Below, piece after piece: positions 1-56,023 of a stretch of DNA of 56,023 bases. Below the pieces are notes generated by a model that saw only the letters and a program-made list of their open reading frames with translations, ran no database searches and had not been told where the DNA came from. The translations under genes were made by a program, and so were the position numbers. This stretch comes from Monosiga brevicollis MX1 (Eukaryota > Opisthokonta > Choanoflagellata > Craspedida > Salpingoecidae). Within the stretch, counting starts at the first letter, position 1, and each line of letters opens with the position of its first letter. The stretch spans positions 277,845 through 333,867 of the forward strand of contig NW_001865053.1 of the NCBI RefSeq assembly GCF_000002865.3, written 5' to 3'.

Positions 1-77
1 CCTCCCCCATCAAGTACATCCTCCTTGCATCCTTGACCCTTGTTCTCCCTCACCCCATTTGCTTGCCCTTGGGACAG

Positions 78-3000
78 ATCAAACGATGAGCACCATGGGG
101 CCCATGAACGGCATCACGGCTAGTGCCTCCATCGATGCTGGCGACAGCGCCGGTGCATCTGCCAGCCTCGTCTTTACTGGCCAGCTGCCCAGCCCCGGTA
201 GCGTACGCCTGTATGTCGCCACCTACCCCCGGCAGTCCACCTCGCAGAGTCAGCTCGAGGCCTGCTCCCTGGATCAGATTGGCGAGCTCTACGATCCTCA
301 AAATCTGCGAGCCAACCCCAACTACGCGACCCGTTGCAGCGCCGATCCCAGCAATTGCGCCCCGGGTGACCTTGAGGGTATCTTCGGCAAGCTCACCGAC
401 TGCTCCTCCTCCCTGTGCCGTCATGGCCAAGCCAAGACCGCCCCACGCGACCTCGTCGCCCTGACCGGTCGCGCCTTGGTCCTCGTAAATATTGCCACCA
501 ACCAACCCCTCTATTGCTCAAACCTTGTCATCAAAACCCAGGGCGTCTCCAATAGCGCCCTCCAAGGCAAAGCCCACAACAAGCTGCTGCGCACCTCCTT
601 CATGGCCCGCCAGAGCCGCTTCGAAGACAACATCCTCAGTCGCTTCACGCTCCGCTTTGGCTCTCCCAACCCTGCCAACCTTCCAACCACCACTGCCCAC
701 TGGCTGTTGGCTGATCGACCCGCGACCTCCACCCTCGCAAGTTTCTGCGCTGCCGCTTCAACCCCCGCCATCAGCATCAACCTGACCCAGACTTGCAATG
801 GACCCCTGGATCTGCAAAGTACCAGTGGCGTCGCACACTGCGTCACCACCCTGGCCGAGGACCTGGCAACGCTGAGCAACCCCGTTCTCCTCCTCTCCAA
901 TACCAAGGGTGGCAGCCCACTTCTCTGCAGCCCCCTCCACGCGCCGAAATCGCGCGTCGTCCATGCCCTCTTCAACACAGAACTCGTCGACGGCGTGATT
1001 CAATTCAGCCAGCCCGACCCCGATAGCGCCACAACCATCTCCGTCACCCTTAAAGGCTTGCACCAGCGGGCTGGCGGCTGGCACGTTCACACCTTCCCCG
1101 TGCCCGAACCCAGTGCCGTCGGCGCAAGCCCGGGCGTCGACCAATGCTCTGGCGCTGCTGTCGGCGGTCATTTTAACCCCTTTAATGCCCTCGTTCCCTG
1201 CTCTTCCGCACCCGGTATGACTGACGACCAGTGCGAGGTCGGAGACCTGGCTGGCAAACACGGTACCTTGGCCAACCTGGATAGCGTGTCCATCACCTAC
1301 ACCGATTGGAACCTGCCGCTTTTTGGCGCCGCCTCCATCGTTGGTCGCAGCATCGTGATTCACGTCAATGCCAACAACAACCCCCGCCTCGCCTGCGCCA
1401 CCATTCAGCCCGAGCCAGACTCGGTGACGACTGTCGTTGCCCGCTTCATGGGTGATGTCGTGGGTGACATTACCTTTCAGCAAGACGCCGCTGATCCCTA
1501 TGCCGACACCACCGTGCTCGTTGACCTGCGCTACACCAACCAATCGCAGAGCGCCACCAGCGGCCACAATTGGCACGTTCACGTGGATGCCCCCGATTTA
1601 CTCAACTGCGCAAGTGCAGGTGGCCACTACAATCCGCTCGATGTTTGTCTCACGGCTGCCTGTGGCTATCCCTCCACCTGCGGTGTGGGCCGCTTGCAAC
1701 CTGGCTGCGAGATGGGTGACCTAGCCAACAAACACGGGCCGCTCAATATTTTAAGCGGTGCCACGTTGCCCGGCGCCCGCGCCTTCTTCACAGACCTCCA
1801 GTTGCCCCTCTCTGGCCCTGACTCAATCATCGGGCGCTCCATTGTCGTGCACGGCGCCGATGGTGCTGGTGCCCGCCTAACATGTGCAACCTTGCGCCGC
1901 CGTGCCCCCCGTACCGCCACCGCCACCGTGGCCATGGGTGGCATCAGCGGCACGGTCGGCTTTGCCCAAGCCTATCCAGGCGCCCCGACTTACGTCACGG
2001 TCAACCTGGCTGGCCTTCAACAGCGCATTGGAGGCTACCACGTCCATGTTCTACCGGTTCCAGCGCCCTCCGAAGTGGGTCTCTCAAGTCCCAGCGCCGC
2101 GCAATGCAGCCCCGCTGCCGTGGGGGGCCATTTCGACCCCTACAATACCGGCAATACCTGCGATCCATCTATCACTGGTGACGCCTGTGAGGTTGGCGAC
2201 CTCAGCGGCAAGCACGGCTCGCTCAGAGGTCTGACTTCAATCGACGTCGGCTACTCTGACATGCACCTGCCACTCTTTGGCGTCAACTCTATCGTTGGCC
2301 GCAGCGTAGTGCTGCATTCCACGGCTCAAGGCGCCCCGCGCCTGGCTTGCGCTACAATTCAGTATGCCGACACCCACTCGGTGCTCACTTACAAAGCACA
2401 CTTCACGTCAACGGGTAGCGCGAGTGCGGTCACCGGAAGCATCGTTTTTCAGCAGTTGCGGGACGATCCGGATGCGGAGACGAGCGTCCTGGTCGCGCTG
2501 GCGCATTCAGCGCACTCTTCGGGAGTGTCCATGGGCCATGCCTGGCATGTACACCAGTCTCCAGTCTCTGGCAGTGATTGTGCATCCGCAGGTGGGCACT
2601 ACAATCCCTACGAAGTTTGTCTGAGTGCAGACTGTGGCTACTCCTCTAGCTGTGGCCAAAGTGGGCTGCAGGCGGGCTGTGAGCTGGGAGACCTCGCCCA
2701 CAAGCATGGCACCTTGAGCCTCGGTGCCGCGAGTCCTCTGCCCCTTTCGCGTAGCTTCTACACGGATATCCAGCTGCCGCTGAGTGGGGCAACAAGCGTA
2801 GGAGCCCGCTCCATTGTGATTCATGGCTCCAACGGAACGGCGCCGCGCATTGCATGCGCTTCTATGGTAGCCTCTATCAGCTCAACATCAACGGCTGCCC
2901 CTACGTCTACTCCCGCGTCTTCCAGTAAACATAAACACCGCCGCACCGCTGTAGCGCTCCTGGTAACTGCACTCTTTCTTGTTGCGGGCGCCATGGCTGG

Positions 3001-3151
3001 CATGGCCTACTATCGTCACACCCAGCGACATACTCGGGGCATCGGATCGGATATGACTGAACAACTTTTGATGGACAGTGAGTACGCAGCCCTGGAGGAA
3101 ATGCACAAGGATGACGATACGTTTGATCTCAATCGCGCATCCCAAGCCTAG
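78..3151 (+). CDS. Cu-only superoxide dismutase-repeat protein, membrane anchored (5' end outside window)
   Basis: The protein is a tandem array of Cu/Zn-SOD-fold domains ending in a single membrane span (about nt 2942-3013) and a short acidic cytoplasmic tail. Four repeats (about nt 1000-1410, 1430-1890, 1920-2370, 2380-2870) each keep the copper ligands: HVH, the His in GGHFNP/GGHYNP and the His in GRSIVIH. In each, the zinc-site segment reads C-E-x-G-D-L, so Glu stands where Cu/Zn SOD has a zinc His. This Glu/Asp pair is typical of copper-only SODs and their repeat proteins. Two degenerate domains lacking these His residues precede them (about nt 100-960). Repeats 1 and 3, and 2 and 4, resemble each other. 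The reading frame is open to the window edge, and a good acceptor (ttgggacag) ends at nt 77, so the signal-peptide exon probably lies upstream. The first in-frame ATG is at 86. Expected location is the cell surface, facing out. Superoxide dismutation or copper binding is inferred. Confidence 0.88.
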
Positions 3152-3515
3152 GAATTACCTCCGCCCCCCACCTGTTTTTTTTTTTTCCTTTCTGAGTTTG
3201 GGACTGATCAATCTTTCAGCGCTATGTATAAACGTTTGCCGCCTTTGTAACCGTGGTTGAAAAGAACTGTGACTGGCACCAGCCATGCCACTTCTTGCCC
3301 CGTGATGAATTTACATGTTAATAGGCAAACCTACCTTTCGTGTCACATTGCTGCCAAGGGCTTTCCGAGCTTAGAGCTTGACAATTACTAAACAGCATGT
3401 TGGCCCTTGGAAAACAAGTCTTCAATGACCGAAACATTATACTAATCCCTTTAAATTGGGCGACTCAATACCCAACGGCTCTGCCGACATTTGGCCAGTC
3501 ACTTGAGCTCTAAAT
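3152..3515. other. 3'-3' intergenic gap
   Basis: This is a 364-bp gap between the convergent ends of the SOD-repeat gene and EME1. It holds a T-rich run just after the SOD stop (about 3174-3187) and is otherwise unremarkable. I see no open gene in it. Confidence 0.6.
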
Positions 3516-6488
3516 CTAAAGCATCAGATTGGGATCTTCGCTTTCCAGGTAGACCTTGAGTTTCTCTGCAATAGCTTGGCCAACCGCGCGAGCGTGCCCG
3601 ACCGGTACCAACTATGACGCGAGCACAAGGCATCAGTAACCCTGTGTCAAGAACACAGCGGCATGCGCTGAAAACTGCCAATAGCAGTGTAGACCTACCG
3701 AGGCGACTGCATCAACGCCATGCTGACGGAAACCCTGTGCCAAGGCCAGGGGAGTGGGGTAGTGTTGCACAATTGCCTCGGCCTGACATATCAAGTCATG
3801 AGAAAAGGTCATCGGCGGACATGAACAGCCAAGAACTCTGGCCAAAGCACATTTCGACACCAACCTTGTCATCCGAAATCCACGAAAAGCAGCTCAGCTG
3901 CCGGCGCCAAAGCTGGCGCAAACCGCGGAAGGTTGCACTATCAACCTGATTAGAAACAGCATTCATGAAAACACGCAAGGTGCACAGTATTGCGTCCTGT
4001 GGCTGGCACGGGAACACCAGGGCAAGGCCATGCGCGTTGGCAACCTTTTCGCAGTGTGTCACATGGGGATTGATGTTGAACTGGGCGGCTTGCAATTTGT
4101 CGGGAAGCGTGGCAATGGATTTGGTCATCATGCAAATGAGCTCCATGGTCTCGTCGGCCGTGTTTGTTTCGCGCAGATGAAGGCCAGCCTCCATCTGCAG
4201 CCATATAAGCACGTGGTCCACCGCCGTTCGAACTTGTGCAATCTTTCCCAGCATGGCATCCGTGTCCGTGTCTGCCGCTTCCCCAGTGCTGACTTGCTGG
4301 CGCCACGCGCGATTGGCGGCATTGGACTGCTTTCGAAAATATGGCTCAACGCCTTCTACAATCAACGTCACCTGTTGCATGTTGCCGGATGCGGTTTGGA
4401 AGCCAGTCCAAGTGAGACGAGGATGCACCAAGAGTCGTGGGACCAACGGGGACAGACCAACAGGCCCACCTTGGAGAGATCTTGGTAATGGGTCTTGATC
4501 TCGCGCGCGAGATTGCGAATGGACATGTCGGTGGCCTGTGGTACAAAGGTGTCGGCCCAAAGCTGCCAAGGGTCAACCCATGCGGAACCAAGGCAGGTGT
4601 ATAAAGACTCATGCTTGCCTCCTAGGTCGGGCCCACACGAAACGTCTTGTCGCCGTGGTCAACTTACCACCATCAATACATGTGGCTCCTCCTCCAAACA
4701 AGACTCGCTGCAAATAGATGCCAGGGTCGATAGGCAACGGATAGCAAGCCACAAACGGGATGATTGGATTTTGATCAAGAACAGTACCAAAAAGTGCACA
4801 AGATGAGACCAGGGCGCGAGCACCTGGTGACACGAATGCAGATGGTTGCACACAGGGCTTGGCAGCACAACATACATGGTAGCGGTTGTTTCATTCAGGG
4901 TATCAACCCGACGCATGAAACGGATGGACATTTTCAGGGGCAAGCCATTGGTGACTTGCACCGAAACTTGTTGGGCCTCGAGCTGCTCGCGCAGTTTTTT
5001 GTATCGTCGGGCCTGCATACGAAGAAGAGATGGCAAAGAAACCGCACATGAGTGGCCATGGTTTCGCGGGCTATGACGATGGCAAGCGCAAGTTTCAGCA
5101 CGGCAGGAGTGCCTGCCATGATTCATGTGCCTGACCTCTAAAAGCGTGGCGCAGCAGTATACAGACATGGTGGCGAGGCGATCTTCGGGTCGATTTTGAC
5201 GGGATAATTCGCGCCGAAGCTGAGCCGAGCGCTTGCTCACTTCTCGCGCAGCTTCAGGGACCTTGCGTGCGGCTGCAGATGTCGCTGAAGCATGAGTGGC
5301 AGTCAAGCGTTCGGGGTCGGTGGCTGAGCTAGGCGCCGCAGCTGGACCAGTACGAGCTGAGGACTGATGTGCGGGATCAGAGCCTTGGCTGGTGGAAGAA
5401 GGTAAGTTATCTTCTCCATAAAAGGGCGGGTGAGCTTGATGATCAGCCTCATTGGCCCCATGGCAGCGACGCTCCTGATGCTGTGGCATTTGTGAGCGAA
5501 AGGGTGCTTCGACAATGGTTGTGTCGACGCCGGTGATTTGTGCAAGAGTTTTTACACGCTTGGCGGCTTGGCTCCTGTCCAATGAGGCACTGGTGCCTTG
5601 ACTGGTTGTTGATGCTAAGGGGAGCGCAAGCTCCTGTTGCTCGAGAAAGCGCAGCCGCAGGCGCTGCGCCAGACTCAGTGGCGAACCACCGTCGAGACAG
5701 ATGCGGGCATCTGCATTGTCCGGATCTTCACGACCTGCTGCATTTGCACGCTGTTGAGAGGCCTCTTGAAAGCGCTGCGTCAGATTTTGCGGCGCTAAAG
5801 TGGGTGATCTCTGAGATGGAGATGTTGGGCGCTGGGGATCTGGGCTCAACAGAATTACTTCTGTTGCATCAGCAGCGCCAGGCCTTGGCAGTGGGTGTTC
5901 AGCTGTAGGCGAGGCCTTTGTCGAAAAGGACACGCGAGTCTGTTGTGCTGAAGGAGCTGGCGTGGACCGAGCAGGTCGCTCTGACGAGTACCGAGATCGA
6001 GCTTCACTGGAAGGGTATTCGCCAGACAGTGCCTGCGTTGCTGTCAACGCAGCATGCTGCAAAGCCGTAGTTGGCCGAGACGTGGCTGCCTGTATCTGAG
6101 ACGACGCTTGAGCAGAACGGACGGGGCAGGCAGCGGCAGGGTCCCAGACATCTGGTAGTGACTCGTCGTCACTACCATCATCAAGCACAATGCATTCCGA
6201 AGGCTCGGGCATTGACACAACACCAAGAGTGGGCAGCTTCAAGTCGAAGGTCGGTGCTTCAAGCACTGCAGCTGTCAAGTCCGTGGCAGCCGGGCCTGAT
6301 TCTCTTGCGGACCCCAAGGCTGCAGCGGTAGCAGCAATGGCACCGGAAGCCACTGAATCCACAGGATGTGGTACACGGCCTGGACCCATCGACGACGCCC
6401 TTTGCTGTCGGGAAGATGTCATCTGGGTAGGGTGATCGTCATCATCGCTGCTCAGGCACAAATCAATGACCTCGATGTGTTTGGCCAT
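3516..6488 (-). CDS. EME1: EME1, regulatory subunit of the MUS81 structure-specific endonuclease
   Basis: EME1 pairs with MUS81 in the nucleus to cut branched DNA such as 3' flaps, stalled forks and nicked Holliday junctions. Exons read by eye: 6488-5136, 5012 to about 4877, 4823-4668, 4621-4470, 4371-3946, 3782-3699 and 3611-3516. Exon 1 encodes about 450 residues of low-complexity sequence. It opens with a hydrophobic-acidic stretch (IEVIDLCLSSDDDD) that resembles a SUMO-interacting motif. The ERCC4-like core follows (SIRFMRRVD, then VTLIVEGVEPYF and ALIWLQMEAG-like segments). The C-terminal helix-hairpin-helix part reads AEAIVQHYPTPLALAQGF and ends VYLESEDPNLML. Order and spacing match animal EME1. 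EME-family ERCC4 domains lack the nuclease motif, as expected for a non-catalytic partner. The join between 4877 and 4823 needs a frame change that no GT-AG phase supplies; it may be a base error or unusual splicing. An in-frame ATG 51 nt upstream (6539) is an alternative start. Confidence 0.85.
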
Positions 6489-7035
6489 GCTTGCAGCAGC
6501 ACGGACCGCAAAAGTGAACGTGACACTAACTAAACCCAAAGTACATCTGTGCCGTCACAGACCACACACCCCTCATATACTGCTTCAAAACAAGCCCATC
6601 TTGCCCACCACCGCCTGGCCCGTCACCACCGCCGCCGCCGCACAAGTCACCCAGAACGATGCTCCACCACCACCACAACAACATGAAACTTCTCTCTCAC
6701 ACACACACATCCAAAAAAAAAAAGAAAAGAAAAAAAACGGCTCAAGCGGAAGTAAGATAAAAAATACACTTCCACTCGCTCTCTCAAACTCTCTCTCTCT
6801 CTCACTCTCTCAAACTCAAATCTCTCAAACTCTCTCAAACTCTCTCTCTCAAACTCTCAACTCTCTCAAATCTCTCAAACTCTCTCAAACTCTCTCTCTT
6901 AACTCTCTCAAACTCTCTCTCTCTCTCTCAAACTCTCTCTCTCAAACTCTCTCTCTTCTCTGAACGCTGTCCAGAGCCTTCGAGGGGGCAGTAGGAGGGG
7001 GAAGGAGGGCCTTGGCACCGAGGAGGAGGAGCAGG
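6489..7035. promoter_or_regulatory. Divergent intergenic region between EME1 and CDK8
   Basis: This 547-bp gap separates two start codons pointing outward, so it should hold both promoters. I see no TATA box. The EME1 side is C/A-rich with an A-rich run at about 6713-6737. The CDK8 side is occupied by the CT-rich repeat described separately. Confidence 0.5.
6778..6960 (+). repeat. CT-rich repeat with interspersed CAAA (CTCTCAAACTCTCTC type)
   Basis: About 180 bp of nearly pure pyrimidine on the plus strand, built from CT dinucleotides broken at intervals by CAAA. It ends about 75 bp before the CDK8 start codon. A shorter tract of the same kind precedes MED18 and a longer relative precedes the Treslin gene. 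Confidence 0.9.
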
Positions 7036-9763
7036 ATGGCGTCCAAGGCCTTTCGGCAAAAGATGGCGCAGAGCGTCGTGGACTGCTCGACCATTTTTGC
7101 CAATGCGGGTATGTCAACTCAGAAACCCGCACACAGTCATGCTCCGGCTGATGCTCATCCTCGGCGGCCCCTCACCTCGTTGGCATCACCCTCGCACTTG
7201 GCAGGCTGTGTGGGCCAAGGCACATATGGCATTGTTCACAAGGTTTATCGCCTGGAAGGCACTCGTCAGCTGAATCGAGGTTGTGCACTGCGTCAAGAAG
7301 GGTGCGTTGTGCCGTTACCCTGCCCACCAGCCTTTTGCGACATGCTCGTGCTCCTTGGGACCCGCAAGGCCTGGGGCTGTGATTAACACTTGTTGCGTTT
7401 GGAATGATTAGCGATGATCTGGACGACACCACCAAACCTTACGCCCTCAAGGGCATGGTCACCTCGGTATCTCGCACCGAAGGCTTCTCCACGGCCAATC
7501 TGCGCGAACTTGCTGTACGTGCCCTCGCGCTGCAACTCGCAAGAGTCGGCGGAGCTCGCTGCCCGCGTCTCATGCTTGATGTTGATCTACACCAGCTACT
7601 GCGCGAGCTTCATCATGACAACGTCATCTCGCTGCGAGAGGCTTTTATTCACTCCATGACCAAGGAAGTCTGGCTTCTCTTCGACTACGCAGAGTATGAC
7701 CTCTGGGTACGTGTTGCCGTTTTGACATCAATGCCGCGCTGTACCCGTGGTTCACTCGCAAATGCGTTCTTGTGCTACGACACCCTGACCCCACTTTGAA
7801 TGCTGTATGCGCAGTGGCTCTGCAATGATCATCGTAGCGCAAACCTTCGATGTAAGTGTGACGCCCACATGCTCTCCCTCCGACTTGTACGCACGTTCTT
7901 CCCCAGTGCGGCCTGGATTCTCAACCCACTGCCTTGCTCAATCATCGGAATCGTCTCGTGCAGTGCAAGAGCCCATGCTGAAGAGCATCATGTTTCAACT
8001 TTTGCAAGGCGTGCATTATCTTCATGAGCAATGGGTCCTGCATCGTGATCTCGTAAGAGTCCGTCGCTCAAACCTCTCGAGCCATTCGAGGTCTATCTCC
8101 CTCACTCTTATGACTGTCCTTACAGAAACCGGCAAATGTATTTCTCACACGAGGCGGGTCTATCAAGATTGGTGAGTCACAATGGCGACTGGCCCGACCG
8201 TCCTGCAAACCCTCATGCCTCGCCTGATGAATAGCGCAGGCGTGACTTGCTCTCTCCTCACCTGCCATTGTCTTTCTCTTGCTTGCCACCGCCCTCCAGG
8301 TGACTTGGGCATGGCACGCGTTTTTGTGGCCCCACCCAAAGCTTTCTCCGACGTTGACCCAGTCGTTGTGACTTACTGGTACCGGGCACCAGGTGAGGCT
8401 TGTGAATCTCGGGGAGAAGGCACTTAGCCTGGGCCACACTCACCTGCACCCCACCCCACCTGTCAGAAATCATGCTGGGTGCCAAGCACTACACCAAAGC
8501 GATTGACATCTGGAGTATTGGCTGTATTTTTGCCGAGCTCATTAATCTGGTGCCCATCTTTCATGTGAAGAGTGCGTTGCACGTCGACGATTTGCATGGC
8601 TAGCATCTCCCGCCCCGCTGTCGCCGTGTACAGCTCGCACGTCACGCCATACTTGTTGCTGTTCATAGATGACCAGAATTCGCGTGATCCTTACTACGCA
8701 GCACAACTTGAAGCCATCTTCAAAGTCTTGGGCATGCCCGATGAGCGTGAGTCGAGAAGTCATCGGACCAAACGAGTGTTTTGGATAAGCGCGGGCACCG
8801 TGGTTGGCTGAGCATTGAGCATTGTGGTTGGCTCCTTTCTTTAACGCCACGCTCCATAATACCGGCTTGGGTTGAATAGAGAAATGGTCACTCCTGAAGC
8901 ATATGCCGCGCTACCCTGACCTCAAGCGTGACTTCAAAACTAAAGCTTCCAAATTGTACGTGCAGGCACCTCGTGCGTCAAGTCGCTTTCAACGGGGGCA
9001 AAAAGCTTTTCTCTTGACCTTGCCCTGTGTGGTGCATGCGATGTGGCAGCGACGATGTCCTCAGTAAACGAATGAACGAGCCGGAGAGCTCGACGCGCCT
9101 CTCTTTGGTATGAACCGTTCCCAGTACCACCTGTGCCTTCAGGAATCTGTGGCCTTGCACATTTTGACTCGACTGCCCTGTTCGCCTGCGGGCGATGCCA
9201 CAGATGCGCCGCATGTTTCACTATGACCCTGAAAAGCGCATCAGTGCGGATGAGGCGCTGACTGCGCCCTGGTTCAAATCCGTGGACCGCTTTGATCCCA
9301 AAAAGTGGGTTTACCCTGACTCCCATGCCTCGTGCTCTCCAGAATACCATCGCGTGGTTTTACTGCACAAACCCTGCACCCGTGCCCAAGTGGTGCCATA
9401 CTGACGATCGCCTCATCGTCCACGGCATCCAAGACTCGCACATCCAACATGAACATGTGGTGAATGGTGGCTCACCTTTCACTTTTCTTTTCTTTCTTTT
9501 TTTTTTTTTTTCCATTACAGCTGTTTTGCCAAAGCCACGCGCGCGTATCCTGCACGTGAATTGGACAAGCCGTCGGAAGTGGCAGCGGAGGCGCCAAGGT
9601 TTGTCTTGCGTGACTCTATTGATGACACTGTTGCTGCATTGGCATCTGCACTCATCCTTTTCTGCACACCTTGTGCCCATGCAGCTCGCTGCTCAAATTT
9701 AAAGGGCCTCGTAAAAGCCAACCCGTGGACCAGCCGCACGCCAAGCGTGCCAAGCGTGCTTGA
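7036..9763 (+). CDS. CDK8: CDK8/CDK19-type Mediator kinase
   Basis: This is the cyclin-C-dependent kinase of the Mediator kinase module, a nuclear Ser/Thr kinase of the transcription machinery. Fifteen exons can be read: 7036-7108, 7205-7301, 7412-7514, 7596-7706, 7815-7851, 7964-8052, 8126-8171, 8300-8392, 8467-8571, 8669-8746, 8880-8955, 9065-9107, 9204-9304, 9521-9598 and 9685-9763. All phases agree and give 402 residues. Landmarks in order: glycine loop GQGTYGIV, the Lys in [17 protein letters not shown], the hinge region [12 protein letters not shown], catalytic HRDLKPAN, DLG in place of DFG (animal CDK8 has DMG), [15 protein letters not shown] in the activation segment, and [18 protein letters not shown]. 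The C-terminus has the CDK8-like YPARELDKP segment and ends in a basic [10 protein letters not shown] tail that could act as a nuclear signal. MED18 follows on the same strand 547 bp downstream. Confidence 0.93.
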
Positions 9764-10125
9764 TGTCCCTGGGGATCATACCTTTTTTTGCCCGTGGTGT
9801 ACGAGTTGGAGCATCAAGTCGACAATGTAGGACCATGCTTGCGTGAGCGGGTGAGCCTTTGTGCATGAGTGCAAGTGTGCGAATTGTACTCTGTTTGACA
9901 ATCGAAGCATGTCAAGTGTTTGCCCTCTTTTCCTCATTTAGTCACGGTGAGACATTCAAGCACCTCCACATCGCCTTATCACGCATGCCTGCCTGCCTGC
10001 CCAGCCAGCAAGCAACTGGTCAGAACAACATATTCGTGTTCACCCAGATGTCGATGATCAAAAGACTAACATGTAAAAATTAACATCTGATGTAAAAAAA
10101 AAAAGAAAAAACCTTTTTTGTTGAA

Positions 10126-10182
<57 letters not shown>

Positions 10183-10310
10183 CTCTCTCTCTCAAACTTT
10201 CACTGCTCGCAGAGCCCGCTGATGCCGGGGGTTGAGTTCGGGCGAGTTGGTCAAGGGCGCGCATCGTTGAATTGTCAAGAAAGTAGACGCCGTGGCCTGT
10301 GGTCAGCGCC
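9764..10310. other. Intergenic region between CDK8 and MED18, with (CT)n tract
   Basis: This gap would hold the CDK8 3' end and the MED18 promoter. It contains A-rich and T-rich runs (about 10093-10127) followed by an almost perfect (CT)n tract at 10131-10197 with CAAA interruptions. I see no coding sequence. Confidence 0.55.
10131..10197 (+). repeat. (CT)n microsatellite upstream of MED18
   Basis: Near-perfect CT dinucleotide tract of about 65 bp, with two CAAA interruptions at its 3' end. It lies about 115 bp before the MED18 start codon and resembles the CDK8 upstream tract. Confidence 0.95.
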
Positions 10311-11512
10311 ATGGGCAAGGTTGTGGAGCACCTGCTGACGGCAGCAGTGTCGGATGAGCAGCGAGCTGGGTCAGTGTGATGGCATTGAGACTTCACCAAT
10401 CGCACGATTAGCTCATCACAGCTGCGCTGGGCACCTCTTAGGGTACTGGCAAAGCTTGAGGCCGTCTGTGGCCGAGAGGCTCACGCCTTTGAGCTCCTGG
10501 AACACATCTATGAAAAGGGTTCGATACTGTGTGGCGCTTCGCTTTGCAGCCTGGAATGCTTGATTCTGCTCAGAGCTCACGCTCAGAGCATGATCGGGAG
10601 GCGCGGGTATGTCAAACTCACACCGTTCCTGATGTGTTCGGACCCATTGTAGTCCCGACGACGACCAGCACAGCTGTCCCAAGCGCACCAACTCGTCTCC
10701 GAGTTCAGCGGCTGGTCCCCGGAGATGGCTGGTATGTTATGTGGCAACGCCCCACCTCGACCAGGCTGCAGATCACCCACACCGTGCTTGTACTCACGTC
10801 CGCGCCCACGACCCTTCGTTCGCAGGCGAGTCGTACATCGCAGTGAGCCAAGTCAAAAGGACCCAGTCACTCGGCGCACCGTCATCATTTCCGCGAGTCA
10901 GAGTAATCCACGCCCCATGCTTGAAGCCCTTGGCTTTCGGTGAGCAACGCTGCGCTCAAAGTCAAAGGGACCGGCCAGCCCCCCCCCCTTGCTCGCCGTC
11001 ATAGGTCATTCAATATTTGTCATCGAATGCTAACCAATTAGGCACTCAGCCTCGTATCTGCATCGTGGCGCGGAAAATATCTTCGCTAGCCAAGTTTCCG
11101 TTCGCCTGGCTCGCGTCTCCAACCCGGTATGCTGGTCAGACGGCCCACTCCTCCTCTTTCCATTCAAAACTCTTGTTGCGCCCTGCAGCCCAAATGGTTT
11201 GCCCTTGCCTCCTTATGCTCGGTGTGTGTCTAGTCCACCAAAGTTGAGCTGACCCCCGGTCATGATCTGCTCGAGTGCATTTGCATCGGGACAAATGCTC
11301 AGGTTTGTTTGCCCACCTGCTACCCTGGCACAGTGCTCTCCGGCCAAAACCTGACCCTGCCCCACCTCGGCTAGGAGGCAACACGCGTGCTAGAAATGTT
11401 GGCATCAACCCTCTTTCCGTACGTAGTTGATCTGAATCCATTCTATTCGCCTGGCCGTGCCATTTCTGTATCTCCTCCTTCACATGCCTCCTGCCCGATG
11501 GTGTACACTTGA
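10311..11512 (+). CDS. MED18: Mediator head-module subunit MED18
   Basis: MED18 is a structural subunit of the Mediator head that contacts MED20 and, through it, the RNA polymerase II machinery. Seven exons with consistent phases can be read: 10311-10373, 10422-10606, 10669-10731, 10826-10939, 11042-11126, 11234-11302 and 11375-11512. They give 238 residues; human MED18 has 208. The start VEHLLTAAVSDEQ resembles the animal EYLLQGSVLDHS helix. The middle RLVPGDGWRVVHRSEPSQK matches the short strand before the NRHALVRN-type segment. PMLEALGFRHSASYLHRG matches the conserved GFRMDHEFVAKGHLFRKG region. The end LASTLFPYVVDLNP matches AEQLKPLVHLEKIDP. These alignments are from memory, so identity is good but not checked. 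Several antisense frames are open across this gene, but they lack consistent splice joins. Confidence 0.82.
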
Positions 11513-11773
11513 CAGGCAAGTACGATTGCAAAAAGTAGATGTCCATCGCAGTGCTGCCCTGATGACTCGCGCCGCGCGCTAAGTCGCCATGCTCCCCCCC
11601 AAGAAGCCTGGCCTGTGATGACCCATTGCATCTGGGCTCGGACTTGAAGCTCGAACCATGGCCAAGGTGTATCATCAATGACTGTCAATAAAATTAATTG
11701 TTCTTCGCCTCTCGTCTATAAATGCGGCTCGCAACAAAAAGCACATTGATATCAACCACCACCTCGAGTTTCA
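11513..11773. other. 3'-3' gap between MED18 and the JADE/BRPF gene
   Basis: A 261-bp gap between convergent genes. It contains the AATAAA listed separately and a TATA-like string (about 11716-11722) with no suitably placed gene. Confidence 0.5.
11687..11692 (+). promoter_or_regulatory. Candidate polyadenylation signal AATAAA for MED18
   Basis: An AATAAA hexamer lies about 175 nt after the MED18 stop, before an AT-rich stretch. Spacing suits a 3' UTR end. It is a short motif and may be chance. Confidence 0.35.
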
Positions 11774-14700
11774 TTATGACGAGTCGGAATCTGTCTCAAT
11801 CACGCGCCGCACGCGCTTAACGGGGGGCGCTGCCGCTTCATCGAGGATTGTTGCGCGCTCCACCCCCAAATCAGACTCAGAATCGGAAGTTTCATAGTAG
11901 TGGCGCCGCGCGGGCTGTGAGGATACACGATCTCGCCCAAGGCGCCCTCGTCGGCGGTTCCGGGTTGGTCGCGAGGGAACTGACTCGTCGGCCTCGCTTT
12001 CGCCGCCTTGGCTGACCAAGTCCTCTTGAGCCATGTCATCAGCGCTTGAAGAAAATTGACGCTTTCGCTGCGAGGTGGCGTCATCGGATTCCTCCGCCTC
12101 GGGTTGCCATTCACTGCTGTCGCTCCCTGCCGCACTGGGTTCTGCTGCCTCATCGTCATCGCCGTCTTGATCCTGGTAGTCGATGCCTTGTGCGGCTCGC
12201 GGCCGCCGTGTGCTGCGGCGGCCCTGCCGTGCCGAGTGGCCCTTCAACGCCGTCCCAACGGCTGGGCTTGACCGCGCCTTGGGAGATGGCGTGGGGTTGC
12301 GACTATGCTTTACGCTGGTCTTCTTCGACGGCGAACTGACTTGCCGCGGCGACAGACGGGTCCTGACAGCCAAAGACGCACATGGACAAAAAAAAAAAAA
12401 AAAAAAGATGGCAGGCGCGAATAAGCACGGTTATGTTGCAAAGGGCAGCCCAAAGCAGCGAGTGTGCGGCAGGCTGGGTTTACTCGTCGCTGCACCGGTT
12501 GCAAGAGGCACACCTGACTTCTGCCGATGTATCTATGTTTCGTGGTTGCCCTAAATGTTCGGCTAGATTAGACTTGAGTTCCAAATACAGCTCTACACCA
12601 GAGATTTTCGGTGGCAGAACAAGATGCATGAGTACAGAAGCCAAGCCCGCATGTTATCAAAACGGCGTTGAACAATAACATACCTTTCAAAGCCTTGCGT
12701 TTGGCTGCCAACGGGCCACTGGTCCCACCGCAGCAAGAAGGGCAGCCGTCAAACAGCAACAGCGCGTCACGATCAAAAGCCTCGAGGCTGTGGTACTGCC
12801 CGGCCTCCGCACGGCTCAGCAACGTCGACAGATCCATGTGCAAGTCTCGACGCCCGGCCCGGTCTTTGCAAGAACCTAGCAATCACCCCACCAGCCAAAG
12901 CCCGTGATTAACAAGGCAGGTGTTCACCAAGCACGACGGTTTTGGGGTTGTGTGCGCATCATCATGCCAGCAGCGCAGACGTAGCAGGACTCGACTCTCA
13001 CCAATGGGTAAACGAAATGGTCCAGAAAAGGGTGCATTCCGCAAGCGCCGCACAATGGTAGCTAGAGCTGCCCGCAGCTCAGGACTAACCACGGCCCCAG
13101 GTGAGCGCATTGCACCCGAGGATGCCCGAGGTTCTGTCGGCTTTGAGCTAAAACTTGAACCCGCAGGCGGCGAGCTAGGGGCAGGCGCGATGCCGTGTGC
13201 TGTAGTTGCATCATCCAACAACGCTGTCCCAGCGGAAGGTTGAGCTGATGCCTCCATTGAACGCACAGCTACCGCGTGGGCCATGCGCGCCTGGACAGCC
13301 ACTGGATCCAACTCCTTTACCTACACATGGCCGAGGATGAGTCGATGTTCGATGGGTGTGTGGGGCAGAGCGCGAGGCAGAGTGGAAAGAGGATGGATCG
13401 GCGTACCACCCAGCGTAGACGACCAGTAGCTGGATCTCGTTCACGCTCGTTGTCCCAAGCTGACTTGGGCCCGCAATAGTCCTTCTCAGCCAGCTTGTGT
13501 GTCCGGGCATACGCACGCATGGCAAGGACAAACTCTTGGCGCATGACGCACAGCAGCTCACGCTTGCTGCGCTCTCGTCGTTGCACCTGCACGCACAAGC
13601 TGCGAGCCTTTTCTACTCTCCCCCACAAGCAAGCACAAAAAAAGGTCAAAGGCGACTTGATTGTGAACCCAAAGAGCCGCTCCATGCTGCCAGGATGCAG
13701 AAGCGATGGGCCTGACCGAGACTCAGGCGAGCAGCTTGCAGCTTTTGGTAAACATCTTGCTCTTCATCCACCTCTTCGGTATGCGTCGTGCCGTTACGTG
13801 CGAGTCCCGCAGGCGGAACAAAGCGTCTCATCTAAGCAATGACAGAAAATAGATCAGATCTAACACGATCGAGCCAGGTTGGAGCGCACAAGGACTGGGA
13901 TTTGCATTATCATGAAGGCTCTAGCAGCATACCAGGGCCTTCCCGTGCTGTCGACGCCGCTTCAAGATCCAATAGCCATAAATACGCCTCCGGCCCGCGT
14001 CGTCCAGGTGGACATCCCTGAGATCTGCACCAAGCACAACGATGGCGTGAGTACAAGACATGACTTGCTTCTTGCACGTCGCAGCAGCTGCTACTTTTAT
14101 CTTGCTTCCTGGAACCGCGCACGCGCTTACCCAAAGCCTCGGGGTCGATCAGGTGCGCAAAGTCTGGACCAAGCGATGGCAAGACGGGCTCAGCCGAGTC
14201 GCGGACGACAAGCGTTTGCAGGGTGGTGCCTTCGGGATCGTTTGTGGCTAAATTGCGATGGCGCTGGCAAAAAGCTCGGCGATCCACGGTGTCTCCGCGA
14301 AGCGGGATCACCGTTTCCATCCGATACGATTGTTGCATCGCGCAGGTCACGTGAAAAGCCGTCGTACAGGTAGGATGCTGCAAGAAGGCAGTCAACAAGC
14401 CAATATTGGTCAGACTTTGACACACGATGTGAATCTTGTCACTTGACCAAGGCATGAAAAGCCGTGATGTGTGCCCTGACATTACATCTCAGCACAGACG
14501 TAGGCCTGTCGTACCGCGCACTGAATGCAAGAGCCGTCTTTCGTGTTGCAGACGACGCATTGAAGATTGTAGCGATCACGTGGGATTTCTCGGAGATCCA
14601 GGGGCTCCATCCGTGACTGTAACGCATCGCCGTAGCAAGAACGGGAGCAAGGGCAAGGATAAGAAGAGTCGTGAGCTTTTAGGTGAACCCGACCTGCTTG

Positions 14701-16048
14701 AGAGACAGTGGGTTTGGTTGACAAGCAGTCACCAGCCATGGGGGCTCTGGGCACGTACGGTGTCAACAATCACAGATTCCGGTGTCCAGATGCAGCAAAC
14801 AAGATGAGCCCAAGTTCGGGGATTGGTTGTTGGCTTGAAGGCACCACCGGACGAGGGACACAGTGCACATGACACCGGAGCCTTTCGTTGACAGGCATTG
14901 CAGTACCTGAATTCGCAAGCAGATTGAGAAAAGCAGGAGGCACCGAGGCGGATATGGCCCGTTGGAACGCGTTGGGTGCCAGTACGCACCACGACCCTTC
15001 GGGGATGGAGTTGATGCCATAGCAAACTTGATGAACGCCCACATTGCAGCGATCGCAAAAGACCATTTCGTTGCCCTCCTCGCTATCTGGCTGACCGCAA
15101 ACGTGGCAGGTTGAAGTCTCGTCGTATTCGATTGCTGCTGGATGACGGAGCAGGGCTCGATATGTGGCTTGCTCAAGTTCAAAGATGGTGCGTTCCAGCT
15201 GTAGAAGAGTAAGGGCAGGTTTGTGGCGCTCATTGTGCAAGCGCAACCACGTGTTGTCCTCTTCATCGGCATCGTAGAATCCTCGCTGATCGGCCTGAAG
15301 CAGCATGTCATGCACGGTCAAGGAGGGCGCTTCAGCGACATGGACTTGGATTTTTCAAGGTGCCTGGTGCCAAGCACAGTCGCAAACCACACAAAGTGTC
15401 GGGATGCTGGCGCAATGATAATAACGTACCGATCGAACGATGGCTGGCACGTAGTCACGCGGTCTCGCAAACTTGGCTAGCTGATATGGCGGCTCGATCA
15501 GCAACGGCGGGTCATATTCCAAAGTGTGAGCATGACCAGATGGCACCTGGAGAAGGGCTCGTCGGGTGAGGGACGGTCGCGGGTATTGCGCTGAATGGGG
15601 GTTGATGTGCGCAGCACCTGAAATTCCAGCAACGAGGGGAAACCCGGGACAGTCTTACTTGGATGGGTTGGTTATACTTTTGAACCCAACGATCGGCAAT
15701 CGGTTTATAGCCCGTCAGCTGCTCACTGTCGTCAAGGCGCATCTGCGAGATGTACTCCGTCCTGCGGTTACAAGCACGATGAGAACAGGAGTGGCGTGTG
15801 AGAGAGATGGGCCAGGCAGCGGCCCGAGTCTTTGCCATTTCAGCCCGTCAAAGGCAGTACTTACGTGAAGAGTTGATCACCTGGACTTACGGCATCACTA
15901 CAGAGTAGAGGAGTAGGGGGGCCGCGGATCAGGGAGTGCGGGAGCAAAAACGCACGGGGAGTGGGTCGAGCATTGCGATCGCAAAGGTAACGTACGCCCG
16001 CTTGTTGTTGCTGTTGCGGCGAGAACCCGGTGTGCGTTCAGCAGCCAT
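11774..16048 (-). CDS. JADE/BRPF-family PHD-zinc-knuckle-PHD scaffold with bromodomain-like segment
   Basis: JADE and BRPF proteins are nuclear scaffolds that join MYST acetyltransferases (HBO1, MOZ/MORF) to ING and MEAF6 and choose the histone target. First exons: 16048-15996, 15897-15865, 15761-15659 and 15546-15430. The N-terminus (EYISQMRLDDSEQLTGY, ADRWVQKY, then FARPRDYV) follows JADE. Next come an EPC-N-like helix with IEYDETSTCHVC, a PHD finger (GNEMVFCDRCNVGVHQVC, PEGSW), a zinc knuckle (YCNACQRKAPVSCALCP), and a second PHD (GGAFKP, TWAHLVCCIW, CVVCNTKDGSCIQC, TAFHVTCAMQQ). The conserved IYGYWILKRRRQHGKAL and KARSLCVQVQRRERSKREL helices follow. A later exon pair (joined at 13002/12875) reads like a bromodomain: FSGPFRLPIG, then HMDLSTLLSRAEAGQY and FDRDALLLFDGC, with Gly where the acetyl-lysine-binding Asn usually sits. 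The last exon is charged and low-complexity. Two joins (15430 to the PHD exon; 12684 to the last exon) were not resolved in phase. No PWWP domain was seen. Confidence 0.83.
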
Positions 16049-16499
16049 CTTGAGAGCTTGCAGGGCCAAGAGCGAATGGGCCGCGCCACCGCCGAGATGA
16101 AGGCGTGATGAAAGGCAAGCTCGTCAGAGCTCTGATCAGAGACGAACGCGTTCGCTCGTGGCTGCTGGCCTGATGCGCTCTGACAGCAAGCTCGAGGCCC
16201 CAGCGACGGCACTGCTACACGACTCGAGTGTTGATTGAGACGCCAAGAAGGGTCTGGATCACGGAGGCTGTGCCAGTCGATGGGCCACTCTTTGCCGCTG
16301 CTGGCTCTGTGCGCGCCCGTGCTAGCTCAGCCTCTCCTCTCTCGCAGCGCCGGCCCACATTTGCAGCCCCAGTCCTGCAGAACCACCTTTATTCCATCAG
16401 ATCCTTTCATCTACCACACGATCCCCCACTGCCATCCACCACCACCACCACCGCCAACGCCGCCGCTGCGAGATGAAGCGCTCGAGATGACGAAGCTGC

Positions 16500-16500
<1 letters not shown>

Positions 16501-16527
<27 letters not shown>
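16501..16527 (+). repeat. (AC)n microsatellite
   Basis: Perfect AC dinucleotide run of about 13 units in the divergent JADE/BRPF-Treslin promoter interval. Confidence 0.95.
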
Positions 16528-16530
<3 letters not shown>

Positions 16531-16629
16531 CCTCGAACCCAGTGAGCGTGTGACGGTCTCTGTATGCGTGTGTGTGCTTCTGTGGCACAACTCGTCAATA
16601 GGTGCACACACACCACGCGGACGACCAAA

Positions 16630-16812
16630 GTCTCTCTCTCAAGCTCTCAAGCTAAAGCTCTCAAGCTGAGTAAAATTTAATTCTCTTCTCTCTCTCTCAC
16701 CAATTCTCTCTCTCTCTAAGCTCTCAAGCTCTCTCCCAAGCTCTTTCATTTCTCAAGCTCTGTCTCTCTCTCAAGCTCTCTCTCTCCTCTCTCTCTCTCG
16801 CTAGCTCTCTCT
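16630..16812 (+). repeat. CT-rich tract with AAGCTCT motif
   Basis: About 180 bp of CT-rich repeat in which CTCTCAAGCTCT-like units alternate with plain CT runs. It ends about 140 bp before the Treslin start. It belongs to the same class as the tracts upstream of CDK8 and MED18, with CAAG instead of CAAA as the interruption. Confidence 0.9.
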
Positions 16813-16951
16813 TAACGGCGGCATAATGTCAGATGAAATTGATAGCCGCCATTTGTCAGCAAGCCAGCACCGGCGCCTTCCTCTCTGAAGAAGCACACCC
16901 GGTCCGCGTACACAACGGGGCGTGTGTAACGAGCGCACCGCGACGAGGGTG

Positions 16952-19900
16952 ATGGATTGTGATGTATTGGTGGTGGCACGGCCGGGGGTGGTTTGTGCAC
17001 CGGCCCGGCTCGCGGATTGGACGCTGCGATTGCTGACGGAACTGAACAACGCGGCGCGGTCTCGATCGGGCCATCTACGATGGAACTTTTGCATATCAGA
17101 AAGCCCCGAGCCCTATCACCGACGGTTCAAGGCATGGGACCCCGCTGCCTTTGCCACTTTTTCAAACGTCTTACAAGCCCAGCTGACGACACTGCCTCGT
17201 CAGTCACCGCCAAAGCACCTACCCGGCGCCGTCTCCGTCCGCGACGTTCTGGCGCAGGCCCTGAACCAGCGCTGGGGTCCTCCGGCAGCTGGCGGCATGC
17301 TCAACCACCTGGTCCTGTTGATGTTGGACATGGATCAGCTTGCGCACAGTGACGATTTGGAACAGCTCTTTCCCACCACCCTGCGCTCCCCTTTGGCCGA
17401 CAAGGGCGTCGCGCTCGCCGTCGTGGCTTGGGGTCAAGTCAGTGGCACGGCAACTGTCTTCCCATCTCCCTATCCTTGCCTGCCGCTCATCTTCGACTCT
17501 GACTGACTCCGCCCGGTTGCTGCACCTCACTCCCCGGTACCTCGGCCCTCTCTATCACAGGCAAAGCACAAGCAAGCGGATGCAATCGGCGCCTGGCTTC
17601 GCGCGCACCGTATTCAGCTCTTCAATCTTGAGAGCTCCCTCCTTGGTGCGCGTCTGCTCTTGAGCTCGGTCTGCGCACACCTGCGTTCCCAAGGCCGTCG
17701 CTCACGGTCGCGCGCGCAAACCTCATATACCTCCTTCCATTCTCTTTTCCTCTTCTTTCCCCTCTCTTGCTCGCCCCCTTCCACTTTTTAGGCTCCCAAT
17801 TACATCACCGTGCCGTGCTTCTGGCCAATCCACACCCTGCCTCCAGCAAACGCCCCTCGAGCGCCGGTGCTGTGGCCCCTTTCCAGTCCTTGATCGCCGA
17901 CGTTTCCACTGCACACGCTCAGCTTCGACGCTACCCGCTAATGATCAACAATCATGGTGCGGCCCTGCCCTCAGCCGCTCCTCCTGCCCCCCCAAAACCA
18001 AAAAAAAGCAGATAAATGTCCATCCCAGCTGGCGCCGCGCCTCGCCTCCCGCGACTGCCCTATTATCTCTGTCTTGCCCTTTGCTCACCCCCTTCTCAAC
18101 GTCTCTGCACCTGACTTAGGAACCTGCACCATGCTGGTGGCCGCCCCTCTGGCCGACTCAATCTCTGACCATCCTATGGAAGCTGCTGCTGTCGCCGACG
18201 CCCCGACCAGCACCTGGACACATGTTCAAGTTATCGGGACCATGCCCATATCCCAAGCACGTGCTCAACCTGCCATAGCAAACTGGCTGGTAACGGCCCA
18301 ATGTCATGGACATGCCTCCCGCCCCTTCATTCGGCTGCACCGGTACATGCTTGAGGTGAGTCAACCTGCTGCAACGCAGCAATTCCACCTCCGTCTGGCC
18401 CAGGTGCCTTTGTGTCGTCCTCAAGACCTGCACTTGATCCCTCCGCTCAGAACAAGATTGCGCTGGTTGTGGCCCTAAGCCAAAAAGAAGCAGCCCTTTT
18501 GCTACCCGGTGGACCATTGTTTGCGCGACTTGCTGTCACACAGGGACCCCTTGAAGGGACCCCTGTGCCCGCTTCTGACGTGACATCCCTCCTTGCACCT
18601 CCGCGTGCTGCCTTGCTCAACATGGACGCACCCCAACAAGAAGGCGTCCCAACGCTTGCGCGCTGTACCTGTCAGACATTTGGCCGCCTCGATGCCCAGC
18701 AGCTGGCTGCCCAACCCCTGGACCTTCGTGCAACAGGTATCCCACGCCGTCTGATCCTGAAGCCCGGGTGCCTTGCCAGACGGTTGATTCATATGTATCA
18801 TGCAAAGTTTTTTTTTATGTGGACGTCTGATTTACGTGACTCCCACAGATGCAGGGACGACTGGTCTCATGGCACCTTATGCCTCCGTTTTGGAGCCCTT
18901 CATGTACAAGCCGGCGCCCGCGGCTCAAAAGTTTTCCTCTCGCCGTCCGGGCTTGCACCGCACTCTCTGGGACAAACGGTGCGCTCAACCGCTTCCTTCT
19001 ATACTTTACACTGGTCCGTCTGACGTGTCTGCGCGACGCTTGCCAACTATCAACTGGTGAACAGCTTAGAGAATGCTACCACGGCAACTCAAAACACCGC
19101 CGGAGCAAACCAATCCAGTAGCACCGCTACTACCGGTAACCCTGCCACAGGCTTCTCTGTCCAGGCTGCTGGCATTCAGGTATCTCTTCTCGCCTCGTGT
19201 TTGTCCTCTTTCTTTTCTTTTTTTCCCACTTTCCCTTTGCAACCAACCTACTGGCTCTGGTTGCACGGGGCTCAAGCTTTCTGTCAATTCCCACTCATCC
19301 CGGCACACCCTTCTTCTGGCCGCAGGAGATGGCACGAGCTCTGGTAGCGCGCGGAGAGACCGATGTCAGCCAACTGACCTCGCGGGTCGAGCAACTTGTA
19401 GCCGACGCTGGAATGTCTGATGCTCAACAGGTTGGTCTATGCCCCATCCTGTCCCACCCTGCGTGTGGCAAATTATCAACGCCGGCACTTGTATTGGGTA
19501 GGCGGCTTGCACGGAGGCCCTGCAGATGGTTTTGACACCTCGAACGGCCCTGGTCGACGAGGTGCAACGAATTCGCCGCGACACCTCGCGTCAGGCAGAA
19601 CAGGCCGCCCCGCGTGCCAAGCGCCGAAATCACCGCCTCAAGCGGCTGTCTTCAACGCCTGAAGCAGAATCTACCACTCCGGGGGATGCCGCTGCTGCCC
19701 ATGCCCTCTTGGGCCACGCCGTGCGGCGACTGCAAGTCAACATCCTCCTGCGTCTCGAGCTGCTCCTGGCTCTGAATTCCTGGCCACACTTGGAAGGTCA
19801 ACCTCCAGCCAAGGCTCTGGTACCCGAAGCCGATGCCGACGCGGAGCTGAACGAGCGCCCCGAGCCCATGGACCTCAAATCTTTTGCCATCAATGACACC

Positions 19901-21072
19901 TTGAATCTTGTGCAGGCTTTGAACGAGACGCAAGCCTTTGTCGACACCTCGCTTGATTGGCTTACGGTAAGCTAATTGTTTTGAGAAGGAAGAAAGGCAG
20001 CGTGGTCGCAATGGGCCCTGTGGCTGCCTAGGCCTAGTTCAGGTGCCATACGAACCAACGCTGATAACCGGCCTGCCCAAACATCTTGCACTGCCTGGCA
20101 TCGGGCATGAATGATGGGTATAGCACGCAACCCTGCGATATAGCCGGGCTCTACCTGCGACGTGGCGACTTGTGCTCGAGCAGCTTGGCATGGAGCACTT
20201 AGATGAGCCCTCGGTTTCCAATTCGGGAGTTGCGCGACGCCGGGCGTCCAGCTTGCAACGCAGGGAGAGTGAAACGGAGGCTGCAACACTCAAACGCGAA
20301 CCATCATATCCTACTTTACCGCAAGCTGCCACGTTTCGGGTATGTCTAGCCGCCCAAACGCCACAACTCAACAGTGTTTCCCGGTCACGTACGTGCCTTG
20401 TGTTTGCTTGCATTCAGAAACCTGATCCAATGCAAAGCAAGCATCAGATCCAGATCAAACCACGAAGGCGTTCTTCGCGATCTGGGTCCAGTCACCGTCG
20501 TGCAAGCAGTAGTGCTGCAGATGCAAGTGGCCCAGGGAGCAAAAGCCGCGCCCCAGGTGTTTTGGTAGGTACCCTGACGAAAATATCACGAGGCTTTTGA
20601 AAGTTCCTGCAGAGTATTCTGTTCTTTTTTTCCTTTATAGCCCGGGCTGTTGACCAAATGAACAGCGCGGCTGGCTCATGAGATGTGCACCGCCTCAAAT
20701 GCATGGCGGGGCGCAGGCAAAAGCTACGCCGGCTCGACCAGGTCCCAGTACAGACATGCGTGATGCGACAGAGGCGTCTCGTGGCCGTATGATTGAAGAA
20801 GTGGTGAGTGTCAGCTTTGCCTGCCATCTACCTGAAGCCATGTCACCCCCAGTGCCCGTGCCAATGCCGCTGGCTTACCTGCGACGGCACACAACGACTA
20901 ACCTTTTGTCCAGATCCCCGATACGCCATCGCTGGCAGCCGGCAAGCACCGACATGTCCAAAGACCACCAGCCACCGAGGATGATACCCAGGAGCCCGCT
21001 CCTGAGGCGGGCTCGTCCGCTTTTCAACCACTGAGGCGCAAACGCGCCAAGCGCTCACTCAATCTTACGTAA
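16952..21072 (+). CDS. TICRR: Treslin/TICRR-like replication initiation protein
   Basis: Treslin binds TopBP1 and MTBP and, once phosphorylated by CDK, loads CDC45 at replication origins; yeast Sld3 is related. The first exon (16952-17438 or so) matches the Treslin N-terminal domain: CDVLVVAR, then WTLRLLTELNNAARSRSG, LRWNF and VRDVLAQALNQRWGPP, followed by LNHLVLLMLDMDQ. The next exon (from 17562) reads ADAIGAWLRAHRIQLFNLES. Middle exons (about 17792, 18122, 18402, 18850) are less conserved. The exon at about 19520-19968 carries a long helical segment with RRNHRLKR and VRRLQVNILLRLELLLAL, resembling the Sld3/Treslin (STD) signature. The C-terminus is Ser/Pro/Arg-rich and ends in a basic PLRRKRAKRSLNLT signal, suited to the nucleus. 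Exon frames between about 17670 and 19170 are uncertain. Its N-terminal and STD matches rest on memory. Confidence 0.72.
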
Positions 21073-21208
21073 AGACCACCGTGCCTGAATTCGAAAGACG
21101 TATAGAATTTACATGTGATTGGATCAAACAAGGATTTGAATAGGGGAAACAAACGGTGATGGCATGGTTTAAAAAATGGTTGCTTAGGCAGAGGCGAGCT
21201 CCCAACTG

Positions 21209-21591
21209 TCAGCACCAGCCACCAGGCGAGGCTGCGCAGGTGGGATTGAATCCAGCTTCCCACGGCAGCGCCGAAGAATCTTCCCAGACCGACTCTACAG
21301 AAGAGAACGAGCCGCCAGTCCCGCGCACCAGCCAGAGCAATACCAAGCAAAGACCACGAGTGAGGCCAAATCAACGGAAATCAGGGTAGTCGCTGCGCAT
21401 GGCACGTGCTGTAGATGTGCCAGGCTCTACAAGTACCTACCGCCAGTTCCGGCACGCCATGCACGGAAGGCAGCCGCCATGGAGGCAGCTTGAGCCGTGT
21501 AACCAAACCAAGAAGGTCCACAAGTTTCTGTGTGCACGGGGCACATGTCGATAAACACCCCCGTCTGATGTGGGTTTGCGCTGAACACACA

Positions 21592-21634
<43 letters not shown>

Positions 21635-22949
21635 TCTCTCGTGAGTGGGGACCAATCGGGCTCTATGGGTCCTGCTGAAGATTTGCACCTACCGAGCCTG
21701 CTCAATGACCTCGTTGATGGCCTCGAGAAAATCTCCGCGCCAAGCAGCGATGGACGCTAACTGGGCCGCACTGCAGCCACCGGTACTGTTAACGCCTATG
21801 GTGCAGCCCACCTGCAGCACGTTACCCATTTGCCACGCATCGATGGCCGAGTTGGTCACAAAAACTGGGGTCGCCATGTGGGGGAAAGCCTCGGACGCAA
21901 AGAAGCAGGCGGGAAATTCAGACCCGTGGGCTTGGACGCAGCCGCTGTCAAAGGACGTTTGATCAACGCCCCAAAGCGCCCGCACCCCTGCATAACTATC
22001 GCCATAGGCGTAAACGCCATTGGTATTGCTGTGGTTGAGAAAAAAGCCTGCATCCACCATGCCAAGAACTCGGGTGCTTGCGGGAAAGGCAGCTGCAATT
22101 GCATCCAGGTGCAAGTACACGGTCAGCCCGCCGGCTGAGGAGCCCGTGACAATGACCTCGGGTGGGCTTGGGTACACCGTGGCCCAGTGGTCAGTCAGTG
22201 CTTGCAAGATTCGTCGGCCACGAAAGTAGAGGCTCTTGGTGGCATTGAAGGCATATGGCTGACTGGCATTGCTGGTGTAGGAAGAGCCGTCACAGTACAT
22301 GACGTACAGCAACGTATAGTTGCCGTAGTCGCTCTCTAGAGCATCCATGATGCCCCCTGCGCTAAACGTGCTTGGGATGCCGTCAGTGGTCCAGCTAGAG
22401 GACGATCCAATGTTACCCTCGCTGCGCGCAGCGCAATCCTACACCCGCAGAGCAATGATTCACCCATGTGCAAAGCAACGCCATCAGGAAGTTCAGAAGT
22501 TATCCAAGAGGTGAGTGCGCGGCCCCGTGATTTCGTTCAGGATCCGGTGGAGCGTCACATACGTCGACCGACCAGCACCAGCCGCCACCCAGAAAGTGTA
22601 CCAGTAGGCGTGAGGCATTGGCCCCGCTGCCCGGCCTCACGTAGTATCCAGGCGCAGATCCGTCCAAGCAGAAGGCTCCTACACGCCACCATTCCAGCAG
22701 TTGAGAGGAACTTCCTTTCCGTGAACCGCCAACAGACGTCGATGGTGGTCGCAACGCGAATCGAGGCTAGGACGTACCCAGGGACTGCGAATGCGAGTCG
22801 TTCAAGAGAATCAAAGATGCGCTGCTCACCACCTTGCTTCCTGCAGGCCCTGCATTTTCCCACCTTGCCTCTGCCATCGTTGCCGTCGATCCATGGCAGC
22901 AGCCCAGCACTAGCACCACCACCACCAGCACCGCCATCGCCGCCGCCAT
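21209..22949 (-). CDS. Secreted Notum/pectin-acetylesterase-family hydrolase
   Basis: This is an alpha/beta-hydrolase carboxylesterase of the family holding animal Notum (removes palmitoleate from Wnt) and plant pectin acetylesterases. The start at 22949 gives a clear signal peptide (MAAAMAVLVVVVLVLGCCHG). The next exon has CLDGSAPGYY and the oxyanion-type FLGGGWCWS with Cys, as in LEGGGWC of the family. The large exon (22348-21689 region) has YCDGSSYTS, the nucleophile elbow GSSAGGLTVYLHLD (about nt 22110-22150) and the acid-residue segment SAIDAWQ. A further exon holds the catalytic His in MCPVHTE (about nt 21527-21560), and the last exon ends NPTCAASPGGWC. All three triad regions are present, so it looks active. 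The substrate is unknown; a pectin- or glycan-ester target is as likely as a lipid one in a protist. A (CA)n tract lies in the intron before the His exon. Confidence 0.87.
21584..21632 (+). repeat. (AC)n microsatellite inside an intron of the Notum-like gene
   Basis: About 49 bp of AC dinucleotides, interrupted once by AT. On the gene's sense strand it reads GT and lies in the intron before the catalytic-His exon. Confidence 0.95.
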
Positions 22950-23398
22950 CGTGACGACGAAAACACGTCAAATCTCCTCAACAAGTATGTGGCGGTCTGC
23001 ACACGAAACCGCATAAACCTCAAAAGTACCAACACAAACTACACAAAAACAACTCCCATCCACAAGCGCGCCAGCTTTTCTGACAATTTACTGTCAGCAT
23101 TTACATTCGGTAACGACCAAATTTTTAAAAAAAAAAAAAAAATCAGAGAGAGATCAGTTTTTTGTTGGAACCGAACGTGTCTGTGTGTGTGTGTGTGTGT
23201 GTGTGGACGGGACTCGCGGCGGCTGCTTCGGAAGGGGCGGTGCGGCGGTGCGTGCCTACACCGCACCGATACCAGCACCTTGATAGAGCGAATTGGATTG
23301 TTTGTTTGCACTCTGGAGATTGGTGTGGTTTGGACGGACGCCGACTGAGCCAAGCTACGTACGTTGCGTCGTGGCAACTCCAAAGCAGTGACAGCAAC
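22950..23398. promoter_or_regulatory. Divergent intergenic region between Notum-like gene and CDC27
   Basis: A 449-bp gap between outward-facing starts. It includes an A-run (23128-23141) and a GT tract (23182-23204) on the CDC27 side. No coding exon is seen. Confidence 0.5.
23182..23204 (+). repeat. (GT)n microsatellite upstream of CDC27
   Basis: Perfect TG dinucleotide tract of about 11 units, about 195 bp before the CDC27 start codon. Confidence 0.93.
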
Positions 23399-26300
23399 AT
23401 GCTCGACACCCCCGTCGCCGCCTTGGAGGTATGTCGAGAGGAACTGGTGCCGCCCGCTCCTACCAGGTGCATCTGTCCGCCCCTCTATCGTTGAAACTGC
23501 ACCTCACCGCGTGCATGTTCTAGGCGGCGATCCAACACTCGCTGGACTGGTTTCTTTACGACAATGCCTGCTTTCTTGCCGAACGCCTCTACTATGAAGG
23601 TGGGCAGATAGCCTCAGCTCGCAGCAGTACTTCTACGCAGGCTCTCGCTCACGCACGTGCCTTTGTCTTGGACTCTTTTTTATGTACAGCTGCCACGGAC
23701 AAAGCCACTCTGTTGCTTGGCAAATGCTACTTTCTATCTGGTTCGTGTGCGATTGATGCCATCCCATTGCGTTGCTCTGGCACGATGATGCAATCTGACT
23801 CGAGCTCCAATGTTCTCCACTCGTTTTCAGGTCAAGTGCGACGTGCCTATCAGGTGCTGAAAAAGTGCCCGCTGCCTGCTGCGCGCTATCTTTTTGCGCG
23901 ATGCTGCTTGGACATGCGACGGTAAGCCCACAACGACAACCTCCCTGCCATGTGTCAGCGCCCACCTCTTCACAGCCGCTGTGCTGCCCAGCTTTCAAGA
24001 GGGAGATCTGGCACTGATTGGCCTCGACATGGCAACGGAGCCCCAAAATCTATCTCGCTTCACTGGCCACAACGGCGCAGCTGAATGGTTGCATGGTTCG
24101 CTGCTTCTGCAAGCCAACCGCAAACGCGAAGCCACGCGCCTTCTGCGGTTCGTCCACATTCTCGGCAACGGACAACCTTGACATGTGCATCATCTTTTGC
24201 GCACTTTGCTAATCGTTTTGTGGCACCCGACTTGTTGCGATGGCCGCAGCAAGAGTTGGGAACAAAACGGCTACCTCTTCACCAGCTTCGATGCCATCTG
24301 CCAGCTGGGTAAGCTCGAGCTGCTGCGCCATGTCTTGCGTCCTCCATTGGAAAGATGTGTCCCGATCCGAAAGTTTATTTGACCAGGCGTGCACCTCAAT
24401 CGGCCCAGACGACAAACCTGTTGATGTTCAGCAAGGCTTTCAAGACCAGACCCTGGCAACGCGACTTGCATTGGCCAATGGCCAACCTCACATGCGGTGC
24501 GCCCCTGGTCTCTTCCTTGGTCTCCTCAGCACCACTGAGGTGCTGCTGCTGCTGCTGCGACCAGCCAAGCCTCATCACCCAACCTTTGTCGGGTCCTGTA
24601 GGCCAATGACATCATCAACGGCCGTGCCCTCAGTTACGCCGCGGCACAATACCGCCACCTTGCCCGTCGCCACCGCTGTCACGAGCGGTGCGTGAGCCGA
24701 ACTCACCATCAAGAGGCAGGATTGACTCCTCACCCTGCTGGTGCTTGGTATGCTTGAGCAGGGACACCAAAAATGCTGGATGAGAGCGCGGCTTCCCCGC
24801 CCCTGCAAGAATTGGACTTGTCAGGCATGCAATCTCTGCCACAAACTGCAAACGCTACCCCGGCTAGGTGAGGAGTCGCCTTCTTCTTTCCGCGTTATTT
24901 TCTGTATGAGCCCTGGTGTCTCACAACAAACGGGCACCCTGTAGCGCCTTTGTGGCTGGGCGAACACAAGTGGACCCGGTCTCGTCGCTTGGCCGCGTGA
25001 CCCCCTCCATGAGCGCCATGTCACCCCGTAGTCGTCGGGGTCGCACGCGCACGGCCCATGTGCGCCAGACCCTCTCTTTTGATTCGCCTGCGGAATCTCA
25101 GCCGTCAACCTTGGCCTCTGCTGCCAAAGCCAAGCCTGAGCCATCCCGCCTGAGAGCTTCATCAGCATCCACGGCTGCAGCATCGCCACTCGTGTCGTCA
25201 ATACCACCGGGACCCAACTTCGAGACTCCGCCCGCTGCTCTTTCAAACGAGCAGCAAACCCCAGGTGTGATATCTACGCAATTCTCTCTTCGCCCTGTCG
25301 CCTGTGAGAAAGCATGTCCATTTCGATCCCTAACCCCCGAATCCTATGCAGTGGAGGCCCAGCCTCCTCGTCGCAGCCAACGTATTGCGCGAAAAGAAGC
25401 AGGCGCCAAGCGTTCACATAATGTGGCCCATGGCGAGGTCGGGCACCTTCTCACGGCACCAGACTCTCCGGTTGAGGAGGGGGGCGTAGAGCAAACACCC
25501 GACGTTCAGCCCGCTCATCCTGCTCGTCCTGCTTTCCCGGAAAAGCAGGGAGGTAAGCTGTAGTGACGCCTTTCAATATTGCCACCACTACTGACTGTGA
25601 TTTCCATTGTCCAGGCCGTACCTTAAAACGACCGTGGGTACTGGTGGGTGACATCAACGACGAGATTTGCTGACCTTTGTTGCATTGTAATGTTCCGAGT
25701 AGTAGCCCGCCGCAAATTCAAGCCACGGGCCTCCAAATTGTCTTTCCAAACGCCCCAGGCCGATGCCAAGACCCCAGATGACTTGGACACGAGCGATGGT
25801 TTGGCCCAGGCTGACTTCACGACACCTGAATCAGCCGACCCCAATGAGCGCTGGACCGCCCCAGGAAGCCATGCCAGCACCCCAACGGCCGTGCATCCCA
25901 TAACCCGTCAGGCCCGAGAGGAAGGCTCATCTGACCCAGGGACCCCTGATCCGGAACCTGAGCATGCTTCAGAGAAACAGCAGGCACAAGATCACCAGCC
26001 GCGACCCGTGGACCTGACCTCCAGTCATGCCCTTGCGGTGCAAATTTTGCTGCCGGTGTACCGTGCCGTGGCGGCCATGGGGCATTACAACTGCCACTCC
26101 GCCATTGATGCCATCGAAACGCTACCGGTCAAGCATCAAAACTCGGGCTTTGTACAAGTTCTGCTTGGCCGCGCGTACATGGAGCTAGCCGACTACGACG
26201 CGGTATGTACTTTCATGTGTGTGCGCGCATATCGATCGTTCCAAGTGAAGAGACAAGGGACGCGAAGACTGCCACCACACATGTGAGACTTGCTATCCCG

Positions 26301-27800
26301 GCCATTCAACATGACTTTGGTTCATACATAGGCGGAACAGGCCTTTCGCAGCGCTCGGCGCTTTGAGAAGCATCGATTGAGTGGCCTCGAGGTGTGTTCA
26401 TGTTCCTGCTCTTCTGCCTCTGTACCGCTCTGCCCATTTTGTGTGTCAGTTTGTGTGTTGCTGCTCTGCCCGCCTAATCCCCGCTTTTCCTGTGATGCCG
26501 CTGTAGTACTACAGTACCGTGTTGTGGCACATGGCCAAGATTACAGACCTGGCCTATCTGGCCAATGAGGTCATGACCATTGACCCGAAACATGCCGTCT
26601 CCTGGTGTGTCGCTGGCAACTGTTTCAGTCTTCAAAAGGAGGCTGATCGTGCTTGCCAGTACTTTCAGCGCGCTGTGCAACTCGACCCTACGTTTGCCTA
26701 CGCCTATACTTTATTGGGCCATGAGTTCTCCGCCAACAACGATCACGAGCGGGTAAGCCTGACAAGCTGGCCTCGTCTGCTCGTGCCGACTGTGGCTGGA
26801 CTATGTTCTTGTCTCCTCAAATGGTGGTGTCATGTTTTTCTCACACTTTTACCTCACATGATGTTGGTTGGCGTGCTTGCGCGCATCAGGCCCAAGCGTG
26901 CTTTCGCCAGGCCCTGGCACAAAACCGCCGCCTATACAACGCCTGGTTTGGCTTGGGCATGCTGGCAGCCCGACAAGAGCGCTTGGTCGAGGCTGAGAAG
27001 CAACTCATCTTGGCAACTCGCATCAATCCTTCCAGGTTTGCAACCTACAAGCCTGTGCTCTCCCGTGCATCAATCAACATTCTTCTCACTCATACTGCTG
27101 CTTTTTCTGTCGCGTACGACTTGCACGATCTCAAATGGGGGTGAACCACAATTAGCCCAATTTTGCGTTGTCATCTTGGCAAGGTGTTGGGCATGCGTGG
27201 ACGCTTTGTGCTGGCTTTGCGTGTGCTCGACAAGGTACGAGGCTTGTGAATGCCCTTGGATTTGCTTTGCTTGTTCCTCCATCGTATTCGTCTTGACACA
27301 CGTGCACTCCGCTGCCTGGGGTAGGCTTATGAAATGGCACCCGAAAACCCATTGGTACGCTACACTCGTGCCAGCATGCTCATCAGCCTGAATCGATACC
27401 CGGAGGCGTTGACCGAGCTGGAGAAGCTTTTGGTTGATGCACCCAAAGAAAGCGTGGTCTATTTCATGCTGGGCAAGGTTCACGAACGGGTACGATCATG
27501 ATCATGCTGTAGCCACGAGCTCGTTCGACGCTCTCGCCGTGTTGGACCATCTGAAGAGCTCTCTAACGTTGCTTCTGCCGTTTTGACGCGTATGCGACTG
27601 GTTGTTTGACTGCTTGTCAGCTGGGCCATCCAGATCTGGCACAGTTGATGACTGCTTGGGGCATGGACTTGGATCCCCGGGCGCCCACGCTTACCTCGGC
27701 CATTGCTGATGCGAGTCAACTCGACGGAGGACCAGCCCCAAATATGGATGAAGAACTGGGTGAGCAGCTGGACGAACTGCTGCAGCAAGATCGAGACTAA
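23399..27800 (+). CDS. CDC27: CDC27/APC3, TPR subunit of the anaphase-promoting complex
   Basis: APC3 is a TPR scaffold of the APC/C ubiquitin ligase. Its C-terminal TPR superhelix binds the IR tail of CDC20/CDH1 and drives mitotic exit. The N-terminal exons match closely: ALEAAIQHSLDWFLYDNA and FLAERLYYE, then LLLGKCYFLSGQVRRAYQVL, ARYLFARCCLDMRR, GYLFTSFDAICQLG. The middle (about 24400-26000) is a Ser/Pro/Ala-rich linker with a basic RRSQRIARKEAG patch, as in other CDC27 proteins. The C-terminal TPRs follow: YNCHSAIDAIETLP, QVLLGRAYMELADY, YYSTVLWHMAKITDLAYL, SWCVAGNCFSLQKEADRACQ, AYAYTLLGHEFS, YNAWFGLGMLAARQE, HLGKVLGMRGRFVLAL, ENPLVRYTRASMLISLNRY and ESVVYFMLGKVHERLGH. The tail is acidic and ends LQQDRD. 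Start and stop are clear. CDK phosphorylation of the linker is known in the family, and SP/TP pairs are present. Confidence 0.93.
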
Positions 27801-27933
27801 GAAAGTGAAACCTCACGTCATCGGCCATGGGGCTCTCATTGGCGCCTTCTGGGCTGTGCCCACTCGAGAAAAGAGTGAGAGAAAATTGATTTGACCCATG
27901 TCGAAATTGACAACCCCGAACAACATCGCGAAC

Positions 27934-29823
27934 TCATCGCACAAGAGAAGCAAGCACACGGCGCGGCCCATCAAAGTCACGGCGTGCATGCATCACGAGA
28001 TAGTTGTCCAGCAGAGCCACATCTTGGGCCTGCCAATTGAGCTCCACGGCCGTATCGTCACAGCACCTCTTGGCAAACAGCAAAGCCTGGTACGGTGTTG
28101 AGGCAAAACGAACCAAAATGTGAGGCGTGCGGAGGTTCAAGACACGCCGCTTGAACTCGTGAAGCGCACCTCAACGTCCATGGGTGTGTCGTCACCGAAT
28201 GTCATATACTTGGACAGCATCTTGAGGACATCGGCATCGCTGCTGCTACCAGAGTTGGCGCTAAACTCGGTGGCGTTGGCAATCTGCGCTACCAGTTGAT
28301 TGAAAAAGACCTGCCCAAAGCACGAGCATCAGGAAACTTGGCGTGCCCGACAAAATATAGATTGGTAACAGCACCGTCAAAAAAAGTCACATCCAATATC
28401 CGAAGAACGTGGAGTGTCTCACCTTGCGGTCCGTTCCAGGGGCGATCCGGACGGCAGAGAGCTTAGGTGAGGTCGTCTTGAGGACTTCATTCTCTTGCCA
28501 CTCCCAAGAATAGCCCAACTCTTGCATCCGCTTCTCCTGTAAGGGCAGGAAGGATGATGAGAACTCGGAGCGAGGCCCTGTATCTGCATCAAAAGAGGCA
28601 GGAAAGGATGATGATCGTGTGCAAAGTAACGAACCACGGCGTCCTTGCTCTCGCAACCAAAAAAGGACTTCCAGCTTCGACCGGCACCCTGCAATGCGCC
28701 GCAGCAATACCGCGATATCCAGGTGGACGTGGGATCAGGGATGGATGGAGGAGGGCAAAAGGAAAGGGTGGGTGGAAGGGTGATGACAGGGGGAAACTCG
28801 GCTCATCTCACCTTGGTTGGGTCGGCGACGGCTGCCATGAAAGCTGTGTATTTCACGCCCTTGGCTTCGAGATCAGCCACAAATTGCGGGTGCTTGGCTT
28901 CGAGTCGGCGCAGAACCTAGACACAGTGCGTTTAGTCTGGTCAGTGATGTTAAAAGAGTTGTCCGATCATGGACATATCAACGACAGCGCCGAAATCAAC
29001 CTCGTCTGAAGGACAAATGGCCGTGCCGCCGCCGCGGGTGGCGGGCCGTTCGCAGAAGAAGAACAGTTTGGAAGGCCAGTGTGGCGTCTGGGCCTGCTCG
29101 TGGTGGAAGACCTGGAGGGCTGATCGTGAGCACGTATCGCTAGACCAAGGCGATCCATGTCAGCCTGACGTGCAAGGAGGATTGGGCATTCTGTCTTACC
29201 TGACCACCCTTCTTTCCTTCATTGGTCGTGCACACACGTCCAGTAACGTCGACGCGAACGGCAAAGGAGAGTGACTCTTCGTACGGCAAGTCCTCGTACC
29301 TGCATCGGGAATCGACGAGGAAGTGATGGGTGAGGACGGTCACAACCGCACCAGCAACCGCACGAAACCCTTGACTGAGCCAAGCACCGACTCACCCCTT
29401 GAAGCTCTTGACAAAGGCATCAAAATCTTCGGCCGTCTTGAGCGGAAAATCACGAAACAGCACTGCTCCGTGCTCCCTGCCAACAGCACGATGACATCAG
29501 ACCCAGTGGCATGGCCGCGCGGGTGGGACCAAACACGATAACCAGAAAGAGAGTGCGGTTGGTGGGGACAGATCAGCCAGTGGTTCGTACTTGAGAAGCG
29601 CTTCGATGGCATCTTGATGATCAGCAAGCCAGCTGCAGGCCGTGGCGGCCGTGACGGAGCGATCTGAGTTGTCTGAGGCCGAGCAGCGCACAATAGCTGG
29701 CACAGCTCGCTTGTCAAACACGCGCTGATCGGGCGGCGCCAGCTGCACCACGGTACCGAGCTGACCAATGGTCACCCCGCTCGCTGTCTGGCCCTCGCTC
29801 GTCTTGGCAACTTTGGCAGCCAT
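27934..29823 (-). CDS. TauD/TfdA-type Fe(II)/2-oxoglutarate dioxygenase (clavaminate synthase-like)
   Basis: The enzyme should use Fe(II), O2 and 2-oxoglutarate to hydroxylate or oxidise a small acid substrate. The start at 29823 opens MAAKVAKTSEGQTASG. After WLADHQDAIEALLK come EHGAVLFRDFPLKTAEDFDA, then PYEESLSFAVRVDVTGRV and TTNEGKKGGQ. The first two iron ligands lie in FHHEQAQTPHWPSKL, followed by FFFCERPA and GGGTAICPSDEV. Further on are ELGYSWEWQENEVL and KTTSPKLSAVRI. The C-terminal part has VFFNQLVAQI, TFGDDTPMD, then WQAQDVALLDNYLVMHAR, with the distal His and the 2-oxoglutarate-binding Arg in GPRRVLASL. The pattern is closest to the plant and fungal clavaminate synthase-like proteins of unknown substrate. 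All iron and co-substrate residues appear intact. CDC27 ends 133 bp away on the opposite strand. Confidence 0.86.
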
Positions 29824-30336
29824 CTTGATCCGTCTAGCAATCTAAGTAGCCACACATGGGTAGCCATCAAAACATCACTGAGCCCACACACGCGCAAACT
29901 CGTCAACACGTTCCCCTGCACCATCCTCCTGGCACCTTTGCAATGTGCTCTGGTGACCACGGCGCCCATGAAGCATCGCTGACACACACACACACACACC
30001 TTCACGTTGAAAAATAATGAAGATAGGTTGTTGCGGTAGATTGTAGAGTTCTTGTAGTAAATTTCGTAATATTAAGCGGTTCATAACGTTGAATGAAAAC
30101 TTAAAGTTGTCGGAGATGTTGTTGTTTCTGTCGAGATATCACCCAACAGCTTTGCCATTGTTGTCGTCGCCGCCGTCGCGACCAGCACCAGCACCCAGCG
30201 ACGACATCGAATAGAACTGCTCACCCCGCTGTGGCTGCCTCACGGAAGGAGAGACCACGAATAGCAGGACTGCGAGGCTCATACCGATACATAGCAGCGG
30301 TTGGGTGCGCGGCAAGGCGTACCTACCTGCGACATC
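29824..30336. promoter_or_regulatory. Divergent intergenic region between dioxygenase and FG-GAP genes
   Basis: A 513-bp gap between outward-facing starts, with a (CA)9 run at 29982-29999 and a relatively AT-rich middle (30005-30130). No coding exon is supported. Confidence 0.5.
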
Positions 30337-31638
30337 ATGTGGTGGATGCGTCGGGCGCCTGGGGGTCAGCTGCTGTTGGGCGTGGCGCTCCTTGCCCTGT
30401 CTGCTGGCGGAGAGGACCAAGATTCGACTGCTGCGGATATTTTCGTGGCCCAGGATGGAACACTCCACATTAATAGCACGGGGCGCGTGCTGCTCAATGG
30501 CGTGGACATTATGGCTGAGCTGAGTAACCTGCGCGCCTTTTTTGACGAGCACCCAAGCGTCACGTGGCAGAAACCCGAACAGAACATCCTGGGAAGGTTC
30601 GATGGGGGCGTGCGCTGGGTCGCGACGGGTGATTTGGATGAAGATGGCTTTCCAGACGTTTTGTATGTTGTGCTCGAATCACGCACCGCTTATTGGCGCC
30701 GCAACTTGGGAGATGAAACCTTTGCTGCGCCGGTGCCCATGAATGACCCCAGCACCCCAGTCCTGACCCTTCACGTGTCAGACCTGGATGCTGATGGACA
30801 CCTGGATGTACTTGGCACCGGCATTGCTAACAACACTGTGCTGTGGTTCCGCAATCAGGGCAACGGCACCCTCGCTGCTGGAACCGTGATAGCTTCGACT
30901 GCCGGAGGCATTCATTTGGCAACGGCTGACCTGAATGGCGATGGTCACCTGGACATTATTCAAGCCACTTATAGGACTCGAGTCCTTAACGTTTTTCTGA
31001 GCAAGGGGCAGGCTGGCTCGTTCGATGCGCCACGCATGCTTTCCGGCTCCGGTTCGTGTGCGGCGCTCTGGGCAGCAGATTTGGATGAAGATGAGCACGT
31101 GGACCTGTTGACGGGAGATTTCGACGGAACGGCCTTGGTTTGGTTTCGAAATCTCGGCAATGGCACATTTGCTCCACCGCAGTTGATCTCCAATTCTTGC
31201 GGCGCCGTTGCCTCGGCCGTGGCTGTTGACCTGGATGCCGATGGGTCTGTGGATGTGCTGTGTGCCAGCTACTCAAACGGGACAATTTTGTGGTACCGTG
31301 GTCTCGGTGGTGGGCGATTTTCCGAGCCGCTTCTCATCTCAGACGTGCTTGTGCAGCCCACCAACATTCAGGTCGCTGATATGGACAAGGACGGGCGGCT
31401 TGATTTGCTCGCAACAAGTTCGACCAACGATACCATTGTGTGGTATCGGCAAACAAATGTCGGCGCTTTTTCTCAGGCAATCTCGATTTCCGACGCAGGG
31501 GACCGAGTCTTCACCCTCGCTGTGGCAGATTTGCGGGCCACTGGCAATTTGGATGTGCTGAGTGCCAGTTTCAACGACGGCAAGGTGGCCTGGTACCGCA
31601 ATCAAGGCGACTGGGCGTGGCGCGCCCGTTTTTACTAG
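30337..31638 (+). CDS. Secreted FG-GAP/VCBS seven-repeat beta-propeller protein
   Basis: A single uninterrupted exon encodes about 434 residues. The start MWWMRRAPGGQ is followed by a hydrophobic core (LLLGVALLALSAGG) that reads as a signal peptide. The body holds seven FG-GAP/VCBS blades, each marked by a calcium-loop motif: DLDEDGFPDVL, DLDADGHLDVL, DLNGDGHLDII, DLDEDEHVDLL, DLDADGSVDVL, DMDKDGRLDLL and a degenerate DLRATGNLDVL. Each is followed by VLWFRNQGNG-like or VWYR-like strands. Seven units would close one integrin-alpha-type propeller. There is no membrane span or other domain, so it is probably a secreted adhesion or binding protein. N-glycosylation sequons (NNT, NGT) recur between blades. 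Being intronless here is unusual and allows either retroposition or acquisition from bacteria. Confidence 0.85.
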   Translation: MWWMRRAPGGQLLLGVALLALSAGGEDQDSTAADIFVAQDGTLHINSTGRVLLNGVDIMAELSNLRAFFDEHPSVTWQKPEQNILGRFDGGVRWVATGDLDEDGFPDVLYVVLESRTAYWRRNLGDETFAAPVPMNDPSTPVLTLHVSDLDADGHLDVLGTGIANNTVLWFRNQGNGTLAAGTVIASTAGGIHLATADLNGDGHLDIIQATYRTRVLNVFLSKGQAGSFDAPRMLSGSGSCAALWAADLDEDEHVDLLTGDFDGTALVWFRNLGNGTFAPPQLISNSCGAVASAVAVDLDADGSVDVLCASYSNGTILWYRGLGGGRFSEPLLISDVLVQPTNIQVADMDKDGRLDLLATSSTNDTIVWYRQTNVGAFSQAISISDAGDRVFTLAVADLRATGNLDVLSASFNDGKVAWYRNQGDWAWRARFY

Positions 31639-32314
31639 AAACAAGATTGCATGATCAAGCTTGTTGATAATATTTTGCGCCAATCGTGGTTTAAGACGAC
31701 GCCAGAGAACTCTACCGAGAACCGCATGTTAATGGAATTGAAGAAGATGTTCAAACTCAGATGTTCAAACTCAGAGCCAAGTGGATGCAGTGCTTGACTG
31801 GATAAGGCCAACAATGGAGGGCTATGAATGTGTCATAGACGGCTGGCGCGGTGTGGTGCGTCCCGCGTTTTGGTTTGCTTTGGTGTGCGACTGTGAGACC
31901 AAGGAGAACGTGTTGGGGGCAAAAGCGAGGGTTAGGAGGGGTTACCCTTAGGAAGGAGGTGAGGCGAGGCGTCTGCGCATGGCAGTGCGCTGTACACAAA
32001 CCCAACAATTTATTTGCTACGATAATGGAGTGGACACTGCCCGCTTCTCGTCGTTGCAAACCGTCTGCGCTTATCATGATAAGATTGAGGATGAAACATG
32101 TTCCCCGAAGTGCCGAGACGCTGCAAGCACTGACGACAGCTGCCCGGATCTTCCATCCTGGTCCTGTGGTGTATCAAGAACCTGTGTAGTGTATGAATCC
32201 ACGCGCGACACACCCCATTAAAAAAAAAAAAAATTACGACGAAATTCAACCAAAAAGAAAGAAAAAAGAAAGAAAAATTGTCATACTTTTTGTGGATCAG
32301 AGAGAGACAACAAG
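31639..32314. other. Intergenic region between FG-GAP and MYND genes
   Basis: A 676-bp gap holding the FG-GAP 3' end and the MYND-gene promoter. It includes an A-rich run (32221-32276) just before the MYND-protein start. Short frames here, one Cys-rich (31979-32221), have no splice or family support. Confidence 0.45.
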
Positions 32315-34808
32315 ATGGTGCCGCCGCAGTCGCCGTCGTCGCCGAGGTCCCGGGCTGGCACGCCGACATGGGAGGAGTTACAGGAGGAGTGTGCGCTCGC
32401 GTCGGCGGTAGCAGCTAGCATGCAGTCCTCTGGACTGATCCAACCATCATCGATTGAGCATGCACCGAGTGCCGAATCCGAGCATCAACGTGCCGCGCTC
32501 GAGACAAGCAGTGGGCGCTCGACACCGGATTTGGCCGACCTGTTGCGCGAGGCAGAGCTCGAGGATCGACTGCGCGCAGCAGCCGACGTGCACGTTGATC
32601 TCGAGGGGCGTCCGAAGCCCTTGCCTGCTGTACCAGACACACGACCCCGATTAAGTGCCGACGAACTCGAGCACGGGGGCGCTCGCGCCGATGGCGCTGG
32701 GTTTGTCGTGGAATCTACCGCTGCACGGTTCTGGGCACTGGACGAAGCCCTTCTGAATGTATTGCAGCATCATGTGGAACGTGTGCAGGCTAGTGATGCT
32801 GTCTCGGCCGCCCCGGTGGAGCAAAACCCCACAGCACCCGAGGTTCCGAGGTCGACACAGCACAAGGCCATTCTGTTGCAGTTGGGCGATGCGCTCGACA
32901 TGGGAATCATCCCCGATGGTCAAGTACAACTCGCTGCCAGCGACATTGGCAACACGCTCTTGCGCCCGGGAGACATGCCCTCGAGTTTCACGGTCAGTAG
33001 ACGCTGGGTTCTCGTTTGATGTTGTGCGCTACACGACTGCCAACCTCACTCACTTGCCGCGCTGCAGCTGCACAATCCTCTGCTGCGCCTCGGGGCCAAA
33101 AACATGTTTGCAGTGCCCAAACCCGAGCCCGCGTCTGCCAGGGATACGCCACACGAAGAAGAGCCGACTGCATTGGTGGACACAAGCCGCCCCTTCTGTG
33201 GGCTAGTTCTGGAATGGAGTCAGACACTGGGCGATTTTCTGGACGACCACCACACACTGGCCTATCTAAGGTTTGTCTCTAGCTGTTCGGGACGTGCTGA
33301 AAACATCCACGCCCTCATCAACGTCAATTGTACCATTTGCAGTGCCCATTGGTATCTCTTTGAGAACAGCAAGGGAGCAACCACGTACGCACAGCGTGCG
33401 TGGCGCTACCTATCGGAGAACGCGCTGCCTTTTATTGGTGGGTGTCGTGATGCACACACACACACACAACTGCTCAGAGAGCCAACCATCATGCACATCG
33501 CTTCGCTTGCGCGCCCGAGCTGGCAGAGCTGACCTGGACTGACCCGGTTCATTGGTTTGCTTTCTCTGTAAAGACTCTGATCACGAGGTTACAGCATCAC
33601 AGTTGTATACATTTCGCCGCTTACCGCGCGTGGCATCCGACGATACCACCTGGCAGATATACGCATGTAAGCAAAACTTTTTTCTACATGTACTGTTTGA
33701 AAGAAAAAAAGTGCTTTGACACTCACTGCCGCTGCTGGAAATGGGGTGGTGCGGCATCGCCTGTTGGCAGCGCGTGGAGACTTGCCCTTGTTTGAAGACA
33801 ACTACACCTGTGGTCAACTCGTTGTGGTCGTCATTCCTGTTCAGCGCCTCGTTATCAAAGTGGTCTTCGCCACCAAAACAGATCGCGAGGTTGGTCCGTT
33901 TTATCCTGGCATGCCTCATGTGCGCTCTGTGAATGAAAGAAGCGCATGTCCGCGCGTACGTGTAAAGGCGAGGTGGCGAGAAGATGCTGGATGTGCCGGC
34001 CAGACTCATGTGTGTTATTGTGCTTGGCCTGTGAATGCTGACCTTTCCGTATGCCAAACGCTTCATCTTCGCGTCATGTAGGCAGATTTTGTGGAAATTG
34101 AGCAGCTGGGCCTTTTGCTGGAAGAACGTGCTAGGTTGGCTGAGCGTGAACCGCGTTGTCCCGAGGGCGCGCTCTGCTCTCCAACGAGTGTGCACAGACG
34201 CTGTGGCTCACGTTTTTTTCTGCAGGCGTTGGCAGGAGCGCGTTTCGGTGCCTTTGGCACTTGAAGCCATGCCCTTACATCTGCAGTTGTTCCGCCAACA
34301 GCTTTTTGGTCCGTCGTTGCGCACCACTCCCTGCGTTGTGCTTGTCAGCTTCGCTCACACGCAATCCATGATCGGGCGCCGTGCAGAGGCATGGCAGGAA
34401 GCAAGTGCAACGGCTTTGGCAGACTTTCAGCCGCATCGCAATCTTCCCATGGACACATGCTTTGTATGTGGTCAACCCCAGGCACATCTGTGCAGCGGTT
34501 GTCGCAGCGTCGCTTGTAAGTCAGCGCGGGTCGCCTTGGCCGAGAAATGCAAACGAGAATCCGTTTGCTGAAATCTGTCGATTTCTTCAAGTCATCTCAT
34601 CGTTTCCCGGCTAGACTGCCAGCGTCTGTGTCAAAAGCGCGATTGGTCGCGGCACAAGCACGTCTGTACCCGCGAGTTTCAACGCATCCAGCTCGAGGAG
34701 CAGCATTATTATCGAGCTCGTGTTCCAGAACCCACCCCGTCCTCAACAGGCGAGACAGAAGATGAAGAAGCAGAGGACCAATCTCGGGGTAACAGCACGA
34801 CAGCTTGA
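32315..34808 (+). CDS. Protein with C-terminal MYND zinc finger, function unknown
   Basis: The first exon (32315 to about 32992) is acidic and low in recognisable structure; its start TWEELQEECALASAVAASM is helical. Later exons read LHNPLLRLGAKNMFAVPKP, CGLVLEWSQTLGDFLDDH, HWYLFENSKGATTYAQRAWR, SQLYTFRRLPRVASDDTTW and GQLVVVVIPVQRLVIKVVFA. They are followed by an E/R-rich helix (QLGLLLEERARLAERE) and LALEAMPLHLQLFRQQL. The last two exons form a MYND finger: CFVCGQPQAHLCSGC, then CRSVAYCQRLCQKRDWSRH ending KHVC, with the splice falling inside it. The tail is acidic. MYND fingers bind Pro-rich peptides or serve in lysine methyltransferases, but no SET domain is present. I do not recognise the middle part. 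Start and stop are supported by the splice chain. Confidence 0.62.
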
Positions 34809-35002
34809 TGCGTTATGTTCATCGCCCCTCAAGCCGCGCTCGGCGAGCCCGCTGTCTGCGACAACGGGCTTGCACGCCCCTGCTGAAAGCTCTTCCCTTT
34901 AGACCATAATTGACCCCCAAACTCAAATTGCTTGCATGCATGCGAACCCCTTTCCACTCTCATTTTGAGGATTAAAACGAAAATCGACGAAATAGCGCCG
35001 GT

Positions 35003-37005
35003 ATGCGGGCATCATCGGTGGTGCGGCTCATGCTGGTGCTGCTGGTGCTGCTGGGCGGAGCTTTGTGGCTTCACCAGCAAGCTTTGCCAGCATTGGTCGA
35101 AAACCCACCCGTCCTTGCGCTCAGCTCGCTCGAAACAGCCCTGGCCACGTTCTGTGGTGCGAATCCGCGTTGCTCAGCCGATCTGGCCCAGCACGTTGCA
35201 CATCTGCCCGACTTTGCTGCTGAACAAGACGATGACGATTACCTTTCTCTTCGCTGGGCCACGCCCACAGCTGTCAGCACTGGCCAGCTGACTCTATGCA
35301 CACAATCGTCTTTGGACCAAGTCCCCCACCTTCTGGATACACTGTCAGCCTTTGACGGTCAGCTCTTTTATTCTTGCTTTCCCTCGCGTGCTCAAGTGGT
35401 ACGCGCCTTGGTCGCTTTTACACCTTTGCACTGACAAGACACTTGCACCTTGCACGAGACAGGTCCAGTGACCATCGCCATCTTTTCAGCCGCCCCCGTG
35501 GCCAAAGAGGCTCTAGCCGTGGTGTGGGCCAAGCTTGCCTCTTGTCATCCCGACATTGGTACACGCGTGGCTGCCCGCTACACCATGCATCGTGATACCC
35601 ATCAGCAGCTCCTAGACTTGAGCCCAGATCAGGCGGAAGTCAGTGCCATGGACTTGGCACGCCAATTAGCTTTGCTGCCATGCACCGTCGACTCCCTCGT
35701 ATCCAGCTTGCGCATGTGGACCCAGGCTGGTGCCAACTACGAGCTCACGCTGCAGACGACTCAGGTTCCCTACCCGAACAATCTGCTGCGCAACCTAGCC
35801 CGCGACCAAGGTCTGACAGCTTGGTCCGCGTTACAGCACAGTGCACGCATCCTTGCTGCAACCCAAGTGATCAGGCTCACGCACCTGCTTGCCGTTCATG
35901 GCTCCACGTAGCAACAACGCTTTTCACAATGGTTTTGGACGTGGACATTGTACCCAGCCACAACATCGCTAAGGCCGTGGAGCAAGCCGTAGCAGCGCAC
36001 CATGGAAGCTACACCCGCCTCGCCTTTGTGGTACCCGGTAAGCCCAGGCTTTCAAGTCACCCTAGATTTTAAGGGCTGTGAGTTGCACCGCAGCTGGCAA
36101 GCTGTCGCGTGTTGCCGGGTGCCATGTCATCTGCTGTCGCTTTGGACACACACGCCGTCACAATGTTTTTTTGACATGTTATTCGATAGCCTTTGAATTG
36201 GATACGAGCACAGCCACGACCATGCCAGCCCACCGCGACGAACTATTGCAGATGCTGGAGGCCGGGACGGCTCGGGTATGAGTGTGAACGCACTTTCTCG
36301 CCTGTCAGAAAGGGCGAGATGTGGACCGTCAAGACAGGTTCTGAGGTCAATGCTTGTGCAACGAGCGTACGGTCGTGCATTCATTCCTGGCTTGGCTTGT
36401 GGTCTCCGTTGCAGCCTTTTTATCAAGAGGTCTGCTGGAAGTGTCAGCGTCACACAAACTACGAAAAGTGGCAGCAAGGGCCAATGCAAATCACGGAGCT
36501 AGAATATGAAGGTAGTTTCCTTTGCGCGCTTGCTCGCGGCTTCAGCCCTCGACATGTGAATGGTTTTTGATGTCGTCTCTCAACACCTGCCCCTGGGGTG
36601 GGCACCCGTAGTGTCATGGCATGATCCCTGGGAGCCCTTCTATATTGCCCGAGAGCGTTCATGTCCGCGCTACGACGTGCGCTTTCGTCAATGTATGTCT
36701 GGTTGCCCATTGCTGCGGTCTTTGTCCGAAGGATCTCGTTCATCAGGTCTAGTCCAATTCAAGGGGCGACCTCATGTTCTCGGTGCATGGTAGATGGGTT
36801 CAATCGTATTTCACAGGTGTGCCATATGCACATGTTAAACTACCGCTTCGTCGTCTTGTACCAGGCGTTTGTGGTGCATGCAGGCTGGAAGCGTCCAGGT
36901 GCCTTCCATGCCAGCAAACAGGCCGACCTGGATCGCAACCGTGATCTCTTCCGTCAAATGAAGCGGGAGCTGCGCGCTCACATTCCACAGGGCCCCTCCT
37001 GTTAG
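35003..37005 (+). CDS. B4GAT1: B4GAT1-like glucuronyltransferase (GT49 family)
   Basis: In animals B4GAT1 is a Golgi type II membrane enzyme that adds glucuronic acid to xylose on alpha-dystroglycan, priming LARGE to build matriglycan. The start at 35003 gives a short basic end and one membrane anchor (VVRLMLVLLVLLGGALW). The lumenal part has a PVTIAIFSA strand, RVAARYTMHRD, PYPNNLLRNLARDQ, the metal-binding DxD in MVLDVDIVPSHNIAKAV, and FVVPAFELDTSTATTMPAHR. It continues with RPFYQEVCWKCQRHTNY, HDPWEPFYIARE, DVRFRQYGFNRISQ, VLYQAFVVHAGWK and FRQMKRELRAHIPQGPSC. These segments track the animal protein to its end, and all family landmarks appear intact. LARGE, the downstream enzyme, is not in this window. 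The true acceptor could be another xylose-capped glycan. Confidence 0.9.
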
Positions 37006-37178
37006 AGCAAGGGGTTTGATTGCGTCCTTGAATATTTATCATGACATGAAAGTTCTGGTAGCATGTCAGTTTCGTGTCGGCGATCTGGCGGGCGGGGCTT
37101 GAATGGACTAAATTCAGACCACAAGGAACACGCAAAAAGATGGAAAATGCACAGTTATGAAGAGGCGCATGGAGTTGA

Positions 37179-39214
37179 CTATTGCGCCGGCTTCTTGCCA
37201 GCCTTTTCCTTTGCCTTGTCTTTGCCACTCTCCTTGTTGTCCTCTGAGCTCTCCTCAGCTGCTGGCTTCTTCTTGGTGCCAGTCGGACCTTCCTTCTCGT
37301 GCTCCAAGTTTTCCAGCTGTTGCAAAGGGGCACGATCAGGGACATTTGAGTCTGTCATGCCGCTCCACTCGTCTGTTCACAGAGTTGGATGACAGGACCA
37401 ACCTTGTTGTTGATGAGGTTGTGCAAGGCAATTGTTGCCCGAATCATCGAGGCCAGATACACCACCAGCATCTGTGCATCAAAAAGAGAGGGCAGCTGCG
37501 GATGAGAGAAGGGCTTATACACGAGCCAGGAAAAGCAAGGGATCCAAGGGAGGGAACGGGGAGGGATCGGCATGGGTAGGTCAATGGCGCGGCGTATCGT
37601 CTGAAGATGCCACGCCCGCCACGCCACAGGAGTGGTTCAGGTCATCCTATGTGTGTCGGATAAACAACGCACTTGGTCACTCGTCGTGTTGGAGACTGAA
37701 GTCGCCAGGTCCTTGCCGGAAACGTTGGGTAGATTGTTGAAGATTTCCTGAATCAAGTACATGATGTTGTGGTTGATGGGGAGTTTTTGCTCCGCCACCA
37801 TCTGGAGATACTCGTGCACCTGTTGAAGGTGACCCGAGAGCCCCTGGGTGGTGGGAAAATGGAATCATGGCATTAATGTGACGGCGGGTGAGGGCAGGCA
37901 CTAGGGCACTAGGACGAGCGGACTTAGGACTTGGTCCGACAGTGGGGCCGTGCATAAAGCAGCTGACCTTGAGCGAGTCGAGCTGTTGCTGCAGGCGGTG
38001 TGAAAGCGAGCCTGAAAAGCCAAGGTCTGTAATGTCGCGCAGGAGGTGCTCAACGCCAACTTCCTCCACCTCTTCTGCTCCCACTTCCGAGCCAACGTGT
38101 TCAAAGCCCTTTGTGGTGGGTGTGCCATCCTATGCGGTGTCATAGAAACAGCCAAGCAGGCCCGCAAGACGAGGAGGTGAGGAATGGTGTCAACACATGA
38201 GGGCACAGGCGCTGGGTTTGAGATGCGAACGGGACTCACGTCGTGAATTTCCTCAACAGCAACGTAGGCCTTGATGGGGAGGCCCGACACCTCAGGACGC
38301 ACGTCGATAACGCAAAGAATCTAGGTGTGTGTGTGTGTGTGTGTGTGTGGAAGCATGAGGAAACGAGGAAACTACACACCAAGCAAGCGCGAGGTGGCAG
38401 CAGTGGAATGAAATTGGGTGCGTGGGCATACCGGGTGTTCTACAAATTTTTGCAGCATTTCGCTAATCTGAATGTCATTGGCCCGCAGCTTGGGTCCCGT
38501 GTGATACCAGCCCACCACGCGCTCCTTGGCTGTAAGGGGCGGAGAGTGACGGCATGAGGGTGAGGCGAGGCCACCCATGGCACCAGAGCGATATTGCAGA
38601 CAGATGCATGGGGCGATTCATGTTGCTTCGCTCCACAATGGCGCCTCGCCAGAAGAAGCAAAAGCAAAATAGGAAGGGAAGAAGAGGATACAAACAAGCG
38701 AGCCAGCAGGGCGCGAGAGGAAGAAGTGCCCATAGAGGAAGCAAAGGCGCGCGGAGTGAGAGAGCGCAGGAGAGAATTCAAGGCTCACCATTGACGCGGC
38801 GGAACATGCCAAACATGTTGCGAAGATAGTCATGGTCCATGTACCAGACATCAGGCGACTTGAGGTCTTCCTCAAAAGGCACTGCAAACGTGGCACGGTG
38901 GCACAGAGTAAGGAGGTGAGCGGGCGCAGTGGGTACAGGCAGTGGGCTATGGCATGGGCTGGGTGGGGGTGGGTGAGGCCATTTGGAAGCAGGAGCCCTC
39001 GTTGCGAAGCGAAGAACGCACGAGCAAAGCTGTTGGCAATGTCCAGGTTCGTGGGGCTCTTCCAGGAGCCGAGGAGGACACCGACGGAGCGATGCTTTGT
39101 GCCCTTGCTGGTACGGTTGTAGTGGTCCACGACGGAGAGCAGCACCAGGGGGTGAACAGTCACGGTGGTCTCGCCCGAGACAGGCTTTTTGGTGACGATG
39201 TCCAATGAAGCCAT
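37179..39214 (-). CDS. PSMD7: 26S proteasome lid subunit RPN8/PSMD7
   Basis: RPN8 is the inactive MPN-domain partner of the deubiquitinase RPN11 in the proteasome lid. From the start at 39214: [10 protein letters not shown], then [133 protein letters not shown], and [20 protein letters not shown]. The zinc-binding JAMM histidine pair is replaced, as in all RPN8 proteins. The C-terminus is a Lys/Glu-rich KEKE-like tail that ends GKKPAQ. It lies tail to tail with B4GAT1 (173 bp apart) and head to head with the DUF4038 glycosidase gene. Confidence 0.95.
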
Positions 39215-39915
39215 GGCGACGGGGAGAGCAATAAGCAAGCAAAGGCGCGAAGCCGAAGCCGGGCGCCGAGTTGGTCCAAAAGGGCCTTGATCAACACCAC
39301 CAGTCGTTGTTGTTGACAGTGTCTATCCAGAGGTTGACCAGGATGAGCCAGTGAGCGAGCAAAAGCATCCCAAGTGCCAGTAAACCGACGGGAATGACTC
39401 CACGTCACTTGCAAACACGGTTCTCTTTGCTTGTCCCGACCATCCCAGTGTGCCCCCCACCTCCACACACCCGGGCTACAAGCCAATGCCTGTCTGTTTC
39501 CAATGCATTTGATAGTGCACGTCAGTGGTCGGCTGCCACTGCCACTGTGCCATCCAAATTCAACGCGCTGCCCTTCGCCGTCACTCAACTCACCGCACTC
39601 TCTCACACACACAAAGACTGTTGATAACAAAGGAAATAGCACAGAGACAGCAGCAGGCACAATCACACTTGGTAACAACTCGAAAGTTTTAGCCTCCACG
39701 AATACAGTGATGATAACATCTGACATCTGCCTGAACAGACGAAAGCGTGAATATTGACACAGTATCTCCTGGCCTCTTGTTGATGTTTTTGTTGTGTGTG
39801 TGTGTGGTGTGTGTGTGTGTCTTTGCGAGCTGTGATCGAGCTGGGAGCTCGCTGTGGGAGCAGAGGGAGCAGAGGGAGCTGGTGAGGTGGTGGACTGCAG
39901 CTGATTGCGGCAGGC
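39215..39915. promoter_or_regulatory. Divergent intergenic region between RPN8 and the glycosidase gene
   Basis: A 701-bp gap between outward-facing starts. It holds a TG-rich microsatellite (39793-39820) near the glycosidase side and no recognisable core promoter element or coding exon. Confidence 0.5.
39793..39820 (+). repeat. (TG)n microsatellite upstream of the glycosidase gene
   Basis: Two TG runs split by one GG step, about 95-120 bp before the glycosidase start codon. Confidence 0.93.
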
Positions 39916-42900
39916 ATGGTGGGTTTGCTTGGCTGGGTCTGCTTGCTGGGGCTAGCATGCGGGACCAGCTTTGCCGCTGATTCCGAGGCCAAGCAGTGGC
40001 TGCCCTATGAGGTTGTCCTCAATGCCATAGGGTAGGTGCTTTGCACGTCAGAGATCATGGGCGATCAGCATGCATCGCTACGCCCTTGCTCGTCCGTGGC
40101 CTGGCCTTTCTGACTGGTGGTTGATCGAACATTGACCAGAAGACGCCCACCTCCTATTGCTTGGCTGCATGCACCTCGACACACTGCAGAGGGTACGGCA
40201 ATCCCTACAAGGATGTCGAGGTTAACGTGACTTTTGTCCCGGTACAATTGGATCCAGCCAGCGCCGCTCAAGTCCCTGATTTATACGCACAGCCCATGCG
40301 CCTTCCAGCATTTTGGGATGGCGGGCACACGTGGCGCGCCCGCTTTGCACCTCCCATCGTCGGCAATTGGACCTGGATCTCAACATGCAGCAATTTTCAC
40401 GACTCGGGCTTACACAATCAAACTGGCGCTTTCGTCGCGCGTCCGAGTTCTGCCCCACCCTTTTTGCTGGTCTGGCCCGTTTGGCTTCCCCCTCCATGCC
40501 ACTCCGACTTACGCTACGCTTGCATCACGTTGATCTTGCTCTGTGTGGCTGCCCATCGTACCTGCAGGCCGACACCGCCCGCCGGTATCTCGTCAACGCC
40601 CGTGGCGAGCCATTCTTCTGGCTCGGGGACACACATTGGTCTGGTTTTAGTCTAGCAGAACATACCCGGGATAACAACGACCCATTCTACAACGACTCGA
40701 CCAGCATGTTCCAAGGTTTGTGCTCACTACCAGCCCTTGCTTGATGCACACATGTCCACTGCATTTTTTTCATAAGGCCAGGTCATCGATGCTCGCACCC
40801 AACTCACCTGCCACTTTGCATCCCAACTGCATTGCAGAGATCCTTACGCGTCGTGTAGCCCAAGGCTATACCGTGTGGAAGGCCGAGTCCTTTGCCAACA
40901 ACGACGAAGGTGTGGATTGCGCCGGCTCGGCTTCCGACGGCAGTGTTACCCATTGGCACACCTCAAGCACTTGGACCTCCCTCTGGGTGCGAGAATGTCA
41001 GGCTCACATCAATCGTGCCCAAACGGTTGCATTCCCAGGTGGCAACGCCCCGATCAACCACGGAGGCCCTGCTTGGATCAACAACACGTTTTTCAGCTTG
41101 CCGAACCCTGCCTTTTGGCAGGACATTGACGATCGCGTAGCCTTGGTCAACCAGGCAGGCTTGTTGGCTGCCCTAGCCGTGGGCATCGGTCGCAGGTAGA
41201 TGAGGCATACGTGATACCTTGCCTGTTGCAAGCTCGCTGTGGCTGCGTCTGCAAGCGCAGCCTTTGGCCTATTCTTGTTCGTCGTTGCACAGACAACTTT
41301 TGCTCACCCGCAATCATACTGCTCTGCCCTAGCATGCCCACCAATGCAACGCTGGCAGATCACATGCGTCTGTCCAAGTATTTTTTTGCACGTTATGCTG
41401 CGTTCAACACCGTTTGGCTCACTTGTCAAGAGTACTGCACCAGCACGGCCTGTCCTGACTGCTGGGCCACCATCGCAGCCACCATCTGGAGCATGGACCC
41501 ATACCGCCGGCCTAACTCGATGCATAATTGCGCCACCAATCCCATTGCCTACCATGACCAGCCTTGGTATTCTTTTGTCACCTTGCAGCTGGGTCATGGC
41601 AGCCTGGCCTCGGTAGACCACTGGCTGGCCCAATACAATGCCACCCCGGCCCGGGCCATCATCGAGGACGAAGCCAACTATGAGCTGCTTGTTCCCCCCT
41701 ACCAGCCCGTGACGTCCGAGATGACGCGCCAGACGGCCTGGCAAGCCGTCATCGGCGGCTCCTTTGGCTACACATATGGCGGACAAGGACTCTGGTGGGG
41801 CTGCTGGAATCGTACGTATGTCAACGGCAACTGTGGTACCGTGGGTAGTTCAGCTTACAAGGTGGGTTCGTACTAGCTCTGATGTTTCCCGGATACCTAG
41901 TGTTTGGATCTCATGCACCAAGCCCGTCTCCTCCTTTCTTCCTCGCCTGCGGCTCGCTTTAGACATGGAATGAGACCCTCCACTTTCCCACCGGTGTAAC
42001 GGCCCTCGGGCACTGGCGAGACTTTTGGAGTCAGCTACCGTGGTGGCAGTTGGCACCGGATGGTCTTGTTGCCGAATGGTCTGTGCTGGCCCCACGCTTT
42101 TCGCAAAAGCCCTATCAAAAGAGTACGCCTGATCGCAGTGTCGTTGTAGCCTATCTGCCGCCCAGCCCCTGTGGGACATACACCGGCATGCTGCACCTGC
42201 CTGTGACCACGCCTGCGCCCTATTCGGTGTTTTGGTTCAACGTCACTTCGGGAGAATACCTGAGACTCATGACCAACGTGAGCGGGAGTGTAGCGGTGCC
42301 CGAGGCCCCCTCCACCTCCGATTGGGCTCTTCTGGCCACCACGAACGCCAGTCACATCGACATGGCACGCACCCATGCATATGGACGGCAGGATTCAGAG
42401 CACGATTCGCGTTTTCACGCGCCAGCGGCCTCTTGGCATCTGGTAGCAAATGTCACGAGCTTAGGGACCCCGCGACAGGGCCCAGCGACTGTGGGCTTGA
42501 ACTTTAGCCTGGACGAAGCGGCGACCGCAGTCGCGCTCGGGCGATACAAGTTGCCAGACAACGGCGATTGTCATCAGCTTTCTCTCTATGGGCCTGACGG
42601 CCGAACGCTCGTGGCGCAGGCTTACGTCAATATGGCCGCTGCTGCCGATGCCAATGGCTTTGTTTATGCCGGCTTGGTCTCGCCCGTCCGGTTGCAACCA
42701 GGCGTTCCCTACTACTTGGTGGACAACAACAGCGGACCCGACAGCTTTGCCAACGACGACCAAACGCGCTTGGTACCGTCTACTGCGGGTTCCATTAGCA
42801 GCTCAGTCTTTGGGGGTCCAGGCACCTTTCAGGCAGGTGGTGGGGGCCCCAACTCTGGCTATGGTCCCGTGGACCTGGTCTTTGAGCTTGCAAGCTCACA

Positions 42901-42916
42901 GGTCCGCGCTAAGTAG
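39916..42916 (+). CDS. Secreted DUF5060/DUF4038 (apiosidase-like) glycoside hydrolase
   Basis: The start MVGLLGWVCLLGLACG is a signal peptide, so the enzyme should be secreted. An N-terminal DUF5060-like beta domain follows: GYGNPYKDVEVNVTFVP, then RLPAFWDGGHTWRARFAPP and GNWTWISTCSNF. The catalytic TIM-barrel part (DUF4038, related to apiosidases and collagen-associated glycosidases) starts RRYLVNARGEPFFWLGDTHW and continues RRVAQGYTVWKAESFA. Further along are AAFNTVWLTCQEYC, DQPWYSFVTLQLGHG and PARAIIEDEANYE, and the aromatic GSFGYTYGGQGLWWGCW segment. A C-terminal beta-sandwich (about nt 42180-42916) may bind carbohydrate. Acid residues in EDEANYE are good candidates for catalysis. The family is mainly bacterial. 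Here the gene has several short introns, so it is settled in this genome. Degradation of plant or algal polysaccharide in food or matrix is inferred. Confidence 0.75.
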
Positions 42917-43202
42917 GGTCGGGCACCTCGAGCAAACAATTGACATGACAAAAGTAAAGTAATCTCTTCGGGACTAGTCGATTGTGGCGCTGGAGCGGGG
43001 CACTGATGTGTAAGCTTCACGCAATCACGGAGAGGATTCGGGTTAAACAGGCAAGCAGGAGAAGAACGGAAGAAGGGAGAACGGTAGCAGGGCAGGAAAG
43101 AAAAGTCGGAAGACGCAAGAACAATCGAAAAGACAAGCAAGCTTTGGGAAGACAAGGATTCTCTCAACAAGTCAAGACTCAAACGGCACAGCAAACACAA
43201 CG

Positions 43203-45514
43203 CTATACCTCAACATTACCCTCACTGTGCACGGATAAGATGCGTGCCAGCGCATCCAGAGTACCCGATACCAGGAAGAATGTACCCATGAGCACGATGC
43301 CATAATCAAAGGCTCGTTGGGCTGGGGTTAATGCCTTGCCCATGATGCGAAGGTGCAGCAGGCCTGGCATGATAAGTGCAAGTAGCATGCAGCACGTCGA
43401 GCCGATAAGCCCCATGATGGATGCGAAATCTGGAATTGCCAACACGATAATCACTGATGCTAATACCAAGGATGCGCGCAGCACATTCTGCGCTCATGGC
43501 CGGTTTTTGGGTGCGCAAAGCAAATCAAGGGCATCGTTGCGTGAGTGAGCAAAAACACCACCCATGAAACATACTCCGGGACAGTGTTGCTCTGGCCACA
43601 TACCCCTTTGGCCAAGGTGGGACGTTCGCGACCTTGAGCAGCAATGATGCGATCAATGATCACGCTCACGGGAAACAACATGACTAAAAAAAAGAGGTAG
43701 CATCAGGCGAAGAAGGGGGCCAAGGTGAGGAGGTACACGCCAGCTGTACCAGATCGAGTATGTTGTGACCAGATCGAGTATGTTGTGACGGGAGCACAGC
43801 AAAACGGGGTGACCTGGATAGGTAAAGTAGAGGGAAAAGCAGAGACAGGCTTTGATAAAGTCGGGAAACAATCCAGGGGGAAGGTTTAACGTAATGATGC
43901 TCTGAGTATCCTCGCCTAACCACACGATCCGAGGAATGGGGTCAAACTGAGGAAGAGACAAAAGGGGTGGAGGAAAGGAAGTGGCCATCACGCTTACCAA
44001 ATGACGCATAGCCGAGGGCACCAAAGGTCACATAGAGCGTGGTAATGATGGCTAGGGCGAGAGAAAAGAGGTAGGGAAAGTCGGCGCGACGGTTCTTTGG
44101 CACACTGTTCTCCAAGCTCAAGACCATGCCGGCGCCCTGATTCATCGTGCAATGTGGGTGCACAAGTCCATTCGACGGGATGTTGCACAAGACATGAGGT
44201 GGTGGGATCAAGGTAAAGCGGTGTCGCTGACGCGAGGATAGCTGCAGGAACGAGGCGCACACACCTCAAAGCAGTAGACGCAAACGCCAACAAAGAAAAT
44301 GAGTCCATTGAACTTGATGGCCTTGGCATGCTCACCATGCTACGAAAAGCGTCAGGCAATGATTGAAGTGAATCAAGATGGGGCCAGATCATGAGCCAAG
44401 GGTGTCGAAAAGAGGTAGAATACCTTTTGCATGCTCTCGAAATCGAAGAAGAAAACCACAGCGTAGGCCAGAACGTTGGCCATGTCTGCCAGCAGGCTAA
44501 AACCGCGGCGCCGTGGGGTTGAGAAACCAAAGGGCAGGGTTGATGAGTGGACGGGCTGAAGCAGCGGGCCAACGTTGATATTCGACGCTCGATGACCTGA
44601 CCTGAAGATGGAGAGACCCTTGAGGTCCCGGATCATCACAAGGGCTATCAAGGGAATGCTCAGTCCGCTCAGGTAGGTAATCCTATCGTGGATGCGGTTG
44701 AGACCAATCAAAAGATTTGCTATTGGCCGCGCGGGGAGACTTTCCGACGATTCCTTTGGTCAACCAAGTGCAATCAAGGAAAAAGCTGGACGTACTGGCT
44801 CAGGGGCCCGAGCAAAGACTGGAGATTGCGGCTGATGAAGATCAGATAGGCGCAACAAAAGCCGAGCTGGGACATGACGATGGCAACTTGCACCAGGATC
44901 CAGCCACGCTGGCCCAGCGCAATCCGCGCCAAATCCCCGTAGTCCAAGTCGGCGTCTCGGCTGGCACGACCCTTTTGCTAGATTCCATCAGGGGAGGCAA
45001 GGTGCCGGTCGGGGGGTGGCGAGGGGTTGCAAGGGGGGCGAGGGGGGAGAGACGATTGAATGGGCTGGCAGTCGCAAATGGGCGTGTTGTCGGAGGGGAG
45101 AGGAGCAGAGGTTGCGGGGGCAATGCACCAACCGCTGAGCCGTTGGCGAGGCGATAGTTTTTGCACTCGACGAGCAGCAGCATGGCGCGAATGCTAAGAG
45201 ATGCGGATCAAAGAAAAGAGGGTTGTGCATGGTGAAGGATTGCCAGCAAATTGAGCAGGGCAAGAGGTGAGGGGCACAGAGCGAAGCGGGGCACCCGGGG
45301 CATGCTCAAATGCGTGAGTGGCGAGGTGGGCGCTCAAGTTGACTGACCAAATTGCAGAGACGGTAATCATGGTGACGGTGCCTTCGAGTAGGCCAGCTTC
45401 GCGGTAAGCAAAAGGCAGTCCAAGGACGCCCGCCCCCACAAAGCTGATAAAGACATTGGAAAAGAGCTTTAGCGGGGTGAATTCACCCGCGCCTTCACCG
45501 CCCCCGCTCAACAT
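43203..45514 (-). CDS. AAAP/SLC36-type amino acid transporter
   Basis: This is a multi-span transporter of the amino acid/auxin permease family, probably proton-coupled and located in the plasma or vacuolar/lysosomal membrane. The start at 45514 reads MLSGGGEGAGEFTPL, followed by the family's first span motif FSNVFISFVGAGVLGLPFAY and REAGLLEG. Further spans: VTMITVSAIWSVNL; YGDLARIALGQRGWILVQVA leading to QLGFCCAYLIFIS; LSIPLIALVMIRDLKGL; SLLADMANVLAYAVVFFFDF; FNGLIFFVGVCVYCFEGAGM followed by VLSLENSVP; FSLALAIITTLYVTFGALGY; FIKACLCFSLYFTYP; MLFPVSVIIDRII; LRASLVLASVIIVLAIPDF; and GTFFLVSGTLDAL. This gives about eleven spans, the usual number. The stop is at 43203. A 20-bp tandem duplication lies in one intron. 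Which amino acid it carries cannot be told. Confidence 0.86.
43748..43787. repeat. 20-bp perfect tandem duplication in a transporter intron
   Basis: The unit ACCAGATCGAGTATGTTGTG occurs twice with no spacer and no mismatch. It lies in an intron of the amino acid transporter gene. Perfect identity suggests a recent duplication. Confidence 0.97.
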
Positions 45515-46114
45515 GACCAGTTGGTCTCTTGGTTTCTCTGAGCGTGCGAAGCGATGCGGCGGGGAGGGGGGGGGGGCGGAAACATATGAGGTAGGAGAGC
45601 GGGTAACGGAGGCGGGAGGGTGGCAGTGTCATGTCAAGGACAAGAGCATGTTCGGAAAGATGGAATACTACCTTTTGCTACCTGTTGCTATCAACGTCTG
45701 GGCGTCTACCCACAGATGCCGTTGTGCGCCAACACAGCTGATCTCGAGGTGATATCAGCAGTGGGCGACAAGGCCGGAGCGCCGCGCGGTGCGACACGTT
45801 GAGGTCCAAAACTACAGATGAAATACCACTGCCAGAAACGCAGCCACCCCCGCGAACAAGGGTCGAGAATGAGCGAAAGAAGAATCGGTGCACGGGCGGA
45901 GCCAGCGGGGGGGCGCCGTGTTGGCCTTTGGGCTACACGTGTACGCGCATGGTGGTCTGCTTTGACAACCCTCACAAGGGCCAAAGACGGGTTGCTCTTG
46001 ACCTGCCATCCACACCCAAACCAGCGATCTCACCGTTGCTCACCTCCCGCCACCACCGCCGCCGCCACCGCCGCCACTCGTCTCAGCGCCCCCTCCTCCC
46101 GGTTGAAGACACAG

Positions 46115-46200
46115 CGAGAGAGAGAGAGACAGAGAGAGAGAGAGAGACAAGAATGTGAGAGAGAGAGCGAGAGAGAAACAGAGAGAGGGAGAGAGAGATC
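46115..46200 (-). repeat. GA/CT-rich microsatellite upstream of the transporter gene
   Basis: GA-rich on the plus strand, so CT-rich in the transporter's direction, about 600-690 bp before its start codon. Its strand sense agrees with the CT tracts upstream of CDK8, MED18 and Treslin. Confidence 0.9.
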
Positions 46201-46407
46201 TTGAGAGAATATGCTCCTTTCAGGGGGATGTTTTAGAGAGAGAATGGAATTCAGGTCAAAAATTTTGAAAATCAGAGCTATTTTGGTAAGCGGGTAGAGA
46301 ACAGACTGGATCTGGGTGATCTTTAAGAGATGGGGTGTAGGCCATCAAAGGGGGTCAAAGGGGGCTTTCCTTGATACACTTGCAAACACAAACAAACACA
46401 CACACTC

Positions 46408-46462
46408 TCTGTGTCTGTGTCTGTGTCTGTGTCTCTGTCGCTGTCTGTGTCTGTGTCTCTGT
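46408..46462 (+). repeat. (TGTGTC)n / (CTGTGT)n minisatellite
   Basis: About nine copies of a hexamer-like CTGTGT unit, with some shorter CTCTGTC variants. Confidence 0.9.
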
Positions 46463-46995
46463 CGAATGTACCTAACTCATCTTCGCATGAATACACTTGG
46501 GTCGGTCCTTCATAAAGTATAATCATACTCTCCTTTTTGTAACAATATATTGCCATTCATTCGAGGCGAACACCATTTTATTGGCAGTCAGTATTTCGGG
46601 TCGTGCTCGGCCATTCTGTGTGAAGTACGTTTCAAATCAAGCACAGCAGAAGCGCTAAATTTTTGTGGATCAAACGAGGGTGCTCTTGTGTTCATACGCT
46701 TCCTGTGGATGCCGTAGCAGCCCAAAGACCAGAAAATTAGTTATTCTGAAATAAATCCCATTTCTTTTCCTTACAAAACTAACTTAGTTTTGATTCTCTA
46801 GGGCTACATGGCTCCGATTGGTATGTCAAATGGCAGCGCCATAAGACGAGTCAGCGAAGCAATGAGACAACTTGGTGGGTAGAGGCAGATGGACAAGACA
46901 AGTTCTGATTGATCAATGGTCATTCAAGGTTTATTTCGATTGACAAACGCCCGGGACAATTTTTTTTCCAAACACTTAGTAAGCAAGCTGTTTCC

Positions 46996-49900
46996 TTATT
47001 GGGTGGACTTAGACGATTTTCTCTTCTTGGGATGTGGTTGCCACTGCGCCACTCGTGCAAGGTGTGTTCGACGTGGAGACCGAGTTTGGACGATTGATGG
47101 GGAAGGGCTACGGTCCGCAGCGGCGCTTGAGGCTTCTCGTGTTCGCGCCTCGGTACTTGCATGTGATGTCTCTGATGCCGCCGTAGACGGCGTGGTGCAC
47201 GGTGGACTTGTCACCTGAATGCAATGATGAAGACGAGGAATACAGATGAGAGTGAAGCCAACGAAGATGGAAGTACAAATGAGAATGAAGCGCACGATTC
47301 TCTCAGATACTCGTCGTGATCGCACGGAGCTACGCAGAGACCGGGAAGACGTACCAAGTGGCTGACATCGCCTCCAAAAGGCACACGGCTCAAGAGCTCC
47401 TGTTTTTTGCGCTGCCTTGCCGCCGTGCGACTCAAGGGGCTTTGACGCTTGGTGTTCCGCGCGTGGTGCGTTTCCATGGGACCGAGCAAAAGACCGCTGC
47501 TTAGATTGGTAGTCAAGTCGGGATTGGGCGTCTTTGCTATGGCATCAGCATCTGGACAGTTGAAGGCGTTGGTGTTGGTTTGCAGCAAGGTCACGCGGGC
47601 ATCGGTGGATGACGCGATTGAAGCGGCAATGTCTGAGGGAGGGACGACTGAAGCAGAGGCGACTGGAACAGGGTTGACTGAGGCAGGTGCAGTGGAGGTA
47701 AAAGTGGCGAGGGCAAGGTTGGAGGTTGTCCCAGCGGCCGGCGGTTCCGGCACGGCCACAGCAGTCTGGGTGGTACTGGCTGAGAGGGCGGCAAAAAAAT
47801 TATTGGCAGAGTCTTCTCCTGCCTCGAGCTCTTCACGCGCCAAAGGCTGCACCAGGGTCTGCGCAGCCGAATCAGCTCCTTCGCCGTTGGGCGAGTGTTC
47901 CTGATGGGGAGGATCGATAGGGCAAAAGGGCGCAAACTCATCATAGTCGTCAACGCTATCGTCGACATCGCTATCGTCGTCATCGCTATCGTCGTCATCG
48001 CTATCGTCGACATCGCTGTTCATCATGTTGGTGCCGACATTGTCCTCGACATCAAGTTGGTTGCATGGACCGTCGTGATCCATTGTCCCCAGCGCGTTTT
48101 CGCTGCTGACATCGGCAATGTACTCATCAGCTACGACATTGCCTGCAGTGGCTCCATTCTGGATGCGTTGCATTTGCACGAAGCCTGTACGAAATGGCAT
48201 ACGGGGTGATGTGAGCACAATGCGCGCGTCACCAAGTGCAAACAAGTGGCCTACCTCCAACGCCCAGTCCCATCTCGTTCAGCTTGCGCTTGCACTCGTC
48301 CACCAATCCTAGACAGGGCGGCGCATTTTGCTGACGACAAACTTCAATCACTTGCTCAAATTTCAGCTTCAAAGTCTCAAGAATGCCAATCACTTCCGAA
48401 GCACCTTTGATGGTTGCCTCGCGAACTGCCTCGGGTGAAACGTCCCGGACAGCTGGTATCTGTGAAGGCAACCGCTTGCGCTCGGGGATCATTCTGAAGA
48501 CGTGCCGTTTCACAGCCTCGATGTGCCTGCATGTCCGGCTGGCCTCCTGAGGTGCATTGCGCTTCTCAAGAAACTTGTGGCAGTTGCATTCAAACAATCG
48601 CGGGACTGATGCTCCGCTGGGGTGAGGGCTGGTGTCGACGACGCGCTTGACAATGTATCCAATGTCCTCAAAGAGGGTACAGCACACTGAAAACGTGTCC
48701 TCGTGGTACTCGAGCTCTTGTATCATCTCAAGTGTATAGGCGTCACGAGCCCGCCGCAGGCACTTTCTCAAGTATCGGTCACGGCGGGTCCGTATGTTGC
48801 GGTACAGCTCAGAGTTGATTTCGTGCTCAAGCATAAATGCATGTTCACACAATTTATGGATGGTATAATCCATGCGCTGCCCTCCATGGTCTCGAACGTG
48901 GCGCTACGGTGCAATGAGAATAGACGGGCAGATTAGCACAGAGAAAAAAAGGGAGCTCTCCATTGAGTAAAATAGCCAAATGACCGCACAAGACCTTGTA
49001 AACGCTGTGGAAGCTCTCCACAAAGTTGTTGGTCGTACTGCAACCACGACGGGCATACAAAGCCCAACTTGCCTATAAGAAGCAAGAGCAACGATGAAGC
49101 CGGGCTGCTCACAAACGAATGCGCAGATAATTACGGGCGAGATACATACGACATTGGCATTGTAGGTCTTGTCAAAAAAGGCCCACCACGAGCCTTTGGC
49201 AGCCTTGCCAAGTGGCACTTCAACATTTGCAAATTCCACGCGCAGCGCAGCCAGGCAAGCATCGAATTGCTCCTTGGTCGGCAAATACATGAGTGCTCGC
49301 ATCTTAGCCATAAGCGCGCCGTGAGCCACGAGCCGGCCTTTCCAGGCTCGGAGAACATGGAACGTGCACCAAAATCGACTCATTGGTCGAAAGGCCTCAC
49401 CCCGAAGATGTTGAAACCAACTCAGCCCAAGCTGAGCGCCATCAAAAAGGCAGGACTGCATGTCGGTGACGACATGAGTAGGGGTCGGGATGTCAGAGTT
49501 GGCCATCCATACAGCCAGCACAAACATCTGCACGATATTCTCATTGACTGTGGTCACCATCGCGTGGGCCAGAGGCACGCCACGCCCTGTTAGAGGCTCG
49601 GCCGCCATGAGAGTGAGCTATATTTGACACGAGGGAGAAGGTGCACCAGTTCCCATACGTGAGGCAAGAGGCCGGGCGGAGCCAGAGTTATAAGCAACCC
49701 ACGACCTCACCATCTCCATCTTGTACTTGGTTGCATTGTGTGTGCCATCCAAGTACACAACAACGTCCTCGCGGCCCTCGAAGCACCGCTTCATAAATGA
49801 TCTATGCTGCTGGCTCTGAATGACAATGAGCTGCTGGTTCTGAAGATTGGGCTCGAAGGCGCCAAGCCCCAGGTCAATGGGCTCTGCGGTATCGTTTTGT

Positions 49901-51607
49901 GTCTCAAGAACTGAAATCGTATCCGAGTAGCCAGCATGAGTTGTGGTATCCACGCGCTTGGCGGGCAACGGACCAGCCACCGAATGGGACGAGGTCAGGC
50001 TTACTCTTGGTCGGAAGCACGTGATACGTTCCATTGAAGTACGCAAACTAAGTAACAAGTAAGGTGCCGTGAGGTTACCGAGAAGCCGGTACTGGTCAAG
50101 ACTCCCGCCTTGTCTCAAGAGCAAGGAGCGCCTTGCCATGTTCGCTTTTATCTTTGATGAAAAGAAGTGGGCAAGGTTGTGAGGAAGCTCAGGCTATCGA
50201 CAACACGTACAATGATACTGCGCCGATCGAACGCGACGCTGTTGTTCAACAGGATTTGCTGCGAAACAGAATCAACATCTCGATCGCTGAGGCGACCTTC
50301 TCGCACGGTTGCAGCAATGTTCTGAATGTCCTTGCTGTTCACGAAGGCGTCAGGCGACAAAGGTTGGACAGCCTTGCGCACGTTGAGCAAAATGGCGTTG
50401 TTGTGCATTCCCATCGAAGACAGTTGCTTGATCAGTTCAATGCACCCTTTTGTAAGTCGGTGCCGGCGGGGGCGAGGCTCGTGAAAATGCTTCAACATGT
50501 GGGTGACCTGATTAAACAGGATTGAGCGAGGAGAATTGAAGTGATGAGATTATCATGTCGGCGGTGCTGAGCAGAAATGACAAGGACGGAAGCTCGATGT
50601 AAGACCTCAATTTGTCCATCGGCAAGTTGCTTGTAATTAACAAAGGCATAGCATTTGATGCCCGGTTGTGTGCTTGAGGTGTGCGCTTGGCAATGATAGG
50701 TGCGCTTGCCCGCCGTGATCATCGAGTACCCCGTTTGCTGCTCAAGCTGCTCCAGCCAAGCCGTGAGCTCGTTGACGTCGCTCAGCATATCTTTGCTGAC
50801 GCGAATGTTGAGTTGATGGTCGACATGGGCATGGTTAACCCAGTCTTGACGAGTACTGAAGAAGTGCGAGCACTCTCCTGGGTCGAAGTAGCAAGTTGTG
50901 CTATCACCAAGCCTTTGACAGCGCACTTGTGTAGCAGCCGACTAAAAAAGCGAGGCGCGCAAGGGGCGGGGTGTTGAGCTTCGACTGAGCCAGCCATGCG
51001 TCCTTTTGACACACAAGAGGGGCATGCAGCCCACCTTTTCAATCTCGTGTTTGCTAACCAAATGGCCGCGAAGGCCTTGTGACGTAGCAAACATCTTGGC
51101 GCATATATTGCATGTCAAGGTCTACAACAGGGCGATCAGAGAGCCGACAGTTTCATGAGATTGGATGGCTCTCGATGCAAGCGACCCTGCCAACGAATGA
51201 GCGCTCTGTGCGTGGTAAGCGAGCAGTATGAAGGGCGCAAAGCTCACTTTAGGCGGGCGCTTCATCTCCTCACGATGCTTTTTGGAACGGTGCGCGTTGT
51301 GGTAGACCCGATTATAGGACCAGTGGCCGCAGTCACAGCGAAAAGCGTTGGGAAAAAGGGCGGCCAAATTTTCACTGGCATGGGTCAGGTGATTTTGAGC
51401 GTAGTGTGCGATTAGCTGATTGCCCGTGCGCATCGAGCACACACATCCCGGCGCGGGACAGTCAAACCATTCACGGGACGGGAAGCACTCGGAAGGGCGC
51501 CGCGGATTGGATGAATCGGCATGGTGCACTTGAACATGGCGGTGCTCATTGGACCTGGAAACGTGCATGTTGCAGATGGCACACACAATCGAAGCAGGAG
51601 TCGCCAT
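46996..51607 (-). CDS. Mutator-like (MULE) transposase with C2H2 and SWIM zinc fingers
   Basis: The start at 51607 opens MATPASIVCAICNMHVSRS. N-terminal C2H2-type fingers follow in separate exons: CAICNMHVSRSNEHRHVQVH; CPAPGCVCSMRTGNQLIAHY; TCNICAKMFATSQGLRGHLV with a following SKHE; and CYFDPGECSHFFSTRQDW with NHAHVDH. A FAR1-like region (LEQLEQQTGYSMITAGKRTY) and a helical DNA-binding-like block come next. The DDE core has VVVYLDGTHNATKYKMEM, TPTHVVTDMQSCLFDGAQ, FWCTFHVLRAWKGRL and STTNNFVESFHSVYK. The SWIM finger is ECNCHKF...CRHI (about 48520-48590). After LVDECKRKLNEMG comes an acidic Asp/Ser-rich tail (about 47930-48020), and the last exon (47217-46996) ends in a basic HPKKRKSSKSTQ signal. 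Several introns show good GT-AG ends, for instance donors at the RPPK (about 51247) and VSHL (about 47359) exon ends. The core looks undisrupted. A host gene derived from a MULE is the alternative. Confidence 0.8.
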
Positions 51608-51734
51608 GGTGGCTGCAAAAAAAGCTATGTTGAGAGAGCCAAACGGCAGCGGGTGGGAAGAATAAGGGGGATAATGCAAGAAAGGCGTGCACGTACCGGG
51701 AAGGATGGTGAAAAGGAAAATAACGGCAAAATTC

Positions 51735-51766
51735 TCAACGGTCAGACCACTCAACGGTCAGACCAC
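51735..51766. repeat. 16-bp perfect direct repeat upstream of the transposase
   Basis: TCAACGGTCAGACCAC occurs twice in tandem, 130-160 bp upstream of the transposase start codon. It may be part of the element's subterminal region, where transposases often bind repeated short motifs, or a simple duplication. Confidence 0.95.
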
Positions 51767-52358
51767 AATGAATGACATTTGGTCGTGCGACCTGAGTGAA
51801 TTGATCCGTATCCGAAAAAGTGTCTCCGGTCTCGGTCGCTGTCTCTGTCTCTCTCTGTCTGTCTGTCTGTCTCTCTCTCTCTGTCTTCTCAGGTCGTTTG
51901 GGCGAGGGAGGTCGTTGTGGCAAGGCGGGGGTTGGAGATGAAAGGCACGACGCTGAAGAGTGGCATGACGAGGCGCGATCGATTTTTGGCGGATTGCGAA
52001 GAAGGAGAAGAAGAACAGCAACAGCAACTAAATGAACAAGGCAGGTGGGCAGACAACACGAGAACGCGAGCGAGTATAGCGGAAAGAGGGATCTTGGAAC
52101 AAGGTTGGCGGGCGAATACACGAACACGCGAGACAGCGAAAACCAAAAAAAAAGGGGGGGAAGGGGGTGGGGCGAGAGGGGACTCGGAACCCTGGTAGCG
52201 AAGCAAGTTTACTCGGAGTAGGCGGTGCGGGTGGACGGCATTGAGGTGGACGGCGAGACCAGCTGATTCAAACTGTGTGCAAAAGGGCGCAACCATGAGC
52301 AAAAGCCGAGAGCGACGACGGCGCTCCGCACAAATACGACTGATGAGCAGGCATGATC
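51767..52358. other. Interval between the transposase and the intronless repeat gene
   Basis: About 590 bp with a CTGT/CT-rich microsatellite (51838-51893), an AG-rich middle part and an A/G run (52144-52170). No gene is supported on either strand. Confidence 0.5.
51838..51893 (+). repeat. (CTGT)n/(CT)n microsatellite
   Basis: CTGTCTGT and CTCT runs of about 55 bp, reading GA/ACAG-rich on the transposase sense strand, upstream of the transposase. Confidence 0.9.
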
Positions 52359-54302
52359 CTACCGTTGAATCAGCTTCTCACGTTCGTTCAGCTTCTCACG
52401 AACGTGCTCTGCTGTGCGTCCTTGCTCTTTCTTCTTGAGAAGAGTGGGCACTCGATCCCAAACGTTGTCGTTGTAGCTGCTCACAATCAAGCCAACGAGC
52501 CGTGGGTGATAAAAGGCGACCACCGCCGCCATCACGCCCAGTCGGAAGGCGTCTTCCGGCTTGCAATTCTCAACGAGTTCCGCAAACGTGGCTTCGTCCT
52601 CCGAGAGGCGAGAACCATCTTTCAGCAAATTGTCGATGGCGGCTTCGCCTTGGGCCACCTCAATTTTTGTGAGATGCTTGGCTTCCGCCACTGCCCTGAC
52701 GCTTTGAACACCTTGAAAAAAAGCATCCTTGTTCGGCTCGGTGGCCACTTGCGGTTGAGCCGGCATTGCCCCCGGCGTGTTGGATGGCTGATAGGCCATC
52801 GGAGGACCGTTGAGCCCCATGAAGCGTTTGAGATTCTTCTTCTGTGTTCGTCGGTGAAAGTCCTCCCTTGCCTTGGTACAGCCCGGATCGATTTGATCGT
52901 GAATCTGAGCAAAGAGCACGGTGATGAGGTAGTCCATTTGTGAGCCTTCGCGTCGAGGAAGTCCTTCAGCAGTGGTGCTGGATGACGCGGATGCGGCGGA
53001 AGTTGCGCTGGGCTCGCAGTAAGAGGCCCCCTCAGGTGGCACATGAACAAAGTCTTTTGCCGAAGCAACCTCAGGTGGAGTCTGCGCGGCGGAAGAGGAT
53101 ACATCCTTGGACCAGACGGCCTCGACACCATCTCCTAGGCCATCGTCAGGCGTATATGGGGTCTCACACAGGGCAGCTTGAAGGGCAGGGTCAGCTTGAA
53201 GGAATTTATCGAGAGCGAGCTTGCTAAGATCACAAAGCTGTGCCTTGACACGCTGCTCATGAAACTCCAACCAAGCGGGCAAGCCGTTCTCTGCAAGAAT
53301 CTTGAGGTAGTCACAAATTAGAGCCTCGACGTCGCTGACACGGTTGTGGATAACCGTAAGCAGTGCACGCAAGTGGGGGCTCTTCAGCCGCCGAAACAGA
53401 GCATCTCGCACCAACATGGCGAGCACCTGTTTCCAGCGCTCGTTGGCGTTGGCAAGTTCCAAGCGGAGGTCATACAGCTGCACTCCATTGAAGCTTGGGT
53501 TCTGCAAAATGGCTCGGTCGCTCTCCGACAATTTTGTAAGAACTTTGTACTTTCGCTCCTGGCAGGTGAGCATTTTACGCGTCAGCAAAACGTCGCCCCA
53601 AGCTGTCTGGCCCTGCTCTTCCATGGTGAACTCGAAGTTTCTGTCGGCTTCAATCTTCTCAGCTTGTTCAATGAGGCTTGACGCCGTGACGTCCACCATC
53701 AACTCTGCCAGAGTGGAATCTTGCTCGCTTTCGGGTTTGGCTTTGGCTGAGCTGTCAAGAACAGTGCTCATGTTGGCCATCTTCTCGTCGCACCTGCGTT
53801 CCTCGGCAGCCTTCTCAGCAGCAGCTTTCTCGGCGGCAGCTTTCTCAGCGGCAGCTTTCTCGGCGGCAGCTTTCTCAGCGGCAGCTTTCTCGGCGGCAGC
53901 TTTCTCAGCGGCAGCTTTCTCAGCGGCAGCTTTCTCGGCGGCAGCTTTCTCGGCGGCAGCTTTCTCGGCGGCAGCTTTCTCGGCGGCAGCTTTCTCAGCG
54001 GCAGCTTTCTCGGCGGCAGCTTTCTCGGCGGCAGCTTTCTCGGCGGCAGCTTTCTCGGCGGCAGCTTTCTCAGCGGCAGCTTTCTCGGCGGCAGCTTTCT
54101 CGGCGGCAGCTTTCTCGGCGGCAGCTTTCTCAGCGGCAGCTTTCTCAGCGGCAGCTTTCTCAGCGGCAGCTTTCTCAGCGGCAGCTTTCTCAGCGGCAGC
54201 CTTGTCAGCGGCAGCCTTGTCAGCGGCAGCCTTGTCAGCGGCAGCCTTGTCAGCGGCAGCCTTGTCAGCGGCAGCCTTGTCAGCGGCAGCCTTGTCAGCC
54301 AT
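52359..54302 (-). CDS. Intronless protein with long Ala-Glu-Lys repeat helix, function unknown
   Basis: One uninterrupted frame of 647 residues. After the initiator Met it consists of 33 five-residue units, 7 of ADKAA then 26 of AEKAA, encoded by a 15-bp minisatellite. Lys and the next unit's Glu or Asp stand four residues apart, which favours a single stable alpha-helix of about 165 residues (about 25 nm). The following 480 residues are not repetitive and mostly helical by composition: KANMSTVLD-like and SLIEQAEKIEADRNFEFTM segments, KVLTKLSESDRAIL, YDLRLELANANERWKQVLAM, SPHLRALLTVIHNRVSD. A Ser/Pro/Ala-rich linker follows. The end has DYLITVLFAQIHDQIDPGC, KKNLKRFMGLNGPPMAY, RLGVMAAVVAFYHPRLVGL and KLNEREKLIQR. 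I recognise no family. Long open frame and even codon use support a real gene. The lack of introns and its place next to a transposon suggest an element-borne or recently arisen gene. Confidence 0.6.
   Translation of the reverse strand: MADKAAADKAAADKAAADKAAADKAAADKAAADKAAAEKAAAEKAAAEKAAAEKAAAEKAAAEKAAAEKAAAEKAAAEKAAAEKAAAEKAAAEKAAAEKAAAEKAAAEKAAAEKAAAEKAAAEKAAAEKAAAEKAAAEKAAAEKAAAEKAAAEKAAAEKAAAEKAAEERRCDEKMANMSTVLDSSAKAKPESEQDSTLAELMVDVTASSLIEQAEKIEADRNFEFTMEEQGQTAWGDVLLTRKMLTCQERKYKVLTKLSESDRAILQNPSFNGVQLYDLRLELANANERWKQVLAMLVRDALFRRLKSPHLRALLTVIHNRVSDVEALICDYLKILAENGLPAWLEFHEQRVKAQLCDLSKLALDKFLQADPALQAALCETPYTPDDGLGDGVEAVWSKDVSSSAAQTPPEVASAKDFVHVPPEGASYCEPSATSAASASSSTTAEGLPRREGSQMDYLITVLFAQIHDQIDPGCTKAREDFHRRTQKKNLKRFMGLNGPPMAYQPSNTPGAMPAQPQVATEPNKDAFFQGVQSVRAVAEAKHLTKIEVAQGEAAIDNLLKDGSRLSEDEATFAELVENCKPEDAFRLGVMAAVVAFYHPRLVGLIVSSYNDNVWDRVPTLLKKKEQGRTAEHVREKLNEREKLIQR
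53806..54300 (-). repeat. 15-bp coding minisatellite, about 33 units
   Basis: On the plus strand the unit reads GGCAGCTTTCTC(A/G)GC, with a block of seven CTTGTC variants at the 5' end of the gene. In the coding frame it gives AEKAA or ADKAA. The variable A/G base is the third base of an Ala codon, so the Glu-type units differ only silently. Confidence 0.97.
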
Positions 54303-54843
<541 letters not shown>

Positions 54844-55831
54844 ATGGCGTCGGTGGTGTTGGTGTTGGTGGTGGCACCGGTGGTGTTGGTGGTCGTGGGT
54901 TTGGGGCTGCTGGCATCCTCTCATGCGTTGCGCCAGTACATCTTTGCCAATTGGCTCTGGCCTGGCTTGAGTGCGTGGTTTGGCTTGTGATTTGGAGGAG
55001 GAAACTGGGGCCGATCGCAAGGAAGGCTGCTCACGACGCTGGGGCCTTGTCTCGTGCTGGCGGGTGAATGTAGGTGAGCAAGTGGATGCCCAGCTTGCCA
55101 AGCGCAAGCGCGACACGTATACGGCATTGGCCACTGGCCGCGTGCTGGACGTGGGGTCGGGTGATGGCGTGAATCTGCCGTACCTTTTGGCGGCCAAGAA
55201 AGTGACCGAGTGAGTCTTGAGTCGCGTCTTCTTCCTTGATGCCGCTCGCCCAACTCTGAGCCGACTGCATCTCCTTGGCACATGCGCTCACTGCCCCTTT
55301 ATGATTGGCCCTGTGGTGGTTGATCGTCTCGCCAGGGTGGTTGCCATCGAGCCGAACCCCGACCTTTCCAAGCGCTTGAAAGCCCGGTCGGCGGCTTTTG
55401 TGGCTCAAGGTGAAACCGACATCCCCATCAAGACGCTGTGCTGCACTCTGGAGAATCTGCCGCAGCAGCAGCAATTTGACACCATTGTCTGCAACCTGGT
55501 CCTCTGCTCCGTGCCGAATTTGGTCGACAGCCTGAGGTGCATGCGCGAGCTACTGCGGCCCAACGGCCAGATTCTCCTGATTGAGCATATCCAGGACGAG
55601 CCATCAACGTGGCGGCACCGCTTGCAGCGCCTGGTCCAACCCCTGTGGGGCATCATTGGGGATGGCTGCCACCTCAACCGGCGGGTCGACCTCGCACTCC
55701 GGCGTTTGGGGTTTTACATTGATTACCAGGAGATCTTTGAGAACGACATGTCCTCGGACGTCGGCGGCGTGGCTTGGCTAGCAGGCCGGCACGTTGTTCT
55801 CCGGGCCTTTGCTCAGCCCCCACCCCGCTAA
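54844..55831 (+). CDS. METTL7/TMT1-type membrane-bound methyltransferase
   Basis: METTL7 (TMT1) proteins are monotopic SAM-dependent thiol methyltransferases of the ER and lipid droplets. Exon 1 (54844 to about 54969) encodes a hydrophobic anchor, MASVVLVLVVAPVVLVVVG, followed by YIFANWLWPGL. Exon 2 starts at about 55072 after a tag acceptor: EQVDAQLAKRKRDTYTAL, then the SAM-binding motif RVLDVGSGDGVNLPYL. After an intron (about 55210-55335), exon 3 has VVAIEPNPDLSKRLK, the acidic SAM-ribose-type turn, FDTIVCNLVLCSVPNLVDSL and LRPNGQILLIEHIQDEPSTW. It continues QPLWGIIGDGCHLNRRVDLA, matching the family's DPAWHLLFDGCNL region, and ends AQPPPR at 55831. Length and order fit METTL7. The SAM motif is intact. 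Confidence 0.86.
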
Positions 55832-56023
55832 CATCTGCCCAATGCCAGGGAGATGCGGTCTATGCACGCTCACAGGCCGCCATGGGACAACACATAGGTC
55901 AGGGCCATATCAATTGATGCCAGAACTCCATCCAGACGGAACCCCCTTTCTGCCCCGTACAATACCACCGCCACCACTCGCCCCTTCATCCATCATATCA
56001 TAATTATCCCCCCCCCCCCCCCC
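55832..56023. other. 3' flank ending in poly-C
   Basis: The METTL7-type gene's 3' flank has no further exon. The window ends in a run of 16 C (56008-56023), which may be a real homopolymer or an assembly edge. Confidence 0.6.

What the first reader, a model, noticed from the sequence alone, without database searches (positions are those of the whole stretch)
52359..54302. Natural (AEKAA)n rod of about 165 residues on an unknown intronless protein
Thirty-three five-residue units give regular Lys-to-acid spacing of four, the design rule for rigid single helices and close to the EAAAK linkers used in protein engineering. The following 480 residues match no family I know. The gene has no introns in an intron-rich genome, lies next to a MULE and has an array with homogeneous codons. 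This is the best candidate for an undescribed protein in the window.
Basis: partly seen in the sequence, partly recalled or inferred. Interest (0 to 1): 0.75.

Follow-up and report, generated by a model that had tools for sequence, protein, structure and literature searches.

The report
Choanoflagellate orphan gene with helical rod

Summary
The repeat is real: 33 perfect five-residue units (7 ADKAA, then 26 AEKAA) at 53805-54299, minus strand, start a 647-codon open frame. The genome is Monosiga brevicollis: one paralog's product equals the public protein MONBRDRAFT_38903. "Intronless, 647 aa" is wrong. The frame's stop lies in a 90-base intron; the gene has two exons and 667 codons. The intron position is shared by all three paralogs and supported by P0002, a public 206-aa predicted protein that maps here in two exons. 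The gene evolves as coding DNA: 7 of 7 internal indels against a paralog keep frame, while a methyltransferase copy duplicated alongside has decayed. Rod units differ between paralogs, but each rod is 137-170 residues rich in Ala, Lys/Arg and Glu/Asp with at most one Gly/Pro. AlphaFold2 draws this rod as one helix (pLDDT 93 to 66); the domain is unresolved (pLDDT 36) and matched nothing outside M. brevicollis in the searches made. Most likely: a lineage-specific protein with a helical spacer resembling single alpha-helix domains. Published Ala-rich designs self-associate, so a monomeric rod is not established. An unrelated frame on contig C38 carries a longer AEKAA array.

The parts
52363..54302 (-). 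exon 1, coding from ATG at 54302-54300; ends CG|GTAGGA
53805..54299 (-). rod array, 33 units of 15 bases, residues 2-166
   Evidence: helix 2-186 in the AlphaFold2 model
54195..54299 (-). 7 identical ADKAA units (GCTGACAAGGCTGCC)
53805..54194 (-). 26 AEKAA units of 4 DNA types, differing only by synonymous changes
53148..53690 (-). conserved block 1, about residues 205-385 (limits set by eye)
   Evidence: alignment of three paralogs; dN 0.08 vs dS 0.94 in its most conserved 40-codon window
52944..53147 (-). variable Ser/Ala/Thr/Pro-rich linker, about residues 386-453 (limits set by eye)
   Evidence: gaps and low conservation
52380..52943 (-). conserved block 2, about residues 454-641 (limits set by eye); one 40-codon window has dN 0.08 vs dS 0.53
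   Evidence: also covered by P0002
52209..52272 (-). exon 2, 20 more residues plus stop; the spliced protein is 667 aa

Best explanation
A real, two-exon, protein-coding gene (A) of Monosiga brevicollis and one of three paralogs (A on C42, B on C24, C on C56) of a family not seen outside this species in the searches made. Each paralog begins with a charge-rich, alanine-rich rod of 137-170 residues that should form a helix, followed by a domain in two conserved blocks and a short second exon. Mechanism proposed: the rod is a helical spacer of about 21-26 nm that holds its N terminus away from the C-terminal domain. Its units expand and contract as a minisatellite, so unit and length turn over while helix formation, charge and absence of breakers are kept. 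Shown: the gene structure, coding constraint, shared architecture and composition of the rods. Inferred: transcription (P0002), helix formation (model of A and composition), unit turnover. Not shown: that the rod is monomeric or rigid, the cellular location, and any partner or activity of the domain.
For: P0002 maps to A as two pieces, C42:330221-330781 and 330056-330121, split at the predicted intron, with all 20 exon-2 residues identical. All three paralogs end exon 1 at CG|GTA(A/G)G with an acceptor and in-frame tail after 78-119 bases; the product of B spliced this way equals the public model P0001 letter for letter. A vs B domain: dN 0.263, dS 0.568 over 493 codons. In unconstrained DNA alignments of the A and B domains 7 of 7 internal indels (two aligner settings) or 8 of 8 (a third) are multiples of 3; an end gap is left out. 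By chance (1/3)^7 = 5e-4, or 1.4e-3 if one is taken as forced because both frames are open. The co-duplicated methyltransferase relic beside B has 7 of 8 frame-breaking indels in its last exon (a ninth, 3 bases at the stop codon, left out) and internal stops. Rods: A 170 aa, net 0, 58% Ala; B 137 aa, net +8; C 145 aa, net -13; Gly+Pro 0, 0, 1. A has no alanine face (moment at most 0.03, against 0.63-0.66 for the self-associating heptad designs EK1 and EK2; the monomeric EK3 design also gives 0.58). AlphaFold2 draws residues 2-186 of A as one helix, 10-residue means 93 to 66 up to residue 170.
Against: Charged fraction of the A rod is 0.41, against the up to 80% quoted for single alpha-helix domains. 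Designs with more alanine and fewer charges were not single helices, and my seam measure does not by itself separate them from the monomeric EK3. AlphaFold2 helix confidence on a simple repeat is no proof. Exon 2 alone shows no purifying selection (dN 0.277, dS 0.203, 20 codons). In the A array 3 of 4 distinct variants are synonymous, not significant (p 0.05-0.08). Shared composition of the rods may be common ancestry, not selection. P0002 is one contig-derived protein whose DNA and sample were not seen. No function of the domain is known.
Confidence: 0.55

Rival explanations
1. The array is a neutral minisatellite expansion in a tolerant N-terminal tail. The peptide has no role and only the C-terminal domain matters.
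For: Units are nearly homogeneous at DNA level (5 types in 33), which suggests recent slippage; unit type differs between A, B and C; synonymous-only variation is not significant in A.
Against: All three paralogs keep a 137-170 residue rod of similar composition although the units differ. In the unrelated C38 frame 5 of 5 distinct variants among 48 AEKAA units are synonymous (p 0.0009-0.002), so there at least the peptide appears constrained.
Confidence: 0.25
2. The rod is a self-associating alanine-rich helix (Alacoil-like bundle or condensate scaffold) that oligomerises the C-terminal domain.
For: Designs AEEAKKA (EK2) and AAEAAKA (EK1) dimerised or oligomerised (PMC5347031, section 4 read).
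Against: Those are heptad designs with an alanine seam (moment 0.63-0.66 near 3.5 residues per turn); the period-5 unit spreads charges evenly (at most 0.03). B and C carry net charge.
Confidence: 0.15
3. Pseudogene or spurious frame carried by a repeat.
For: No public full-length model of A was found; the array is open in several frames on both strands.
Against: Frame-preserving indels 7 of 7, dN/dS 0.46, shared intron, P0002 reading through the junction.
Confidence: 0.04
4. Chromatin protein of the histone H1-like kind, as the Pfam HC2 match suggests.
For: PF07382 HC2 scores 54.6 bits, above its cut-off of 40.
Against: The best stretch (29-189) lies mainly on the low-complexity rod, whose net charge is 0, and the domain nets -13; paralog B has no Pfam match at E up to 1.
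Confidence: 0.03

Closest known systems
Single alpha-helix (SAH, ER/K) domains
   Same: Long, charge-rich, Gly/Pro-free predicted helix with acid-base pairs at spacing four and no hydrophobic seam
   Different: 58% Ala and 41% charged instead of up to 80% Glu/Lys/Arg; perfect period of five; almost only K->E(+4) pairs; monomeric state untested
Engineered (EAAAK)n rigid linkers
   Same: Same composition and period (60% Ala, one acid and one Lys per five)
   Different: Chain-reversed order, so K->E(+4) in place of E->K(+4); natural and 165 residues long
MONBRDRAFT_38903 (P0001), public M. brevicollis protein
   Same: Paralog B of this gene, 57-61% identical over the domain, same 3' intron and N-terminal start MADKAA
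   Different: Rod built of other units (KKKAADEE type), net +8
TolA-like Ala/Lys/Glu helical stalks (recalled, not compared here)
   Same: Ala/Lys/Glu-rich long helix as spacer
   Different: Bacterial, membrane-anchored; no sequence link was tested

Membership tests
Single alpha-helix (SAH) domain | High fraction of Glu, Lys, Arg (up to 80%, PMC5812594 passages; no lower limit seen there) | tested here: inconclusive
   Charged (D, E, K, R) 41% in the A rod, 67% in B, 54% in C
Single alpha-helix (SAH) domain | Opposite-charge pairs at i+3 or i+4 along the helix | tested here: met
   A: 19.4 K/R->D/E(+4) per 100 residues, other classes 0.0-0.6; B and C have all four classes
Single alpha-helix (SAH) domain | No hydrophobic or alanine seam as in coiled coils | tested here: met
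   Moment at most 0.03 for 3.4-3.8 residues per turn; one VILMFYW residue in 170
Single alpha-helix (SAH) domain | Helical and monomeric in solution | not testable with these tools
   AlphaFold2 helix 2-186 only; no measurement
Histone H1-like HC2 (PF07382) | Profile score over the curated cut-off | tested here: met
   54.6 vs 40 bits, mainly on low-complexity sequence
Histone H1-like HC2 (PF07382) | Strongly basic protein (recalled) | tested here: not met
   Rod net 0, domain net -13
Paralog family of MONBRDRAFT_38903 | Homologous C-terminal domain | tested here: met
   57% over 98%, E 4.7e-153
Paralog family of MONBRDRAFT_38903 | Shared 3' intron position and exon-2 tail | tested here: met
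   3 of 3 paralogs; in C the tail is short and only partly alike
Any known domain family (C-terminal part) | Match in Pfam, NCBIfam, PHROGs or solved structures | tested here: not met
   Pfam 0 for A (C alone: OST48_N at E 0.1, chance level), NCBIfam 0, PHROGs best E 0.038, PDB by sequence best E 0.41 and 1.5
MULE transposon neighbour | Match to Pfam MULE (PF10551) | tested here: not met
   0 in five nearby ORFs, 0 in the genome at E <= 0.001

The most novel reading that the evidence does not exclude
Natural (AEKAA)n rods are a selected helical ruler that arose at least twice in one choanoflagellate: on this orphan three-gene family, and on an unrelated C38 frame (40 units in a row, 48 in all, 11 DNA unit types, only synonymous differences among them). 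The orphan domain that it projects is a new fold or a fold diverged beyond recognition.
Probability: 0.3. Interest if true: 0.55.

Novelty: new member of a known kind. Interest (0 to 1): 0.36.

Why it matters
If the rod is a monomeric helix, M. brevicollis offers a natural, long, near-perfect counterpart (in reverse order) of the EAAAK linkers used by protein engineers. It also gives paralogs in which the unit changed but the physical character stayed, so the sequence rules of long single helices could be tested on natural material. The orphan domain is an uncharacterised choanoflagellate protein family with, as far as these searches reach, only one full-length annotated member.

Tried and rejected
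Viral or bacterial origin: 0 relatives in viral contigs (231 stretches matched a pattern, none confirmed) and 0 in genome contigs (87 stretches, none confirmed). PHROGs only chance level. Both contig scans used two short peptide patterns each, so distant relatives could be missed.

Fold of the domain: AlphaFold2 on A plus P0001 (2 sequences) gave pLDDT 36, pTM 0.25; no fold search was run because the matches would be meaningless.

Recent block duplication inside the array: a five-unit block occurs twice in tandem, but 1656 of 5000 shuffles do as well; dropped. Selection on the A peptide from synonymous variants alone: not significant. One search also printed a six-variant figure for C38; the right count is five, recomputed. 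One search gave nine frame-keeping gaps of which two lay at the ends of the alignment; the count used here is that, with exon 2 as anchor, and the figure of eight is superseded.

Literature: no paper with MONBRDRAFT_38903. AEKAA in 46 papers, of which 25 titles and abstract openings were seen and none appeared to describe a natural rod. Two papers hold both 'choanoflagellate' and 'single alpha-helix' (listing only). A four-term search on salt-bridge orientation and EAAAK found 0. Listings only. Of PMC5812594 I saw passages; of PMC5347031 passages and section 4. Bacterial promoter scan of 54303-54850 found nothing and is not informative for a eukaryote.

Full report
What is there. The frame 52359-54302 on the minus strand is real and starts with 33 units of five residues. 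By codons there are 7 identical ADKAA units followed by 26 AEKAA units. The AEKAA units come in 13, 11, 1 and 1 copies of four DNA types that differ only by synonymous changes. The array is the highest-scoring tandem repeat of 29 rows in the window.

Organism and family. A protein search with residues 168-647 gave 1 hit among 7994 scored candidates: MONBRDRAFT_38903 of Monosiga brevicollis MX1 (P0001, 57% identity over 98%). The spliced product of the paralog on contig C24 of the window's own genome equals P0001 letter for letter, so the genome is M. brevicollis or a very near strain. The domain alone finds four matches in the 39.5 Mb assembly, belonging to three loci: A (this gene), B on C24 (61%) and C on C56 (34 and 36% in two pieces). 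A profile search of the protein database again found only P0001 (1 of 7992). A shorter query found P0002 (1 of 7816). By the tool's length rule these searches admit proteins of about 356-1132, 276-876 and 166-526 residues, so a full-length public model of A or C does not seem to be in that database.

The intron. All three frames end in CGG followed by TAA or TAG and G, which is a 5' splice site read as Arg-stop. Splicing at CG|GTAGGA to CACACAG|T in A, and at the matching sites in B and C, removes 90, 78 and 119 bases. It adds RLNQLVSPSTSMPSTRTAYSE, RLEQLVSPTAPSPSTPTACPE and RLEASKQLTTPNS, where the R is completed across the junction, and gives proteins of 667, 646 and 585 residues. P0002 (206 aa, source label lgn, contig of 953 bases) is 178 of 186 identical to A in exon 1 and continues through the junction with the exact A tail, 20 of 20. 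In the own genome it maps to A as two pieces separated by the predicted intron, and to no closer locus. I read it as a spliced transcript contig of an allele or strain variant; that the label means an assembly of sequence-archive reads is recalled, and an intron-less genomic copy is not excluded. It lacks six residues of A near the end. 'Intronless' and '647 residues' are therefore wrong.

Is it under selection? A against B over 493 codons of the domain: dN 0.263, dS 0.568, ratio 0.46. The two most conserved 40-codon windows have dN about 0.08 with dS 0.94 and 0.53. In free DNA alignments of the domain with exon 2, 7 of 7 internal indels (two aligner settings; 8 of 8 in a third) are multiples of 3, and identity is 1085 of 1467. 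Upstream of both genes, in the opposite orientation, lies a methyltransferase gene, with an open frame at A (Pfam Methyltransf_11, E 1.9e-9). At B it survives as a relic with 665 of 931 bases identical, 7 of 8 indels in the last exon breaking frame (one more of 3 bases at the stop codon not counted), and internal stops. This neighbour is a control duplicated along with the gene: it decayed while the rod gene stayed open. Against: exon 2 alone has dN 0.277 and dS 0.203 over only 20 codons; and because B was found as an open frame, the indel test is not fully independent of its choice.

The rod. Units differ between paralogs: AEKAA/ADKAA in A, KKKAADEE-like in B, AEAEEARKA-like in C. Length is 170, 137 and 145 residues, Ala 58, 31 and 39%, charged 41, 67 and 54%, Gly+Pro 0, 0 and 1, net charge 0, +8 and -13. 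This suggests that helix formation, not a particular unit, is kept, though common ancestry explains part of it. In A the only frequent pair is K->E(+4). PMC5347031 (passages) cites K->E(+4) as the more stabilising order; PMC5812594 (passages) says the opposite. AlphaFold2 with two sequences draws residues 2-186 as one helix, with ten-residue means between 93 and 66 up to residue 170; only A was modelled. PMC5347031 section 4 (read) reports that lower-charge, alanine-richer heptad designs oligomerised. The period of five avoids their alanine seam in my moment calculation, but the monomeric design EK3 scores 0.58 on that measure too, so only an experiment can settle it.

A second array. Contig C38 holds an unrelated frame with 48 AEKAA units, 40 in a row, in 11 DNA types; Lys is AAG in 48 of 48, and all 5 distinct codon variants among these units are synonymous (p 0.0009-0.002 under random mutation). 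That frame also has a few longer AEAAEKAA-type units and one ADKAA. Gene A uses AAA in 25 of 33 units. The codon choice suggests independent arrays, and the C38 pattern suggests selection on the peptide itself. Whether C38 is a complete gene was not worked out.

The domain. Pfam 0 families for A, NCBIfam 0, PHROGs chance level, PDB by sequence none below E 0.4. The structure model of the domain is unusable (pLDDT 36); it is drawn as mostly helix, which carries little weight. The Pfam HC2 match over cut-off falls mainly on the rod and is taken as a composition effect; the rod of C draws another low-complexity match below cut-off (PF05403). Function is therefore inferred from architecture only: a domain in two conserved blocks with an N-terminal helical spacer. 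No obvious membrane segment or signal peptide was seen by eye; no predictor was run.

Verdict. A genuine gene, apparently without a full-length public model, in a family seen only in M. brevicollis here, with an SAH-like rod; gene structure corrected. Moderate interest.

Noticed in passing
L003:1291-2721 (-), own genome C38:351898-353328: Unrelated frame with 48 AEKAA units (40 consecutive), 11 DNA types differing only synonymously, all Lys as AAG: a longer and apparently better-constrained natural AEKAA rod than the one given.
   Followed up: partly
window 54844-55831 (+): Methyltransferase gene (Pfam Methyltransf_11; METTL7-like by recalled motif) divergent from the rod gene; its copy beside paralog B (L014:1390-2267) is a decayed relic.
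   Followed up: yes
window 54700-54819: (AC)60 dinucleotide array in the gap between the two divergent genes.
   Followed up: no
window 53344-54501 (+): 385-residue antisense open frame through the array reading (FSAAA)n; probably a side effect of the 15-base repeat.
   Followed up: no
   Followed up: partly
L007, own genome C54:1963991-1967365: Clustered Ala/Gln/Glu/Arg-rich repeat frames (AQERAA type), another helical-looking repeat.
   Followed up: no
window 52383-52400, seen against P0002: P0002 lacks six residues near the end of exon 1 of A, a length polymorphism or close-paralog difference.
   Followed up: partly
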